From: Microbispora corallina
Lineage (GTDB): Bacteria; Actinomycetota; Actinomycetes; Streptosporangiales; Streptosporangiaceae
Assembly (NCBI RefSeq): GCF_016863035.1
Contig: NZ_BOOC01000003.1
Span: 620,001 to 684,000 of the forward strand
Direction of reading: 5' to 3'
DNA: 64,000 nucleotides
Part shown: positions 1 through 64,000 of the stretch, piece by piece
Layout of the letters: each line of letters starts with the position of its first letter
Numbering within the stretch: the stretch's first letter is position 1
Translations under genes and position numbers: made by a program
Notes under the pieces: model-generated
Seen by the model: only the letters and a program-made list of their open reading frames with translations
Database searches by the model: none
What the model was told of the DNA's origin: nothing

Positions 1-787
1 CGAACGGGATGCTCGGGTCCATCGTCCCGTACAGCGCGAGCACGGGCTGGGTGATCCCGCGCAGCGCCGGGACCCCGTCGTACCGCAGGAAGTCGAAGCC
101 CACGCCGCCCATGGCCCGGGTCAGCAGGTCGCGCACGCCGGTCGGGGCGTGGAGCCGCAGCAACTGCTCGTTGAGCGCCCAGGCCACCTGCCGCATGGGG
201 GAGACGTTCGGCGAGGAGACGAGGACGACGAACCGGACGTCCTTGTCCTCGGCGGCGGCGATGGGGACGACCCAGCCGCCCTCGCTGACCCCCCACAGGC
301 CCGTTCGGGACGGGTCGACGTCGGGCCGCCGCCGCAGCACGTCCAGCATCCGGAGCGCGTCGTCGGCGAGCAGCGAGAAGTCGCGGTTGCGGAAGTTGTA
401 GCCCACCGTGCGCTTGTCGTAGGCGATGGTCGCGATGCCCGCCCCGGCCAGCCACTCGGCCTGCTGCGTGAACTCCGCCCCGTCGCCGGAGCCCGACCCC
501 TGCACGAAGACCATCGCGGGATGCCGGCCCGGCGTGAGCGGCGTGCGCACCGTGGCCTTCAGCGTCTCGTCGCGCGCCGGGACCGTCAGCGTCTCGGTGC
601 GGAACCTCGCCGAGGCGTCGACGTGCCGCACCTCGGCGGGCGGCTGTGCCGGCAGGGACCGGAACGCCGGCGAGGCCGACAGCGGAGGCGGGTCGAAGGC
701 CGGAGGCGACAGCAGGTGGCCGAGCGCGGCAAGGGTCACCATCAGCACACCGGCGATCACGCCGAGAGCGCCCCGGCCGACGTTCAT
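1..787 (-). CDS. Secreted or membrane-anchored alpha/beta hydrolase, C-terminus cut by window edge
   Basis: About 262 residues are visible; the gene runs off the left edge. The N-terminus has a positive patch and then a hydrophobic stretch (about residues 6-27), so it is exported or anchored. A Gly-Ser-Gly-rich oxyanion loop (VFVQGSGSGDG) and the nucleophile elbow GVSEGG (GxSxG) mark the dienelactone-hydrolase/acyl-aminoacyl-peptidase branch of the fold. The visible part ends near a GTMDP segment that usually carries the acid residue, so the catalytic His lies outside the window. An in-frame ATG at 802 would add five residues. It diverges from sbcD with about 110 bp between. The substrate cannot be predicted. 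Confidence 0.8.
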   Translation of the reverse strand, partial: MNVGRGALGVIAGVLMVTLAALGHLLSPPAFDPPPLSASPAFRSLPAQPPAEVRHVDASARFRTETLTVPARDETLKATVRTPLTPGRHPAMVFVQGSGSGDGAEFTQQAEWLAGAGIATIAYDKRTVGYNFRNRDFSLLADDALRMLDVLRRRPDVDPSRTGLWGVSEGGWVVPIAAAEDKDVRFVVLVSSPNVSPMRQVAWALNEQLLRLHAPTGVRDLLTRAMGGVGFDFLRYDGVPALRGITQPVLALYGTMDPSIPF

Positions 788-882
788 GAGGCCGCCCCCC
801 ATGGCTCATCCGTTTACCGAATCCAGGCTAAGTCATTACTCGATCGGGATCGCGACCGCCAGTGGGATCATTGGGACCACTT

Positions 883-905
883 TTGTCGGAGGGACCTGTT
901 AGCTT
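883..905 (+). promoter_or_regulatory. PafBC/RecA-NDp-type DNA-damage promoter for sbcCD
   Basis: TTGTCGGAG at 883-891, then exactly 8 nt, then TAGCTT at 900-905. The mycobacterial LexA-independent DNA-damage promoter is TTGTCRGTG-N8-TANNNT; this site differs at one defined position. The -10 element ends 8 nt before the sbcD ATG at 914, so the transcript would be leaderless or nearly so. No Shine-Dalgarno sequence precedes that ATG, which agrees. Confidence 0.6.
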
Positions 906-913
906 CCTGCGAC

Positions 914-2014
914 ATGCGCGTCCTGCACAGCTCCGACTGGCACCTCGGCCGGTCGTTCCACCGGGAGAGCCTCCTGAGCGCCCAGGCCGCGTTCGTCGAC
1001 CACCTCGTGGAGACGGCGCGGGAGGAGCGGGTCGACGTCGTCGTGGTCGCCGGCGACGTCTACGACCGCGCGCTGCCGCCCGTCGACGCGGTCGCACTCT
1101 GCAACGAGGCGCTGGCCCGTCTCAAGGCGCTCGGCGTGCACACCGTGCTCATCAGCGGCAACCACGACTCCGCCGTACGGCTCGGCTTCGGGGCCGACCT
1201 CATGGAGCGGGTGCACCTGCGCACCGACCCCGGCCGCGCATGGGTGCCCGTCGTCGTCGGCGACGTCGCGTTCTTCGGCATCCCCTACCTCGAGCCCGAG
1301 ATCGTCAAGGGGCCGTGGGAGCTCGCCGAGCGCAGCCACACCGCCGCCCTGACGTACGCCATGGACCGCGTCAGAGCCCATCCCGCCCGGCGGAAGGTCG
1401 TGCTGGCCCACGCGTTCGTGACCGGAGGCGAGGCCAGTGACAGCGAGCGGGACATCAGCGTCGGAGGCGTCGCCCACGTGCCGCTCGCCGCGTTCTCCGG
1501 CGTCGACTACGCGGCCCTCGGCCACCTCCACGGGCGGCAGACGATGAGCGAGACCGTGCGCTATTCGGGCTCCCCGATCGCGTACTCCTTCTCCGAGGCC
1601 GGCCAGCGCAAGGGGTCGTGGCTCGTCGACCTCGACGCGAACGGCGTCGAGTTCGTCCCCGCGCCCGTGCCCCGGCCGGTGAGCAGGCTGCGGGGCCGCA
1701 TCGACGACCTGCTGTCCGACCCCCGCCACGCGGGGGTGGAGGACCACTGGCTCCAGGTGACGCTCACCGATCCCGTACGGCCCCGGGAGGCGATGGAGCG
1801 GCTGCGCGGGCGCTTCCCCCATACGCTGGCGCTCGCGTTCGAGCCCGACGGCGCGACGGCGCAGGCGGCGCGTCTTGTCCCGCTCGCCGGGCGCGCCGAG
1901 ATCGACGTGGCCGTCGACTTCGTCCGAGAGGTCCGCGGCGAGGAGGCCGACGAGGCCGAGACGCGCCTGCTCAGAGAGGCCGTCGAGGCCTGCAGGATCA
2001 GGGAGAGCGCGTGA
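914..2014 (+). CDS. sbcD: Exonuclease SbcCD nuclease subunit SbcD (Mre11 family)
   Basis: 366 residues, normal for SbcD. The metallophosphoesterase motifs are in order: DWHLG (residues 7-11), GDVYDR, GNHDS, AHAF and GHLHG, which together bind the two Mn ions. With SbcC it forms the Mre11-Rad50-like complex that trims hairpins and blocked DNA ends during double-strand-break repair. The ATG at 914 is chosen because the conserved Mre11 N-terminus begins there, although the frame is open upstream. sbcC starts 19 bp downstream, so the two are surely co-transcribed. The upstream promoter looks DNA-damage inducible. Confidence 0.96.
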   Translation: MRVLHSSDWHLGRSFHRESLLSAQAAFVDHLVETAREERVDVVVVAGDVYDRALPPVDAVALCNEALARLKALGVHTVLISGNHDSAVRLGFGADLMERVHLRTDPGRAWVPVVVGDVAFFGIPYLEPEIVKGPWELAERSHTAALTYAMDRVRAHPARRKVVLAHAFVTGGEASDSERDISVGGVAHVPLAAFSGVDYAALGHLHGRQTMSETVRYSGSPIAYSFSEAGQRKGSWLVDLDANGVEFVPAPVPRPVSRLRGRIDDLLSDPRHAGVEDHWLQVTLTDPVRPREAMERLRGRFPHTLALAFEPDGATAQAARLVPLAGRAEIDVAVDFVREVRGEEADEAETRLLREAVEACRIRESA

Positions 2015-2033
2015 GCGCGGCTAGGGAGGCCAC

Positions 2034-5000
2034 GTGAGGTTGCACCGGCTGCGGCTGACCGCCTTCGGGTCCTTCCCCGGCACCGAGGAGGTGGACTTCG
2101 ACGCGCTCGGCGAGGCGGGCCTGTTCCTCATCCACGGCCCGACCGGCGCCGGCAAGACCACCGTCCTCGACGCCGTCTGCTACGCCCTGTACGGCCAGGT
2201 GCCGGGGCAGCGCGACAGCGCCCGGTCGCTGCGGTGCGACCACGCGCCCCCCGATCGGGGGCCGTCCGTGGTCCTGGAGGTGACGATCCGCGAGCGGCGC
2301 TTCCGCGTCACCCGTTCGCCCGCCTGGATGCGCCCCAAGCTGAGGGGCGAGGGCCTGGTCGAGGAGAAGGCCAAGGTCCTGCTGGAGGAGTTCACCGGCG
2401 CCTGGACGGCCCGCAGCACGCGCAGCGACGAGGCCGGGCACCTGATCGGCGACCTCATGGGCATGAACGCCGACCAGTTCTGCCAGGTGGCGATGCTGCC
2501 GCAGGGCGAGTTCGCCCGTTTCCTGCGGGCCGACGGCGACGACAGGCGGAAGCTGCTGGAGAAGCTGTTCTCCGTCAAGATCTTCACGGATGTGGAGAAG
2601 TGGCTCGCCGAGCACCGCACCCAGACCGGGCGTGAGCGCCAGGAGCTCGGCCAGCGCGTCGAGTCCGTCCTCGACCGGATGCGCGGCGCGGCCGGGGCCG
2701 GCCTGCCGCTGCCCGAGGACGCCGCCGACCCCGCCGCCTGGGCGGACGCCGTGCTCGGCCTCGCGCAGGGAGAGCTCGCCCGCGCCGCCGAGGCGTCCGC
2801 GGCCAGCCAGACGGCGCTGCTCGTCGCCCGCGCACGCCTCGCCGACGGTCAGGCGCTGGCCGACCGGCGCAGACGCCATGCCGCCGCCCTCACCCGGCGC
2901 CAGGAGCTCGACGCCGCCGCCGACGAACGCGCCGACCTGGAGACGATCCTCGACGAGGCGATCCGGGCCGATCGCGTGCTCCCGCTGATCCGCCAGGCCG
3001 AGCAGCGCGCCGAGGCCGCGGCCAAGGCGAGGAGCCTCGCCGCCGACGCAGCGCAGCGTGCCCTCCCCGCCGGCCACCGCCCGGGCCCCGAGGGTGCGGG
3101 CGTCGCGAGTGCGGGATCCGAACGTTACGGGTACGGCGTCGCCGGGCCTGACGTCGCCTCCTCGGCGAGCGGATGGCCGTACGAGGGCGGGCTGGTGGGA
3201 GGACACGGGCCGGGTATCGCCGGCGCCGGCATGGACGGCGCGGACGGTTCGGGGGATTCGGGCGCCCCCGCTGCCTCCGGCGGCCGCGCGGACCTCGGCG
3301 GCCAGGACGGCCAGGGCGACGTGGGACGGCCGGAGGGCGAACGACTGGCCGGGCTGCTGGCGGAGCTGGAGCGGCAGCGGCGCGACGAGATCGGCCGGGT
3401 GCGGCAGGTCCTCCCCGAGGAGTCCCGGCTGCGGGAGATGCGCGAGGAGCTCGACGCCTCGGCGACCGCGCTGGCCGGCCTGGTCGAGCAGGAGGCGCGC
3501 CTGGCCGAGCGCCTCGCCGTCCTGCCGGAGGAGCGCCGCCGGGCCGAGGAACGGCTGGAGGAGGCCCGGCTCGCCGCGGCGGCCGTCCCCGGCCTGACGT
3601 CCGCGCGCGACGCCGCCGTCCGCCTGCGCGAGGCCGCCCAGCGGGCGGCGGCCCTTCAGGCGGAGCTGGAACGGCTGGCCGAGGCGGAGGGGGCGGCGCT
3701 CGCGGCCCAGGCCGAGCTGCCCGCCCTGCTGGCCGCGGCCGAGGAGCGGGTGAGAGGCGCGCGGGACAGCGCGGCCCGGATCCCCGCGCTGGAGGCGGCG
3801 TGCCGGTCCGCGGCAGAGCGGCTGGCGGCCGCCGAGCTGCGCGACGCGCTGACAACCGAGCTGGAGGAGGCGGAGCAGGCCCGCCGAACGGCCGTCGACG
3901 TGGCCCAGGAGCGTCGCGACGGGCTCCAGGCGGTCCGGCAGAGCCGGATCGAGGGCATGGCGGCCGAGCTTGCGGCGCGGCTCGCGGAGGGCCGGCCCTG
4001 CGCCGTCTGCGGCTCGGTCGACCACCCGGCCCCGGCCGAGCCCGCCGAGAGCGCCCCCACGGCCGACGACGAGCACGCCGCCGAGGAGGCGTTCGAGGCC
4101 GCCCAGCGAGCCCGCGAGGAGGCGGAGACGAGGGTCGCCGGACTGTCGTCGCGGCTCGACGGCGCCGCCGGTCAGGCCGGCGGGCTGGCGCAGGAGGCCG
4201 CTGCCACGGCGCTCGCCGAGGCCGGCGCGGAGCTGGACGCCCTGCGCGCGGCCGCGGACGAGGAGCCGGCGCTCGCCGCGGACGCGGACCGCCTGGCGGC
4301 CGACCTGGAGGCGGCACGCGAACGGGCCACGGAGACCGCCGGCCGGATCGCCGAGACCCGCGCCCATGTCGAGGCCCTGGACGCGGAGCGGGCCCGCCTC
4401 GCCGCGGCCCTGCGGGACGTCGATCCCGAAGCGGGCGCCCTCGTCGACGGCCCGGACCCCGACCGTATCGAGGCAGCGCCCGAGCACATGGACGACGAGA
4501 GTGGCTGGGAGGGGGCGCTGGTCGCGCGGGCGGAGCGGCGCCTCGCGGAGGCCCGGGCCCTGGCGGCGCGGGAGGAGTCGCTGGTCGCCGAGCGTGGCCG
4601 GCTGGCGGCCGAGATGGAGGAGCTGACGTCCCGCGGCGGCCGGGTCGCGCTCGACCTGGCCGAGGTGCGCGCCCGCCGGGAGCGTCTCGTGGCCGACGAG
4701 CGACGGCTGGCCGCGATCGTGGACGAGGCGCGCGGCCGGGACGCCACGCTGGCCGCCCGGCTCGACCGGCTGCTCGACGAGGTCGCGCTCATCCGGGAGG
4801 CCGCCGACGCCGCCAGGGCCGCCGCCGTCGCCGCCGCCGAGAGCGCGACGGCCCGCGAACAGGCCGAGCGAGCCGCGGCCGAGGCCGGTTTCGCCGGCGT
4901 GGAGCACGCCGCCGCGGCCGTCCGGATGCGGGAGGATCGCGAGGCCATGGCCCAGCGGCTGCGGGACCTCGACGCCGAGCGGGCCACGGTCGAGAGCGTG

Positions 5001-5759
5001 CTCGCCGATCCGGAGCTGGTGGCGGCGGCGCGGGAGGAGGCCCCGGATCTGCCCGTCCTGACGGGCGAGCACGACCACGCGGAGCGGGAGCACGGCTCCC
5101 GCGTCTCCGAGCGCGACCGGGCGCAGGCACGGCTCGAACAGCTCACCGGTCTCGCGTCCGAGCTGGACGCGGCCCTGCGTAAATTCCGCCCGGCCGAGGA
5201 TCGTCACCGGCTGGCGCGCCGTCTCGCGGAGCTCGCGGGCGGCACGGCCTCAGACAACCGCTGGCACATGCGGCTGTCGTCGTTCGTACTGGGAGAACGG
5301 CTGCGTCAGGTGGTGGAGGCGGCCAACGAGCGACTCGACCGCATGTCCGGCGGGCGCTACCTCCTCCGCCACGACCTCGGCAGGTCGGCCGGAGACCGGG
5401 GCCGGTCAGGAGGCGGGCTGGCTCTGCGCGTGATCGACGCCTGGACGGGGGTGGAGCGCGACCCGGCCACGCTGTCCGGCGGCGAGAGCTTCGTCACCTC
5501 GCTTGCGCTGGCCCTGGGACTGGCCGACGTCGTGACCGCGGAGGCCGGCGGCGCCGAGATCGGCAGCCTGTTCGTGGACGAGGGCTTCGGCACGCTCGAC
5601 GACGAGACGCTCGACGACGTGCTCGACATCCTCGACGGCCTCCGGGAGGGCGGCCGGTCCGTCGGCGTGGTCAGCCACGTGGCCGAGCTGCGGGTCCGCA
5701 TCCCGGCCCAGCTCCGCGTCGTGAAGGGCCGCTCCGGCTCGACCCTCGCCCGCCATTAG
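2034..5759 (+). CDS. sbcC: Exonuclease SbcCD ATPase subunit SbcC (Rad50 family)
   Basis: 1241 residues, long for actinobacterial SbcC. Walker A is GPTGAGKTT (about 35-43), followed by a Q-loop region (FCQVAMLPQGEF). Two long Glu/Arg/Ala-rich coiled coils flank the zinc hook CAVC (about 655-658). The signature TLSGGESF (about 1145) and Walker B LFVDEGFGTLDDE (about 1180) close the head. The GTG start at 2034 is fixed by the conserved N-terminal strand. An anomalous Gly/Ala/Asp-rich segment of about 93 residues (342-434) interrupts the first coiled-coil arm and has no heptad character. The complex acts in the cytoplasm with SbcD on DNA ends. Confidence 0.95.
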   Translation: MRLHRLRLTAFGSFPGTEEVDFDALGEAGLFLIHGPTGAGKTTVLDAVCYALYGQVPGQRDSARSLRCDHAPPDRGPSVVLEVTIRERRFRVTRSPAWMRPKLRGEGLVEEKAKVLLEEFTGAWTARSTRSDEAGHLIGDLMGMNADQFCQVAMLPQGEFARFLRADGDDRRKLLEKLFSVKIFTDVEKWLAEHRTQTGRERQELGQRVESVLDRMRGAAGAGLPLPEDAADPAAWADAVLGLAQGELARAAEASAASQTALLVARARLADGQALADRRRRHAAALTRRQELDAAADERADLETILDEAIRADRVLPLIRQAEQRAEAAAKARSLAADAAQRALPAGHRPGPEGAGVASAGSERYGYGVAGPDVASSASGWPYEGGLVGGHGPGIAGAGMDGADGSGDSGAPAASGGRADLGGQDGQGDVGRPEGERLAGLLAELERQRRDEIGRVRQVLPEESRLREMREELDASATALAGLVEQEARLAERLAVLPEERRRAEERLEEARLAAAAVPGLTSARDAAVRLREAAQRAAALQAELERLAEAEGAALAAQAELPALLAAAEERVRGARDSAARIPALEAACRSAAERLAAAELRDALTTELEEAEQARRTAVDVAQERRDGLQAVRQSRIEGMAAELAARLAEGRPCAVCGSVDHPAPAEPAESAPTADDEHAAEEAFEAAQRAREEAETRVAGLSSRLDGAAGQAGGLAQEAAATALAEAGAELDALRAAADEEPALAADADRLAADLEAARERATETAGRIAETRAHVEALDAERARLAAALRDVDPEAGALVDGPDPDRIEAAPEHMDDESGWEGALVARAERRLAEARALAAREESLVAERGRLAAEMEELTSRGGRVALDLAEVRARRERLVADERRLAAIVDEARGRDATLAARLDRLLDEVALIREAADAARAAAVAAAESATAREQAERAAAEAGFAGVEHAAAAVRMREDREAMAQRLRDLDAERATVESVLADPELVAAAREEAPDLPVLTGEHDHAEREHGSRVSERDRAQARLEQLTGLASELDAALRKFRPAEDRHRLARRLAELAGGTASDNRWHMRLSSFVLGERLRQVVEAANERLDRMSGGRYLLRHDLGRSAGDRGRSGGGLALRVIDAWTGVERDPATLSGGESFVTSLALALGLADVVTAEAGGAEIGSLFVDEGFGTLDDETLDDVLDILDGLREGGRSVGVVSHVAELRVRIPAQLRVVKGRSGSTLARH

Positions 5760-5805
5760 CAAACGGCCACCGCCAGAGCACAGGGCGGGCGTGTACGGCC
5801 GTCGG

Positions 5806-6513
5806 TCAGACCTCGAACGGGAGCCAGCGGGCGGAGAGGAGGTAGGCGCCGGCGGCCAGGGAGGCGGTGGAGACCAGCAGGAACAGCAGGACCCACAGCG
5901 CGCCCGGCACCCGGGTCAGCCGCGCGAGCTGGTCGGCGTCGGAGTCGGGCGCCCGGCCGTGGCGGCGCTTGGTCTGCAGCTCCAGGATCGGCCGTACGCC
6001 GCCGAGCAGCAGGAACCACACGGCGGCGTAGGCGCAGGCGCCCTGCACGTTCGGCGGCGCGAACCAGGACAGCGCGAACACGGCGCCGCCCACGGCCAGC
6101 AGCGCCACGGCGCCGAAGAAGTTCCGGATCATCAGCAGCATGCACACCAGCAGCACGAGCACGGCCCACAGCAGCAGGGTGATCCGTCCCGCCGCGACGA
6201 GCCACGACGCGCCCAGCCCGATCAGGGACGGCGCCACGTACCCGGCCGCGGCCGTCGCCACCATCCCCGGGCCCGTGGGGTTGCCCCGGGTCAGCGTCAC
6301 GCCGGACGTGTCGGAGTGCAGCCGGATGCCGCGCAGCTTGCGCCGGGTCAGCACGGCGGCCAGCGCGTGCCCGCCCTCGTGCGCGATCGTGATCAGCCCG
6401 CGCAGGACGTGCCACGACGGCGGGTACGACACCAGCGCGAGCGCGGCCAGGCCCGACAGCGCGACCAGCCACAGAGGGGGCGCGACCTGGGTCGCGGTCA
6501 GCTCGTTCCACAC
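5806..6513 (-). CDS. M50-like integral membrane metallopeptidase
   Basis: 235 residues with about six hydrophobic segments. The zinc motif HEGGH (residues 45-49, HExxH) sits at the start of a helix, as in site-2-protease-like M50 families, and an Asn/Pro-Gly segment (RGNPTGPG) follows. Such short M50-type proteins are common in actinobacteria and their substrates are unknown. The start is GTG at 6513 and the preceding ribosome site is weak. It converges on sbcC with a 46-bp gap and diverges from corA. The family is fairly secure; a role in regulated intramembrane proteolysis is inference only. Confidence 0.8.
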   Translation of the reverse strand: MWNELTATQVAPPLWLVALSGLAALALVSYPPSWHVLRGLITIAHEGGHALAAVLTRRKLRGIRLHSDTSGVTLTRGNPTGPGMVATAAAGYVAPSLIGLGASWLVAAGRITLLLWAVLVLLVCMLLMIRNFFGAVALLAVGGAVFALSWFAPPNVQGACAYAAVWFLLLGGVRPILELQTKRRHGRAPDSDADQLARLTRVPGALWVLLFLLVSTASLAAGAYLLSARWLPFEV

Positions 6514-6627
6514 GGCTTTCAGGGGGACACCTCCGCGCGGAATCGTACGGCCTCGGACCCATCAGGCCATACCTTTCTATGTGTGGCTGAGCGGCGTATG
6601 CGTGGACTGCGTGGATTCAGTGGGCTC

Positions 6628-7719
6628 ATGAGGGTGAAGCCGGAGCCCGCTCCCGAGCATTCGATGGACCCCCGGGCGGGCGGGGACGAACCGATCAAGC
6701 AGAGCGTGATCGACAACGCCGTGTACGTCGACGGTGCGCGGGTGGACTCCCCGCTGTCGCTGAGCGACGCGATCGCGTCGCTGCGGTCGCGGCCGGGGGC
6801 GATGGCGTGGATCGGCCTGTACCGGCCGGAGGAGTCGGAGCTGCTCAAGGCGGCCGAGGAGTTCGGGCTGCACGAGCTGGCGATCGAGGACGCGATCGTG
6901 GCCCACCAGCGGCCCAAGGCGGACCGGTACGGCGGCACGCTGTTCGTGGTGCTGCGGGCCGCGCAGTACCTCGACAAGCCGGAGAAGGTGGAGTTCGGCG
7001 AGCTGCACGTGTTCGTCGGGCCCGACTTCGTGCTGACCGTGCGGCACAGCGAGGCCCCCGACCTGTCGAAGGTCCGGCGGCGCATGGAGTCCGACCCCGA
7101 CCTGCTCCGCCAGGGGCCCCAGGCCGTGCTGTACGCGATCCTCGACGCCGTCGTGGACGGCTACGCGCCCGTCGTCGCCGGCCTGCAGAACGACATCGAC
7201 GAGATCGAGGTACAGGTCTTCGGCGGTGACCCGGCCGCCCCGCGCCGCATCTACTCCCTGTCGCGGGAGGTCATCGAGTTCCAGCGGGCCACCAGCCCGC
7301 TCGTGCCGATGCTGGACGGGTTCATCGCGGCGTCGCCCAAGTACGGCGTGGACGAGGAGCTCCAGCGGTACCTGCGCGACGTGTCCGACCACGCCATCAC
7401 GGTGACCGAGCGGGTGGCCGGCTTCCGGCAGATGCTGCAGGACATCCTGATCGTCAACTCGACCCTGGTCAGCCAGCAGCAGAACGAGGAGATGACCAAG
7501 CTCACCGGCGCGAGCATCGCCCAGGGGAACGAGGTCAAGAAGATCTCGGCGTGGGCCGCGATCCTGTTCGCCCCGACCCTGGTCGGCACGATCTACGGGA
7601 TGAACTTCGACCACATGCCGGAGCTGCACTGGCTGCTCGGCTACCCGGTGGCCCTGCTCCTCATGGGCCTGGTCTGCCTCACCCTCTACCTGGTCTTCAA
7701 GCGGCGCGACTGGCTCTGA
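6628..7719 (+). CDS. corA: CorA-family divalent metal (Mg/Co) transporter
   Basis: 363 residues from the ATG at 6628. A large cytoplasmic alpha/beta domain is followed by a long helix and two C-terminal membrane segments (about 300-320 and 335-355). The selectivity motif YGMNF sits between them, followed by an MPEL loop, which defines CorA channels. It should take up Mg2+ (and Co2+/Ni2+) as a pentamer in the cell membrane. In-frame ATGs at 6598 and 6664 are alternative starts; none has a convincing ribosome site. It is monocistronic: the next gene lies beyond an 84-bp gap with its own promoter. Confidence 0.92.
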   Translation: MRVKPEPAPEHSMDPRAGGDEPIKQSVIDNAVYVDGARVDSPLSLSDAIASLRSRPGAMAWIGLYRPEESELLKAAEEFGLHELAIEDAIVAHQRPKADRYGGTLFVVLRAAQYLDKPEKVEFGELHVFVGPDFVLTVRHSEAPDLSKVRRRMESDPDLLRQGPQAVLYAILDAVVDGYAPVVAGLQNDIDEIEVQVFGGDPAAPRRIYSLSREVIEFQRATSPLVPMLDGFIAASPKYGVDEELQRYLRDVSDHAITVTERVAGFRQMLQDILIVNSTLVSQQQNEEMTKLTGASIAQGNEVKKISAWAAILFAPTLVGTIYGMNFDHMPELHWLLGYPVALLLMGLVCLTLYLVFKRRDWL

Positions 7720-7752
7720 CCGCCGTCGCGGCTGATCCACCCCTTGCTTCTG

Positions 7753-7793
7753 CCAACTATCTAGATATATCGTCAAGGTATCTCGATAGTTGG
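7753..7793 (+). promoter_or_regulatory. Two-site palindromic operator of the padR-ABC operon
   Basis: CCAACTATC (7753-7761) and GATAGTTGG (7785-7793) are perfect inverted repeats, extended inward by AGATA/TATCT. Each half also contains a 10-mer, TATCTAGATA (7758-7767, a perfect palindrome) and TATCTCGATA (7779-7788), starting exactly 21 bp apart, which is two helical turns. A promoter TTGCTT (7744-7749), 16 bp, TATATC (7766-7771) overlaps the left site. This is the expected arrangement for autorepression by the PadR regulator starting at 7804. Confidence 0.7.
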
Positions 7794-7803
7794 GTGGTGA
7801 CAC

Positions 7804-8430
7804 ATGCACGACCAGATCTGGCACCCCTACGGGCACGTGCCCGTGGTCCCGCCGGTCCCGCACGTCCGCCCGCTGCCGCCCGTCCCGCCGTTCTTCCACA
7901 TGGCGGCCGGCCCGGCGGGTCACCCCTTCCCGCACACGCCGCCCGAGCCGCCCGTTCCGCCGGGGCCGCCCGGGCCCCCGCCCGGCCCGTTCCCGCGGGT
8001 GCGGAGGGGTGACGTGCGGGCGGCCCTGCTCCGGCTGCTGAGCGAGGAGCCGCGCAACGGCTACCAGATGATCGAGGAGATCAGCCGCCGCAGCGGCGGG
8101 GTGTGGCGGCCGAGTCCCGGCTCGGTCTACCCGGCCCTCCAGCAGATGGAGGACGAGGGCCTCGTCAAAGGCGAGGAGTCCGGCGGCAGCCGCGTCTACC
8201 GGCTGACCGAGGAGGGGCGGCGGCAGACCGACGAGCGGGCAGAGCCATGGGCCGACGTGGCCCGCAGCATCCCGGAGGACCGCCACGAGCTGCGCCTGCT
8301 GTGGGCCCAGCTCGGCGAGGCGTTCCTCCATCTCTCCCAGGTCGCGGACGACCGGCAGGTCGACCAGACCAAGAACCTTCTGAAGACGACGAGGCAGGCG
8401 ATGTTCCGGATCCTTGCGGAGGACGAATGA
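7804..8430 (+). CDS. PadR-family transcriptional regulator with a His/Pro-rich N-terminal extension
   Basis: 208 residues. The winged-helix PadR domain starts near residue 70 (GDVRAALLRLLSEEPRNGYQMIEEI), with the typical recognition region PSPGSVYPALQQMEDEGLV, followed by a helical dimerisation tail. The first 70 or so residues are almost all Pro, His, Gly, Val and Phe, with at least seven His; this is not part of the family fold and could bind metal or be flexible. Its stop overlaps the ABC ATPase start (ATGA), so it is the first gene of a three-gene operon. PadR proteins usually repress such exporters until a ligand binds. Autoregulation is inferred from the operator next to its start. Confidence 0.9.
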   Translation: MHDQIWHPYGHVPVVPPVPHVRPLPPVPPFFHMAAGPAGHPFPHTPPEPPVPPGPPGPPPGPFPRVRRGDVRAALLRLLSEEPRNGYQMIEEISRRSGGVWRPSPGSVYPALQQMEDEGLVKGEESGGSRVYRLTEEGRRQTDERAEPWADVARSIPEDRHELRLLWAQLGEAFLHLSQVADDRQVDQTKNLLKTTRQAMFRILAEDE

Positions 8431-9398
8431 ACGCGGCGGTGGCCGTCCACGGGCTGCGTAAGACGTACGGCGACGTCGAGGCCGTCAAGGGCGTCGACTT
8501 CGAGGTGGCCCCGGGGGAGGTGTTCGGCTTCCTCGGGCCGAACGGCGCCGGGAAGACCACCACGATCAGCATGCTGTGCACCCTGATCAACCCCACGGGC
8601 GGCACGGCCGAGGTCGGCGGGCACGACGTCGTGAAGGAGCGCGACGAGGTCCGCCGCAACATCGGGCTGGTCTTCCAGGACCCGACGCTCGACGGCTACC
8701 TCACCGCCGAGCAGAACCTGCGCTTCCACGCCGAGCTGTACGGCGTGCCGAAGGAGGCGGTGCCGGACCGGCTCCGTCAGGTCCTCGAGATGGTCGCCCT
8801 GTGGGACCGCAAGGACAGCAAGGTCATGACCTTCTCCGGCGGCATGAAGCGCCGGCTGGAGATCGCCCGCGGCCTGCTGCACTCGCCCCGGGTGCTGTTC
8901 CTCGACGAGCCGACGGTCGGCCTGGACCCCCAGACCAGGTCGGCCATCTGGGGCTACATCAACCGGCTGCGTCACACCGAGGACATCACGATCTTCATGA
9001 CGACGCACTACATGGACGAGGCCGAGTACTGCGACCGGATCGCGATCATCGACCACGGCGAGATCGTCGTGATCGACTCGCCCGAGGCCCTCAAGGCGAG
9101 CGTCGGCGAGGACCGCGTGCAGATCCAGACGGGCGACGACGAGACCACGATCAAGCTGCTCAAGGAGCGGTTCGACATCGACGCCGCCGTGCGCGAGGGG
9201 CAGGTGACCTTCGCGGTGGCCTCGGGCGAGCAGTTCGTCCCGCGCCTGTTCGCCGACCTGGGGATGCCGATCCGCTCGGTGAGCGTGTCCCGCCCGTCGC
9301 TCGACGACGTCTTCATGTCCTACACCGGCTCCACCATCCGCGACGCCGAGTCGGGGCCGGGGAACCAGTGGATGCGCGCCATGGCAAGGGGAAGGTGA
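8427..9398 (+). CDS. Drug-exporter type ABC transporter ATP-binding protein (DrrA-like)
   Basis: 323 residues. Walker A GPNGAGKTT (about 36-44), Q-loop FQDPTLD, signature FSGGMKRRLEIARG, Walker B VLFLDEPTVGLD and the switch His in TTHYMDEAEYCD are all present. A C-terminal domain of about 90 residues is typical of the DrrA/NodI class that pairs with ABC-2 permeases. It starts inside the padR stop (4-bp overlap) and ends 4 bp before the permease gene. It should power export of a hydrophobic compound; the substrate cannot be read from sequence. Confidence 0.93.
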   Translation: MNAAVAVHGLRKTYGDVEAVKGVDFEVAPGEVFGFLGPNGAGKTTTISMLCTLINPTGGTAEVGGHDVVKERDEVRRNIGLVFQDPTLDGYLTAEQNLRFHAELYGVPKEAVPDRLRQVLEMVALWDRKDSKVMTFSGGMKRRLEIARGLLHSPRVLFLDEPTVGLDPQTRSAIWGYINRLRHTEDITIFMTTHYMDEAEYCDRIAIIDHGEIVVIDSPEALKASVGEDRVQIQTGDDETTIKLLKERFDIDAAVREGQVTFAVASGEQFVPRLFADLGMPIRSVSVSRPSLDDVFMSYTGSTIRDAESGPGNQWMRAMARGR

Positions 9399-9402
9399 TC
9401 CG

Positions 9403-10257
9403 ATGACGACCGACGTCGTCCGCGTGAGCGTGCCGCGTGCGAGCGGCTCGCACAACCTGCGCGCGGTCAAGGTCGTGCTGCACCGCGAGCTGCTGCGCTT
9501 CGTCAACGACCGGACCCGCATGGTGTCCAGCCTCATCCAGCCCGTGCTGTGGCTGTTCGTGATGGGCACCGGCCTGGGCTCGCTCGTGCGGGCGTCGATC
9601 CCCGGGATCGACTTCCGCACGTTCATGTACCCCGGCATGATCTCCATGACGGTGATCACGACGGCGATGTTCTCGGCCGGGTCGATCGTCTGGGACCGGG
9701 AGTTCGGCTTCCTGCGGGAGATGCTCGTGGCCCCGGTGAGCCGCAGCGCCATCGTGGTCGGCAAGTGCCTCGGCGGCGCGGTCGTGGCCAGCGCCCAGGG
9801 CGTCATCATCCTGGCCCTGGCCGGGCTGGTCGGCGTGCCCTACTCGCCGGCCCTGCTCCTCACGCTGCTGGCCGAGATGTTCCTCGCGGCGTTCACCATC
9901 ACGGCGTTCGGTGTGATGCTGTCGGCCCGGATGCGGAACATGCAGTCGTTCTTCGGCGTGATGCAGATGGCCATCATGCCGATGATCTTCCTGTCGGGGG
10001 CGATGTTCCCGCTGGCCAACCTGCCGTCGTGGCTGCACGTGCTGACGACCGTCAACCCGCTCACGTACGCCGTGGACCCCATGCGGCAGGCGGTGTTCGG
10101 CCACATCGCCGTGCCGCCGCAGGTCGACGCGATGCTGAACCCCGGCGTGACGTGGTTCGGCCACAAGCTCCCGATCATCGCGGAGCTGGGGCTGGTCGCC
10201 GCCATCGGCGCCGTCCTGCTCGGGGTGGCGATCGCGCAGTTCCGCCGCAGCGAGTAG
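9403..10257 (+). CDS. ABC-2 type transporter permease (DrrB-like)
   Basis: 284 residues with six predicted membrane helices and the ABC-2 family segments PGMISMTVITTAMFSAGSIV, WDREFGFLREMLVAPVSR and MPMIFLSGAMFPLANLP. It is the membrane partner of the ATPase 4 bp upstream. The operon ends here: a strong hairpin follows at 10276-10309, shared with the convergent gene. Confidence 0.93.
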   Translation: MTTDVVRVSVPRASGSHNLRAVKVVLHRELLRFVNDRTRMVSSLIQPVLWLFVMGTGLGSLVRASIPGIDFRTFMYPGMISMTVITTAMFSAGSIVWDREFGFLREMLVAPVSRSAIVVGKCLGGAVVASAQGVIILALAGLVGVPYSPALLLTLLAEMFLAAFTITAFGVMLSARMRNMQSFFGVMQMAIMPMIFLSGAMFPLANLPSWLHVLTTVNPLTYAVDPMRQAVFGHIAVPPQVDAMLNPGVTWFGHKLPIIAELGLVAAIGAVLLGVAIAQFRRSE

Positions 10258-10275
10258 CGCGGCGGGCGGCCGGGA

Positions 10276-10309
10276 GCCCGGCCCGGGGCGTGCCCGCCCC
10301 GGGCCGGGC
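10276..10309. terminator. Bidirectional hairpin terminator
   Basis: A perfect 15-bp GC stem (10276-10290 with 10295-10309) closes on the loop TGCC, between the convergent ABC permease and secreted repeat protein genes. There is no T-tract, as is usual in actinomycetes. Confidence 0.75.
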
Positions 10310-10328
10310 CCGTCACGTCGTCAGGCGC

Positions 10329-11663
10329 TCAGCGCTTGACCTTGACGTAGTCCGTCCTGCTGGAGGACCTGCCTGCCTCGTCGTCGCCGCCGAAGACGGC
10401 CTTCCAGGTGCCGGACCTGACCGCCTTGGTCTTGGTCCAGAACTTGCCTGAGCCGTTGGTCCACGTGGTCTTGACGTACGACCAGTGGCCGCCGGGCTTC
10501 TTGAACCACAGGGTGACCTTGTGGTGGCCGTAGCCCTCCCAGCCGTCGTCCCAGACCTGCAGGCTGCCCTTGAGGCGCAGGTACCTGCCGTGCCTGACCG
10601 GCTCGGGGCCGGCGTCGAACCGCACGATGCGGGTGTCGGCGACCGGCTCTGGCTCGGGCGCCCTGACGGTCACGTGGTCAGCGCCGGAGGTCGAGCCCTT
10701 CACGCCGCGGGTCCCGTCGTACTCGGCCCGCCACCAGCCGGACTCCCGCGCGGTGACGTCGGCGAAGAAGCGGCCGTACGCGTCGGTCCAGTCGGAGGCG
10801 ACGTACCGCCAGTCGGAGGAGCCGTCGGCCTTGAAGAGGACCCGCACCTTCTGGCCCTTGAAGCCGTCCCACGACGAGCCGCCGATCTCCAGCCGGCCGC
10901 GCAGGCGCAGCGTGTCACCGCGGTCGACGGGCTCGGGGTAGGCGTCGAACCCGGTGATGCGGGTCGGCCTGGCCGCGGCCCGGACGTCGACCCGGTCGCT
11001 GTCGCTGATCGCGGACTCGGTGTCCGACGCCCCGTCGAACTCCGCCCGCCACCAGCCGGACCGCACGGCCTTCTCGCCGGCGGAGAACCGCCCGTGGGAG
11101 TCGGTCGTCACCCAGTCGACCCGGGTGTAGGAGTCGCCGCCGAGCGGCTTGAAGGCGAGGTACACCTTCTGGCCGTCGTACTGCTTCCAGGCCGAGCCCT
11201 CCTTGTAGGTGAGCGCGCCCCGCAGCGTGATCCTGCCGCCCTGGTCGACCACGTCGGGGGTGGCGTCGACGTCGAGGCCGGTGATCCAGTGGACCTGGAA
11301 CTCCTTGACCGTCGTCGCCGACTCCGCGCCCTTGGTGGCCTTGGCCTCCAGCTTCCAGACGCCCGGCTCGTCGGCGAACGTGAACGTGTGCGTCGCCGTG
11401 TACGTGCCGGTGCCGGAGACCGTGAGCGGCACGGACTTGTTGTTGCGGTCGACGAGCCTGGCCGAGCCCGTGTCCGCCGTCTTGAAGGTGAACGTCGCCG
11501 AGGTGCCCGCGTCGGTCTTGACGACGACGGGGGCGGGCGACACCGTCAGGTCGGCCGGCGCCGGGGGCGGCGCCGCCGCGCCGGCCGCGGTCGCCGGAAG
11601 GGCCGCGAAGACCGCCCCTCCCAGCGCCAGGGCCGCGATCGCGGCAGGGATGCGTTTCAACAT
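10329..11663 (-). CDS. Secreted protein with three tandem beta-type repeats
   Basis: 444 residues. The start at 11663 is set by AAGGAAGG and a clear signal peptide (MLKRIPAAIAALALGG, cleavage near ATAAGA). An Ig-like N-terminal domain of about 110 residues is followed by three homologous repeats of 95-110 residues. Each has the plan of an R-x-T-G/R-F-D-A opening, a W-x2-Y/F-x-G-x-K-V strand, a D/N-G-x-F/F-F motif and an SGWWRAEFDG or SGTWKAVFGG close. This Trp-rich pattern is common in exported streptomycete and streptosporangial proteins of unknown function. There is no enzyme motif and no sorting signal. It could act in cell-surface or matrix binding; that is speculative. Confidence 0.75.
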   Translation of the reverse strand: MLKRIPAAIAALALGGAVFAALPATAAGAAAPPPAPADLTVSPAPVVVKTDAGTSATFTFKTADTGSARLVDRNNKSVPLTVSGTGTYTATHTFTFADEPGVWKLEAKATKGAESATTVKEFQVHWITGLDVDATPDVVDQGGRITLRGALTYKEGSAWKQYDGQKVYLAFKPLGGDSYTRVDWVTTDSHGRFSAGEKAVRSGWWRAEFDGASDTESAISDSDRVDVRAAARPTRITGFDAYPEPVDRGDTLRLRGRLEIGGSSWDGFKGQKVRVLFKADGSSDWRYVASDWTDAYGRFFADVTARESGWWRAEYDGTRGVKGSTSGADHVTVRAPEPEPVADTRIVRFDAGPEPVRHGRYLRLKGSLQVWDDGWEGYGHHKVTLWFKKPGGHWSYVKTTWTNGSGKFWTKTKAVRSGTWKAVFGGDDEAGRSSSRTDYVKVKR

Positions 11664-11810
11664 TCCGGTGAACCTTCCTTCCCGGGGGTTGAACGCGGCG
11701 TGAGGGTGCCACGTCGTTTCTCTTGTAGTAGACGTGCAATTGGGCGAAATGGTTGGAATGACTGACCATTTGTCATCAATCTGTGTCAAAAGGAGCGATC
11801 CACAGCCGCG

Positions 11811-14084
11811 ATGTCAACGGAGATGTCGCTGTGCGGGACGGAGCGTGCATCCTGCGACATAATCGGCCGTGTGGTGCGGGACGCTGTGGAGACGCATTTC
11901 GCCGAGGTCGTCGGTGCGCTGACGCCGGGCCCCCCGAGGGATCCGGCGCTGCCGATCCGGCCCGGGACGACCCTCACGGGCGCGCGGTGCCGCGAGCTGT
12001 TCGCCGTGCAGCTCGGCAGCCGCCTCCTCGACGTCGCCGCCCGGCAGCTGCGCGAGCGCGACGAGGGCTTCTACACGATCGGCTCGGCGGGTCACGAGGG
12101 CAACGCCGCGGTCGCCGCCGCGCTGCGCGTCACCGACCCGGCGCTCCTGCACTACCGGTCGGGCGCGTTCTACCTGGCCCGCTCCGCCCAGGCCGGCCGG
12201 CTGGCGGAGGAGGGCCTGCGCGACGTGCTGCTCGGCCTCGCCGCGGCCGCGGAGGAGCCGATCGCGGGCGGCCGCCACAAGGTGTTCGGCCACCCCGGCC
12301 TGGCCGTGATCCCGCAGACCTCCACGATCGCCAGCCACCTGCCCCGGGCCGTCGGCGTCGGCTTCGCCATCGAGCGGGCCCGGACCCTCGGCGTCCCGTC
12401 GGCATGGCCCGCGGACGCCGTGGCCGTGTGCAGCTTCGGCGACGCCTCCGCCAACCACGCCACCGCGCTGAGCGGCCTCAACACCGCGGCGTACGTCACC
12501 TTCCGCGGCCTTCCGCTGCCCGTTCTCTTCGTGTGCGAGGACAACGGCATCGGCATCAGCGTGAAGACGCCGCCCGGATGGGCCGAGCGGGCGCGCCATC
12601 CGATGCTGCCGTCCTTCGAGGCCGACGGCTGCGACCTCGCCGAGATCCACGACGTGGCGCTGCGGGCGGTCGAGCACGTCCGCACGACCCGCAGCCCGGC
12701 GTTCCTGCACATGCGGACGGTCCGGCTGATGGGCCACGCCGGCTCCGACGTGGAGATCGCCTACCGCACCCGCAAGGAGATCGCCCTCGACCTGGAGCGC
12801 GACCCGCTCGTCCGGACGGCCCGGCTGCTCGTCGAGGCCGGCCTCGCCACGCCCGACGAACTGCTGTCCCGCTACGAGAGCGACCGGGACCACGTGCTCA
12901 AGCTCGCGATGGAGTGCGCGCGGCGGCCGCGGCTCGCGTCCGCGGCGGAGGTCATGCGGCCGATCGCGCCGCGCGACCCCGGCCGGGTGGCCGTCCGCGC
13001 CGCGCAGGCGGCCTCCACCGATGCCAGGGAACGGGCCTTCGCCACGCTGCCCGAACTGGAGGGCAAGCTCACGCTGGCCCAGGCCGTCAACCGGACCCTG
13101 GCCGACGCGATGGCGGCCGACCCGGGCGTCCTCGTCTTCGGCGAGGACGTCGCGCGCAAGGGCGGGGTGTACGGCGTCACCCGGGGGCTGCTGCGCCGCT
13201 TCGGCGCGGAGCGCGTGTTCGACACGCTGCTGGACGAGCAGGCCGTCCTCGGCCTCGCCCTCGGCTCCGGGGTGACCGGCCTGCTGCCGGTGCCCGAGGT
13301 GCAGTACCTCGCCTACCTGCACAACGCGCTCGACCAGATCCGCGGTGAGGCGGCCACGCTGCAGTTCTTCTCACAGGGGGCGTTCCGCAACCCCCTGGTC
13401 CTCCGAGTCGCCTCATATGCCTATCAAAAGGGCTTTGGCGGGCATTTCCACAATGACAACTCAATTGCGGCTTTAAGGGATATTCCGGGCATTGTGGTCG
13501 CATCGCCCGCGCGCCCCGACGACGCGGCCGCCATGTTGCGGACCTGCCTCGCCGCGGCCCGGGAGGACGGCAGCGTGTGCGTGTTCCTGGAGCCGATCGC
13601 GCTGTACCACACGCGCGACCTGTTCGACGAGGGCGACGGCGGCTGGCTCGCGCCGTACGCGCCGCCCGCGCGATGGGCCGAGACGCACGTTCCCATCGGC
13701 CGGGCCCGGTCGTACGGCGACGGGCGCGACCTGACGATCGTGACGTTCGGCAACGGCCTGCGGATGAGCCTGCGGGCGGCCGTCCGGCTCACCGCGGAGG
13801 AGAAGGGCTGCCGGGTGCTCGACCTGCGCTGGCTGTCGCCGCTGCCGGTGGAGGACCTGATGCGGGCCGCCGAGCTCACCGGCCGGGTGCTGATCGCCGA
13901 CGAGACCCGGGCCGGCGGCGGGGTGTCCGAGAGCGTCATGGCCGCGCTGCTCGACAACGGCTTCACCGGGCCGATCGCCCGCGTCGCCTCCCACGACAGC
14001 TTCGTCCCGCTCGGCCCGGCCGCCGACACCGTCCTGCTGTCGGAGACCGACATCGAACAGGCCGCCCGCAAGCTGCTCGGGTGA
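11811..14084 (+). CDS. Thiamine-diphosphate dehydrogenase E1, alpha and beta subunits fused
   Basis: 757 residues if the ATG at 11811 is used. The N-terminal half is E1-alpha: [15 protein letters not shown], and the TPP motif GDASANH with EDNGIGIS. The C-terminal half is E1-beta: [33 protein letters not shown] and [20 protein letters not shown], ending with the transketolase C domain. Such fusions decarboxylate 2-oxo acids of pyruvate or branched-chain type and pass the acyl group to an E2 lipoyl protein; no E2 or E3 gene is nearby. Other in-frame starts are ATG 11823 and GTG 11871; CATAAT at 11858-11863 would make 11871 leaderless. A TTA codon lies at 13473 in an AT-rich patch. Confidence 0.82.
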
Positions 14085-14132
14085 GAGCCGCCCCCCGGGA
14101 CGCGGCGAAGATCGCGGATGCGAGGATGAGGC

Positions 14133-14966
14133 GTGATCACTTTCGCCTCGTACGACGGGACGGCGCTCGTCTGCCATGAGCGGGGGGAGGGCCCGGCGCT
14201 GGTCTGCCTGCCCGGCGGGCCGGGACGGTCCTCCGCCTACCTGGGCGATCTCGGCGGCCTCGCGGCCCGGCGCCGGCTCCTCCTGCTGGACAACCGGGGG
14301 ACCGGGGACTCGGCGGCGCCCGCCGACCCGGCCACGTACGGCGTGGGCAGCCTCGTGGCGGACGTGGAGGCGCTGCGCGTGCGCCTCGGCCTCGAACGGA
14401 TCGACCTGCTCGCGCACTCGGCCGCCGGGGCCCTGGCGCTGCTGTACGCGGCCCGCCACCCCGGCAGGATCGGGCGCCTGGTCCTGGTCACGCCGAGCCT
14501 GATGCCGATCGGGATCGAGCCGACCGACGAGGAGTGGGTCGACCAGATCGAGCGCCGGGCCGGCGAGCCGTGGTACGCGCGCGGGCTGGCCGACCTGGAG
14601 GCGTGGGAGGCGGGCGACGAGAGCCGGCGCCCGGGCGCGCAGCCGTTCTTCTACAGCCCCTGGAACGAGGAGGCCAGGGCGCATGCCGCGCGGTTCGCGG
14701 CCCGCTCGGCGGAGGCGGCCGCGGGCTTCCAGACCGGCGTCCCGCCGGCAGAGGAGACCCGGGAGAGCCTGGCCCGGCTCGCCGCGCCGGTCCTGCTGAT
14801 CGCGGGGGAGGGGGACCCGGCGCCCCTGCCCGCCCACGTGGAGCGGGCGGCCGCCCTGTTCCCCGGCGGCAGGGCCGTCGTGCTGCCCGGGGCGCACTAC
14901 CCCTGGGTCACCGCCCCGGACGCCTTCGCCGCGGCGGTTGGGGCGTTCCTCGACGGCTCCGGTTAG
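14133..14966 (+). CDS. Alpha/beta hydrolase, proline-iminopeptidase-like
   Basis: 277 residues from GTG 14133. The oxyanion loop is CLPGGPG, the nucleophile is Ser in LLAHSAAG, the acid lies near EGDPAPLP and the catalytic His is in PGAHYPW, so the triad is complete. The LLDNRGTGDS segment is typical of proline iminopeptidase and haloperoxidase-like hydrolases. It follows the E1 fusion by 48 bp in the same direction and may be co-transcribed. It converges on the TetR gene with only 7 bp between stops. It is cytoplasmic, with no signal peptide, and the true substrate is open. Confidence 0.85.
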   Translation: MITFASYDGTALVCHERGEGPALVCLPGGPGRSSAYLGDLGGLAARRRLLLLDNRGTGDSAAPADPATYGVGSLVADVEALRVRLGLERIDLLAHSAAGALALLYAARHPGRIGRLVLVTPSLMPIGIEPTDEEWVDQIERRAGEPWYARGLADLEAWEAGDESRRPGAQPFFYSPWNEEARAHAARFAARSAEAAAGFQTGVPPAEETRESLARLAAPVLLIAGEGDPAPLPAHVERAAALFPGGRAVVLPGAHYPWVTAPDAFAAAVGAFLDGSG

Positions 14967-14973
14967 CGTTCGT

Positions 14974-15555
14974 TCACAAGGTGGCCAGGGCGGCCCGCGC
15001 CATGCCGCGCAGCAGCTCCGCCATCGTCTCCGGCGGCAGTTCCCCGGCGCTGCGCGGGGTCGAGTTGAGCAGGCCGAAGACCGCGTGCGTCGCGGCCCGC
15101 AGCCGCGCCGGCGGGCACGACGGATGCAGCTCGGTCAGCACGGTCACCCATTCCTCGGCGTACAGCCGCTGGAGCCGCCGGATGCCGCGGCGGGCCGGCT
15201 CCGGCACGTTGTCGAGCTCGCGCTCGTGCACCCGGATGAGCGCCGGGTGGTTCAGCGCGAACTCGATGTGGCCGGTCAGCAGCGCGTCGAGGGCCGCCTC
15301 CGCGGTGTCGGGGTCGGCCGTGGTGGCCAGGCGCGCCCCCTGCTCCCGCAGCCGCCCGCTGATGTCGAGCAGCATCTCCCCGAGCAGGGCCTCCTTGCCG
15401 TGGAAGTGGCGGTAGAGGGCCGGGCCCGAGATCCCGACGGCCGCCCCGATCTCCTCGATCGACACGCCGTGGAACCCCCGCGCGGCGAACAGGCCGGCCG
15501 CCGCCTCCAGGATCTCCGCCCGCCGATTGCGGGTAGGTGTACGTGCGGTGGTCAC
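14974..15555 (-). CDS. TetR-family regulator of the adjacent leucine-degradation operon
   Basis: 193 residues from GTG 15555. The N-terminal HTH is clear ([47 protein letters not shown], written here only to identify the domain at residues 10-56). A helical ligand domain follows, ending in a TetR_C-like SACE_7040-type region. An upstream in-frame ATG at 15597 exists, but it lies across the operator. TACCAT at 15564-15569 (minus strand) sits 8 nt before the GTG, so the mRNA may be leaderless. It diverges from the carboxylase operon and the GTTAAC operator lies between, so it probably represses that operon until an acyl-CoA binds. Confidence 0.86.
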
Positions 15556-15579
15556 GGCACCCCATGGTAGACGAGGCGA

Positions 15580-15595
15580 GTTAACGATGGTTAAC
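15580..15595. promoter_or_regulatory. TetR operator GTTAAC-N4-GTTAAC
   Basis: GTTAACGATGGTTAAC consists of two copies of the self-complementary hexamer GTTAAC separated by 4 bp. It lies between the divergent TetR (15555) and carboxylase (15605) starts and overlaps the possible upstream starts of both genes. A symmetrical AT-rich site of this size in a GC-rich background is a strong operator candidate. Confidence 0.7.
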
Positions 15596-15604
15596 ATCCG
15601 GAGC

Positions 15605-17206
15605 ATGAGCGTGAGCGCGTGGCCGGTGCTGGAGAGCCGGTGCGACCCGGGCGGCGAGGCGTACAAGCGGAACGCCGAGGCGAACGAGCGTCTCGTGGCG
15701 GACCTGCGCGAGCGGCTCGCTGCCGCGGCGCCGGGCGGGCCCGAGCGGGCGAGGGAGCGGCACGTCCAGCGGGGCAAGCTGCTCCCGCGCGACCGGGTCG
15801 ACACGCTGCTCGACCCCGGGGCCCGGTTCCTGGAGCTGTCCCCGCTGGCCGCGACCGGCATGTACGACGACGAGGCCCCGGCCGCCGGGATCATCACGGG
15901 CGTCGGCCGGGTGTCCGGCCGGGAGTGCGTGATCGTGGCCAACGACGCCACGGTCAAGGGCGGGACCTACTACCCGGTCACGGTGAAGAAGCACCTGCGG
16001 GCCCAGGAGGTCGCGCTGCACAACGCGCTGCCCTGCCTGTACCTGGTCGACTCGGGCGGCGCCTTCCTCCCCCGGCAGGACGAGGTCTTCCCCGACCGCG
16101 AGCACTTCGGCCGGATCTTCTACAACCAGGCCACCATGTCGGCCCGGGGCATCCCGCAGATCGCGGCGGTGCTCGGCTCGTGCACGGCGGGCGGGGCGTA
16201 CGTCCCGGCGATGAGCGACGAGGCCGTGATCGTCCGGAACCAGGGCACGATCTTCCTGGGCGGCCCGCCGCTGGTGAAGGCGGCCACCGGCGAGACCGTC
16301 ACGGCCGAGGAGCTGGGCGGCGGCGAGGTGCACGCCCGGGTCAGCGGCGTCACCGACCACCTGGCCGAGGACGACGCCCACGCCCTGAAGATCGTGCGGG
16401 ACATCGTGGCGACGCTCGGTCCCCGCGCGCCCCGGCCCTGGGACATCGCGCCCGCCGAGCCGCCGGCCTGGGACCCGCGCGACCTGTACGGGATCGTCCC
16501 CCAGGACACCCGCACGCCGTACGAGGTGCGCGAGGTGATCGCGCGGATCGTCGACGGCAGCCGGTTCCTGGAGTTCAAGGCCGAGTACGGCCCGACGCTG
16601 GTCACGGGGTTCGCCCGGGTCCACGGGCATCCGGTGGGCGTCGTCGCCAACAACGGCATCCTGTTCGCCGAGTCGGCCCTGAAGGGCGCGCACTTCATCG
16701 AGCTGTGCGACCGGCGCGGCATCCCCCTGGTCTTCCTGCAGAACATCAGCGGCTTCATGGTCGGGAAGGCGTACGAGGCGGGGGGCATCGCCAAGCACGG
16801 TGCGAAGATGGTCACGGCCGTCGCCTGCGCCCGGGTGCCGAAGCTCACCGTGATCATCGGCGGGTCGTTCGGCGCGGGGAACTACGCCATGGCGGGCCGG
16901 GCCTACTCGCCGCGCTTCCTGTGGATGTGGCCGAACGCCCGGATCTCGGTCATGGGCGGGGAGCAGGCCGCCACGGTGCTGTCCACGGTCGGCGGCGCGG
17001 ACCCGCGGACCCGGCGCGAGTCCGACACCGCGGAAAGGATCCGGGCGCAGTACGAGCACCAGGGCAACCCTTACTACTCGACCGCCCGCCTGTGGGACGA
17101 CGGGGTGATCGACCCGGCGGACACCCGCACCGTTCTCGGCCTCGCCCTCGGCGCCGCCGCGAACGCCCCTCTCGAACCCGTCGGCTACGGCGTCTTCCGG
17201 ATGTGA
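15605..17206 (+). CDS. Methylcrotonyl-CoA carboxylase, carboxyltransferase (beta) subunit
   Basis: 533 residues. Both crotonase-like carboxyltransferase halves are present: N-half with [15 protein letters not shown], a [13 protein letters not shown] oxyanion loop and [18 protein letters not shown]-half with [22 protein letters not shown] and [16 protein letters not shown]. The sequence type matches methylcrotonyl-CoA rather than propionyl-CoA carboxylases. The ATG at 15587, inside the operator and preceded by GAGGCGAG, is an alternative start. It transfers CO2 from biotin to 3-methylcrotonyl-CoA with the next gene's product. First gene of a four-gene operon for leucine and isovalerate breakdown. 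Confidence 0.92.
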
Positions 17207-17272
17207 GGTTGTGCCAATGAGGCGTTCACCGGCTTCCCGTCCGCCCCGCTCACCGGGCCGGGCCGGATCGTG

Positions 17273-19243
17273 ATGTTCACGAGCGTACTGATCGCGAACC
17301 GGGGCGAGATCGCCGTCCGGATCATCCGCACGCTGCGGGCCATGGGCGTGGCCGCGGTCGCCGTCCACACCGACGCCGACCGCGACGCCCGGCACGTCCG
17401 CGAGGCGGACCTCGCCGTACGGCTCCCGCGCGGCTACCTCGACGCGGACGGCGTGATCGAGGCCGCGCTGGCGTCGGGGGCGCAGGCCGTGCACCCGGGA
17501 TACGGCTTCCTGGCGGAGAACGCCGGCTTCGCCCGCCGCTGCGCCGAGGCCGGGCTGGTGTTCGTCGGCCCGCCGGCCGCGGCCATCGAGGCGATGGGCG
17601 ACAAGATCCGGGCCAAGGAGACGGTCGCGGCGGCCGGCGTGCCCGTGGTGCCGGGCGGGGCGGAGCCGCACGACGATCTGCTGGAGGCGGCCGCCCGCAT
17701 CGGATTCCCCGTGCTGATCAAGCCCTCGGCGGGCGGCGGCGGCAAGGGGATGCTCCCGGTCCGCTCGGCCGGTGACCTGCCCGCGGCCGTCGAGTCGGCC
17801 CGCCGGACCGCCCTGGCGGCCTTCGAGGACGGCACGCTGCTGGTGGAGCGGCTGGTCGACCGCCCCCGGCACATCGAGATCCAGGTGCTGGCGGACGGCC
17901 ACGGGAACGTCGTCCACCTGGGCGAGCGCGAGTGCAGCCTCCAGCGGCGCCACCAGAAGATCGTCGAGGAGGCGCCGTCGCCGCTGCTCGACGACGAGGC
18001 GCGGCGCCGCATGGGCGCGGCGGCGGTGGAGGCGGCCCGGTCGGTCGGCTACGTGGGCGCGGGGACGGTCGAGTTCATCGTCCCCGGCACGGGCGGGCCG
18101 TTCGCGTTCTACTTCATGGAGATGAACACCCGGCTGCAGGTCGAGCACCCGGTGACGGAGATGGTGACCGGGCTCGACCTCGTCGAGCTGCAGCTGCGCG
18201 TCGCCGCCGGGGAGGCGCTGCCCTTCGGGCAGGACGGGGTGCGGCTGGACGGCCACGCGGTGGAGGCGCGGATCTACGCCGAGGACCCGGCCCGTGACTT
18301 CCTCCCCACGGGCGGCCGGGTGCTGGCGCTGCGGGAGCCGGCCCCCGCGCCCGGCGTGCGGGTCGACTCCGGGCTGGCCGAGGGCCTGGTCGTGGGCAGC
18401 GACTACGACCCGATGCTGGCCAAGGTCGTCGCGTGGGCGCCGGACCGGGCGGGCGCGCTCGCGGGTCTCGACCGGGCGCTCGGGGCGACCGCGATCCTCG
18501 GGCTCACCACGAACGTCGGGTTCCTGCGGGCGCTGGTGCGGGATCCGGACGTCGTGGCCGGGCGGCTCGACACCGGGCTGGTCGAGCGGCGCCTGGGCGA
18601 GCTCGCGGGCGGGGCGGCGCCCGACCAGGCGCTGGCCGCCGCCGCGCTCGTCCTCCACGCCGGCGACGGCGCCCCGGAGTCCGGCGACCCGTGGGACGTG
18701 GCGGACGGCTGGCGGGTCGGGGAGCGGGCCTGGACCGTGCTGCGGCTGGGCGTCCCGGTCCGGATACGGGGCACGGCGTCCGGTACGGAGACGGACGCGG
18801 CCTGGCACGGGGAGGTCGAGGTCGACGGCCGCCGGCTCGGCCCGGCGCGGCTGGTCCTGCGCGAGGGGGAGGCGGCCGTCACGGTCGGCGGCGTGACCCG
18901 GCGGTACGTCGTGGCCCGGGAGCGGGAGACCGTGTGGCTGGCCGAGGGCGGCCGGGCCTGGCCGTTCACGAGGCACGACCCGGGCGACCCGGGCGACCGC
19001 GAGGGCGCGGGCCATGCCGGGGACGGCGCCGTGCGCAGCCCCATGCCGGGCACCGTGCTGCTGGTCAAGGCGGCGGAGGGCGACCGGGTGTCGGCCGGTC
19101 AGCCGCTGGTCGTCGTGGAGGCGATGAAGATGGAGCACACGCTGACCGCGCCCCTGGACGGGGTGCTCTCCGAGCTGCGGGCCAGGCAGGGGCAGGCGGT
19201 CGAGCTGGACGCGGTGCTGGCGAGGGTGACGCCATGCGAGTGA
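17273..19243 (+). CDS. Methylcrotonyl-CoA carboxylase, biotin carboxylase/BCCP (alpha) subunit
   Basis: 656 residues. The biotin carboxylase domain starts [13 protein letters not shown] and includes the ATP-grasp loop [11 protein letters not shown], the [14 protein letters not shown] catalytic segment and a biotin carboxylase C domain. A BT-like linker follows, then the biotinyl domain with VEAMKMEH near the C-terminus (lysine of AMKM is biotinylated). ATG 17273 is preferred to GTG 17270; neither has a good ribosome site. The 66-bp gap from the beta subunit gene is the longest in this operon. The stop overlaps the HMG-CoA lyase start. Confidence 0.94.
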
Positions 19244-20127
19244 CGATCTACGAGGTCGGGCCGCGCGACGGCCTGCAGAACGAGTCGGCCGTGCTGCCGG
19301 TCGAGGTGAAGGCCGAGTTCATCCGGCGGCTCGCCGAGGCCGGGCTGACCACGATCGAGGCGACGAGCTTCGTCCACCCGACGTGGGTGCCGCAGCTCGC
19401 CGACGCGGCCGAGCTGCTCGACGGCCTCACCCGGGCGCCGGGTGTCCGCTACCCCGTGCTCGTGCCGAACGAGCGGGGGCTCGACCGCGCCCTGGAGCAC
19501 GGCGTGACCGACATCGCGATCTTCGGCAGCGCCACCGAGTCGTTCGCCCGGCGCAACCTCAACCGGACCGTCGAGTCGCAGTTCGAGATGTTCGCCCCGG
19601 TCGTCGAGCGGGCCCTGGCCCACGGCCTGCGGGTCCGCGCGTACGTCTCGATGTGCTTCGCCGACCCGTGGGAGGGGCCGGTCGCGCCCGCCCAGGTCGT
19701 GGAGGTGGGCCGCCGGCTCCTCGACCTCGGCTGCTACGAGCTGTCGCTCGGGGACACCATCGGCGTCGGCACGCCGGGCCACGTGGAGGCGCTGCTCGAC
19801 GCGTTCGAGGCCGGCGGCGTCGGCCCCGACCGGCTCGCCGTGCACTTCCACGACACCTACGGCCAGGCCCTCGCCAACACGCTCACCGCCCTGCGCCGGG
19901 GCATAACCGTGGTGGACGCCTCCACCGGCGGCATCGGCGGCTGCCCGTACGCGAAGAGCGCCACGGGCAACCTCGCGACGGAGGACCTGGTCTGGATGCT
20001 CGACGGCCTCGGCGTCGAGACCGGCGTGGACCTCCGGTCGCTGGCCGCCACCAGCCTCTGGCTGGCCGGCCTGCTCGGGCGCCCCAGCCCGTCCCGCGTC
20101 GTCCAGGCCCTCGCTAAGGAGATCTAG
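19234..20127 (+). CDS. hmgL: Hydroxymethylglutaryl-CoA lyase
   Basis: 297 residues. The N-terminal GPRDGLQNE loop, metal-binding HFHDTYGQA motif and active-site Cys loop [15 protein letters not shown] are all present, defining HMG-CoA lyase of the DRE-TIM metallolyase family. It splits HMG-CoA into acetoacetate and acetyl-CoA, the last step of leucine breakdown. Its ATG overlaps the end of the biotin carboxylase gene by 10 bp, and the next gene begins at the base after its stop, so translation is probably coupled. Confidence 0.95.
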
Positions 20128-21273
20128 ATGCTCAACGACGAGCACGTGGAGCTGCGCAAGACGGTCGAGGAGTTCGCCCGGTCCGAAGTGGCCCCCGTCA
20201 TCGGGGACTACTACGAGAGGTGCGAGTTCCCGTACGAGATCGTGCGGAAGATGGGCGCGATGGGGCTGTTCGGCCTGCCGGTCCCGGAGGAGTACGGCGG
20301 GATGGGCGGCGACTACTTCGCGCTGTGCCTGGCCCTGGAGGAGCTGGCGAGGGTCGACTCCTCGGTGGCCATCACGCTGGAGGCGGCGGTCTCGCTGGGC
20401 GAGATGCCGATCCTGCGGTTCGGCAGCGAGGAGCAGAGGAGCAGGTGGCTGCCCGGGATGGCGGCGGGCGAGGTGCTCGGCGCCTTCGGCCTCACCGAGC
20501 CCGGCGGCGGGTCCGACGTCCCCGGCGGCATGCGGACGACGGCCGTCCTGGACGGCGGCGAGTGGGTGGTCAACGGGTCCAAGGCGTTCATCACGAACTC
20601 GGGGACCGACATCACCGGCGTCGTGGCGGTCGCCGCGATCACGGGCCGCCGCGAGGACCGGCCGGAGATCTCGACCATCCTGGTCCCGTCCGGGACGCCG
20701 GGGTTCACCGTGTCGAAGAAGTACTCCAAGGTGGGCTGGTCGGCCTCCGACACCCGTGAGCTGTCGTTCGCCGACTGCCGGGTGCCGGCGGAGAACCTGC
20801 TGGGCGAGCGCGGGCGCGGCTACGCCCAGTTCCTCCAGACCCTCGACGAGGGCCGCGTCGCCATCGCCGCCCTGTCGGTCGGGCTGGCGCAGGGGTGCGT
20901 GGACGAGTCGGTGCGGTACGCGGGGGAGCGCCGGGCCTTCGGGCAGGAGATCGGCCGCTACCAGGCCATCCAGTTCAAGATCGCCGACATGGAGGCCCGG
21001 GTCCACACCGCCCGGCTGGCCTACTACCACGCCGCCGAGCGGATGCTGGCGGGGCTGCCGTTCAAGAAGGAGGCGGCGATCGCCAAGCTCGTCGCCTCGA
21101 ACGCGGCGATGGACAACGCCCGCGACGCCACCCAGATATTCGGCGGATACGGCTTCATGAACGAGTTCCCCGTGGGCCGTTTCTATCGCGACGCCAAAAT
21201 CCTGGAAATCGGCGAGGGCACGAGCGAGGTGCAGCGGATGCTCATCGCCCGCGAACTCGGCCTCGGCGCCTGA
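20128..21273 (+). CDS. Acyl-CoA dehydrogenase (AcdH type, branched/short chain)
   Basis: 381 residues with the usual three domains: an N-terminal helical domain, the middle beta domain (GAFGLTEPGGGSDV, KAFITNSG), and the C-terminal helical domain (QIFGGYGFMNEFPVGRFYRDAKI). The catalytic Glu is at the standard place in the EIGEGTSEVQ motif. Classical isovaleryl-CoA dehydrogenases have Gly/Ala there and a Glu elsewhere, so this is more like the broad-range AcdH found next to the same genes in streptomycetes. It supplies 3-methylcrotonyl-CoA from isovaleryl-CoA to the carboxylase upstream. The last gene of the operon; a strong hairpin follows. Confidence 0.92.
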   Translation: MLNDEHVELRKTVEEFARSEVAPVIGDYYERCEFPYEIVRKMGAMGLFGLPVPEEYGGMGGDYFALCLALEELARVDSSVAITLEAAVSLGEMPILRFGSEEQRSRWLPGMAAGEVLGAFGLTEPGGGSDVPGGMRTTAVLDGGEWVVNGSKAFITNSGTDITGVVAVAAITGRREDRPEISTILVPSGTPGFTVSKKYSKVGWSASDTRELSFADCRVPAENLLGERGRGYAQFLQTLDEGRVAIAALSVGLAQGCVDESVRYAGERRAFGQEIGRYQAIQFKIADMEARVHTARLAYYHAAERMLAGLPFKKEAAIAKLVASNAAMDNARDATQIFGGYGFMNEFPVGRFYRDAKILEIGEGTSEVQRMLIARELGLGA

Positions 21274-21309
21274 CGAATTCGGAAACCTGCGGGGAATGGC
21301 TCCGCGCGC

Positions 21310-21352
21310 GGACGGGGCTCCGGCGAACGGCCGGCTCGCCGGAGCCCCGTCC
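21310..21352. terminator. Strong bidirectional hairpin terminator
   Basis: A perfect 17-bp stem (21310-21326 with 21336-21352) with a 9-nt loop lies between the convergent acyl-CoA dehydrogenase and the Cys-rich small gene. It probably serves both. Confidence 0.75.
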
Positions 21353-21378
21353 CGCGGCCCGCGCCGTGGAGGCGCCGC

Positions 21379-21519
21379 TCAGCTCTGCAGCGACGCCTGC
21401 CGGGCCTGGCAGTTCTCGCACCGGCAGTTCTCGCACTGGCAGCCGTCGCGCTGGCAGTTCTTGCACTGACAGCCCTCGCATGGGCAGCCGGACTTCCCGC
21501 CGGCCTGCACTCCAGCCAT
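21379..21519 (-). CDS. 46-residue Cys-rich metallothionein-like protein
   Basis: The start at 21519 is supported by GGGAGGA seven bases upstream, one of the best ribosome sites in the window. The 46-residue product has 10 Cys and no other strong feature, in two identical arrays CxCx2CxCx2C (Cys 12, 14, 17, 19, 22 and 27, 29, 32, 34, 37), each about 11 residues long. It has a short Gly/Lys N-terminal arm and a Gln/Ser tail, no signal peptide and no His. CxC/CxxC repeats at this density are metallothionein-like and suggest a cluster of Zn2+, Cu+ or Cd2+ in the cytoplasm. It does not resemble mycobacterial MymT or cyanobacterial SmtA in spacing. A strong terminator follows, and a possible 49-residue gene ends 14 bp upstream. 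Confidence 0.82.
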   Translation of the reverse strand: MAGVQAGGKSGCPCEGCQCKNCQRDGCQCENCRCENCQARQASLQS

Positions 21520-21533
21520 GATGATTCCTCCCT

Positions 21534-21683
21534 TTAAACATTGCCTGCCCTGAACGGGCCATGTCTTTTCTTCTCGGGGAGATGTGAATCGGTGGCATCG
21601 TTGGCCGCCATTTCAAGCGGTATCTTGATTTCCTGTCCCGTCGAGGGGCAAACGGCCGCTTCGTTCATCTGATGGCGTGTCAT
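21534..21683 (-). CDS. Possible 49-residue protein upstream of the metallothionein-like gene
   Basis: A short open frame, MTRHQMNEAAVCPSTGQEI at its start, ending GPFRAGNV 14 bp before the Cys-rich gene. It is fairly hydrophilic, with one Cys and His residues near both ends. AGGAG is present but lies almost against the ATG at 21683, and too far from the inner ATG at 21668, so the start is doubtful. Codon choice has less G/C at third positions than neighbouring genes. It may be a real first gene of a mini-operon or only leader sequence for the metallothionein-like gene. No family is recognised. Confidence 0.4.
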   Translation of the reverse strand: MTRHQMNEAAVCPSTGQEIKIPLEMAANDATDSHLPEKKRHGPFRAGNV

Positions 21684-21698
21684 TCTCCTGAGACGGGA

Positions 21699-21728
21699 GG
21701 AGGCCTCCCCCTGGCGGGGAAGGCCTCC
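21699..21728 (-). terminator. Hairpin after the aromatic-rich secreted protein gene
   Basis: A 12-bp stem with one bulged A (21699-21710 with 21716-21728) and loop CTGGC, 20 bp beyond the stop of the gene at 21749. It is also only 16 bp before the possible 49-residue gene, so it may instead act as a leader structure for the downstream small genes. Confidence 0.55.
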
Positions 21729-21748
21729 CGTGGTGCCCGGCGCGCGGA

Positions 21749-22075
21749 TCAGCGCCGGTACCAGTGCGGCAGGCAGTGCCAGCCGGTCCTCGTCTGGTAG
21801 TAGTACCGGCCGTGGATCCACCGGACGTGGCGGTACTGGGGGAACCGGTGGACCGGCGACAGGCCGTAGACGGGCCGGTGGAACGAGGCCGACCGCCAGC
21901 CGTACAGGTAGGCGTCCGGGCCGTAGTGCGACGGCCAGTAGACGTGGCCGGGGTGGTGGGCGACAGCGGCGCCGGAGGCCGTCGCCGCCTGGGCGGGTGG
22001 GGAGGCGATCGCCATCCAGCCCGCCGCCGCGCAGGCGATCAGGGCAGGGGCGATCCCTTTTGAGAGCTTCACCAT
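21749..22075 (-). CDS. Small secreted aromatic- and His-rich protein
   Basis: 108 residues. AAGGGAG precedes the ATG at 22075, and a signal peptide follows (MVKLSKGIAPALIACAAAGW, cleavage near AQAA). The mature part of about 75 residues is unusually rich in Tyr, Trp, His, Arg and Pro, with short stretches such as HHPGHVYWPSHYGPD, YGWRSASFHRPVYG, RHVRWIHGRYYY and HCLPHWYRR. There is a single Cys. No domain is recognised. The composition could suit metal binding, polysaccharide binding or surface adhesion; none is shown. Secreted short proteins of this type occur in Streptosporangiaceae as hypotheticals. Confidence 0.72.
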   Translation of the reverse strand: MVKLSKGIAPALIACAAAGWMAIASPPAQAATASGAAVAHHPGHVYWPSHYGPDAYLYGWRSASFHRPVYGLSPVHRFPQYRHVRWIHGRYYYQTRTGWHCLPHWYRR

Positions 22076-22277
22076 GTCTCCCTTCTGTGCGCATCGTCGC
22101 GCCCGGCGACAGCCGGAGCGGGCCGATCTCGGGTCTCGGCCTGCGATGCTCACGCAGAGTAATTCCGCGCATACGGAAGGTTGACACGTTCGAGCAACTG
22201 ATCATTCATTTCTTTACCCAGGCCAGGCCCCTTCCTGACGTCCGGGCGGCGCGCGGGGACGCCGGGGACGGCGTCGG
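22076..22277 (-). other. Intergenic region with a doubtful 19-codon frame
   Basis: 202 bp between the response regulator stop and the aromatic-rich secreted protein start. It is less GC-rich than its surroundings and should hold the secreted gene's promoter. A 19-codon frame (MNDQLLERVNLPYARNYSA, 22209 to 22150) begins after a purine-rich stretch without a clear ribosome site. It could be a leader peptide, but nothing else supports it. Confidence 0.3.
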
Positions 22278-22949
22278 TCAGGCGATCGTGTAGAGAAGCT
22301 CCGGACGGCCGGGACCGCCGTACCGGGGGACGCGGCGGGCGACGCCGGCCTCCACCAGGTGCTCCAGGTAGCGCCTGGCGGTGACCCGCGAGACGCCGAC
22401 GGCCGCGGCCGCCGCCTGGGCCGACACGCCTCCCGGCGCCCGGCGCAGCGCGCCCGCCACCGCCTCCAGTGTGTCGGCCGTCATGCCCTTCGGCAGCGGC
22501 GAGCGCGCGGTGCCCCGCAGCGCGGACAGCGCCCTGTCCACCTCGCCCTGGCCGCTGACCTCGCCGGATCCGCTGATGGACGACCGGAACGCCGCGTACC
22601 GCTCCAGCTTCTCGCTGAGCGCCGCGAACGTGAACGGCTTCAGCAGGTACTGCACGACGCCCACGGACACGGCCGACCGCACCACGGCCAGGTCGCGGGC
22701 GGAGGTGACGGCGATGACGTCGGACGGCACGCCCGCGGCCCGCAGCGCGCGGCACACGTCGAGGCCGTGCATGTCGGGCAGGTAGAGGTCGAGCAGCACC
22801 AGGTCGGCCGCGCTCCGGCGCAGGAACCGCAGGGCCTCGCCCCCCGACCGGGCCACCCCGGCCACCCGGAAGCCGCGCACCCGTTCGACGTACAGCCGGT
22901 TCGCCTCGGCCGTGAGCTCCTCGTCCTCCACGATCAGCACCGAGATCAC
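22278..22949 (-). CDS. Response regulator, CitB/DcuR (DctR) type
   Basis: 223 residues from GTG 22949. The receiver domain has the acidic pocket VEDEE, phospho-acceptor Asp in LVLLDLYLPD, the VTSA switch and the KPF lysine. A linker leads to a C-terminal HTH (VSAQAAAAAVGVSRVTARRYLEHLVEAG) of the CitB family type. Its start overlaps the kinase stop (GTGA), so the pair is translated together. With the kinase and the divergent dctA it should sense extracellular C4-dicarboxylates or citrate and switch on uptake. Confidence 0.9.
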   Translation of the reverse strand: MISVLIVEDEELTAEANRLYVERVRGFRVAGVARSGGEALRFLRRSAADLVLLDLYLPDMHGLDVCRALRAAGVPSDVIAVTSARDLAVVRSAVSVGVVQYLLKPFTFAALSEKLERYAAFRSSISGSGEVSGQGEVDRALSALRGTARSPLPKGMTADTLEAVAGALRRAPGGVSAQAAAAAVGVSRVTARRYLEHLVEAGVARRVPRYGGPGRPELLYTIA

Positions 22950-24589
22950 GGCGCCTCCTCCCCGGCCGGCGAGGCGTGGTCTCCGTCCCGGGCCGGGAGC
23001 GGGAGCCGCACGGTGAACACGGCGCCCTCCCCGGGGCCGTCGCCGCGGCCGGCCTCGATCACGCCGCCCAGCCGGCGGGCCGCCTGACCGGCCATCGCCA
23101 GCCCGAGGCCCCGGCCGTCGCCCTTGGTCGTCCAGCCGCGGCGGAACACGTCCCCGGCCGTCTCGGGACTCAGCCCGGGGCCGCTGTCGGACACCCGGAT
23201 CAGGAAGGTGCCGTCCGCGGCCCGCAGGCGCACCCGCACCCGGCCGGGAGGCGGGCCGCTCATCGCGGCCTCGACCGCGTTGTCGATCACGTTGCCGAGA
23301 ATGGTCACCAGGTCGCGGCCGTCGAGGGCGACGTCGTCCAGCTCGCTGTCGGGGCTGAGGGACAGCTCGACCCCCCGCTCGGCGGCCTCGGCGGTCTTGC
23401 CGAGCAGCAGGGCGGCGAGCACCGGCTCCCGAACGGCCCCCACCACGCGGTCCGTGAGCTGCTGGGCCGCCTTCAGCTCCGCCGTCGCGAACGCCACGGC
23501 CTGCTCGGGGCGGCCCAGCTCGACGAGCGCGACGACCGTGTGCAGCCGGTTGGCCGCCTCGTGCGCGGCGGAGCGCAGCGACTCGGCGAAGCCGCGCTCG
23601 GCGTCGAGCTGGCCGGTGAGCGCCTGCAACTCGGTGTGGTCCCGCAGCGTGACGACCGAGCCCAGCGGGCGGGAGCGTGAGCGCACCGCGGCCGAGCTCG
23701 CCACCAGGACGCGGTCCCCGGTCAGGTGGATCTCGTCGGACCGGTCCTCGCCGGAGGCGAGCATCTCGGTCAGCGAGTCAGGCAGCCCGAGGTCCGCCAC
23801 CTGCCGTCCCTCGGCGTCCGGCGGCAGGCCGAGCAGCTCCCGCGCCCCGTCGTTGGCCAGCGTCAGCCGGCCGTCCCGGTCCACGAGCAGCAGCCCCTCC
23901 CGTACGGCGTGCAGGATCGCGCTGTGGTAGTCGTACATGCGGCCCAGCTCGGCGGCGCCCAGGTTGTGCGTCTGGCGCCCCAGGCGGGCGCCGACGAGGT
24001 ACGCCCCGGCGGTGCCCACGACCAGGCCCAGCAGGCCGGTCAGGATCGCCTGCACGATCTGCTCGCGCACCTGCGCGCCGATCCTCTCGACGATGATCCC
24101 GGCGCTCACCAGCGCGCGCACCCGGCCCGACGCGTCCCACACCGGGGTCACCGCCCGCACCGAGGGGCCGAGTGTGCCGGTGTAGGTCTCGGTGAACGTC
24201 CGGCCCGCCAGCGCGGGGGCGATGGTGCCGAGGAACCGGCCGCCGATCTGCGCGGGATTGGGATGGGTGTACCGGATCCCCTCCCTGCTCATGATCGTGA
24301 TGAAGTCGAGCCCCGCCTCGCGCCACACCTTGTCGGCGTACGGCTGCAGCGCCACGGACGGGTCGGGGTCGTCGAGGGCGTCGAGGACGGCGGGCGAGCG
24401 GGCCACGCTGACCGCCACCGCGACGGACGTCCTGCGCGCCTCCTCGTCGAGCAGGCCGCGCGCGTGAAGGAAGCCGAGCAGGGTGCCGCCCGCGACCGTG
24501 ACGACCACGACGGCGAGCTGGAGCGCGAGCATCTGGCGGGCCACGCTCCATCGCCCGACCCGGCCCGTCATCGTCGTCACGGTGTTCAT
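22946..24589 (-). CDS. Sensor histidine kinase, DcuS/CitA type
   Basis: 547 residues from ATG 24589, which follows GGGGAG and precedes the first membrane helix. TM1 (about 18-38), an extracytoplasmic sensor domain of about 130 residues with the GIRYTHPNPAQIGGRF segment typical of CitA/DcuS PDC domains, TM2 (about 175-195), a PAS domain and then the kinase. The phospho-His is probably in SAAHEAANRLH, and the ATPase has GNVIDNAVEAA, DSGPGLS and GRGLGLA. It belongs with the adjacent response regulator and divergent dctA. The ligand is predicted from context to be a C4-dicarboxylate. Confidence 0.91.
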   Translation of the reverse strand: MNTVTTMTGRVGRWSVARQMLALQLAVVVVTVAGGTLLGFLHARGLLDEEARRTSVAVAVSVARSPAVLDALDDPDPSVALQPYADKVWREAGLDFITIMSREGIRYTHPNPAQIGGRFLGTIAPALAGRTFTETYTGTLGPSVRAVTPVWDASGRVRALVSAGIIVERIGAQVREQIVQAILTGLLGLVVGTAGAYLVGARLGRQTHNLGAAELGRMYDYHSAILHAVREGLLLVDRDGRLTLANDGARELLGLPPDAEGRQVADLGLPDSLTEMLASGEDRSDEIHLTGDRVLVASSAAVRSRSRPLGSVVTLRDHTELQALTGQLDAERGFAESLRSAAHEAANRLHTVVALVELGRPEQAVAFATAELKAAQQLTDRVVGAVREPVLAALLLGKTAEAAERGVELSLSPDSELDDVALDGRDLVTILGNVIDNAVEAAMSGPPPGRVRVRLRAADGTFLIRVSDSGPGLSPETAGDVFRRGWTTKGDGRGLGLAMAGQAARRLGGVIEAGRGDGPGEGAVFTVRLPLPARDGDHASPAGEEAP

Positions 24590-24678
24590 GCGCTCCCCGG
24601 TCTCGTCACCTGTGCCGTCGCAATGTTCACAGCTCACGCGGCCGCCGGTGAAAACGGCGGTGAACGAAATGTACGTAA

Positions 24679-24696
24679 TAGTGACCCAGGTCACTA
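24679..24696. promoter_or_regulatory. CRP-like palindrome between dctA and the sensor kinase
   Basis: TAGTGACCCAGGTCACTA is a perfect 18-bp palindrome. Its core GTGA-N6-TCAC matches the cAMP-receptor-protein site of streptomycetes (GTGANNCNNNTCAC) at every defined base. It lies 91 bp before the dctA start and 90 bp from the kinase start, placed to act on both divergent genes. Confidence 0.65.
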
Positions 24697-24786
24697 CCGC
24701 GGCGCATAGTCACTCGACCGGAGCCTCGCTCCGCGTCCCCGTACAGCCCCCGGACCACGTGTCCGTACGACGACGAGGAGGGTCAC

Positions 24787-26199
24787 GTGACGACCGTCGC
24801 ACCGCGGCCGCGCCGAGACCGCACCCATTACCTGTATCTGGCGGTGATCGTCGCGGTCCTCCTGGGGATCGCGGTCGGCCTGCTGGCCCCCGACGCCGGC
24901 GTCGCGCTCAAGCCGCTCGGCACCGCCTTCGTGGCGCTCATCAAGATGATGATCAGCCCGATCATCTTCTGCACGATCGTGCTCGGGGTCGGGTCGGTGG
25001 CCCAGGCCGCGAAGGTCGGCAAGGTGGGCGGCCTGGCCATCGGCTACTTCGTGGTCATGTCCACCGTGGCCCTGGTGGTCGGCCTGATCGTCGGCAACGT
25101 GCTGCACCCCGGCGACGGGCTCCAGCTCACCGACGAGCTGCGCAAGGCCGCCCAGGACCAGGCGGCCAAGGGCGACGCGAGCGACACCACGTCGTTCCTG
25201 CTCGGGATCGTCCCCACGACGTTCGTCTCCGCGTTCACCGAGGGGCAGGTGCTGCAGACGCTGCTGGTGGCGCTGCTCACGGGCTTCGCCCTGCAGTCGA
25301 TGGGGGAGCGGGCGGCGCCGATCCTGCGCGGGCTCGGCCACCTGCAGCGCCTCGTCTTCCGCGTCCTGGCCATCATCATGTGGGCCGCGCCCGTGGGCGC
25401 CTTCGGGGCGATGGCCGCGGTGATCGGCGCGGGCGGCTTCGACGCCCTGCGGAGCCTGGCCCTCCTCATGGTCGCCTTCTACGTGACCTGCCTGGTGTTC
25501 GTCGGCCTCGTGCTGGGACCGGTGCTGTGGCTGGTGGCCCGGATCGGCCTGCTGTCGCTGCTGCGCTATCTCGGCCGCGAGTTCCTGCTGATCCTCGGCA
25601 CGTCGTCGTCGGAGTCGGCGCTGCCCCGGCTGATCGCCAAGATGGAGCACCTGGGGGTGAGCCGGACCGTCGCCGGCATCACCGTCCCGACCGGCTACTC
25701 CTTCAACCTCGACGGGACGGCCATCTACCTGACCATGGCGACCCTGTTCGTCGCGCGGGCGACGGGCGCGCCGCTGTCGGCGGGGGAGCAGGTCTCGCTG
25801 CTCATCTTCATGATCATCGCGTCCAAGGGCGCGGCGGGCGTCACCGGCGCCGGCCTGGCGACGCTCGCGGCCGGCCTGCAGTCGCACCGCCCGGCGCTGG
25901 TGGACGGCGTCGGCCTCATCGTCGGCATCGACCGCTTCATGTCGGAGGCGCGGGCGCTCACCAACTTCGCGGGCAACGCCGTCGCCACGGTGGTCATCGG
26001 CACCTGGGTGCGGGACTTCGACCGGGAGCGCGCCGGCGAGGTGCTGGCCGGGCGGATCCCGTTCGACGAGGCGACGCTCCTGGACGAGGAGGACGGCGAG
26101 GGCGACGCGGGCGGCGACGGCGGCCCGGGTGAGGGCGACAGGGACGGCGGCGCTCCCCCGCCCGCCGACCGGCCCGCGCCCGTGCTGTCCCCCAGGTGA
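24787..26199 (+). CDS. dctA: C4-dicarboxylate/cation symporter DctA
   Basis: 470 residues from GTG 24787, preceded by GAGGAGGG at good spacing. Eight membrane helices plus two re-entrant loops of the dicarboxylate:cation symporter (DAACS) family are indicated by KMMISPIIFCTIVLG, the serine-rich hairpin GTSSSESALPRLI, and GYSFNLDGTAIYLT near the substrate site. It takes up succinate, fumarate or malate. The last 40 or so residues are a charged Asp/Glu/Gly tail that the family core does not need. It is transcribed away from its probable two-component regulator, with a CRP-like site between. Confidence 0.94.
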   Translation: MTTVAPRPRRDRTHYLYLAVIVAVLLGIAVGLLAPDAGVALKPLGTAFVALIKMMISPIIFCTIVLGVGSVAQAAKVGKVGGLAIGYFVVMSTVALVVGLIVGNVLHPGDGLQLTDELRKAAQDQAAKGDASDTTSFLLGIVPTTFVSAFTEGQVLQTLLVALLTGFALQSMGERAAPILRGLGHLQRLVFRVLAIIMWAAPVGAFGAMAAVIGAGGFDALRSLALLMVAFYVTCLVFVGLVLGPVLWLVARIGLLSLLRYLGREFLLILGTSSSESALPRLIAKMEHLGVSRTVAGITVPTGYSFNLDGTAIYLTMATLFVARATGAPLSAGEQVSLLIFMIIASKGAAGVTGAGLATLAAGLQSHRPALVDGVGLIVGIDRFMSEARALTNFAGNAVATVVIGTWVRDFDRERAGEVLAGRIPFDEATLLDEEDGEGDAGGDGGPGEGDRDGGAPPPADRPAPVLSPR

Positions 26200-26352
26200 C
26201 CGGTCGACACCGGGCGCCCGGGGTCACGCCGGCCTGAACGCGGCCGCCCCGATCTCGCCTCGGCGGCGCCGGGGTGACTCCGAGACGCGGCCGGCCCGGC
26301 TGTCGTCGGGGGACGCCGAGCGGACGCGGCGAGCCGAGTCCGGCCCGCTGAC

Positions 26353-26388
26353 CTGGAGCTCCCGTAGGGATTCCTGCGGGAGCTCCAG
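26353..26388 (+). terminator. Long hairpin downstream of dctA
   Basis: A 16-bp stem (26353-26368 with 26373-26388), with one T-G pair and the tetraloop GATT, 154 bp beyond the dctA stop and 60 bp before the acetyltransferase start. No T-tract follows. It most likely ends dctA transcription, but its distance and regularity leave room for a regulatory role. Confidence 0.6.
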
Positions 26389-26448
26389 AATGCCCGGGCT
26401 GGAGTGCCGATTGGACGTATATGCCGCTGTAATCCTAGAGTCCCTTTC

Positions 26449-26883
26449 ATGACGTCTGACGATCTCCAGCTCAGGAGGGCCGAGAAGTCCGACGCGGACG
26501 AGATCTTCGCGCTCGCCCGCGAGTTCGCGGTCACCTTCCGGCCCGAGCGGCCTCCGTTCGACGCGGCGCTGCCGCACCTGCTGGAGAACGAGGACGCCTT
26601 CCTGATGGTGGCCACCGTCGACGGGACGGTCCGGGGCTACCTGCTCGGCTTCACCCACCTGACGCTGTTCGCGAACGGCCGGGTGGCCTGGGTCGAGGAG
26701 GCGATGATCGAGAACGCCTACCGCCGGCACGGTCTCGGCCGGCGCCTCCTGGAGGAGTTCGAGACCTGGGCCCGCTCGCGCGACGCGGGCTACGTCGCGC
26801 TGGCCACGCGGCGGGCCGCCGAGTTCTACGGCGCCCTCGGGTACGAGGTGTCGGCCACCTACTACCGCAAGATGCTGCGGTAG
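26449..26883 (+). CDS. GNAT-family N-acetyltransferase
   Basis: 144 residues. The fold is complete: an N-terminal LRRAEKSDADEI strand-helix, VATVDGTVRGYLLGFTH in the middle, the acetyl-CoA pyrophosphate loop in RRHGLGRRLLEEF (Q/RxxGxG/A type), and YGALGYEVSATYYRK at the end. The acceptor is unknown; it could be a small molecule or a protein N-terminus. TTGGAC and TAGAGT lie upstream with a longish 19-bp spacer, and the ATG is 8 nt after TAGAGT, so the message may be leaderless. It converges on the next gene with 10 bp between stops. Confidence 0.88.
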   Translation: MTSDDLQLRRAEKSDADEIFALAREFAVTFRPERPPFDAALPHLLENEDAFLMVATVDGTVRGYLLGFTHLTLFANGRVAWVEEAMIENAYRRHGLGRRLLEEFETWARSRDAGYVALATRRAAEFYGALGYEVSATYYRKMLR

Positions 26884-26893
26884 CCGCGCCGGC

Positions 26894-28768
26894 TCAGGCC
26901 GAGGTGAGCTGGGCGTCCAGCCGGTACCCGTCCACCGTCACGTAGACGGAGTCGCCCGGCCGGGCGTTGAGCCGCATGAGGACCGGCTGGAGCGAGTCGA
27001 AGACCGGCTGCCGGTCCCGCCAGACGAGCACGACCGCGTTGTCGCCCGGCCCGGTGACCGACAGCAGCGTTCCGGGCCGCATGCCGAGCTGGGCGGCGTA
27101 CCCCTCGGGCACGGCCACGGGCTCGCCGCGCAGGTGCCCGCTCGTGACGTCGATCCGCTGCCAGCGGCGCGGGTCGGAGGCGGGGCTGGACGACGGCCGC
27201 GGGTTGGGCACGAGGTGGGGCCGGGGCACCCCGCCGGTGAGCGCGTTCAGCGCCGCCAGCGCGGTTGCCGCGTCGGGGCCGTTGTTGGCCTGCGAGGGGA
27301 TCGGGACGCCGCCCCGGTGGTTGGTGTGGCCGTTGACCCCCGGCGTACGGCGGGGGAGCGGCGAGGGGGCCGCGCCGGGCGCGCCGTCGGCGGACTGGCC
27401 CTGCCGGCGGGGGAGCGCGCCGTTCACGTGCGGGGCCGAGGAGGTCGTGTCGGGCATGGACCCGAGCCATGCCTTGGCCGAGTGCGCCCGGATGCCGAGC
27501 TGGCCGAGCAGCTCGACCACGTCGGCGTCGGCCGCCTTGGTGGCCAGCAGCTGCCGGGTCTTCTCCCGCAGCCCGGCCAGGTCGCCGACGACGAGCCAGC
27601 CGTCCTGCAGACGCCGGTCCGGCATGAGCGTGACGAGCACCCGCCACAGCGCGGTGCCGAGGGCGGGCACCTCGATCGGGTGGGAGGGGTCGGCGGCGAT
27701 GAGCTGCTCCTGGGTGGCGGCGGCGCCGAGCCACTCCGTCAGCCCGAACAGGTGCCCGGTGAGGGGGGCCGAGTCGGGGGAGCGCAGCCACAGCAGCACC
27801 CGCTCCTCGGCGGCCCGCTGGGCGTGGGACAGCGTCTCGCGGTCGACGTTCAGGTTGTGGGCGAGCGTCCGCAGGCTCACGGGCTCGGCGGCGAACAGGC
27901 GCTCGCGGGCCACGGCCCTGGCGAGCGGGTCCCAGCCCCGGAACAGCCCCTCCACGACCGCCACCATCGGGTGCTCGGTCGCCGAGGGCATGGGGGGAAC
28001 GGCGGGAGCGGGGGGCGCCGCCGGCGCGACGGGGACGGCGGGCCGTTCGGCGGTCGTCGTCTGCTCGGCGGCGGGCGCGCCCGGCTGCCCCGGAACCGGG
28101 TACGGCTGCGCGGGCCCGCCGGGCGCGGGCTGCGGCGACCGGCCGTCGGGGCCCTGAACCGGGCTCTGAACGGGGCTCTGAACGGGGCTCTGAACCGGGG
28201 CCGCCATCGGCGTCTGAGCCGGCATCGGCGCCTGAGCCGGGGCCTGCATCGGGTTCTGCTGCGCCGGAGGCTGCTGAGCCGGGGGTGCGGCGGCGGGCGG
28301 CGCGGCCGGGGCGGCGTACGCCGGGGAGGACGCCCCATCAGTGGCGACCAGGTAGTCGAAGACCTCCCGGAAGACGGTGGTCAGCAGGGCCTCCGGCGAG
28401 GCCGGGGCGGAGGGGGACTGCAGGTCGCACGGCGTGAGGCGGCGTAGCCGGTACCATCCGCCGAGCTGGGTGACCAGCGAGCGGACCGGCTCGGGCCATC
28501 CCGGCAGGGCCGGGTCGAGCGTGTGGACCTGGAGGGCGGGGAGCAGGTCGGTGAGGGGCAGGTGGTCCCAGCGGCCCGTGGCGAGCCGGGCCAGCCGCTC
28601 GCAGAGCCAGTCCACGCCGGTCGCCTCCACGGCCCGCCGGAGGGTGACCGACGCCCACCAGCCGCCGGGCAGGCGCGGATCGGCCAGCAACTCGGCCACC
28701 TGCTGAGGACGGCTCCAGCGCAGGGCCGGTACGAGGTCGCTCAGGCAGATCGTTGACTCGGCGTCCAT
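26894..28768 (-). CDS. Large proline-rich putative DNA-binding regulator, unknown function
   Basis: 624 residues from ATG 28768; the ATG at 28801 would add 11. Three parts can be seen. The N-terminal region of about 130 residues is Trp/Leu-rich (SDLVPALRWSRPQQVAELL), resembling compact helical regulatory domains. A low-complexity linker of about 140 residues is rich in Pro, Ala and Gln and holds three or four copies of PVQS. A helical region (PVSLRTLAHNLNVDRETLSHAQRAAEERV) resembles sigma-factor region 3/4 or an HTH. A C-terminal beta-rich domain (PGTLLSVTGPGDNAVVLVWRD) closes it. It is cytoplasmic. It follows psuG-psuK in the same direction but has its own promoter candidate. A regulatory role is inference. 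Confidence 0.6.
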   Translation of the reverse strand: MDAESTICLSDLVPALRWSRPQQVAELLADPRLPGGWWASVTLRRAVEATGVDWLCERLARLATGRWDHLPLTDLLPALQVHTLDPALPGWPEPVRSLVTQLGGWYRLRRLTPCDLQSPSAPASPEALLTTVFREVFDYLVATDGASSPAYAAPAAPPAAAPPAQQPPAQQNPMQAPAQAPMPAQTPMAAPVQSPVQSPVQSPVQGPDGRSPQPAPGGPAQPYPVPGQPGAPAAEQTTTAERPAVPVAPAAPPAPAVPPMPSATEHPMVAVVEGLFRGWDPLARAVARERLFAAEPVSLRTLAHNLNVDRETLSHAQRAAEERVLLWLRSPDSAPLTGHLFGLTEWLGAAATQEQLIAADPSHPIEVPALGTALWRVLVTLMPDRRLQDGWLVVGDLAGLREKTRQLLATKAADADVVELLGQLGIRAHSAKAWLGSMPDTTSSAPHVNGALPRRQGQSADGAPGAAPSPLPRRTPGVNGHTNHRGGVPIPSQANNGPDAATALAALNALTGGVPRPHLVPNPRPSSSPASDPRRWQRIDVTSGHLRGEPVAVPEGYAAQLGMRPGTLLSVTGPGDNAVVLVWRDRQPVFDSLQPVLMRLNARPGDSVYVTVDGYRLDAQLTSA

Positions 28769-28805
28769 CGGCTTGACCGCACCCTCCCGAGAGTGACGCA
28801 TGTTG

Positions 28806-29747
28806 CTAATGGTGCAGCTTACGCGGCAAACCAGCAATTGGTGTCAATAGGGTAAAGTTCCCAAATTTCGGCCGGCCGCCCACCTGCGCGACCGCCGCCG
28901 CCCCCGCCGAGCACCCCCTTCGCAGCGCCTCCTCGTCGGGAACCCCGGCCAGCAGGCCGGTCAGGAATCCGGCGGCGAAGGCGTCCCCGGCTCCCGTCGA
29001 GTCCGTCACGACGGTAGCGGGCGGGGCCGCCCTGGCGACTATACGGCCCTCCCGGGACAGCAGCGCCCCCTCGGCGCCGATCTTGACGGCCGCGACGCCG
29101 TACCGGGCGCCGAGGATCTCGGCCGCGGCCTCGGGGCTCCCGGGCTCGCCCGTCAGCAGCAGGGCCTCCTCCCGGTTGGGGATCACGATTCCGGCGGCGG
29201 CCGTCTCCCGCAGGAAGCGCTCGGGGCCGAAATCGCGCAGGAACCCGGACGACGCCGGGTCGACGCTCACGGTCGCCCCCCGCTCCCTGGCCTCGTGCAT
29301 CGCGAGCCGGGCCAGCTCCAGTCCCGGCTCGGCGAACAGCGTGTAGCCCGAGACGTGGAGGTGGCCGACCCCGTCGAGGAGGGAGGGCGACCAGTCGCCG
29401 ACGCCGATGTGGCCGCCCGCGCCCCGGTTCGTGAGCATGGACCGCTCGCCGGTCGCGTCCACCATGGCGATGACGATGGCCGTGGGACGGCCGGGGTCGA
29501 CCGCCACGTGGGGCCGCACCCCGGCGCCGGCCAGCTCCGCGATGTGCCACTCGCCGGTGTCGTACCCGGCCCGCCCCAGGAACCGGGTGTCGGCGCCGAG
29601 GTGGGCGGCCCACGACGCGGTGTTCGCCCCGGAGCCGCCCGGGCGCAGCGCGATGTCGGCAGGGGTGTCGGTCCCGGCGGCCAGCGGCCCGTGCAGGGCC
29701 ACCACGTCGGTGACGACGTCGCCGATCACCAGCAGGCCGGTGGGCAC
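28806..29747 (-). CDS. psuK: PfkB-family sugar kinase, probable pseudouridine kinase
   Basis: 313 residues from GTG 29747. The ribokinase/PfkB signatures are present: GGSGANTASWAAHLGA near the N-terminus and the catalytic DSTGAGDAFAAGF near the C-terminus. PfkB kinases vary in substrate; here psuG lies 2 bp upstream, and this pair is the known pseudouridine pathway (kinase, then glycosidase). It should make pseudouridine 5'-phosphate from pseudouridine. The last 20 residues or so are coded by unusually AT-rich sequence that also looks like a promoter for the next gene. Confidence 0.85.
   Translation of the reverse strand: MPTGLLVIGDVVTDVVALHGPLAAGTDTPADIALRPGGSGANTASWAAHLGADTRFLGRAGYDTGEWHIAELAGAGVRPHVAVDPGRPTAIVIAMVDATGERSMLTNRGAGGHIGVGDWSPSLLDGVGHLHVSGYTLFAEPGLELARLAMHEARERGATVSVDPASSGFLRDFGPERFLRETAAAGIVIPNREEALLLTGEPGSPEAAAEILGARYGVAAVKIGAEGALLSREGRIVARAAPPATVVTDSTGAGDAFAAGFLTGLLAGVPDEEALRRGCSAGAAAVAQVGGRPKFGNFTLLTPIAGLPRKLHH
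28816..28847 (-). promoter_or_regulatory. Promoter candidate inside the psuK 3' end
   Basis: On the minus strand TTGACA (28842-28847) is followed after 20 bp by TAAGCT (28816-28821); a CGTAAG at 18 bp is a weaker alternative -10. The surrounding 70 bp are conspicuously AT-rich for this genome. It would drive the proline-rich regulator gene independently of psuG-psuK. Confidence 0.45.
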
Positions 29748-29749
29748 GC

Positions 29750-30655
29750 CTAGTGCTCCCGGACCCAGGCCGCCGCGATGGCGCCGGCGAGCCGGGTGTT
29801 GCCCCGTACGGCGGCCAGATTCGCCTCCAGCGAGGCGCCGCCGGTCGCGTTCACCAGATACTCCAGCAGGAACGGCGTGATGGCCTGACCGGCGACGCCC
29901 CGCTCCTCGGCGACCCGCAGGCCCTCGGCGAGCACGCGGTCGTGCAGCTCCGGGTCGAGCTGCTCGCCGACCGGCACGGGGTTGGCCACGATCAGCGCGG
30001 TGTCGAGCCCGCCGAGGGCGTCCTGGGCCCGCATGACGCCCGCCGCCTCCTCGGGGCTCTCGATCCGCCAGTCGACCGGCTCGCCCGAGCTGTGGAGGTA
30101 GAAGCCGGGGAACTCGTCGGTCCGGTAGCCCACGACCGTGATCTGACGGGTCTCCAGCCGCTGGAGCGTGGCCGGCACGTCGAGGATCGACTTCACGCCC
30201 GCGCAGACGACGGTGATCCTCGTACGGCTCAGGGTGTCGATGTCGGCCGACTCGTCCTGCACGGCGGTGTAGCCCCGGTGGACGCCGCCGAGCCCTCCGG
30301 TGGCGAAGACCCGCACGCCGGCCCGGGCGGCCAGGAAGGAGGTCCCCGAGACCGTCGTGGCGCCGCTCAGCCGCAGCGCGGCGGCCGGCGCGAGATCCCG
30401 GAAGCCCAGCTTGCGCAGCCCCGGCTCGGTGGCGATCCGCTCCAGGCCGTCCTTGCCGAGGCCCACCCGCGGCACGCCGTCGAGGACGGCCACTGTGGCC
30501 GGGACGGCCCCCGCCTCCCGGACGATCTCCTCCAGCTCCAGGGCCACCTGGAGGTTGCGGGGCTGCGGCAGCCCGTGGGAGATGATGGTGGACTCCAGGG
30601 CGACGACCGGCCGGCCCGCGGCCAGCGCCTCGGCGACCTCATCGGATACGCGCAT
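29750..30655 (-). CDS. psuG: Pseudouridine-5'-phosphate glycosidase
   Basis: 301 residues from ATG 30655, preceded by AGGAGAG. The family landmarks are clear: ALESTIISHGLPQPRNL at the N-terminus, GGLGGVHRG, DTLSRTRITVVCAGVKSILD and the C-terminal NPVPV and FLLEYLVNATGG segments. It splits pseudouridine 5'-phosphate into uracil and ribose 5-phosphate, breaking the C-C glycosidic bond. The first gene of a psuG-psuK operon used to recycle modified nucleoside from RNA turnover. It diverges from the oxidoreductase gene with 224 bp between, where CAATAT (minus strand) near 30697 is a weak -10 candidate. Confidence 0.94.
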   Translation of the reverse strand: MRVSDEVAEALAAGRPVVALESTIISHGLPQPRNLQVALELEEIVREAGAVPATVAVLDGVPRVGLGKDGLERIATEPGLRKLGFRDLAPAAALRLSGATTVSGTSFLAARAGVRVFATGGLGGVHRGYTAVQDESADIDTLSRTRITVVCAGVKSILDVPATLQRLETRQITVVGYRTDEFPGFYLHSSGEPVDWRIESPEEAAGVMRAQDALGGLDTALIVANPVPVGEQLDPELHDRVLAEGLRVAEERGVAGQAITPFLLEYLVNATGGASLEANLAAVRGNTRLAGAIAAAWVREH

Positions 30656-30879
30656 GTCTCTCCTGTTCGAGGGTTGGCGGAAGATGTCCGCTTCGGGATA
30701 TTGTGCCGGGCATGGTGCCATTTGAGGTGCTTGAGGGTCCCCGGCCGGACCCCCACTGGCCGACCGGTCTCTGACGTCCCCCGCGCGACCCCCGCCCACC
30801 CCACCCCCGCGCCCGGCGAGCCGCCTCACGCCCGCCGCGCCCTCCGGAACCCGCGCCCGTCAACCGGGGAGACCCCGCC

Positions 30880-32421
30880 ATGCCTCGATCGCACTACGAC
30901 GCCGTCATCGCCGGAGCCGGGCACAACGGCCTGGTCGCCGCCGCGTACCTCGCGCGGGCCGGGCGGCGCGTGCTCGTCCTCGAACGCCTCGGCCACGTCG
31001 GCGGCCTCGCCGTCTCCGCCCAGGCCTTCCCCGGCGTGGACGCCCGGCTGTCGCGCTACTCCTACCTGGTCAGCCTGCTGCCGACGAAGATCGTCAAGGA
31101 GCTCGGGCTCGGCCTGGACCTGCGCCGCCGGAGGTTCTCGTCGTACACGCCGGTCGGCGGCACCGGCCTGCTGGTCGACACGGCGGACGAGGGACGCACC
31201 GCGGCCTCCTTCGAGGCCGTGACCGGCGGCCGCGCCGACCTGGACGCCTGGACGCGGTTCTACGGCATGGTGGGCGAGGTGGCCCGCCGGGTCGCGCCGA
31301 CCCTGCTCGAACCCCTGCGCGACCGTACGGCCCTGCGCGCGGTCGTGGGGGACGACGAGGCCTGGCGCGACCTGTTCGAGCGGCCGGTGGGCGAGACGGT
31401 GGCCGGGCGCTTCGCCGACGACACCGTCCGCGGGGTGGTGCTCACCGACGCGCTGATCGGCACGTTCGCCGACCCGTCGGCGGACCTGCTGGCCAACCGG
31501 TGCTTCCTCTACCACGTGGTCGGCGACGGCACGGGCGACTGGAACGTCCCCGTCGGCGGCATGGGCGCGGTCACCGCGGAGCTCGCCGAGGCCGCCCGCC
31601 GCGGCGGCGCCGAGATCCGCACCGACGCCGAGGTCCTCGGGATCGACCCCGGCACGGGGGAGGTGGCCTTCCGGGACGACGGCGGCGCCGAGCACACGGT
31701 GACCGCGGGCCGGATCTTGGCCAACGTGCCGCCCGCCGTCCTCGCCCGCCTGCTCGGCGAGGAGCCGGAGATCCCCGAGGGCGCCCAGCTGAAGATCAAC
31801 ATGGTGCTGTCCCGGCTGCCGCGCCTGAAGGACCTCGAGGTCGACCCGGCCGAGGCGTTCAGCGGGACGTTCCACATCAACGAGGGCCGCGACCAGCTCG
31901 CGGCTGCGTACGCGCAGGCCGCGGCCGGGCGGATCCCGGACCTGCCGCCGGCCGAGGTGTACTGCCACTCGCTCACCGACCCCTCGATCCTCGGGCCGTC
32001 GCTGCGCGAGGCGGGCGCCCACACGATGACGCTGTTCGGGCTGCACATGCCGGCCCGGCTCTTCCGCGACCCGCGGACCGGCGCGGAGGCCGCACGGGAG
32101 GCCGTGCGCCGCACGCTCGCGTCGGTCGACGCCGTGCTGGCCGAGCCGATCGAGGACTGCCTGCTGCGCGCCCCCTCCGGTGAGCCGTGCCTGGAGGCGA
32201 AGACGCCCGTCGACCTGGAGAGGGAGGCCGGGCTGCCCGGCGGCCACATCTTCCACCGCGACCTGTCCTGGCCGTACGCCGAGCCGGGCGACCACGGGCC
32301 CTGGGGCGTGGAGACGCCGTACGAGCGGCTCCTGCTGTGCGGCGCGGGGGCCAGGCGCGGCGGCGGCGTCAGCGGCATCCCCGGGCACAACGCGGCCATG
32401 GCGGTGCTGAACCCGTCCTGA
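30880..32421 (+). CDS. Phytoene-dehydrogenase-like FAD oxidoreductase (CrtI/BSU type)
   Basis: 513 residues. The Rossmann dinucleotide motif GAGHNGLVAAAYLARAGR is at the N-terminus, and a second FAD contact is at the C-terminus (LLCGAGARRGGGVSGIPGHN). The HVGGLAVS segment and general plan match the actinobacterial branch of CrtI-like flavoproteins, which are not linked to carotenoid synthesis genes here. No phytoene synthase or other isoprenoid enzyme is near, so the substrate is unknown. It should be a cytoplasmic or peripheral flavoenzyme. Confidence 0.82.
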   Translation: MPRSHYDAVIAGAGHNGLVAAAYLARAGRRVLVLERLGHVGGLAVSAQAFPGVDARLSRYSYLVSLLPTKIVKELGLGLDLRRRRFSSYTPVGGTGLLVDTADEGRTAASFEAVTGGRADLDAWTRFYGMVGEVARRVAPTLLEPLRDRTALRAVVGDDEAWRDLFERPVGETVAGRFADDTVRGVVLTDALIGTFADPSADLLANRCFLYHVVGDGTGDWNVPVGGMGAVTAELAEAARRGGAEIRTDAEVLGIDPGTGEVAFRDDGGAEHTVTAGRILANVPPAVLARLLGEEPEIPEGAQLKINMVLSRLPRLKDLEVDPAEAFSGTFHINEGRDQLAAAYAQAAAGRIPDLPPAEVYCHSLTDPSILGPSLREAGAHTMTLFGLHMPARLFRDPRTGAEAAREAVRRTLASVDAVLAEPIEDCLLRAPSGEPCLEAKTPVDLEREAGLPGGHIFHRDLSWPYAEPGDHGPWGVETPYERLLLCGAGARRGGGVSGIPGHNAAMAVLNPS

Positions 32422-32468
32422 CCGGGCGCCTCACGCCGTCCGAATACGGTTCACGCTGGGCTGACCGC

Positions 32469-32493
32469 GTTCGGGTCGCGACCGGACGGGTAC
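32469..32493 (+). promoter_or_regulatory. Stress-sigma (SigB/SigF type) promoter candidate
   Basis: GTTC (32469-32472), a 15-bp spacer and GGGTAC (32488-32493). The streptomycete stress-sigma consensus is GTTT-N14-16-GGGTAY, so only one base differs. It lies 37 bp before the ferritin-like gene. Confidence 0.5.
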
Positions 32494-32529
32494 GGGAATG
32501 GCCTCCCGTGAACGAAAGGATGATCACGC

Positions 32530-32946
32530 ATGGACAGCGAGGCCTTCATCGCGCTCCTCAACGAGGACCTGGAAAGCGAGTACCGCTCGATCGTCCAGTA
32601 CGTCCAGCACGCGGCGACGATCAAGGGCGCCGAGTACCTGTCCATCATCGAGGAGCTCAAGCAGCACCTCGGCCAGGAGCTGAACCACGCGAGCACGCTG
32701 GCGGAGCAGATCGACTTCCTCGGCGGCGTGCCCAGCGTGCGGGTGCCCGAGGTGCCGGTGGCCACCGAGGGGGCCGCGGCCCTCGCGCTCGACCTGGAGC
32801 TGGAGCAGGAGCAGCTTCGGCGCTACCGGGAGCGGGTGGAGCAGGCGGAGGCGCTGGGCCTGCACGACGTGGCCGAAGCGCTGCGCCCGCTCCTGCAGCA
32901 GACCCAGGACCACGTCATGGACCTGCAGACCGCGCTCGGGAAGTAG
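32530..32946 (+). CDS. Ferritin-like four-helix protein
   Basis: 138 residues, all helical. The first helix has NEDLESEYRSIVQYVQHA and the second EELKQHLGQELNHASTLAEQI, giving the E-x6-Y and E-x2-H pattern of ferritin-like di-iron sites. A third helix (ALDLELEQEQLRRYRERVEQAE) and a fourth (QQTQDHVMDL) complete the bundle. It is shorter than bacterioferritin (about 158 residues) and has no haem Met. It may store iron or act as a di-iron oxidase. AAAGGA precedes the ATG, and the upstream promoter resembles a general-stress one. Confidence 0.82.
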   Translation: MDSEAFIALLNEDLESEYRSIVQYVQHAATIKGAEYLSIIEELKQHLGQELNHASTLAEQIDFLGGVPSVRVPEVPVATEGAAALALDLELEQEQLRRYRERVEQAEALGLHDVAEALRPLLQQTQDHVMDLQTALGK

Positions 32947-32959
32947 GCGGCGAGGGGAG

Positions 32960-33217
32960 TCAGGCGGGGAGGGCGGCCATGAGGTACGCCAGCCGGGCGG
33001 CGGCGTCCTGGACGCTCTCCACCGTCCCCAGCCGGTAGCCCCACGAGGTGACGAACGCGCCCTCGTCCGAACAGGTCACCGTCTCCGACAGGGTGTCGCT
33101 GAAGCGGTTGCGGACCTGCACCCGAGGGGGCGCCCCGCCGACGACCCGGACGGACAGATCGATGTGCCCGCGGACGGCGGAGGCGAACTCCTGGATTCCG
33201 GCAACCGTGTCGACCAA
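32960..33217 (-). CDS. Small hypothetical protein (85 residues)
   Basis: GGGAGG stands 8 bases before a TTG at 33217, which is the likely start; a GTG at 33226 in the same frame has the ribosome site touching it. The product is one alpha-beta domain without Cys, with motifs ASAVRGHIDLSVRVV, PRVQVRNRF, FVTSWGYRLG and AARLAYLMAALP. The same kind of short protein is found with XRE regulators in actinomycetes. It converges on the ferritin-like gene with 13 bp between, and follows the XRE gene by 68 bp. No function is recognised. Confidence 0.65.
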   Translation of the reverse strand: MVDTVAGIQEFASAVRGHIDLSVRVVGGAPPRVQVRNRFSDTLSETVTCSDEGAFVTSWGYRLGTVESVQDAAARLAYLMAALPA

Positions 33218-33285
33218 CGCCGTCACCTCCCGTAGGAGAGACAGAATTGCACGCGGCCGGCGTGATCTTCAAGCAATTGCCGGGA

Positions 33286-34137
33286 TCAGTCGCCCGATTG
33301 TCCGGCGTAGCCGTCGAGGGCCCGGACGATGAGGGCGCGGGCCGCGTCGCGGAAGACCGCCACCTCGCAGTACTCCTCGAACGCCTGGGCGTAGAAGGCG
33401 ACGTCCTCCGCGTCGCGAAGGAGCAGGTCACGGGTCCTGGTCGCGACGCCGACCAGGGAGTCGTTGTAGATCCAGAACGAGTTGAGGGGCGCCGACGGCA
33501 GCGGCGCGGCGAACGGCACGATCCCGAACTCGACGTTCGGCAGCGTGGTCACCGCGATCAGCCGGTCGAGCTGGCCGCGCATCACGTCGGGGGGCGCGAG
33601 CCGGTACCGCAGCACGGCCTCAGGGACGACGAACCGGAACCGGCGGCCCTGGTCGTACAGGATCTCCTGCCGCTGCATCCGCACCCGGATGGCGGCGTCC
33701 ACGTCGTCGGTCGTCTCGTAGAGCCGCCGGACCTTGCTGAAGATGTGCCGGGCGTACTCGGCCGTCTGCAGCAGGCCGATCACGACGCCGGGCTCGAAGA
33801 CCCGGAAGAGGCGGGTCCGCGACTCCAGGTCGCGGATGTCCTCCTGGAGCGCCTCCAGGCCGCTCCTGTGCCGCTGCCGCCAGGAGTCCTGCCGCTCCAG
33901 CAGCCCGGCCGCCTGCCGGATGAGCTCGTCGATCGTGTCCGGGTCCGCCTGGACGGCCTGGCCCCAGACGACCACGTCGTCCTCGGTCGCCGTCTGGCGG
34001 GCGTTCTCGATCCTGGACACCTTCGACGGCTGCCAGCGGAGCCGTTCTGCCAGGTCCTTGCCGGACAGGCGGGCGTTCTCCCGCAACTGGCGCAGCTGGG
34101 CCCCGAGGTCGATCCGCGCCTGCTGGAACCCGCTCAC
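33286..34137 (-). CDS. XRE-family transcriptional regulator with DUF5753-type domain
   Basis: 283 residues from GTG 34137, chosen by GGAGG at 5-base spacing. The N-terminal HTH (LRQLRENARLSGKDLAERLRWQPSKVSRIE) occupies residues 12-60. The C-terminal DUF5753 domain has FRVFEPGVVIGLLQTAEYAR and VPEAVLRYRLAPPDVMRGQLDRL. This family is greatly expanded in filamentous actinomycetes and normally pairs with a small acidic protein (often DUF397). Here the partner appears to be the 75-residue gene 67 bp upstream. It is likely to repress its own operon through the palindromes at 34458-34488. Confidence 0.92.
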   Translation of the reverse strand: MSGFQQARIDLGAQLRQLRENARLSGKDLAERLRWQPSKVSRIENARQTATEDDVVVWGQAVQADPDTIDELIRQAAGLLERQDSWRQRHRSGLEALQEDIRDLESRTRLFRVFEPGVVIGLLQTAEYARHIFSKVRRLYETTDDVDAAIRVRMQRQEILYDQGRRFRFVVPEAVLRYRLAPPDVMRGQLDRLIAVTTLPNVEFGIVPFAAPLPSAPLNSFWIYNDSLVGVATRTRDLLLRDAEDVAFYAQAFEEYCEVAVFRDAARALIVRALDGYAGQSGD

Positions 34138-34204
34138 TCCCACCTCCGGCCGTGGTGCGGACCAAGGTAGACCCGGGCGGTCCGCCCGAGCCATAGGGAA
34201 GTCC

Positions 34205-34432
34205 CTAATCGTGATCTATCAACTGATCTGTCAGGACACGGCGGGCGATCTCGGTCAGGAGCTCGCGCGGCACCTCGACGGCCGTCTCGCCGTCCAGCAC
34301 GTGCAGCAGGTCGCCGCGGGCCTCGGCGTCGGCCAGTTCCAGGCCCTGGACGACGATGGTGCCGCGGTCGGTGGCGTAGAGGGAGGGGCAGGCCCCCGCC
34401 TCCGATGTGGAGCCGAGAAACCGCAGTCGCAT
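34205..34432 (-). CDS. Small acidic partner of the XRE regulator (75 residues)
   Basis: The ATG at 34432 follows GGGGGAG. The product begins MRLRFLGSTSEAGACPSLYA and includes GTIVVQGLELADAEARG and TAVEVPRELLTEIARRVL. This matches a small, uncharacterised family that sits beside XRE/DUF5753 regulators and is different from DUF397. It is cytoplasmic and acidic. It is first in a two-gene operon with the XRE gene, in the order typical of such pairs, and may modulate that regulator. Its promoter lies in the 67 bp beyond the atuA stop. Confidence 0.72.
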   Translation of the reverse strand: MRLRFLGSTSEAGACPSLYATDRGTIVVQGLELADAEARGDLLHVLDGETAVEVPRELLTEIARRVLTDQLIDHD

Positions 34433-34457
34433 GGCTCTTTCTCCCCCTTGGACGACT

Positions 34458-34488
34458 ATTGCGCGCTCAATGAGCAATTGCGCGCAAT
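34458..34488. promoter_or_regulatory. Palindromic operator pair upstream of the XRE pair
   Basis: ATTGCGCGCAAT (34477-34488) is a perfect 12-bp palindrome. ATTG-CGCGCT-CAAT (34458-34471) is a related one, and GCTCAATGAGC lies across their junction. TAAGAT on the minus strand (34487-34492) is a -10 candidate whose start point would fall inside the palindromes. Suited to autorepression. Confidence 0.55.
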
Positions 34489-34499
34489 CTTAGGGGTCG

Positions 34500-36230
34500 T
34501 CAGTCCGGCAGGGGCACCGGGACCGCCCGCAGCCGTTCCCCGAGGGCCTTCGCCTGGGCGTCCAGGAGCGGGCTGGCGGCCACCCCCAGGCCCAGCAGTC
34601 CCCGTACGACGAAGTTGAGGGCCCGGAGGCCCGGCAGGTCGTACCGCTCGATGGGCAGGTCGCCCGTCTCCGGCAGCAGCGCGCGCAGCCGGTCGGCCGT
34701 GAGGAAGGCGGCCAGCCAGGCGTACCGCTCGTCGGTGCCCACCCACACGCCGAGGTTGGCGTCGCCGCCCTTGTCGCCCGACCGGGCGCCGGCGATCTCG
34801 CCCAGCGGACGGAGCGCCCCCGGCTGAGCTCCGGGCTCGGCGGCCGCGAGGGCCGGCGGCACGGCCGGCTCGGTGATCCCGCTGGCGGTGCCGGCGGGCG
34901 GGGTGTGGGGCACCTCGATCCGCAGGTCCCCGAGCGTGACGACGGGCAGCACGTCCGCCGCGTCCACGAGCGAGGGCCGGTAGACCCCGTACGGCGAGGC
35001 GTCGCCGGGCGGCGTGAGGGCGTGGAAGCCGGGGTAGCCGGCGAGCCCGGTCTCGACCACGGCCGAGGAGAACGCGCGGCCCGCCTTCCGCGGGTCGGGG
35101 TCCATCACGGTGATCCGCAGCAGCGCCGTGCCCGCCGCGGCGTCGCCCGGAGCGGTTCCGGCGGTCAGCGGGGTGAGTTCGACGTGGACCTGTTCGAACG
35201 ACTCCTTCGGCACGCGGGCCCAGATCGCCTCCTCGGCCAGCCGGGCCTTCGCCTCGATGTCCAGGCCGGTGAGGACCAGCGTCATCGTGTTGCGGTGGCC
35301 GCCCAGGTGGTTGACGGCGACCTTCAGCGTCGCCGGCGGCGGCTCCCCGCGCACCCCGGAGATCCGTACGCGGTCTGGGCCCTCCTGCTCCAGCCGGATC
35401 GTGTCGAACCGGGCCACGACGTCCGGCCCGAGATAGCGGGGCGACCCGATCTCGTAGAGGAGCTGGGCCGTGACCGTGCCGACCGAGACCAGGCCGCCGG
35501 TGCCGGGATGCTTGGTGATCACGCTCGACCCGTCCGCGTGCAGCTCCGCGATGGGGAAGCCGCAGTGGGCGAGGTCGGGGACGTCCCGGAAGAACGCGTA
35601 GTTGCCGCCGGTCGCCTGGCAGCCGCACTCGATGACGTGCCCGGCGACGACCGACCCGGCGAGGGCGTCCAGGTCCTCGGGCCGCCACCCGAACCGCCAC
35701 ATGCCCGGCCCGGTGACGAGCGCGGCGTCGGTGACCCGCCCGGTGACCACGACGTCGGCGCCGTGTTCGAGGGCCACGGCGATCGGCCGTCCGCCGAGGT
35801 AGGCGTTGGCGGTGAGCGGACCGGCCGGGAGGGGCTCGCCGGTGTCCATGTGCCGCCCGGCGAACGGCATCAGGTCGTCGCCGGTGACGCAGGCGACGGA
35901 CGCCCGCAGGCCCAGCCGGTCGGCCAGGTCCTCGACGGCCCGCGCGCAGCCCGCCGGGTCGAGCCCGCCGGCGTTCGCGACGACCTTGACGCCCCGGTCG
36001 AGGCAGGTGCCCAGCACCTGCTCCATCTGCGTCAGGAACGTCCGGGCGTACCCCGGCCGGCCCTTGAGCCGGTTCCCCGCGAGGATCATCATGGTCAGCT
36101 CGGCCAGCCAGTCGCCGGTCAGCACGTCGATCGGGCCGCCCTCGACCATCTCACGCGCGGCCGACAGGCGGTCGCCGTAGAAGCCGCTGCAGTTGGCCAC
36201 CCGGAGCGGGCCGCCGGGGGAGCCGCTCAC
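34500..36230 (-). CDS. atuA: AtuA-like acyclic terpene utilisation protein (DUF1446)
   Basis: 576 residues from GTG 36230, which overlaps the stop of the enoyl-CoA hydratase gene (GTGA). It opens VANCSGFYGDRLSAAREM and holds the family segments GPIDVLTGDWLAELTM, VVANAGGLDPAGCA, VVTGRVTDAALV and IECGCQATGGNYAFF. The C-terminal AtuA-like domain with GEIAGARSGDKGGDANLGVWV ends it. AtuA is needed for citronellol and geraniol use in Pseudomonas, but its reaction is not known. Last gene of a four-gene operon transcribed leftward. Confidence 0.86.
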   Translation of the reverse strand: MSGSPGGPLRVANCSGFYGDRLSAAREMVEGGPIDVLTGDWLAELTMMILAGNRLKGRPGYARTFLTQMEQVLGTCLDRGVKVVANAGGLDPAGCARAVEDLADRLGLRASVACVTGDDLMPFAGRHMDTGEPLPAGPLTANAYLGGRPIAVALEHGADVVVTGRVTDAALVTGPGMWRFGWRPEDLDALAGSVVAGHVIECGCQATGGNYAFFRDVPDLAHCGFPIAELHADGSSVITKHPGTGGLVSVGTVTAQLLYEIGSPRYLGPDVVARFDTIRLEQEGPDRVRISGVRGEPPPATLKVAVNHLGGHRNTMTLVLTGLDIEAKARLAEEAIWARVPKESFEQVHVELTPLTAGTAPGDAAAGTALLRITVMDPDPRKAGRAFSSAVVETGLAGYPGFHALTPPGDASPYGVYRPSLVDAADVLPVVTLGDLRIEVPHTPPAGTASGITEPAVPPALAAAEPGAQPGALRPLGEIAGARSGDKGGDANLGVWVGTDERYAWLAAFLTADRLRALLPETGDLPIERYDLPGLRALNFVVRGLLGLGVAASPLLDAQAKALGERLRAVPVPLPD

Positions 36231-37104
36231 CGCGAGCCGGAACCGTCGCCGGGCCCGCCTGAGCCACTGCCTGAGCCAGCGCGTGAGCCGCCGTCCGAGC
36301 CGCCGCCGGAACTCGCGCGGGGGGCTTCGGCGGCGCCGGGGATCCAGGCGGCCGGCCGCTTCTCCATGAACGCCCGGATGCCCTCCTGTCCCTCCGCCGA
36401 GGTGAACCGCTCGGCCGACAGCGCCGCCATCGCCCGGAACCCCTCGTCCACGGGCATGAGCGGCACCTCGCGGACGAGCCTCTTGGTGATCGCCAGTGCC
36501 TCGGGGCCGCCGCGCAGCAGCATGTCCGTGTAGTGGGCCACCGCGGCGTCGAGGTCCTGCTCGGGGACCGCCTTCGTGAGCAGCCCGATCTCCGCGGCGC
36601 GCGTCGCGGTGAAGACCTCGCCGGTGAGGAAGTATTCGGCGGCGGCCCGGGGGTCGAGCCTGCGCAGGCAGGTCACGGCGATCATCGCGGGCGCCACGCC
36701 GAGCCGCACCTCGCTGAACGCGAACGACGCGGTGTCGGGGGCGACGGCGAAGTCGCACGCGGCGACCAGGCCGAGGCCGCCCGCCCGGGCCGTGCCGTTC
36801 AGGCGGCACACGACCGGCTTCGGGCTCTCCCAGATGAGGCTCATGATGTCGGGGAACGACGCGGTGACCGGGGCGGCCCCGGCGCGCTGCTCCTTGAGGT
36901 CGGCGCCCGCGCAGAACACCGGCCCGGCCCCGGTCAGCACGATCACCCGTACGGCCGGCTCGGCGAGCGCCCACGTGAGGGCCTCGTCGAGCTGCCCGAG
37001 CAGCCGGGCCGACAGGGCGTTGCGGTTGCGCGGCGAGTCGAGCGTGACGGTGGCCACGCCGTCCTTCTCGGCGCGCCGGACCAGGACCTCGCCGTCGCCG
37101 GCCA

Positions 37105-37105
<1 letters not shown>
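36227..37105 (-). CDS. Enoyl-CoA hydratase/isomerase family protein
   Basis: 292 residues. The crotonase fold shows in GPVFCAGADLKEQRAG (first oxyanion loop) and RLNGTARAGGLGLVAACDFAVA (second). The two catalytic Glu positions of true hydratases are replaced or unclear (SEVRLGVAPAM), which leaves exact activity open. In atu operons AtuE, a crotonase, hydrates or lyses the carboxylated product, and that role fits here. About 30 Gly/Ser-rich residues are appended at the C-terminus. Its ATG overlaps the biotin carboxylase stop by one base. Confidence 0.85.
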
Positions 37106-39063
<1,958 letters not shown>

Positions 39064-39080
39064 TGTCGCCGTCCCTCTGC

Positions 39081-40676
39081 TCACATCCGGAAGACGCCGT
39101 AGCCGGCGCGGCCGGCGTCGGGCGCGTTGCCGATCGCGGACAGGCACAGCCCGAGGACCGTACGGGTGTCCCTGGGGTCGATCACCCCGTCGTCGTAGAG
39201 CCTGCCGGACAGGAAGAACGCCAGCGACTCGGCCTCGATCTGGGCCTCCACGGCCTGCCGCATGGCCGCGTCGGCCTCCTCGTCGTACTCCTGGCCGCGG
39301 GCCTCGGCGGCGGCGCGGCCGACGATCGACATGACGCCCGCGAGCTGGGCGGGGCCCATGACGGCCGACTTCGCGCTCGGCCAGGTGAACAGGAACCGGG
39401 GGTCGTAGGCCCGGCCGCACATCCCGTAGTTGCCCGCGCCGTAGGAGGCGCCCATGACGATCGTGATGTGCGGGACGGTCGAGTTGGACACCGCGTTGAT
39501 CATCATGGCGCCGTGCTTGATGATGCCGCTCTGCTCGTAGTCCCTGCCGACCATGTAGCCGGTCGTGTTCTGCAGGAAGACCAGCGGGGTGCGGGTCTGG
39601 TCGGCCAGCTGGATGAACTGCGCCGCCTTCTGGGCCTCCTCGCCGAACAGCACCCCGCGGGCGTTGGCGAGGATCCCGATCGGGTGGCCGTGGACCGCCG
39701 CCCAGCCCGTGACCAGGCTCGGCCCGTACAGCGGCTTGACCTCGTCGAAGTCGCTGCCGTCCACCACCCGGGCGATCACCTCGCGCGGGTCGAACGGGAT
39801 CTTCAGGTCCTCGGGCACGATGCCGAGCAGCTCGTCCTCGTCGTACAGCGGCGGGGGCGCGACAGCGGGGGAGGGGACCGGCCGGCGCCGGTTGAGCCGC
39901 CGCACGATCCGCCGGCCGATGCGCAGCGCGTCGTGCTCGTCGGCCGCCAGGTGGTCGGCGAGGCCGGAGGTGCGGGCGTGCATCTCGGCGCCGCCCAGCG
40001 ACTCGTCGTCGGACTCCTCGCCGGTCGCCATCTTCACCAGCGGCGGGCCGCCCAGGAACACCTTGGCGCGTTCCCGCACCATGACCACGTGGTCGCTCAT
40101 GCCGGGCACGTACGCCCCGCCCGCGGTCGAGTTGCCGAAGACCAGCGCGATCGTCGGGACGCCGGCGGCGGACAGCCGGGTCAGGTCCCGGAAGACGCGG
40201 CCGCCCGGGATGAAGATCTCCTTCTGCGACGGCAGGTCGGCGCCGCCCGACTCGACCAGGTTCACGTACGGCAGGCGGTTCTCGAGCGCGATGTCGGCGG
40301 CCCGGAGCGTCTTGCGCAGCGTCCAGGGGTTGGACGCGCCGCCGCGCACGGTCGGGTCGCTGGCCGTGACGACGCACTCGACGCCCTCGATCACGCCGAT
40401 CCCGGTCACCACGCTCGCCCCCACGGGGAACTCGGTGCCCCAGGCCGCCAGCGGGGACAGCTCCAGGAACGGCGAGTCGGGGTCGACGAGCAGCTCGATC
40501 CGCTCGCGCGCGAGCAGCTTGCCCCGCTCCCTGTGCCGGTCGACGTACTTGGGCCCGCCTCCGGCCACGGCCTTGGCGTGCTCGGCCTCCAGCTCGGCGA
40601 TCTTCGTCAGCATGGCGGCGCGCCGGGCGCCGTACTCGCCGCTGGAGGTGTCCAGCCGGCTCACGAGTGCCGTCAT
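39081..40676 (-). CDS. Carboxyltransferase subunit of an atu-type acyl-CoA carboxylase (AtuC-like)
   Basis: 531 residues. It has [58 protein letters not shown] and GASYGAGNYGMCGRAYDPRF. Compared with the leucine-pathway beta subunit (15605) the N-half reads SGGADLP rather than SGGAFLP. In known geranyl-CoA and methylcrotonyl-CoA carboxylases this substrate-binding region distinguishes the two, which agrees with a different acyl-CoA here. First gene of a four-gene operon, and preceded by tandem 16-bp repeats overlapping its promoter. Confidence 0.88.
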   Translation of the reverse strand: MTALVSRLDTSSGEYGARRAAMLTKIAELEAEHAKAVAGGGPKYVDRHRERGKLLARERIELLVDPDSPFLELSPLAAWGTEFPVGASVVTGIGVIEGVECVVTASDPTVRGGASNPWTLRKTLRAADIALENRLPYVNLVESGGADLPSQKEIFIPGGRVFRDLTRLSAAGVPTIALVFGNSTAGGAYVPGMSDHVVMVRERAKVFLGGPPLVKMATGEESDDESLGGAEMHARTSGLADHLAADEHDALRIGRRIVRRLNRRRPVPSPAVAPPPLYDEDELLGIVPEDLKIPFDPREVIARVVDGSDFDEVKPLYGPSLVTGWAAVHGHPIGILANARGVLFGEEAQKAAQFIQLADQTRTPLVFLQNTTGYMVGRDYEQSGIIKHGAMMINAVSNSTVPHITIVMGASYGAGNYGMCGRAYDPRFLFTWPSAKSAVMGPAQLAGVMSIVGRAAAEARGQEYDEEADAAMRQAVEAQIEAESLAFFLSGRLYDDGVIDPRDTRTVLGLCLSAIGNAPDAGRAGYGVFRM

Positions 40677-40724
40677 GCCACCACCGAACCACGTTCAATC
40701 ACGGGAAGATCCTCCGGGTTGGCC

Positions 40725-40772
40725 GCCGTCACGTCAACGCGCCGTCACGTCAACGCGCCGTCACCTCACCGG
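40725..40772 (-). repeat. Tandem 16-bp repeats in the atu-type operon promoter
   Basis: GCCGTCACGTCAACGC occurs twice without a break (40725-40740 and 40741-40756), with a third degenerate copy to 40772. On the minus strand each perfect copy carries TTGACG; the copy nearer the gene gives TTGACG-N17-GAGGAT, a plausible promoter. The repeats may be stacked activator or repressor sites, or a duplicated -35. Confidence 0.6.
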
Positions 40773-40805
40773 GCCGCCGCGGTGCCGTGGCGCCGCCCGC
40801 CCGGG

Positions 40806-42491
40806 TCAGCCGCAGTGGGACCACGCGCTGCTCCAGCTCGTGCTGCCGTACCCGCCGCCCCAGATCACGCATTTGCCGGCGGCGGCCAGGCGCAGCGGGC
40901 CGGCGTACGCCGTGTAGGAGCCCGAGTCGGCGGCCGACGCCCCGCCCTGGACCTTCAGGACCGCGCCCATCCTCACCTTGCCCGGCATCACGTAGCGGGA
41001 CAGGGTGACCACGCAGTTGCGGCCGGTGGAGGAGCTGTAGAGCAGGTACGTCGTGGCCTGCCCGCCGTAGGAGTGCGAGTCGACCACGGCGTAGCCGGTC
41101 CCGCAGACGCCCTTGGCCGTGTAGGGGTTGGGCTTGGGCGCGCTGGTCGGGGCCTTCGTCGGGGTTTTCGTCGGCGTCGCCGTCGGCTTCACGGTGGGCT
41201 GGGCGGTGGGTTCCGCCGTCGGTTTCGGGGTGGCCGTGGGCCCGGCCGCCGAGGGGGCGGGCGTCGATCCGCCGGAGCGGTCAGGGGTGGGCGACGGGTG
41301 CGCCGGGCGCGTCCGGGTGGGGGCGGCCGTCGCGTCCTCCCGGGGCCGCCCGGCCGTCGAGGCCGGCGAGGGCCGCCCGGTCCTGTGCCCCTTCGGGGTG
41401 GCCGGCGGGGACGGCGTGGAGACCTGCGGCTCGGCGCCGGCCGAGGCGGAGGCGGCCCCCGGCAGCGGGCCGAGGGCGTCCTCTGAGGAGATCTGCCGGG
41501 CGGACACCCAGTTCGGCACCAGGAAGGCCGCGGCCGCGAGCGCGGACGCCGCGATCCCGGCGGCCGTCCAGGTCAGCGCGGTCCGCCGGGGCCGCGCCGG
41601 CCTGGCGCGCCGTCCCCGCGGCCGGGACGGAGCAGGAGGCCGGGGAGGCCCGGGAGGCGCGGGGGGAACGGGCTGCGGCACGGGGGCGACCGGCCCGCCG
41701 GTGAGCCGGGCGACCACGTCCTCGGCCGCCGGACGCAGCGCGGGGTTCTTCGACAGGCAGGCGGCGACGATGTCCCGCAGGGGCGGCGCGAGGTCACCGA
41801 GGTCGGGCTCGGCGTGCAGGATGCGGGTGATCACCGAGGGGATCGTGTCGGCCCCGAAGGCGGGGCGTCCGGTGGCGGCGAACACCATGGTGACGCCCCA
41901 GGCGAACATGTCGGCGGCCCCCCGTGCCGCGCCGCCCGACAGCACCTCGGGAGCCAGGTAGGCCGGTGTGCCGATGGACGCGCCGGTCGCCGTCGCCTGC
42001 GGCGAGTCGAGCGCCCTGGCCACCCCGAAGTCGATGACGACAGGGCCCTCCGGCCCCATGAGCACGTTGGCCGGCTTGAAGTCGCGGTGCGTGATCCCGG
42101 CCCGGTGGATGGCGGCCAGCGCCGTCGCCGTGCTGATCGCGAGCCGCTGGAGCGCGGCGCCCCGCCGCGGCCCCTCCCGCTCCACGAGCTGCCGCAGCGA
42201 CGGCCCAGGGACGAACTCGCTCACGATGTACGGCTGGTTGCCCGCGAGGTCGGCGTGCAGGACGGGGGCGGTGCAGAAGGGCGCCACCCGCTGGGCCAGC
42301 GCGACCTCGCGCAGGAACCGCTCCCGCGCCTCGGGGTCGGCGGTCAGCCGCGTGTGCAGCAGCTTCACCGCGACCTGCCCGCCCGCGGGGCCGCGGCCCA
42401 GGAAGACGACGCCCTGGCCGCCCTCGCCGAGGCGGTCGACGAGCGTGTACGGGCCCAGACGCGCCGGATCGCCGTCCTCTAACGCCACCAT
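40806..42491 (-). CDS. Membrane Ser/Thr protein kinase with secreted C-terminal domain
   Basis: 561 residues from ATG 42491. The Hanks-type kinase domain (residues 12-270) has the glycine loop GEGGQGVVF, HRDFKPANV catalytic loop, DFG and APEVLSG. A basic Pro/Arg linker leads to one membrane helix (about residues 310-335). Outside the cell follows a Pro/Thr/Ser stalk of about 130 residues with (K/T)PT repeats, and then a domain of about 105 residues with three Cys that begins KGVCGTGYAVVD and ends WSSAWSHCG. It resembles PknB architecture, without PASTA repeats. The external domain may sense a surface signal. It is read away from glcD with its own promoter. Confidence 0.9.
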   Translation of the reverse strand: MVALEDGDPARLGPYTLVDRLGEGGQGVVFLGRGPAGGQVAVKLLHTRLTADPEARERFLREVALAQRVAPFCTAPVLHADLAGNQPYIVSEFVPGPSLRQLVEREGPRRGAALQRLAISTATALAAIHRAGITHRDFKPANVLMGPEGPVVIDFGVARALDSPQATATGASIGTPAYLAPEVLSGGAARGAADMFAWGVTMVFAATGRPAFGADTIPSVITRILHAEPDLGDLAPPLRDIVAACLSKNPALRPAAEDVVARLTGGPVAPVPQPVPPAPPGPPRPPAPSRPRGRRARPARPRRTALTWTAAGIAASALAAAAFLVPNWVSARQISSEDALGPLPGAASASAGAEPQVSTPSPPATPKGHRTGRPSPASTAGRPREDATAAPTRTRPAHPSPTPDRSGGSTPAPSAAGPTATPKPTAEPTAQPTVKPTATPTKTPTKAPTSAPKPNPYTAKGVCGTGYAVVDSHSYGGQATTYLLYSSSTGRNCVVTLSRYVMPGKVRMGAVLKVQGGASAADSGSYTAYAGPLRLAAAGKCVIWGGGYGSTSWSSAWSHCG

Positions 42492-42553
42492 CGCCCCCGA
42501 AGTGCGCCGAACGTGACACTGAACATGACAATGGAGCCAAACGCTACCAGCGG

Positions 42554-43885
42554 TCAGATGGCCTTTCCGGGGTTGAGAATGCCGAGCGGGTCGAACACCT
42601 GCTTGATGCCCTGGTGCAGCTCGGTCACCAGGGGGCCCGCCTCCAGGCCCAGCCACCGCTTCTTGAGCAGGCCGACGCCGTGCTCGCCGGTGAGGGTCCC
42701 GCCGAGATCGAGGGCGGCGCGGAACACCTCGTCGGCGGCCGCCCACACCTCGGCCGGCGGCTTGGCGAGGCCGCGCTCGAAGATGAAGACCGGGTGCAGG
42801 TTGCCGTCGCCGGCGTGGGCCACGGTGGCGATCGTCACCTCGTGGCGGGCGGCGGCCTCCTCGATCCTGGAGATCATGTCGGGCAGCACGGACCGGGGCA
42901 CGCAGACGTCCTCGACGAGGCACTGCCCGATCCGCTCCTTGGCCTGGTAGGCGAGCCGACGGATGCCGATCAGCTCCGCGGCCTCCTCGGGGGTCGAGGA
43001 CACCGCGACGAACGAGGCCGTCTCCTCGCACAGGGCCGCCATCTCGTCCGGGGGGCCCTCGCACTGGGCGATCAGCATGGCCCGGGTCTGCGGCTCCAGC
43101 CCGATGTTCTTCCAGTCGTCGATGGCCTCCAGCGTGGTGCGGTCCATCAGCTCCAGGAGGGACGGCTGGCAGCCGGCCGCGATGATGGCGGACACGGCGG
43201 CCGCCGCGTCACGCAACGACATGAACTCGGCCGCGACCGTGTGGACCTCGCGCGGCACCCTCCTCAGCCGTAGAGTGGCCGCCGTGATCACGCCAAGCGT
43301 CCCCTCCGAGCCCACGAACAGCCCGGTCAGGTCGTAGCCCGTGACGCCCTTCATCGTCCGCCGGCCCGTGTCGAGGATCCGGCCGTCGGCCAGCACGACC
43401 TCCAGGCCGAGGGCGGAGTCGCGGGTCACGCCGTACTTCACGCACCGCAGGCCGCCCGCGTTCGTCGCCAGGTTCCCGCCGATCGTCGAGATCTCGTACG
43501 ACGAGGGGTCCGGGGCGTACATGAGCCCGTGCTCGCGGGCCGCGCGGTCGAGGTCGGCCGTGATGACGCCGGGCTCGACGACGGCGATCTCGTCCTGCGG
43601 GGACAGCTCGCGGATCGCGGTCATCCGGGCGAGCGACAGCACGACGCTGCCGTCGGTGGCGGTGGCGCCCCCCGCGAGGCCGGTGCCCGCGCCCCGCGGC
43701 ACGACCGGCACCCGGTTCTCGGTCGCCCAGCGCAGCGTGGTGACGACGTCGTCGCGGGTCTGGGCGAGGACGACGCCGAGGGGACGTCCCGGCGGGACGA
43801 ACGTGCGGTCGCGGGCATACGACTCGGTCACGTCCGGGTCGGTCAGGACCCGTCCTTCGGGCAGCGCGGCAATGAGGTCGTGCAC
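42554..43885 (-). CDS. glcD: FAD-binding glycolate/lactate oxidase subunit GlcD-type
   Basis: 443 residues from GTG 43885. The PCMH-type FAD domain holds VVPRGAGTGLAGGATA and PDPSSYEISTIGGNLATNAGG; the C-terminal cap ends with HAGDGNLHP and GTLTGEHGVG, typical of GlcD/D-lactate dehydrogenase. It oxidises a 2-hydroxy acid and passes electrons to the chain. No glcE or glcF gene is adjacent, so it may be a stand-alone D-2-hydroxyacid dehydrogenase. It diverges from the M6 protease with 195 bp between. Confidence 0.88.
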   Translation of the reverse strand: MHDLIAALPEGRVLTDPDVTESYARDRTFVPPGRPLGVVLAQTRDDVVTTLRWATENRVPVVPRGAGTGLAGGATATDGSVVLSLARMTAIRELSPQDEIAVVEPGVITADLDRAAREHGLMYAPDPSSYEISTIGGNLATNAGGLRCVKYGVTRDSALGLEVVLADGRILDTGRRTMKGVTGYDLTGLFVGSEGTLGVITAATLRLRRVPREVHTVAAEFMSLRDAAAAVSAIIAAGCQPSLLELMDRTTLEAIDDWKNIGLEPQTRAMLIAQCEGPPDEMAALCEETASFVAVSSTPEEAAELIGIRRLAYQAKERIGQCLVEDVCVPRSVLPDMISRIEEAAARHEVTIATVAHAGDGNLHPVFIFERGLAKPPAEVWAAADEVFRAALDLGGTLTGEHGVGLLKKRWLGLEAGPLVTELHQGIKQVFDPLGILNPGKAI

Positions 43886-44080
43886 GACTGGACTTTACGG
43901 CACGGACCCCGTCGTGGTGGTAACCGGACTAAACAGATCATTTCGGTGTAATCACGTTTTTACAACCATCGTCAAAGGCGCTTTACCTTCTCTTTACCTT
44001 GTCGCTTAAGGTCCCGCATGCGTGCTCATCCCGGCGCGCCGCGCATGGTGTCCGGGGAACCCGGACGGGAAGGGATCTCG

Positions 44081-46831
44081 TTGTCCAGAAGAATCCGGCG
44101 TCTCGCCGCGATCGTGCCCGCGCTGGGCCTGGCGGCAGGAGGCCTGGCCGCCGCAGGCGCGGCAACCCCCACGGCCGGCTATCAGCCTTCCGCGAAGGAC
44201 CACTACATCAACTACGCGCCACCCCGCGTGCAGAGTGACGTGTCGGTCATCGACGAGAAGGTGCCGTCGAAGGGGGCCAGGCGCACGGCAGCCCTGGCGC
44301 AGGCGATCGACCACAAGTTCGCCAGCGGCAACCCGGTCGCCGCCCGTGTGCTGGCCAAGCACGAGAAGCAGGCCCTCCGGACCGGCAAGAACCCGTTCGA
44401 CTTCATCTACAAGAAGGCGAACACCACGAAGACGGCCAAGCTCCTCACGCTGCTGGTCGAGTTCAACGACCAGGCGAACGACGACTTCTCCGGGTGGTCC
44501 CACCCGAAGACGATCGACGACGTCAACGACTGCGTGACCGAGCCGGCCGGCACCAAGCTGAACGGCCCGCTGCACAACCACATCCCGAACCCCGCCACCG
44601 CCGCCGGCGGGGGCAAGGACAACAACTCGATGTGGGTCGCCGACTTCAACACGGCGCACTACAACAACATGCTCTACACCTCCAAGGGGATCACCACCCG
44701 GGTCCGCCCGGACCTGACCGACCCCCGGGACGGCAAGAAGGGCATCGACATCTCCGGCTCCACCATGAAGAACATGTACGAGGAGCTGTCGAAGGGCGCC
44801 TACACCGTCACCGGCCAGGCGGTCGGCTGGATCAAGGTCCCGCACTCCGAGGCGTGGTACGGCGCCGGCCGGTGCGGCACCTACCCGCAGGAGATGGCCG
44901 GCCACCCCGACAACCCGCGCGGCGCGGCGCAGCTGCCCATCGACGCGGTGAACGCCCTGGCCAAGTCCGACCCGAGCTTCCCGTGGGCCGACTACGACAA
45001 GGAAGACGTGTCGGACGTCGACGGCGACGGCAACTACGACGAGCCGGACGGCGTCATCGACCACCTGGTGCTGATCCACGCCGGTGAGGACAAGTCCGGC
45101 GGCGGCGGCGCCGAGGGCACCTTCTCCCTGTGGGCCCACTCCAGCGACGTGGCGGGCGGCTACACCGTGCCCGGCTCGAACGTGAAGATCTCCAACTACA
45201 TCCTCCAGCCGGAGGACGCGGGGGTCGGCGTCTTCGCCCACGAGTACGGCCACGACCTCGGCCTGCCCGACCTGTACGACACCACCGGCGCCGGCGACTC
45301 CGACGTGGACTTCTGGGACCTCATGTCCAGCGGCTCCCACTCCGGCCCGATCTTCCAGTCGCTGCCGACCCACATGGGCCTGTGGGACAAGTGGGTCCTC
45401 GGCTGGGCCAACCCGAAGATCGTCAACCCGGGTGACGGGACCAAGCTCGTGGCGCTCGGCCAGACCTCGCGCACGCCGAAGGGCACCGAGGACGGCATCC
45501 GGGTCAACCTGCCCGACAAGCACGTCGTGCTGTCCACCCCGCACAGCGGCTCGAACCTGTGGTGGTCGAACAGCGACCAGACGTGGGCCGACAGCCGCCT
45601 CGCCCGTACGGTGGACGTCCCGGCCGGCGCGGACGCGAAGTTCCGCTGGTGGAGCGACTGGGGCATCGAGCAGGACTGGGACTACGGCTTCCTCGAGGTG
45701 TCGGCCGACGGCGGCGCCACCTGGACCGACCAGAAGATCTACAAGGACGACGGCAGCCTGGCCAGCACCGGGGACGACTACACCGACCCCAACGGCAACC
45801 TCAACACCTTCGGCGGCAAGAAGTACGGCCTGACCGGTGAGAGCGGCGGCTGGCAGCACCTGTACGTCGACCTGGCGCCGTGGGCCGGCAAGACGATCCA
45901 GCTGCGTCTGCGCTACGCCACCGACGCGGCCACGCTCGGCCGCGGCTGGTTCAACGACGACTTCGCCGTCACCAGCGGCTCCTCGACCGTCTGGAGCGAC
46001 GACGTCGAGAACGGCGCCAACGGCTGGACCGCCACCACCGGCACCTTCACCGACACCAGCGGCGCCGGCTGGAACATCTTCTCCGGCCAGATCCAGGCGG
46101 CGCAGTACTACCTGGCCGAGTGGCGCAACTTCGACGGGTTCGACAAGGGTCTGCAGTACGCGTACGACACGACCTACCTGCGCGACGGCGCCTGGAAGGT
46201 CGAGAAGATCAAGTACAACGCGCCCGGCATGCTCGTCTGGTACCGGGACGCGTCCCGCACCACGAACGACGTGGCGGACACCACCTTCGACCTGCCGTCG
46301 GTCGGGCCGAAGGGACAGCTCCTCATCGTCGACTCGCACTTCGACCCGCTGCGCCGCACCGGCGCCGCGGCTCAGCACGACCCGTCGACGCTGAAGAACC
46401 TGCCGTCCCGCCCGCAGTCCTCCAACGCGGCCTTCAACTTCGCCGGCACCTACCCGTTCAAGGAGTGCATCGAGGGCGAGCCGTTCACCGAGTACTGCAC
46501 CTCGTTCGGCAAGCAGCCCGCGGTGAGCACCTTCACCGACGCCAAGGGCTGGTACCCGGGCATCGAGGTCCGCGACGGCAACCTGTACTACCGCCTGCGC
46601 GACGCCTCCGCCGTCGTCCCGTCCAAGGACAACCAGCCGTACACGACCCGGGTCGTCAACCCCGACGGCACCCCGGCCACCGACCTGTACGGCACGGACA
46701 TCGGCGGCACCGTCCTCGGCACCGGCAATCCGGGCGACGAGGGCAAGCAGCTCGGCGTGGTGCTGAAGCTGATCAGCCCGCTGCCCGGCGACCTGGGCGC
46801 GATCGTCCAGGTGACGCCGCCCAAGAAGTAG
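44081..46831 (+). CDS. Secreted M6-family metalloprotease (immune inhibitor A type)
   Basis: 916 residues from TTG 44081, chosen because AAGGGA lies 6 bases upstream and the signal peptide begins there (SRRIRRLAAIVPALGLAAGG); in-frame ATGs at 44018 and 44045 lack ribosome sites. A propeptide of about 90 residues precedes the M6 catalytic domain with the zinc motif HEYGHDLGLPDLYD (around residues 387-400). Asp-rich stretches before it (DVDGDGNYDEPDG) look calcium-binding. A beta-sandwich and further C-terminal region end it. It is exported and should degrade proteins outside the cell. Its upstream region carries two CTTTACCTT copies in an AT-rich context. Confidence 0.93.
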   Translation: MSRRIRRLAAIVPALGLAAGGLAAAGAATPTAGYQPSAKDHYINYAPPRVQSDVSVIDEKVPSKGARRTAALAQAIDHKFASGNPVAARVLAKHEKQALRTGKNPFDFIYKKANTTKTAKLLTLLVEFNDQANDDFSGWSHPKTIDDVNDCVTEPAGTKLNGPLHNHIPNPATAAGGGKDNNSMWVADFNTAHYNNMLYTSKGITTRVRPDLTDPRDGKKGIDISGSTMKNMYEELSKGAYTVTGQAVGWIKVPHSEAWYGAGRCGTYPQEMAGHPDNPRGAAQLPIDAVNALAKSDPSFPWADYDKEDVSDVDGDGNYDEPDGVIDHLVLIHAGEDKSGGGGAEGTFSLWAHSSDVAGGYTVPGSNVKISNYILQPEDAGVGVFAHEYGHDLGLPDLYDTTGAGDSDVDFWDLMSSGSHSGPIFQSLPTHMGLWDKWVLGWANPKIVNPGDGTKLVALGQTSRTPKGTEDGIRVNLPDKHVVLSTPHSGSNLWWSNSDQTWADSRLARTVDVPAGADAKFRWWSDWGIEQDWDYGFLEVSADGGATWTDQKIYKDDGSLASTGDDYTDPNGNLNTFGGKKYGLTGESGGWQHLYVDLAPWAGKTIQLRLRYATDAATLGRGWFNDDFAVTSGSSTVWSDDVENGANGWTATTGTFTDTSGAGWNIFSGQIQAAQYYLAEWRNFDGFDKGLQYAYDTTYLRDGAWKVEKIKYNAPGMLVWYRDASRTTNDVADTTFDLPSVGPKGQLLIVDSHFDPLRRTGAAAQHDPSTLKNLPSRPQSSNAAFNFAGTYPFKECIEGEPFTEYCTSFGKQPAVSTFTDAKGWYPGIEVRDGNLYYRLRDASAVVPSKDNQPYTTRVVNPDGTPATDLYGTDIGGTVLGTGNPGDEGKQLGVVLKLISPLPGDLGAIVQVTPPKK

Positions 46832-46851
46832 CGGTCCTCTCCCGGTGGCAC

Positions 46852-46886
46852 CCGTGCCCGGCGGCCCTCGCGGCCGCCGGGCACGG
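46852..46886 (+). terminator. Hairpin terminator of the M6 protease gene
   Basis: A perfect 15-bp stem (46852-46866 with 46872-46886) with loop CTCGC, 20 bp beyond the protease stop. Confidence 0.8.
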
Positions 46887-46971
46887 CGCGTTCCGGCCCC
46901 GTTTCCGCCATGCCGCATGGGCAGGGGAAGGGCGTACGGCATGCGCGGGACGCCGCGCTCCCGCCTAGCAT

Positions 46972-47907
46972 GTGACCGTGCGGAGCAAGGCGGAGCATAC
47001 GGCGGCGATCCACGAGAACCGGAAAGCCGCGGTCATCGTGAACACCAAGTCCAGACGTGGCCGCCGGCGCTACGCGGAGGTGCTGAGGCTCATGCGGGCC
47101 GGCGGCTTCCGGCTGACCGGCGTCCACCCGGTGACCGACCCCGCCCGGCTGCGCGACGTCGTAGCCCGCGCGCTCGAGCAGGAGCCCGACCTGCTCGTGG
47201 TGGGCGGCGGCGACGGCACGCTGAGCAGCTCGGTCAGATATGTGGCGGGCAGGGACGTCGCCCTGGGCGTGCTGCCGCTCGGCACCACCAACAACTTCGC
47301 CCGCAGCCTGGGGCTGCCGCTCGACCTTGCCGGGGCGGTCAGCGTCTTCAGCGAGGGCAAGGTGGCCGACATCGATCTCGGCATGTGCGGCGACCGGCCG
47401 TTCGCGAACCTCGCCAGCTTCGGCGTCTCCGTCGAGGTCGCCGGGACCGTGCGGCCCTGGCTCAAGCGCCTGCTCGGCCGGGCCGCCTACCCGCTGACCG
47501 CCCTGACCGTCCTTCCCGGGCACCGGCCGTTCCGGGCGTACATCACGGTGGACGGCAAGCGCCACGAGCTGCTCACCCACCAGCTGAACATCGCCAACGG
47601 CCGCTTCCACGGCGGCTGGCAGATCGCCAGGGACGTGAGCATCGACAACCGCAGGCTCGTCGCGTACCAGCTCGGCTCGGGCAAGCGGGTGCGGCTGCTC
47701 GGCGAGACCCTGGTCAGGGCCACCACGGGCCGCTGGCGCAGCCTCGCCGGCGGGCCGTTCGTGACCGGGCAGGAGATGCTCCTGGAGACCGACCCCCCGA
47801 TGGCCGCCGACATCGACGGCGAGGTGCGCCTGCGCACCCCGCTGCTGGTCAGGACGATCCCGAACGGCGTCAGGGTGATGGTTCCCCAGGAGTTCGAGGA
47901 CCGGTGA
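46972..47907 (+). CDS. Diacylglycerol-kinase-family lipid kinase
   Basis: 311 residues; GTG 46972 is used, and GTG 46978 is nearly as likely. The ATP site is VVGGGDGTLSSSV, and the family landmarks LPLGTTNNFARSLGLP and DGE near the C-terminus are present. The family phosphorylates diacylglycerol or related lipids, including sphingosine and YegS-type substrates. It is cytoplasmic and membrane associated. Its last 38 bp overlap the end of the convergent SWIM protein gene, so no terminator separates them. Confidence 0.9.
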   Translation: MTVRSKAEHTAAIHENRKAAVIVNTKSRRGRRRYAEVLRLMRAGGFRLTGVHPVTDPARLRDVVARALEQEPDLLVVGGGDGTLSSSVRYVAGRDVALGVLPLGTTNNFARSLGLPLDLAGAVSVFSEGKVADIDLGMCGDRPFANLASFGVSVEVAGTVRPWLKRLLGRAAYPLTALTVLPGHRPFRAYITVDGKRHELLTHQLNIANGRFHGGWQIARDVSIDNRRLVAYQLGSGKRVRLLGETLVRATTGRWRSLAGGPFVTGQEMLLETDPPMAADIDGEVRLRTPLLVRTIPNGVRVMVPQEFEDR

Positions 47908-48751
47908 CCGCCTCCCCGAGCCGCCGGTAGGCCGGCCGGAGCAGGTCGAGGACCGGGATGTGCCGCGCCTTCACGGGGGGCGGGTCGAGCGCACGCAGCA
48001 GCAGGTCGGGCGGGGGCTCGATCCCCGGAGGGCGCTCCCGCAGCCGGGCCGCCGAGGCGCCCGGCTCGTAGAACGCGGCCGGATCCGCGAGCCGCGCGGC
48101 GAACGGCACGTCCTCGACGTCCGGCGGCGCCGTGCCCGCCGCGGCCCCGTCCGGAGGGGCCGGGGCCGCCCGCAGCGCGTCCAGCAGGGCGTCTCTCGGC
48201 ATCCCCCGCCAGGCCAGCACGAGGAACGGGTCGTCGTCGAACGCCTCGGCCAGCAGGTAGAGCACCGCCGACAGATGCTTGCAGGGGAACCCCCAGTCGG
48301 GGCAGGAGCACGACATCTCCAGCGCCCCCTCGTCCGGGAAGAGCGGCAGGCCGCAGTCGTGGAACACCTCCTCGATCTCCGGCGGCATCTCCCCGGCCAG
48401 CAGCTTGGCCCGGTACAGCGCCCGGCCGCCCAGGGCCGCCGTGACCGCGTCCCACTCCCGCTCGTCGTACGCCTGGATCTCGGCGCTCACCTGGTACGGC
48501 TCGCGGCGCGACCCCTGGACGCGCGCCCTCACCGCCCCCGGCCCGACGTCGAGGCCGAGGACCTGACCGGCCCGCGCGTACGCCCGGCCCCGGCTCAGCC
48601 GGCCCGGGTCGCAGACGTGCTCCAGCAGGTCGATGAACCGGCGCGACCACCAGCGCTCGCCGATCGAGCCGCGCCGGGAGCGTGCCCGCAGGCCGCCCTC
48701 GACCCGGATCGGGCGGCCCGCCTCGAACCAGCCGTCCTTCCCCACCGGCAT
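47870..48751 (-). CDS. SWIM zinc-finger protein
   Basis: 293 residues. The SWIM motif CSCPDW-x2-PCKH (CxCxnCxH, about residues 152-164) binds Zn and is the only strong domain. N-terminal FIDLLEHVCDPGRLSRGRAYARAGQV is typical of the SWIM proteins that accompany SNF2 helicases in actinomycetes, and a long Pro/Ala-rich C-terminal arm follows. The start ATG overlaps the helicase stop by one base (TGATG), so translation is coupled. It probably helps the helicase to bind DNA; the pair's biological role is not established. Confidence 0.88.
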   Translation of the reverse strand: MPVGKDGWFEAGRPIRVEGGLRARSRRGSIGERWWSRRFIDLLEHVCDPGRLSRGRAYARAGQVLGLDVGPGAVRARVQGSRREPYQVSAEIQAYDEREWDAVTAALGGRALYRAKLLAGEMPPEIEEVFHDCGLPLFPDEGALEMSCSCPDWGFPCKHLSAVLYLLAEAFDDDPFLVLAWRGMPRDALLDALRAAPAPPDGAAAGTAPPDVEDVPFAARLADPAAFYEPGASAARLRERPPGIEPPPDLLLRALDPPPVKARHIPVLDLLRPAYRRLGEAVTGPRTPGEPSP

Positions 48752-51700
48752 CAGCGCACCGCCTCCGGGGACAGGCGGAACAGCTCGCGCAGCTCCGCGG
48801 TCGACAGGTCGGCGATCCAGTCCTCCCCGGCGCCGACGACGCGCTGCGCCAGCGCCTTCTTCCGCTCGATCATCTCGTCGATCCGCTCCTCCAGCGTGCC
48901 CGCGCAGATGAACTTCCTGACCTGGACGTTCTTCGTCTGCCCGATGCGGAAGGCCCGGTCGGTCGCCTGGTCCTCCACCGCCGGGTTCCACCACCGGTCC
49001 AGGTGGACGACGTGGCTCGCGGCCGTCAGGTTGAGTCCGGTGCCGGCCGCCTTCAGCGACAGCAGGAACAGCATCGGCTCGCTCTCGTTCTGGAACCGCT
49101 CGACCAGCGCGTCGCGCCGCTTCTTCGGCAGCCCGCCGTGCAGCCACAGCACCGGCCGGTCCAGATGCGCCGCCAGGTACGGCTGGAGCATCCCGCCCAG
49201 CTCGGCGTACTGCGTGAACACCAGGGCCTTGTCGCCCTCCGCCACGATCTCCTCGGCGAGCTCCTCCAGCCGGGCCAGCTTGCCCGAGCGCCCGGCCAGG
49301 CGGGAGCCGTCCTTCAACAGGTGGGCCGGGTGGTTGCAGACCTGTTTGAGCTTGGTCATCGTCGCGAGCACGTTGCCCCGCCGTTCGATGCCCTCGCTCG
49401 CGGCGATGCGGCCCAGCATGTCCTCGACCACGGCCTGGTAGAGGCTCGCCTGTTCCGGGGTGAGCGTGCACCAGACCTTCATCTCCAGCTTGTCCGGCAG
49501 ATCGGAGATGATCGTCTTGTCGGTCTTCAGGCGCCGGAGCACGAACGGCCCGGTCGCGCGCTTCAGCGCGGCCGTCGCCGTCTCGTCGCCGTGCCGTTCG
49601 ATCGGCTCCTGGTAGCGGTCGCGGAACGCCCTCGCCGGGCCGAGCAGCCCCGGGTTGCAGAACTCCATGATCGACCAAAGCTCGGCCAGGTGGTTCTCGA
49701 CCGGGGTGCCGGTCAGCGCGAGCCGGGTGCGCGCCGGCAGCGACCGCACGGCCTGCGCCTGCCGCGCCGCGCTGTTCTTGATGGCCTGCGCCTCGTCGCA
49801 GACCACCCGCTCCCAGCCGAGGCCCGCCAGCGCCTCCCGGTCGCGCAGGGCCGTGCCGTACGTCGTGAGGACGAGGTCGCACTCCCGCGCCCGCCCGGCG
49901 AGCTCGTCGCCGCGCAGCCGGGAGGCGCCGTGGTGCACGTACACCTCCAGCGTGGGCGCGAACCTGGCGGCCTCCTTCTGCCAGTTGCTCACCAGGGACA
50001 TCGGGCACACCAGCAGCGTCGGCGCCGGCCTCGCGCCGTCCGCGCGCTCGTCGAGGAGCAGCGACAGCGTCTGGGCGGTCTTGCCGAGGCCCATGTCGTC
50101 GGCCAGGATGCCGCCCAGCCCGATCCGCGACAGGAACGCCAGCCACGACAGGCCGCGTTCCTGGTACGGCCGCAGCACCCCGTGGAAGCCGTCCGGCGTC
50201 CGCACCGGGGCGAGCCGCCGGTCGGCCTCGCCGGACAGCAGGTCGCCCAGCGCGCCGTCCGCGTCGACCTCGACCAGCGGCAGCTCCTCGTCGCCGCCCT
50301 GCACGACCTCCTGGACCACCTCGGCGGCCGTCATCTGCCCGGAACGGCGTCCCTCGACGGCCCGCAGCGCCGCCTTGAGCTGCCGCTCGTCCAGCTCCAC
50401 CCACCGGCCGCGCACGCGGACCAGGGGCAGCTTGAGCCGGGCCAGCTCGGCCAGCTCCTCCTCGGAGATGGTCTCGCCGCCCACGGCGAGGTCGACGCGG
50501 AAGTCGACGAGCTGCTGCAGCCCGAACCCCTGGTCCGACGCGGCTCCCGGGCCGGCCTTCCGGGAGCGGGTGGTGAGCTTGAGGCCAAGCCGGGTCCGCC
50601 CGGCCCAGGCCGGCAGCTGGACGCCGAACCCGGCCGCCTGCAGCAGGGGCGCGGCGTGCCGGAGGAAGTGGAAGGCGCCGGTGGTGTCCAGGTCGACCCC
50701 CGCCGGCCGCGCCTCGCGGAGCGCCTCGTCGACCTTGCCGTACAGCCGGGCCGCGCGGCCGAGGCCGGCGAGGAGGGTCTCCTCCGGCCTGCCGTCCAGC
50801 CCGGGGACGGTCTCGCCCGCCCAGACGAGGGACGCGGGCAGGTAGAGGCTCGGGTCGTCGGTCGACTGGACCGCGAACTCCACCCGCCACGAGTCGTCCC
50901 GTACGGGCTCGGGGGTGGTGTCCTCAGGCTCCTCGAGCACCTCGAGTTCGTCGGGCTCCTCGGGCTCCGGCTCGGTGAGCCGGAAGGACACCCGGAACGG
51001 GCCCTCGGACCGGTGCGCCTGGGCGAGCCATTCCCGCAGGGGCGCGGCGAGCTCCTCCGCCTGGCCGGGTGTCACGCCGGGGATGACGGCGTCCTCGCCG
51101 GTCAGGGCGACCATCCAGCGGTCGGCGAGCGGGCTGCGCGTCCCGGGCCGGTGCCCGCCCAGGAGGCGTTCGGGCAGCGCCTCGCGTACCACGGCGTCCG
51201 CCAGGCTCGCCATCGCGTCCGTGAGCACGTCGGCCGAGCGGCGCTCGCCCGCTCCCCGGGTGTGCGCCGTGCTCGTGCCGTCTCCGGTGTGGGTGGCCGT
51301 GTGGGCGGCGGTGTGGGCGGCGGTCACGGCACGGCAGACGGGGGGCATCGCTTGCGCGAGGTCGCGGAAGCGCGCGGCGTCCGCACCGGTGAGGACGGGC
51401 TGCCAGCGGGCCGCGTGGCGCCCGGCCTCGGGGACGAGCTGGGGGAGCACCCTGCCCCGGCGCACGAGGTCGCGGACGTCGGTGGCGACGACTGCCAGAT
51501 AGCGCAGCGACGCCGCCGGGACCGCCGACCCTCCGGACGACTCGTCCGGCTCGTACGCCGCCGCGGGCTGGTGGGCGATCTCGTCCACGACGTCGAGCAG
51601 CTTCAGTGCCATGTGCGGGGGAATGAGCAGTGCGGGCACGCGCCAGGCGGAAATTCGCGGCGTCCGCACACTCACCGCGATTCCCGACTCCGCCGAGGGA

Positions 51701-52146
51701 ATTGGGGTTTTCGTGCCGCTGGGGAGCAGAATGTCGAGCGTCCCCGCGGCGGCCGCATTGAGGGCCGCCGCCGAAATTTCTCCCCAAAAGCCTAATTCAG
51801 CGGAAATGCGGTGCGTGGCGGCGGCGTACGGGTGGAGGCGGGTCTTTCCCCGCGCCCCTGTCGTGGACCGCCTCTGCGATCCGGCGTCGGAGCGATCCTT
51901 TGTTCCCGAGCCGCTCCCTGGAGGCTCCCCGGGCGCCCTATGCCTCTCCACGGAGGGCACGGCGGAGCCGTCCTCGGGGAGTGTGGCCGGGCGGTCCTCG
52001 GCGGGTGCGGCCGGCTGGTCCTCGGAGGGTGCGGCGGAGTGGACCTCGGCGGGCGTGGTTGGGCGGTCCCCGGGGGGTATGGCCGAGCCGTCCTCGGCCC
52101 AGAGCGCGAGCTGGCCCTCGACCCAGGCCCCGTGTACCACCAGCAC
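48751..52146 (-). CDS. SNF2-family DEAD/DEAH-box helicase
   Basis: 1131 residues from GTG 52146. The SNF2 core lies in the last 480 residues: DDMGLGKTAQTL (motif I), DEAQ (II), LTGTPVENHLAELWS (III), GLPKKRRDALVERF, KAAGTGLNLTAASHVVHLDRWWNP (V; quoted for position only), QATDRAFRIGQ (VI). The first 600 residues hold a conserved SNF2 N-terminal domain preceded by a variable Pro/Ala/Glu region with six 8-residue repeats. It is likely a DNA translocase working with the SWIM protein in chromosome maintenance, repair or defence. Confidence 0.92.
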   Translation of the reverse strand: MLVVHGAWVEGQLALWAEDGSAIPPGDRPTTPAEVHSAAPSEDQPAAPAEDRPATLPEDGSAVPSVERHRAPGEPPGSGSGTKDRSDAGSQRRSTTGARGKTRLHPYAAATHRISAELGFWGEISAAALNAAAAGTLDILLPSGTKTPIPSAESGIAVSVRTPRISAWRVPALLIPPHMALKLLDVVDEIAHQPAAAYEPDESSGGSAVPAASLRYLAVVATDVRDLVRRGRVLPQLVPEAGRHAARWQPVLTGADAARFRDLAQAMPPVCRAVTAAHTAAHTATHTGDGTSTAHTRGAGERRSADVLTDAMASLADAVVREALPERLLGGHRPGTRSPLADRWMVALTGEDAVIPGVTPGQAEELAAPLREWLAQAHRSEGPFRVSFRLTEPEPEEPDELEVLEEPEDTTPEPVRDDSWRVEFAVQSTDDPSLYLPASLVWAGETVPGLDGRPEETLLAGLGRAARLYGKVDEALREARPAGVDLDTTGAFHFLRHAAPLLQAAGFGVQLPAWAGRTRLGLKLTTRSRKAGPGAASDQGFGLQQLVDFRVDLAVGGETISEEELAELARLKLPLVRVRGRWVELDERQLKAALRAVEGRRSGQMTAAEVVQEVVQGGDEELPLVEVDADGALGDLLSGEADRRLAPVRTPDGFHGVLRPYQERGLSWLAFLSRIGLGGILADDMGLGKTAQTLSLLLDERADGARPAPTLLVCPMSLVSNWQKEAARFAPTLEVYVHHGASRLRGDELAGRARECDLVLTTYGTALRDREALAGLGWERVVCDEAQAIKNSAARQAQAVRSLPARTRLALTGTPVENHLAELWSIMEFCNPGLLGPARAFRDRYQEPIERHGDETATAALKRATGPFVLRRLKTDKTIISDLPDKLEMKVWCTLTPEQASLYQAVVEDMLGRIAASEGIERRGNVLATMTKLKQVCNHPAHLLKDGSRLAGRSGKLARLEELAEEIVAEGDKALVFTQYAELGGMLQPYLAAHLDRPVLWLHGGLPKKRRDALVERFQNESEPMLFLLSLKAAGTGLNLTAASHVVHLDRWWNPAVEDQATDRAFRIGQTKNVQVRKFICAGTLEERIDEMIERKKALAQRVVGAGEDWIADLSTAELRELFRLSPEAVR
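51952..52095 (-). repeat. Coding minisatellite, six copies of a 24-bp unit
   Basis: Residues 18-65 of the SNF2 protein are six degenerate 8-residue repeats (EDGSAIPP, GDRPTTPA, EVHSAAPS, EDQPAAPA, EDRPATLP, EDGSAVPS). The DNA repeats keep a 24-bp period. The unit is acidic and proline-rich, and copy number probably varies between strains. Confidence 0.85.
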
Positions 52147-52366
52147 GGCCGCTCCCTTCCGTCTCCGCCTCTTGCACGTTAGCAGCGCCGCGCGCCTGCT
52201 ACTCCTGCGTGGCGAATTCTCCCTCCGATCCGGATTTATCAGCCTAATCCATTTATTGGGAATGCCGCCTGATGTCGCTCGAACATGAAGCCGAGATCGG
52301 TTGGGAATTGTCGGTGGCGTGTGGCATTGTTGGCACAGGTTTTCGAGTTGTGGGTGCGGGGGTGCC

Positions 52367-54190
52367 GTGGAGTCTTCCGATGCCGACGATCGGCGTTCTT
52401 TCAGCGGTTATTCGTCGCTCGGTCCGCAGTGGTGGGCGGATCTGGTGGCGCGCGCCTCGGCGTGGTCATCGGACGGTGCCACGGCTCGTGACACACCTGG
52501 TGACACGGACCCTGAGCCAGTCATGGCGGACGCCGGGCCGTATACAGGGGACGGCGCCGAGGACGACGGGCATCGGGGAACTTCCGACGTTCCGTCGGAG
52601 GCGCTGGTGGCAGAGGTCCGGCGTGCGGCCATGGCGGTCGCCGCGGGACCGGTGCCGTTGTCAGGGCTGGAGTGCGCGCACGAGGCCGAACAGTTGATCT
52701 TCGCGCGAGACCGGCTCAGCGCGGCCATCGCGGCTCGGGTCGGACGCGTCCACGGGACAGGCCAGGCCCGTTCCGCCGGCCATGCGTCGACGAGGGCGTG
52801 GTTGCGTTCGGTGGGCGGCATGAGTCGGTCGGGGGCCGGACAGGCACTCACCCTGGCCACGGAGCTGGCGCGACTGCCCCTGCTCCGGGAGCGGTTCGCC
52901 GCTGGGGCGGCGGCTGAAGGCGTGGTGGCGGCCATCTGTGGTGCGGTCGAAGGGCTGAGCGACGAGCAGACGCGGCTGGCAGAGCCGATCTTGCTGCGGA
53001 TGGCCGAACGGGCGGGAGCGGGTGAGGTGGCCCGGGCGGGCCGATACCTGCGATCGCTGCTGGACACTGACCGGGCGGAGAGCGAGGCGCGGGCCGACGA
53101 GGCGGGGCGGTTCCTGCTGGTACGCGACAGCGTGCTGGGCGGGGTGGAGGGAGAGTTCAGGTTGCCGCGCGAAGCGGGAGCGCGGCTGCGGGCACTGCTG
53201 GACGCCTACGCGCGGCCCCGGGCGGAGGGCGACGACCGGCCGCTTCAGGTCCGGAACGCCGATGCGTTGATCGGCCTGCTCGAACAGCGGATCGGCACCG
53301 AACTGCTGGTGTTGGTCAACGCCGAGTCGCTGCCCGCCGACATCCCCGAGCCCCCTCATATGACCGAAGACATCGAGGACATCGCTCCGGTCACCGACGC
53401 GGTCGGCGACGGGTCGCCTGAGCCGTCGGAAGGATGGGAGAAGGCGGCACGACGCCAGGCCGAGGCACGGCGGGCGCGCCGGCGGCGCGATCGGGCGACG
53501 GCAGCAGACCGGCCAGACCATCCAGGCGACGAGCCCATGGCGGACGTCCGCGTGGGGCCATGGCAAGGACCCCACGAGGAACCCCAAGACGCAGCCGAAC
53601 GGGCTGACCCAGCTGACCCGCCGGGGGTGTCCGGACAGTTGCCCATGTCCGCCCGGCGTGGCATGCCTGGTCGCCTGGGCACAGACGAGCACCGAGGCAG
53701 GCCGGAATCGCCATATGTGGCCGATACGTCTGGCGCCGCCGACGAGCCTGCCGGGTTCGGAGTGCCAGGCGTGCTTGGGCTGCCCGGAGTCCTGACACCG
53801 ACCGGACAGGTGCTGCCGGTCTCCGACATCCGGCGCCTGGCACGGAGCTCGACCCTGATCCGGTTGGTCATGAACGCCGACGGCCAGGTGCTGGACATGG
53901 GCCGTAAGGTGCGGCTGGCCACGCCGGCCCAGCGGCGAGCGGTGCTGGCGCGGTATGCGACCTGCTGGGTCGACGGCTGTCCGCTGCCGGCGACGATGTG
54001 CCAGATCGATCACGTCGATGACTGGTCCAACGGCGGGCGGACCGATCTCGACCGGCTCGGGCCGGCCTGCCAGTTCCACAACCGGGACCGATATCGGTAT
54101 CCCGGGCGCTACCGCCGTCGCCGCGTCGGCGTGGACCGTTGGGCCTTCACTCGCGTGGGTCGCTACGCCACGAACCGGGACCGACAATGA
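52367..54190 (+). CDS. DUF222-HNH endonuclease-like protein
   Basis: 607 residues from GTG 52367, preceded by a G-rich stretch 4-5 bases upstream. A DUF222 helical domain (AAIAARVGRVHGTGQARSAG, LLRERFAAG and following) is followed by about 130 residues of Pro/Asp/Arg-rich linker, then the HNH motif (CWVDGCPLPATMCQIDHV, then GG-x-T-x-L and PACQFHN) with four zinc-type Cys/His positions. This is the 13E12-like family with many paralogues in actinobacteria. The likely activity is metal-dependent DNA cleavage; the biological role is unknown. Codon choice is a little less GC3-biased than nearby genes. Confidence 0.85.
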   Translation: MESSDADDRRSFSGYSSLGPQWWADLVARASAWSSDGATARDTPGDTDPEPVMADAGPYTGDGAEDDGHRGTSDVPSEALVAEVRRAAMAVAAGPVPLSGLECAHEAEQLIFARDRLSAAIAARVGRVHGTGQARSAGHASTRAWLRSVGGMSRSGAGQALTLATELARLPLLRERFAAGAAAEGVVAAICGAVEGLSDEQTRLAEPILLRMAERAGAGEVARAGRYLRSLLDTDRAESEARADEAGRFLLVRDSVLGGVEGEFRLPREAGARLRALLDAYARPRAEGDDRPLQVRNADALIGLLEQRIGTELLVLVNAESLPADIPEPPHMTEDIEDIAPVTDAVGDGSPEPSEGWEKAARRQAEARRARRRRDRATAADRPDHPGDEPMADVRVGPWQGPHEEPQDAAERADPADPPGVSGQLPMSARRGMPGRLGTDEHRGRPESPYVADTSGAADEPAGFGVPGVLGLPGVLTPTGQVLPVSDIRRLARSSTLIRLVMNADGQVLDMGRKVRLATPAQRRAVLARYATCWVDGCPLPATMCQIDHVDDWSNGGRTDLDRLGPACQFHNRDRYRYPGRYRRRRVGVDRWAFTRVGRYATNRDRQ

Positions 54191-54275
54191 CCTGGGCCCG
54201 GTTGTCTTACCCGTTCTGCGAACGCCGTGGTCGGGTGCTCCCGGCATGCCCGGGCACTGTGCCCCATGCGCGGGT

Positions 54276-55160
54276 TCACGCGCGGCGCGTGGGGGAGTCG
54301 GCCGGGAAGCCGCTCGTGCGCCACGTCTGCCCGGATGCGGTGACCGCGAAGGCCTCAAGGCCGTCGAGTTCCTCGACCCAGTCGCGAGCGCGGTCTCCCA
54401 TCGCGAAGGCGGCCGTGGCACAGGCGTCGGCGATCGTAAGGCTCGCCCCGACGACAGTGAGGGAGGCGAGCGCCGTGGGCGGCCTGCCGGTGTGGGGGTC
54501 GAGGATATGCGCGCCACGTTCGGCCGTCCCGGACGTGGCCACGGCCAGCTCGGCTTCAGCGGCACGGGGACCGGCGGCACGGTCTCCAGCAGCGCGGACA
54601 TCGGGGTCGCTGCCGGCTGTGGCGTTTGCCGCGCCGCCCGCACCGCCGGCACTGCCCGCGCCGCTCGCGTCGCCTGGGCCGGTGACGACGGTGGCGAGCA
54701 TGCCGGGGCGCAGCGGATGAGCTATGCCCACTCGCCAGGGACGGCCGGGGGCGGGCGACCCGACCGCCTGGATGTCTCCGCCGCCGTTGACGCAATGGTT
54801 GACGAGCCCCGCGCACGACAGGATGCGCGACGCCTGCTCGATCGCCCACCCCTTCACCATCCCGGAGGGGTCGAGCCTGCCGCCGGGGTGGGCCGTGAAG
54901 TAGCCGTTCGACAGCACGGACATCTCCTCGCACAGCCGGAGGACCTCGGACACCTCCGGCGGGCACTCGGGCAGCGCGATCTCTCCCCGGCCCAGCCGAC
55001 TGACCGGGCTGTCCAGCCGGTATGTGGAGAAGGTCTCGTCCACCCAGTGCAGCCACGACACCGCCTCAGTCACGGCCCCTACGACGACCGGGTCGCCCGG
55101 TTCCCGCCCTCGTACATCGAAGGAGAAGACGGTGCCCATCACGTGCTCCACATGGCGCAT
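54276..55160 (-). CDS. apbE: FAD:protein FMN transferase (ApbE)
   Basis: 294 residues from ATG 55160. The ApbE core is recognised by MGTVFSFDVRG, the DETFSTYRLDSPVSRL segment, GRLDPSGMVKGWAIEQA and ILDPHTGRPPTALASLTVVG with DACATAAF. A Gly/Ala-rich insert of about 45 residues lies before the conserved AVATSG strand. There is no clear signal peptide in the predicted protein, although extracytosolic ApbE enzymes often carry a lipobox or signal; this start may therefore be cytoplasmic. It links FMN to Thr of the SGATYTS motif in the adjacent protein, whose stop overlaps its ATG. Confidence 0.9.
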   Translation of the reverse strand: MRHVEHVMGTVFSFDVRGREPGDPVVVGAVTEAVSWLHWVDETFSTYRLDSPVSRLGRGEIALPECPPEVSEVLRLCEEMSVLSNGYFTAHPGGRLDPSGMVKGWAIEQASRILSCAGLVNHCVNGGGDIQAVGSPAPGRPWRVGIAHPLRPGMLATVVTGPGDASGAGSAGGAGGAANATAGSDPDVRAAGDRAAGPRAAEAELAVATSGTAERGAHILDPHTGRPPTALASLTVVGASLTIADACATAAFAMGDRARDWVEELDGLEAFAVTASGQTWRTSGFPADSPTRRA

Positions 55161-55735
55161 CACGCGCCCGCCTTGTCGAGCGCGCTCTGAAGCGAGCTGA
55201 TGTACCCGTCGCTGGTGTACGTGGCGCCCGACACGACGTCGATCTGGGCCGACTGGGCCGACAGCGCCTCGTCGTTGAGGATCGGGAGCGCCTCGTTGTT
55301 GATGGCGAAGTCCCGGGAGTTGCCATCGGGCGCCTGGAGCACCGAGATGCCGGTCACCTTCCCGCCGGACAGGAGAATCTGCACCTGAACGGGACCCCAC
55401 CGCGTGTCCGCCACGCCCCCGGTCACGGCCTTCTCTCCGGTCGTGGCACCCGCCCGGGCGCCACCGCCGTTCCAGCTCCCCGAGCCGAGCGACGCCCGCC
55501 CACCCGCGGCGCGCCCTGAGGAACCGGACGAGCCGCCACTCGTGTCACCGGACCCCGACCCCCCCGAGTCGTCGCCGACACTACCCGAGCCCCCCGACAA
55601 CTCCTCCGACGACGGGTCGTCCTGCACCACCACGGCGGGACGATCGGCCACGGCCGTCATCTCATGGGGTTTGAAGGACAGCAGCAGCACCAGGCCGACG
55701 GCGGTCACGAGCACGGCCAGCACGGCTCTGCGCAT
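55160..55735 (-). CDS. Exported FMN-binding domain protein, target of ApbE
   Basis: 191 residues. An N-terminal membrane anchor (MRRAVLAVLVTAVGLVLLLS) is followed by a Gly/Ser/Asp-rich spacer of about 60 residues and a C-terminal FMN-binding domain. The flavinylation motif SGATYTS is present; the Thr would carry FMN by a phosphoester bond. It should shuttle electrons outside the cell membrane. It lies between the flavocytochrome gene (47 bp upstream) and apbE (1-bp overlap), an arrangement known from extracytosolic flavin electron-transfer systems. Confidence 0.92.
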   Translation of the reverse strand: MRRAVLAVLVTAVGLVLLLSFKPHEMTAVADRPAVVVQDDPSSEELSGGSGSVGDDSGGSGSGDTSGGSSGSSGRAAGGRASLGSGSWNGGGARAGATTGEKAVTGGVADTRWGPVQVQILLSGGKVTGISVLQAPDGNSRDFAINNEALPILNDEALSAQSAQIDVVSGATYTSDGYISSLQSALDKAGA

Positions 55736-55782
55736 CGTTTCCCCTCCACATAGCTAGAAGAAAACCAGATAAGAAGAACCGG

Positions 55783-57156
55783 TCAGAACGCGAACGTCTC
55801 CCGGTGGACGCGGCGGCGCGGCACCCTCGCGGCCTGCAGGGCCGCCGAGACGCTCCGCGTCATCTCCTCGGGCCCGCAGACGTAGACGTCATGATCATGC
55901 AGGTCCGGCACCAGACGCGCGAGCGTCTGAGGGGTGAAGGGGTCGCCGACCGTGCCGCGGGGGCCGACGCAGTAGTGCAGTGCGGCGCCCCGGGCCAGGG
56001 AGATGGCCTCGAGTTCGCCCCGGAACACCAGGTCGTCGGTGGTCCGGGCCCGGTAGAGCAGCGTCAGCTCACCGGAGGCCGCCGGGATCGCCTCGAACAG
56101 CGCGCGCAGCGGGGTGATGCCGATGCCGCCGGCGACGAGCAGCACCCGCCGTCCCCGGCGACGGGCCGGGGTCAGGGCGCCGTACGGGCCCTCGGCGAGG
56201 ACGCGGGTGCCGGGGCGCAGCCGGGAGAGGGAGCGGCTCTGGTCGCCCAGGTCCTTGACCGTTATCCGCAGCTCGCCGGGGCGCGGCGCGGCCGACAGGG
56301 AGTACGGGTTGGGCGACCACCACAGGTCCCGGGTGAGGAACCGCCACCGGAAGAACTGCCCCGGCTCCGCCCCGAGCAGGTCGAGCCGGCGGCCGGCGAG
56401 GTGGATCGAGACGACCCCGGGAGCCTCCCGCACCACCCGGGCCACCCGGAGCCGGTGCCGCAGGGCCTGCCGGACGGGCGTGAGGAACCGGTACCAGACG
56501 AGCACGGCCGCGACCCCGATGTAGAGCGCGTACCACGCGAGGCGGGCGCGGGGCGAGTCGACGAACTCGGCCCCCGTGGCGAGCTGGTGCCCGAAAGCCA
56601 GCCACGTGGCGAGGTACGTGTAGAAGTGCAGGTGGAACCAGGTCTCGTAGCGCAGACGGGGACGCACGGCCCGGGCCGAGATGATCCCGATCCCGACCAG
56701 GAGCAGCAGCGCCACCGTGGCCTTGAGCACGTCGGGGTACGACAGGTTGAGCGTCACGGTCTCGGAGACGACGTCCGTCCGGTCGGTGAGGGCGTACCCC
56801 CAGATGATCAGCAGCATGTGCGCGACCGACAGCCCGACCACGTAACGGCCGCCCATGGAGTGCCACCGGGACAGGACGTCGGAGCCGGCCCCGCGTTCGA
56901 GAGCGGGGATCCGGGCCATCAGCGCCAGCAGAACGGTGATCGCGTACGCCGCGAGGAGCCCGCAGAGCCGCCCGGCGTTGGTGAGCCATCCGTCGAGGCC
57001 CGTCACGGCGGGGGTGTTCGCCCACCACATGGCCGCTACGGCGAGCGCGCCCGCCGCGATGGCGGTCAGCACCGCCGCCGGCCGGGCGCGCGCCCTCCGG
57101 CGTGGTGCCGCGTGCTGCGCCCCGGCGGCCGTCCTCCCGGCGATGGTGGTGCTCAC
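55783..57156 (-). CDS. Ferric-reductase-like transmembrane flavocytochrome with NAD(P)H-reductase domain
   Basis: 457 residues from GTG 57156, supported by GAGGAG. Six membrane helices of the ferric reductase-like family span about residues 20-220; His in WHSMGGRYVVGLSVAH and HLHFYTYLATWLAFGHQL are suited to ligate two haems. The cytoplasmic part has an FAD-binding beta barrel (SPNPYSLSAAP) and a NAD(P) lobe (VAGGIGITPLRALFE, CGPEEM). Electrons should move from NAD(P)H through FAD and haem to the outside, where the FMN protein gene lies next. First gene of the three-gene operon. Confidence 0.92.
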   Translation of the reverse strand: MSTTIAGRTAAGAQHAAPRRRARARPAAVLTAIAAGALAVAAMWWANTPAVTGLDGWLTNAGRLCGLLAAYAITVLLALMARIPALERGAGSDVLSRWHSMGGRYVVGLSVAHMLLIIWGYALTDRTDVVSETVTLNLSYPDVLKATVALLLLVGIGIISARAVRPRLRYETWFHLHFYTYLATWLAFGHQLATGAEFVDSPRARLAWYALYIGVAAVLVWYRFLTPVRQALRHRLRVARVVREAPGVVSIHLAGRRLDLLGAEPGQFFRWRFLTRDLWWSPNPYSLSAAPRPGELRITVKDLGDQSRSLSRLRPGTRVLAEGPYGALTPARRRGRRVLLVAGGIGITPLRALFEAIPAASGELTLLYRARTTDDLVFRGELEAISLARGAALHYCVGPRGTVGDPFTPQTLARLVPDLHDHDVYVCGPEEMTRSVSAALQAARVPRRRVHRETFAF

Positions 57157-57264
57157 GGTTCTCCTCGTCCGAACGGTCGATCCGTGCATACCGTGCCATC
57201 CGAACCTCTCGGATGGCTCTGAGACATCTGTGAGGTCGGGCAGGACGGGACGATTCATAGGATT

Positions 57265-57281
57265 CTCAGAGGCCGCTCAGA
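57265..57281 (+). promoter_or_regulatory. 11-bp spaced direct repeats before the OmpR-type regulator
   Basis: CTCAGA occurs at 57265-57270 and 57276-57281, one helical turn apart, as for OmpR/PhoB-type dimers. An inverted copy, TCTGAG, lies at 57218-57223 nearer the divergent flavocytochrome gene. TAGGAT (57257-57262) resembles an actinomycete -10. Confidence 0.45.
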
Positions 57282-57319
57282 AGGACCGGCGGCGGCCGGG
57301 GGAGGACGCTGGAACCATC

Positions 57320-58048
57320 ATGCGCACGACGTCGAACGATCTTCCCGACCTGCTGCGACCCGACGGGACGCCCGTCCGGGTCCTCGTGGTGGACGACGAG
57401 CCCGACCTGCTCGAGGTGCTCGGGGCGGTGCTCCGGTACGAGGGGTGGGAGGTGCGCACCGCCGCGGACGGCGCCGCTGCGGTGAGCGAGGCGCGCCGGT
57501 TCCGGCCCGACGCGGTGCTGCTCGACATCATGCTGCCCGACATGGACGGGCTGGAGGTCCTGCGCCGCCTCCGGGCCGAGGAGCCGCACGTGTGCGTGCT
57601 CTTCCTCACCGCCCGCGACTCCGTGGAGGACCGGATAGCGGGGATCACCGCGGGCGGCGACGACTACGTGACCAAGCCGTTCAGCCTGGAGGAGGTCCTC
57701 GCGCGGCTGCGCGGGCTGCTCCGCCGGGCCGGCATGGCCCGTACGGCGGAGGGCAACCGCGTGGTGGCCGGCGACCTCGTGATGGACGAGGACGCCCGGG
57801 AGGTGACCCGCGGGGGTGAGCTGGTGGAGCTCACGCCGACCGAGTTCGAGCTGCTGCGCTTCCTCATGCGCAACCCGCGGCGGGTGCTGAGCAAGGCGCA
57901 GATCCTCGACCGGGTGTGGTCCTACGACTTCGGCGGGCAGGCCCACGTGGTCGAGCTGTACATCAGCTATCTCCGCAAGAAGATCGACGCGGGACGGCCG
58001 CCGCTCATCCACACCGTGCGGGGCGTCGGATACGTCCTGAAGCCGTGA
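57320..58048 (+). CDS. OmpR/PhoB-family response regulator
   Basis: 242 residues from ATG 57320. The receiver has VVDDEPDL, phospho-Asp in VLLDIMLPDMDG, the T of FLTARDS and VTKPFS; the C-terminal winged helix has LTPTEFELLRFLMRNPRRVLSK and RKKIDAGRPPLIHTVRGVGY. An N-terminal arm of 18 residues precedes the receiver. Its stop overlaps the kinase start (GTGA). It diverges from the flavocytochrome operon and is placed to control it. Confidence 0.95.
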   Translation: MRTTSNDLPDLLRPDGTPVRVLVVDDEPDLLEVLGAVLRYEGWEVRTAADGAAAVSEARRFRPDAVLLDIMLPDMDGLEVLRRLRAEEPHVCVLFLTARDSVEDRIAGITAGGDDYVTKPFSLEEVLARLRGLLRRAGMARTAEGNRVVAGDLVMDEDAREVTRGGELVELTPTEFELLRFLMRNPRRVLSKAQILDRVWSYDFGGQAHVVELYISYLRKKIDAGRPPLIHTVRGVGYVLKP

Positions 58049-59559
58049 GGCCGCGCACGCTCCGCGCCCGGCTGGTCGCCGGCATGCTGGTGCTGCTCGC
58101 GCTCGCCTGCGCCGGGGTCGGCGCGGCCACCTCGATCATGCTCGAACGGTTCATGGTGGACCGCATCGACCAGCAGCTGTCGACGATAGGCGGCCGGTTC
58201 GCCGCCAGCCTGGAGCACAGGGACGAGTACGGCGAGGACGGCGACACCCGCGGACAGTCGCCTGGCACCCTGGGCGTCCGCCTCGTGAACGGCGGCGTGA
58301 CCGACGCCGCCGTGGTGTCCCCGGCGGTCCCGGACCCGGTCCTGTCGGCGGCCGACCGCTCGGCCCTCGCGGCCCTGCCCACGGACGGGCGCCCCCGGAC
58401 GCTGCGGCTGTCGTCCCTGCACCACTACCGGGTGACGGCCGTCGGCGGGGACGACGGCGACGTCCTCATCACCGGGCTGCCGCTGGAGGGGATCGAGTCC
58501 ACCGTGCACCGCCTGCAGTTCGCCGAGGTGGCCGTGTTCGCCGCCGTCATGCTCGTGACCGGCGTCGCCGCGGCGCTGTGGGTACGGTTGTCGCTGCGCC
58601 CGCTGCAACGGGTGGCCGCCACGGCCCGGGAGGTGGCCCGGCTGCCGCTCGCGGACGGAGAGGTGGCGCTGCCCGGCCGCGTGCCGGACGAGGATCCGCG
58701 CACCGAGATCGGCCAGGTGGGGGAGGCGTTCAACCGCATGCTGGGCCACGTGGGCGACGCGCTGGCGCGCCGTCACGCGAGCGAGCAGCGGATGCGGACC
58801 TTCGCCGCCGACGCCAGTCACGAGCTGCGCACGCCGCTCGCCACCGTGCGCGCCCACGTGCAGCTCGCCCGGCGCGAGGCGGGCGACCTCGCGAGCAGGT
58901 CCCCGCACACGCGCGCGCCCGCCATGTCGCCCGGACCGTCCCCGAAAGAGTCCCCCGGGCCGGCCGCGAGCGTGGAGAGCGCCGGCGCCGTGCCCGAGAG
59001 CGTCCGGCACGCCCTGGAGCGGATCGACGCCGAGTCCGCCCGGATGGGCAAGCTCGTCGACGACCTGCTGCTGCTGACCCGGCTCGACGCGGGGCGTCCC
59101 CTGGCCAGGGACGAGGTCGACCTCACCCGCGTCGCCATCGACGCGACCGGCGACGCCCGCGTCTCGGCGCCGGACCACCGGTGGCGGCTGGAGCTCCCGG
59201 AGGAGCCGGTGACGATGACCGGCGACGCCGACCGGCTCTACCAGGTCGTCGCGAATCTGCTGGGCAACGCGAGCGCGCACACCCCGCCGGGAACCACGGT
59301 CACCGTCGGCGTCGCCGCGCCGAGCTCCGACACCGTGGAACTCACGGTCGCGGACGACGGCCCGGGGATCCCCGGGGAGATCCAGGACGAGATCTTCGAA
59401 CGCTTCGTGCGGGCGGACAAGGCCCGCTCGCGCGCCTCGGGCGGCAGCGGCCTCGGGCTCGCCATCGTCAAAGCCGTGGCGGCCGCCCACGGCGGCACGG
59501 TGGGCGTCGAGAGCCGTCCCGGCCGCACGGTCTTCCGGGTGGTCTTCCCGCGGAGGTGA
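58045..59559 (+). CDS. Sensor histidine kinase (EnvZ-like class)
   Basis: 504 residues from GTG 58045. Two membrane helices (about 8-30 and 158-180) flank an external sensor domain of about 120 residues without Cys or known fold. A HAMP domain (LRPLQRVAATAREVARLPL) leads to the H-box ASHELRTPLATVRAH. An insert of about 45 residues rich in Pro, Ser and Ala lies between the two dimerisation helices. The ATPase has NLLGNASAHTPPG, ADDGPGIP, and GGSGLGLAIVK. The signal is unknown; the context suggests redox or respiratory state. Confidence 0.92.
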   Translation: MRPRTLRARLVAGMLVLLALACAGVGAATSIMLERFMVDRIDQQLSTIGGRFAASLEHRDEYGEDGDTRGQSPGTLGVRLVNGGVTDAAVVSPAVPDPVLSAADRSALAALPTDGRPRTLRLSSLHHYRVTAVGGDDGDVLITGLPLEGIESTVHRLQFAEVAVFAAVMLVTGVAAALWVRLSLRPLQRVAATAREVARLPLADGEVALPGRVPDEDPRTEIGQVGEAFNRMLGHVGDALARRHASEQRMRTFAADASHELRTPLATVRAHVQLARREAGDLASRSPHTRAPAMSPGPSPKESPGPAASVESAGAVPESVRHALERIDAESARMGKLVDDLLLLTRLDAGRPLARDEVDLTRVAIDATGDARVSAPDHRWRLELPEEPVTMTGDADRLYQVVANLLGNASAHTPPGTTVTVGVAAPSSDTVELTVADDGPGIPGEIQDEIFERFVRADKARSRASGGSGLGLAIVKAVAAAHGGTVGVESRPGRTVFRVVFPRR

Positions 59560-59725
59560 CGACCGGCGCCGCCACCTGCGGCGGTACCGCGGGAGGCCGT
59601 ACCTCGGCAGAAGTAGGGGTGAATACGACGGAAAAAGTGTCGTGTTGCAGGATTAGTGTGGTGAATGTGGGGCAGGGGGGTCTTTCTGGGAGCGGAGAGT
59701 CCTTCCGCGGCAAGAGGGGTGGGCA

Positions 59726-59989
59726 ATGACCGCGACGGTATCCGAGCGACGCAGCCAGGACGGACTTCCGCATCCATGGCCCGCGGACCGCTACGAGGTG
59801 CGCTGCGAGCGGGAGAGTCCGTTCACCGTCAGCCGTGACCGGTACCACTTCGCCAAGAACGCGGTGGAGTCGGCGAAGGCGCTGGAGCGGGCCGGCCTGG
59901 CGCGCCGGGTCGTCGTCGTGCGCCTGGAGGACGAGCGGGTGATCTACGATCGGGTGGGCGACATCAGCCTGCCCCCGGAGTCGTGGTGA
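59726..59989 (+). CDS. Small hypothetical protein (87 residues)
   Basis: ATG 59726 follows a GAGGGGTGGG stretch. It is a charged single domain, with DRYEVRCERESPFTVSRDRY, NAVESAKALERAGLARR and VVVVRLEDERVIYDRVGD, compatible with an alpha-beta fold. It has one Cys and no export signal. A 166-bp region separates it from the kinase, and it converges on the CBM2 gene with a weak hairpin between. No family is recognised. Confidence 0.72.
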   Translation: MTATVSERRSQDGLPHPWPADRYEVRCERESPFTVSRDRYHFAKNAVESAKALERAGLARRVVVVRLEDERVIYDRVGDISLPPESW

Positions 59990-60007
59990 CTGAGTCGCGG
60001 TACCGCC

Positions 60008-60032
60008 CCGGCCGGTCCCCGCTCCCGGCCGG
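60008..60032. terminator. Short hairpin between convergent genes
   Basis: CCGGCCGG at 60008-60015 and 60025-60032 can form an 8-bp stem with a 9-nt loop, between the 87-residue gene and the CBM2 gene. Weak but suitably placed. Confidence 0.45.
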
Positions 60033-60052
60033 AGCTCACGCCTGAACGGGGG

Positions 60053-60475
60053 TCAGGCGGGCGTGCAGGTGACCGGCCGGGGGTCGACGGCGTTCGCCGG
60101 CCTGCGGGCGGCGAAGCCGAAGACCGTGGACCCGCCGATCGGAAGGTTCCCGTTGTAGGTCTCGTTCCCGAACGCCGCGCTGCCCACGGGCCCGACGACC
60201 GGGAGGGGCACCGCACCCCAGACCTGCGTGATCGTGGTGCCGTCGGTGTACCGCCAGGTGACCCGCCAGCCCGTCAGGGGCGACGAGCCGGTGTTGCGCA
60301 CCGTCACCTGGCCCAGCGCGTTCGCGTCGCCGGCGCCGGACCAGCCGGACCAGACGGACGTGATCTGGTAGTCGGCGGCGCAGCCGATCGAGTCGGCCGT
60401 GGCCGGGACGGCCGGGACGCCGAGGGCTCCCAGGACTCCCGCCAGCAGTACGGCGGCCGTCGATGTGCGCGTCAT
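60053..60475 (-). CDS. Stand-alone secreted cellulose-binding module (CBM2)
   Basis: 140 residues from ATG 60475, preceded by GGAGGG. A signal peptide (TRTSTAAVLLAGVLGALGVP, cleavage near ATA-DS) is followed only by one CBM2-like beta-sandwich with C at each end (IGCAADYQ to PVTCTPA), three or four conserved Trp (SVWSGWSG, TGWRVTWRY, TQVWGA) and FGF near the end. No catalytic domain is present. It is expected to bind cellulose outside the cell, and lies directly downstream of the GH9 gene in the same direction. It may disrupt crystalline cellulose or scaffold the hyphae to it. Confidence 0.86.
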   Translation of the reverse strand: MTRTSTAAVLLAGVLGALGVPAVPATADSIGCAADYQITSVWSGWSGAGDANALGQVTVRNTGSSPLTGWRVTWRYTDGTTITQVWGAVPLPVVGPVGSAAFGNETYNGNLPIGGSTVFGFAARRPANAVDPRPVTCTPA

Positions 60476-60526
60476 GTTCCCTCCATCAGATCCGAGACCG
60501 TCCAGGCCGGGCGACGTGGAAGCCCG

Positions 60527-60562
60527 GCCTTCCCCGGAGAGAGGGGTCCGTCCGGGGAAGGC
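60527..60562 (-). terminator. Hairpin terminator after the GH9 gene
   Basis: A perfect 12-bp stem (60527-60538 with 60551-60562) and 12-nt loop, 30 bp beyond the GH9 stop, before the CBM2 gene. Confidence 0.75.
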
Positions 60563-60591
60563 GGGCGACTGGGGGTGAGCCCCGGTTGGGG

Positions 60592-63085
<2,494 letters not shown>

Positions 63086-63101
63086 GGCTCATCGGGTCCG
63101 C

Positions 63102-64000
63102 TCAGCCGTTCGGGAAGAGCAGGCCGAACTGCCCGAGGGCGGTGGCGACGTCCGTCTGCGCCCAGAAGCGGTGGTAACGGAAGACCGGCGCGGAACCGCC
63201 GTTCAGGTACGACTGGACCTTCGGCCAGTCCGGGTCGTTCTTGTACCAGGACCGGATGGAGATGAAGGTCGAGCTGCTGTTGATCGGGTCGCCGTTCGGC
63301 ATCTTGCCGCTCCAGCCGGACGGGACGTAGATCGGGTCGTCGAGACGGTTGTAGTCCGTCTTGGTCTCCGGTACGGACACGCCCTTGGTGTCCTGGTTGT
63401 TCTTCCAGATGCCGTCGAGAAGCGCCTTGGCCGTGCTCTTGGCCTGGGCGTTGCCCGACTTGGCGGCGTAGAACATCAGAGCCTTGGCGTACGCCCCGGC
63501 CACGCCGACGTCGTTGGTGTAGTCGGCGATGGTCACGTGCAGCCCGGTGTTGGCCGAGGGCATCCCCGTCCCGCTGAAGCTGGCGTCCGGCTGGCCGGTC
63601 CAGTGCAGCGTGGAGGGGATCTGGAAGGTGCCGTCGGAGTTGACGGTGGTGCCGGACAGCGCCCAGCTCACCCACTTGTCGAGGATCGACTTGGCGTCGG
63701 TGTTGCCCGTGGCGTAGTACAGCTCCGCCACGCGCTCCATCGTCCATGCCTGGAAGCCGAACCACTGGTTGGACGGCGGGTCGTGGTAGACCGGCTCCCA
63801 GTCGTAGGCCATGCCGAAGAACTTGGGCAGGGTCGACGGCGGGGTGGCGTAGTGGCCCTCCCAGCTGTTGGTCGCGCCGCCGGCGATGGCGCCCTCAGCC
63901 GACTGCAGCCACTTGTAGAACTGCAGCTGGCGGGTGAGGCTCGTCGACCAGTCGGACACCGCGGTCGAACCCTTGGGCTTCAGCGCGCTGACGTTCGACA
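63102..64000 (-). CDS. GH48 exoglucanase/cellobiohydrolase, C-terminal part
   Basis: The last 299 or so residues are visible; the gene runs off the right edge. It has the GH48 segments GGATNSWEGHYATPP, YDWEPVYHDPPSNQWFGFQ, ERVAELYYATG, GTFQIPSTLHWTGQPD, SIRSWYKNDPDWP and ends RYHRFWAQTDVATALGQFGLLFPNG. No C-terminal CBM follows the stop, so any binding module must be N-terminal. The enzyme acts from the reducing end of cellulose. It is first of the three-gene cellulase cluster in this direction. Confidence 0.93.
   Translation of the reverse strand, partial: SNVSALKPKGSTAVSDWSTSLTRQLQFYKWLQSAEGAIAGGATNSWEGHYATPPSTLPKFFGMAYDWEPVYHDPPSNQWFGFQAWTMERVAELYYATGNTDAKSILDKWVSWALSGTTVNSDGTFQIPSTLHWTGQPDASFSGTGMPSANTGLHVTIADYTNDVGVAGAYAKALMFYAAKSGNAQAKSTAKALLDGIWKNNQDTKGVSVPETKTDYNRLDDPIYVPSGWSGKMPNGDPINSSSTFISIRSWYKNDPDWPKVQSYLNGGSAPVFRYHRFWAQTDVATALGQFGLLFPNG

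Follow-up and report, generated by a model that had tools for sequence, protein, structure and literature searches.

The ten-cysteine reading frame and its leader

The window, that is the whole 64-kb stretch of DNA analysed here, contains on its minus strand an ORF at 21379-21519 (stop codon included) that translates to MAGVQAGGKSGCPCEGCQCKNCQRDGCQCENCRCENCQARQASLQS, a protein of 46 residues. Ten Cys are found in it, at positions 12, 14, 17, 19, 22, 27, 29, 32, 34 and 37 (gaps 2,3,2,3,5,2,3,2,3). They make up 22% of the protein and are packed into 26 residues, and His, Trp, Tyr and Phe are all absent. The array CxCx2CxCx2C is present twice. A preliminary description had reported this ten-Cys frame with its two arrays, lacking His and a signal peptide, and the ORF is real: neither a His nor a hydrophobic stretch fit for a signal peptide was found in the 46-residue sequence. 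The distance of "five residues" given there between the arrays holds for the step from Cys22 to Cys27, although the residues that lie between them number four (QRDG). Base composition along the codons is coding-like (GC1/2/3 = 0.59/0.59/0.91), and GC3 is 0.87 when the repeat part of the ORF is left out. The product is small and Cys-rich and falls within the broad criterion for metallothioneins, which also includes few or no aromatic residues.

A Shine-Dalgarno site, AAAGGGAGG (21527-21535, minus strand), stands 7 nt before the ATG. Its strength, taken as the duplex energy with the 16S tail, is -11.9 kcal/mol. Of 8000 sampled ATGs, 2.0% do as well or better, as do 13% of 425 predicted longer genes when each is taken at its best in-frame start. 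The ribosome site is strong, in line with the preliminary description. The leader (21520-21689, minus strand) is AT-richer, with a G+C content of 0.54 versus 0.73 for the window. Within it, a second ORF of 49 residues (21534-21683, minus strand, GC3 0.60) shares bases of its stop codon with the Shine-Dalgarno site of the Cys ORF, and could be a leader peptide or mere leader sequence. It was dropped as an operon partner, given its low GC3, the lack of any family match and the absence of a relative in 250 family genomes. No sigma-70-type promoter was detected by a consensus scan of 21260-22300, a consensus that excludes actinobacterial promoter types, and an Rfam scan of 21000-22400 gave no score near the gathering threshold.

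Downstream hairpin and genomic neighbourhood

An inverted-repeat search detected a perfect 17-bp inverted repeat with a 9-nt loop (21310-21352), which starts 26 nt beyond the stop of the Cys ORF. This is the terminator of the preliminary description. The hairpin lacks a following T run in both directions and is not among the predictions of a terminator scan. It separates the Cys ORF from an acyl-CoA dehydrogenase gene that runs towards it and ends at 21273, and because of this position it may serve either gene, as a candidate two-way terminator.

All 15 genus genomes have the acyl-CoA dehydrogenase gene, with 92-95% identity in the other 14, and the sequence downstream of it differs between them. 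In the 0.8-1.5 kb after this gene, an ORF with repeated CxCx2C was found in none of the 14 other genus genomes; three of them have at that spot an ORF in which Cys makes up 10% or more, without CxCx2C repetition. The region 21274-22300 of the window and the same spot in the 14 relatives are variable, which suggests frequent gene turnover. Six neighbours were scanned: a biotin-dependent methylcrotonyl-CoA carboxylase subunit, the acyl-CoA dehydrogenase, a response regulator, an sCache histidine kinase, an SDF symporter (dicarboxylate) and an acetyltransferase. The first two belong to branched-chain acyl-CoA catabolism, and the regulator and kinase form a two-component pair. No metal-related gene was found among these six.

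Upstream of the Cys ORF, a small, secreted, His- and Tyr-rich protein is encoded at 21752-22075 (minus strand), without a Pfam or NCBIfam match. It occurs in one other of the 15 genus genomes and, by a pattern-based scan, in a Microbispora oryzae record. A link between the two ORFs was considered and rejected, since genome G178 harbors the secreted protein (67% identical) and lacks the Cys ORF.

A 15-bp repeat behind the cysteine arrays

Tandem Repeats Finder assigns 21406-21480 to a tandem array with a 15-bp unit, 5.0 copies and 75% matches, and a repeat search confirmed a start-to-start spacing of 15. Read on the minus strand, the units are CPCEG, CQCKN, CQRDG, CQCEN and CRCEN, followed by an eroded CQARQ. 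The two Cys arrays, described earlier as identical, are present, but they are the reading of a single C-x-C-x-x repeat in which unit three carries Arg in place of the second Cys. The duplication is therefore a property of the DNA repeat. Changes between units show no third-position bias, and Cys codons are hit by 2 of the 11 unit-to-unit changes, a sparing that is not significant (P = 0.10).

The lack of a clear sign of selection between units favors the main rival of a translated gene, an untranslated minisatellite. According to this explanation, slippage would have enlarged the 15-bp array in the variable intergenic region that separates the convergent genes, and both the Cys frame and the ribosome-like leader would be coincidental. 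We regard it as a substantial possibility, clearly under an even chance. It is also favored by the recurrence of period-15 arrays in the genus. Such arrays were found at 20/20 genus loci obtained with the NF038108 profile, a biased set as this profile selects period five, and a count in 1.55 Mb of three genus genomes gave 22 period-15 rows with 3.8 or more copies, of which two overlap and six lie outside predicted genes. Among these six, the window array is the sole one to combine a ribosome site, the GC3 signature (GC3 of at least 0.85 and GC3-GC2 of at least 0.25) and Cys. Another of the six offers a start codon whose ribosome site is just as strong (-12.1), with no Cys. Arrays of this period were seen across Microbispora genomes, for example at loci L030, L031, L034 and L046, and in the genome of the window itself at L003 and L040.

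Gene or coincidence

Several comparisons speak for a gene. The 750-kb contig has 610 intergenic ORF frames of 30-90 residues, of which 21 have so strong a ribosome site; nine of the 610 add the GC3 signature, a figure that includes the Cys ORF as well as some fragments of genes missed by the simple gene caller. Tandem repeats have a period divisible by 3 in 213/232 cases (92%) in predicted genes versus 39/66 outside them, and the window array has such a period. Among 20000 simulated non-coding 15-bp arrays, 246 gave at least eight Cys in a spanning ORF, 25 of these had a ribosome site of such strength too, and six also showed the GC3 signature. An untranslated minisatellite would thus need some luck, about 0.3-1.2% per genome at perhaps ten non-coding arrays per genome. 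By extrapolation, however, one or a few such cases are expected over 345 order genomes. The conjunction of features at the window ORF exceeds chance; for the Cys spacing alone this is less clear.

The sharpest counter-example comes from the same family, in genome G059. Its locus L007 holds a 15-bp array, with CDRCVCDRCVWDRCVCDRCLCDLC on the plus strand, that encodes nine Cys with gaps 3,2,3,5,2,3,2,3, identical to those from Cys14 to Cys37 of the window ORF; the position that lacks its Cys is the same as well. The nearest ATG to the array has a weak ribosome site (-5.7). On the minus strand the array encodes RQRSHTQRSHTQRSH, the tail of a protein with a CrcB match over its residues 116-223, and the Cys reading is antisense to this tail. 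The same Cys spacing can therefore be the by-product of a repeat used in another frame, a point in favor of the untranslated minisatellite, and the spacing alone proves nothing. The CrcB-type protein itself is encoded at 2586-3374 (minus strand) of locus L164 (contig C78 of G059), with a C-terminal tail made from the 15-bp repeat (RQRSHTQRSHTQRSH), and its gene adjoins one for DUF190 and another of the CrcB type.

A small translated Cys-rich protein, as proposed in the preliminary description, is plausible from the ribosome site, the GC3 and the compact frame. Judged from the ratios given above, and not from a computed posterior, translation of the window ORF seems somewhat more probable than its absence, and the ORF is probably, not certainly, a gene.

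Homologue and profile searches

Homologues with the two-array Cys spacing were searched for in four overlapping sets, a genus set (15 genomes, E<=1), a family sample (250 genomes, E<=0.01), an order set (345 genomes, E<=0.001) and a phylum sample (396 genomes, E<=0.001). In each of them the window was the only accepted match, which in the genus set means its own genome, 1/15. No paralogue of the ORF was found in that genome. Weak matches, its own genome included, were obtained in 12/15 genus genomes (E<=1), 6/250 genomes of the family sample and 2/345 of the order. The 26 weak-match loci read (L003-L028; 3 of the 25 genus match rows fall outside them) are other short repeats or unrelated frames. 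Three of them were rejected individually. The second match of the order, in G062 (L006, E 5.8e-4), has a single Cys within the matched stretch; L003, in the genome of the window (E 0.0046), is a GCQARG repeat; and L008 of G105 has five Cys in the CxCx2CxCx2C spacing, but on 2.4 copies of the 15-bp unit and in a reading frame that comes directly after a stop codon and for which a start codon was not found.

The sensitivity of the search was controlled with synthetic copies of the ORF at an approximate database size. Copies with 40% identity and all Cys kept were found in 31/40 cases at E<=1e-3, while copies in which nothing but Cys was kept were found in 6/40 cases at E<=1e-3 and in 28/40 at E<=1, which was the threshold of the genus search. 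Given these rates, distant relatives that share Cys alone are unlikely in the genus, as far as sequence searches can tell, and could exist outside it. A BLAST control with low-complexity filter and composition correction missed 40/40 copies even at 49% identity. The lack of any match in plasmids and phages by tblastn is accordingly a weak negative. Pattern scans of genome contigs and viral contigs, which require an exact 8-residue match and may share the weakness of filtered BLAST, returned 274 and 37 stretches, none of which was upheld by tblastn.

The preliminary description had suggested that the protein may represent an undescribed bacterial metallothionein family, to be recognised by conserved synteny and Cys spacing in relatives. 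For the genomes searched the result goes against this idea: one member is known, and no homologue with conserved spacing appeared in the genus, family, order or phylum sets. The observation of the ORF was correct and unusual; its reading as a family is not supported by these comparisons. The failure to find homologues in the genomes searched is a further point in favor of the untranslated minisatellite.

Profile searches gave a similar picture. Pfam, PHROGs and PDB sequences yielded nothing over cut-off, and the metallothionein profile PF02069 did not match the ORF even at E<=10. The same profile found 0/15 genus genomes above cut-off, and the Synechococcus elongatus control was positive. The single NCBIfam match, and the sole match in any library, is NF038108 (CefA, a RiPP peptide with Cys every fifth residue), at E 0.41. 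This match favors a third explanation, in which the ORF is translated and its product is no metal store: a RiPP-like modified peptide precursor, a thiol/redox peptide or a functionless by-product. The score is, however, 10.6 bits against a cut-off of 30, and no peptide-modifying enzyme was found among the six scanned neighbours. We consider this third explanation improbable.

Proposed function

The locus combines an ORF, a ribosome site, coding-like GC3, a repeat and no accepted homologue in the searched genomes. Our preferred explanation, tentative and held at somewhat short of an even chance, is a translated, lineage-specific Cys-repeat protein that would bind thiophilic metals like a metallothionein. 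If the protein is made, metal-thiolate clustering would be its likeliest activity, because it has ten thiols in 26 residues and almost no residues able to form a fold. From general metallothionein chemistry, ten Cys without His should hold some three divalent ions or a larger number of Cu(I) ions. The ORF would be transcribed and translated, and the body of its product would have grown by expansion of the 15-bp unit read as C-x-C-x-x, which would give it a young origin. Without metal the 46-residue protein would have no fold; with Cu(I), Zn(II) or Cd(II) it would form Cys-thiolate clusters around the ions, acting in the cytosol as a metallothionein-like metal buffer whose capacity could be adjusted through gain or loss of repeat units.

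A more specific history may also be proposed, although we hold it to be rather unlikely. The ORF may be a metallothionein near its birth: a 15-bp minisatellite at a variable intergenic position of one Microbispora lineage would have come under a ribosome site and lengthened in frame into a (C-x-C-x-x)n metal-thiolate protein, with no descent from SmtA, Pseudomonas MTs or MymT. If the ORF is translated and its product binds metal, it would offer a testable case of a bacterial metal-binding protein born from a short DNA repeat and not from an older gene, as well as thiolate clusters designed around a five-residue unit. Otherwise, the locus is a warning that Cys arrays in GC-rich actinobacteria can stem from 15-bp minisatellites.

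Comparison with known systems

The metallothioneins of PF02069, such as SmtA of Synechococcus and the Pseudomonas MTs, resemble the window ORF in being small, Cys-rich and, by sequence, intracellular. A CxCxxCxC stretch, present in the window ORF, also occurs close to the N-terminus of SmtA. Unlike this group, the window ORF lacks a profile match, His and a folded part of the zinc-finger kind. It falls outside PF02069, and descent from any library family is not apparent in its sequence. According to PMC7387436, the folds of SmtA and the Pseudomonas MT are related, and His takes part in their metal clusters too, that of the Pseudomonas MT being Zn3Cys9His. In the genus, an 84-residue ORF with nine Cys that resembles PF02069 was seen outside the window, on contig C3 of G000 (169893-170147, plus strand). 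It scores 19.2-19.9 bits against the cut-off of 33, and G000 is the sole genus genome of the 15 that matches this profile at E<=0.01. Also outside the window, the same contig has at 31230-31421 (minus strand) a poly-Cys frame, in which 40 Cys occur in runs and which is probably an unused frame of a GC-rich simple repeat.

MymT of Mycobacterium tuberculosis shares with the window ORF an actinobacterial origin, a small size and a high content of Cys. The spacing of its Cys probably differs from that of the window ORF. The role outlined for MymT is copper detoxification (PMC7387436). The CefA peptide of NF038108 has, like the window ORF, a Cys at every fifth residue, whereas the window ORF adds a second Cys per unit. 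Searches of the open-licence literature gave no title or abstract opening on a bacterial metallothionein made of C-x-C-x-x units.

A parallel in overall plan comes from eukaryotes. OdiMT2 of Oikopleura and the fungal MTs consist of repeated Cys modules, the number of which varies in evolution, as outlined in PMC8283569 and PMC12508003. The plan of repeated Cys modules is shared with the window ORF and implies no descent: the eukaryotic repeat unit is a whole domain with 7-12 Cys, while that of the window ORF is five residues long.
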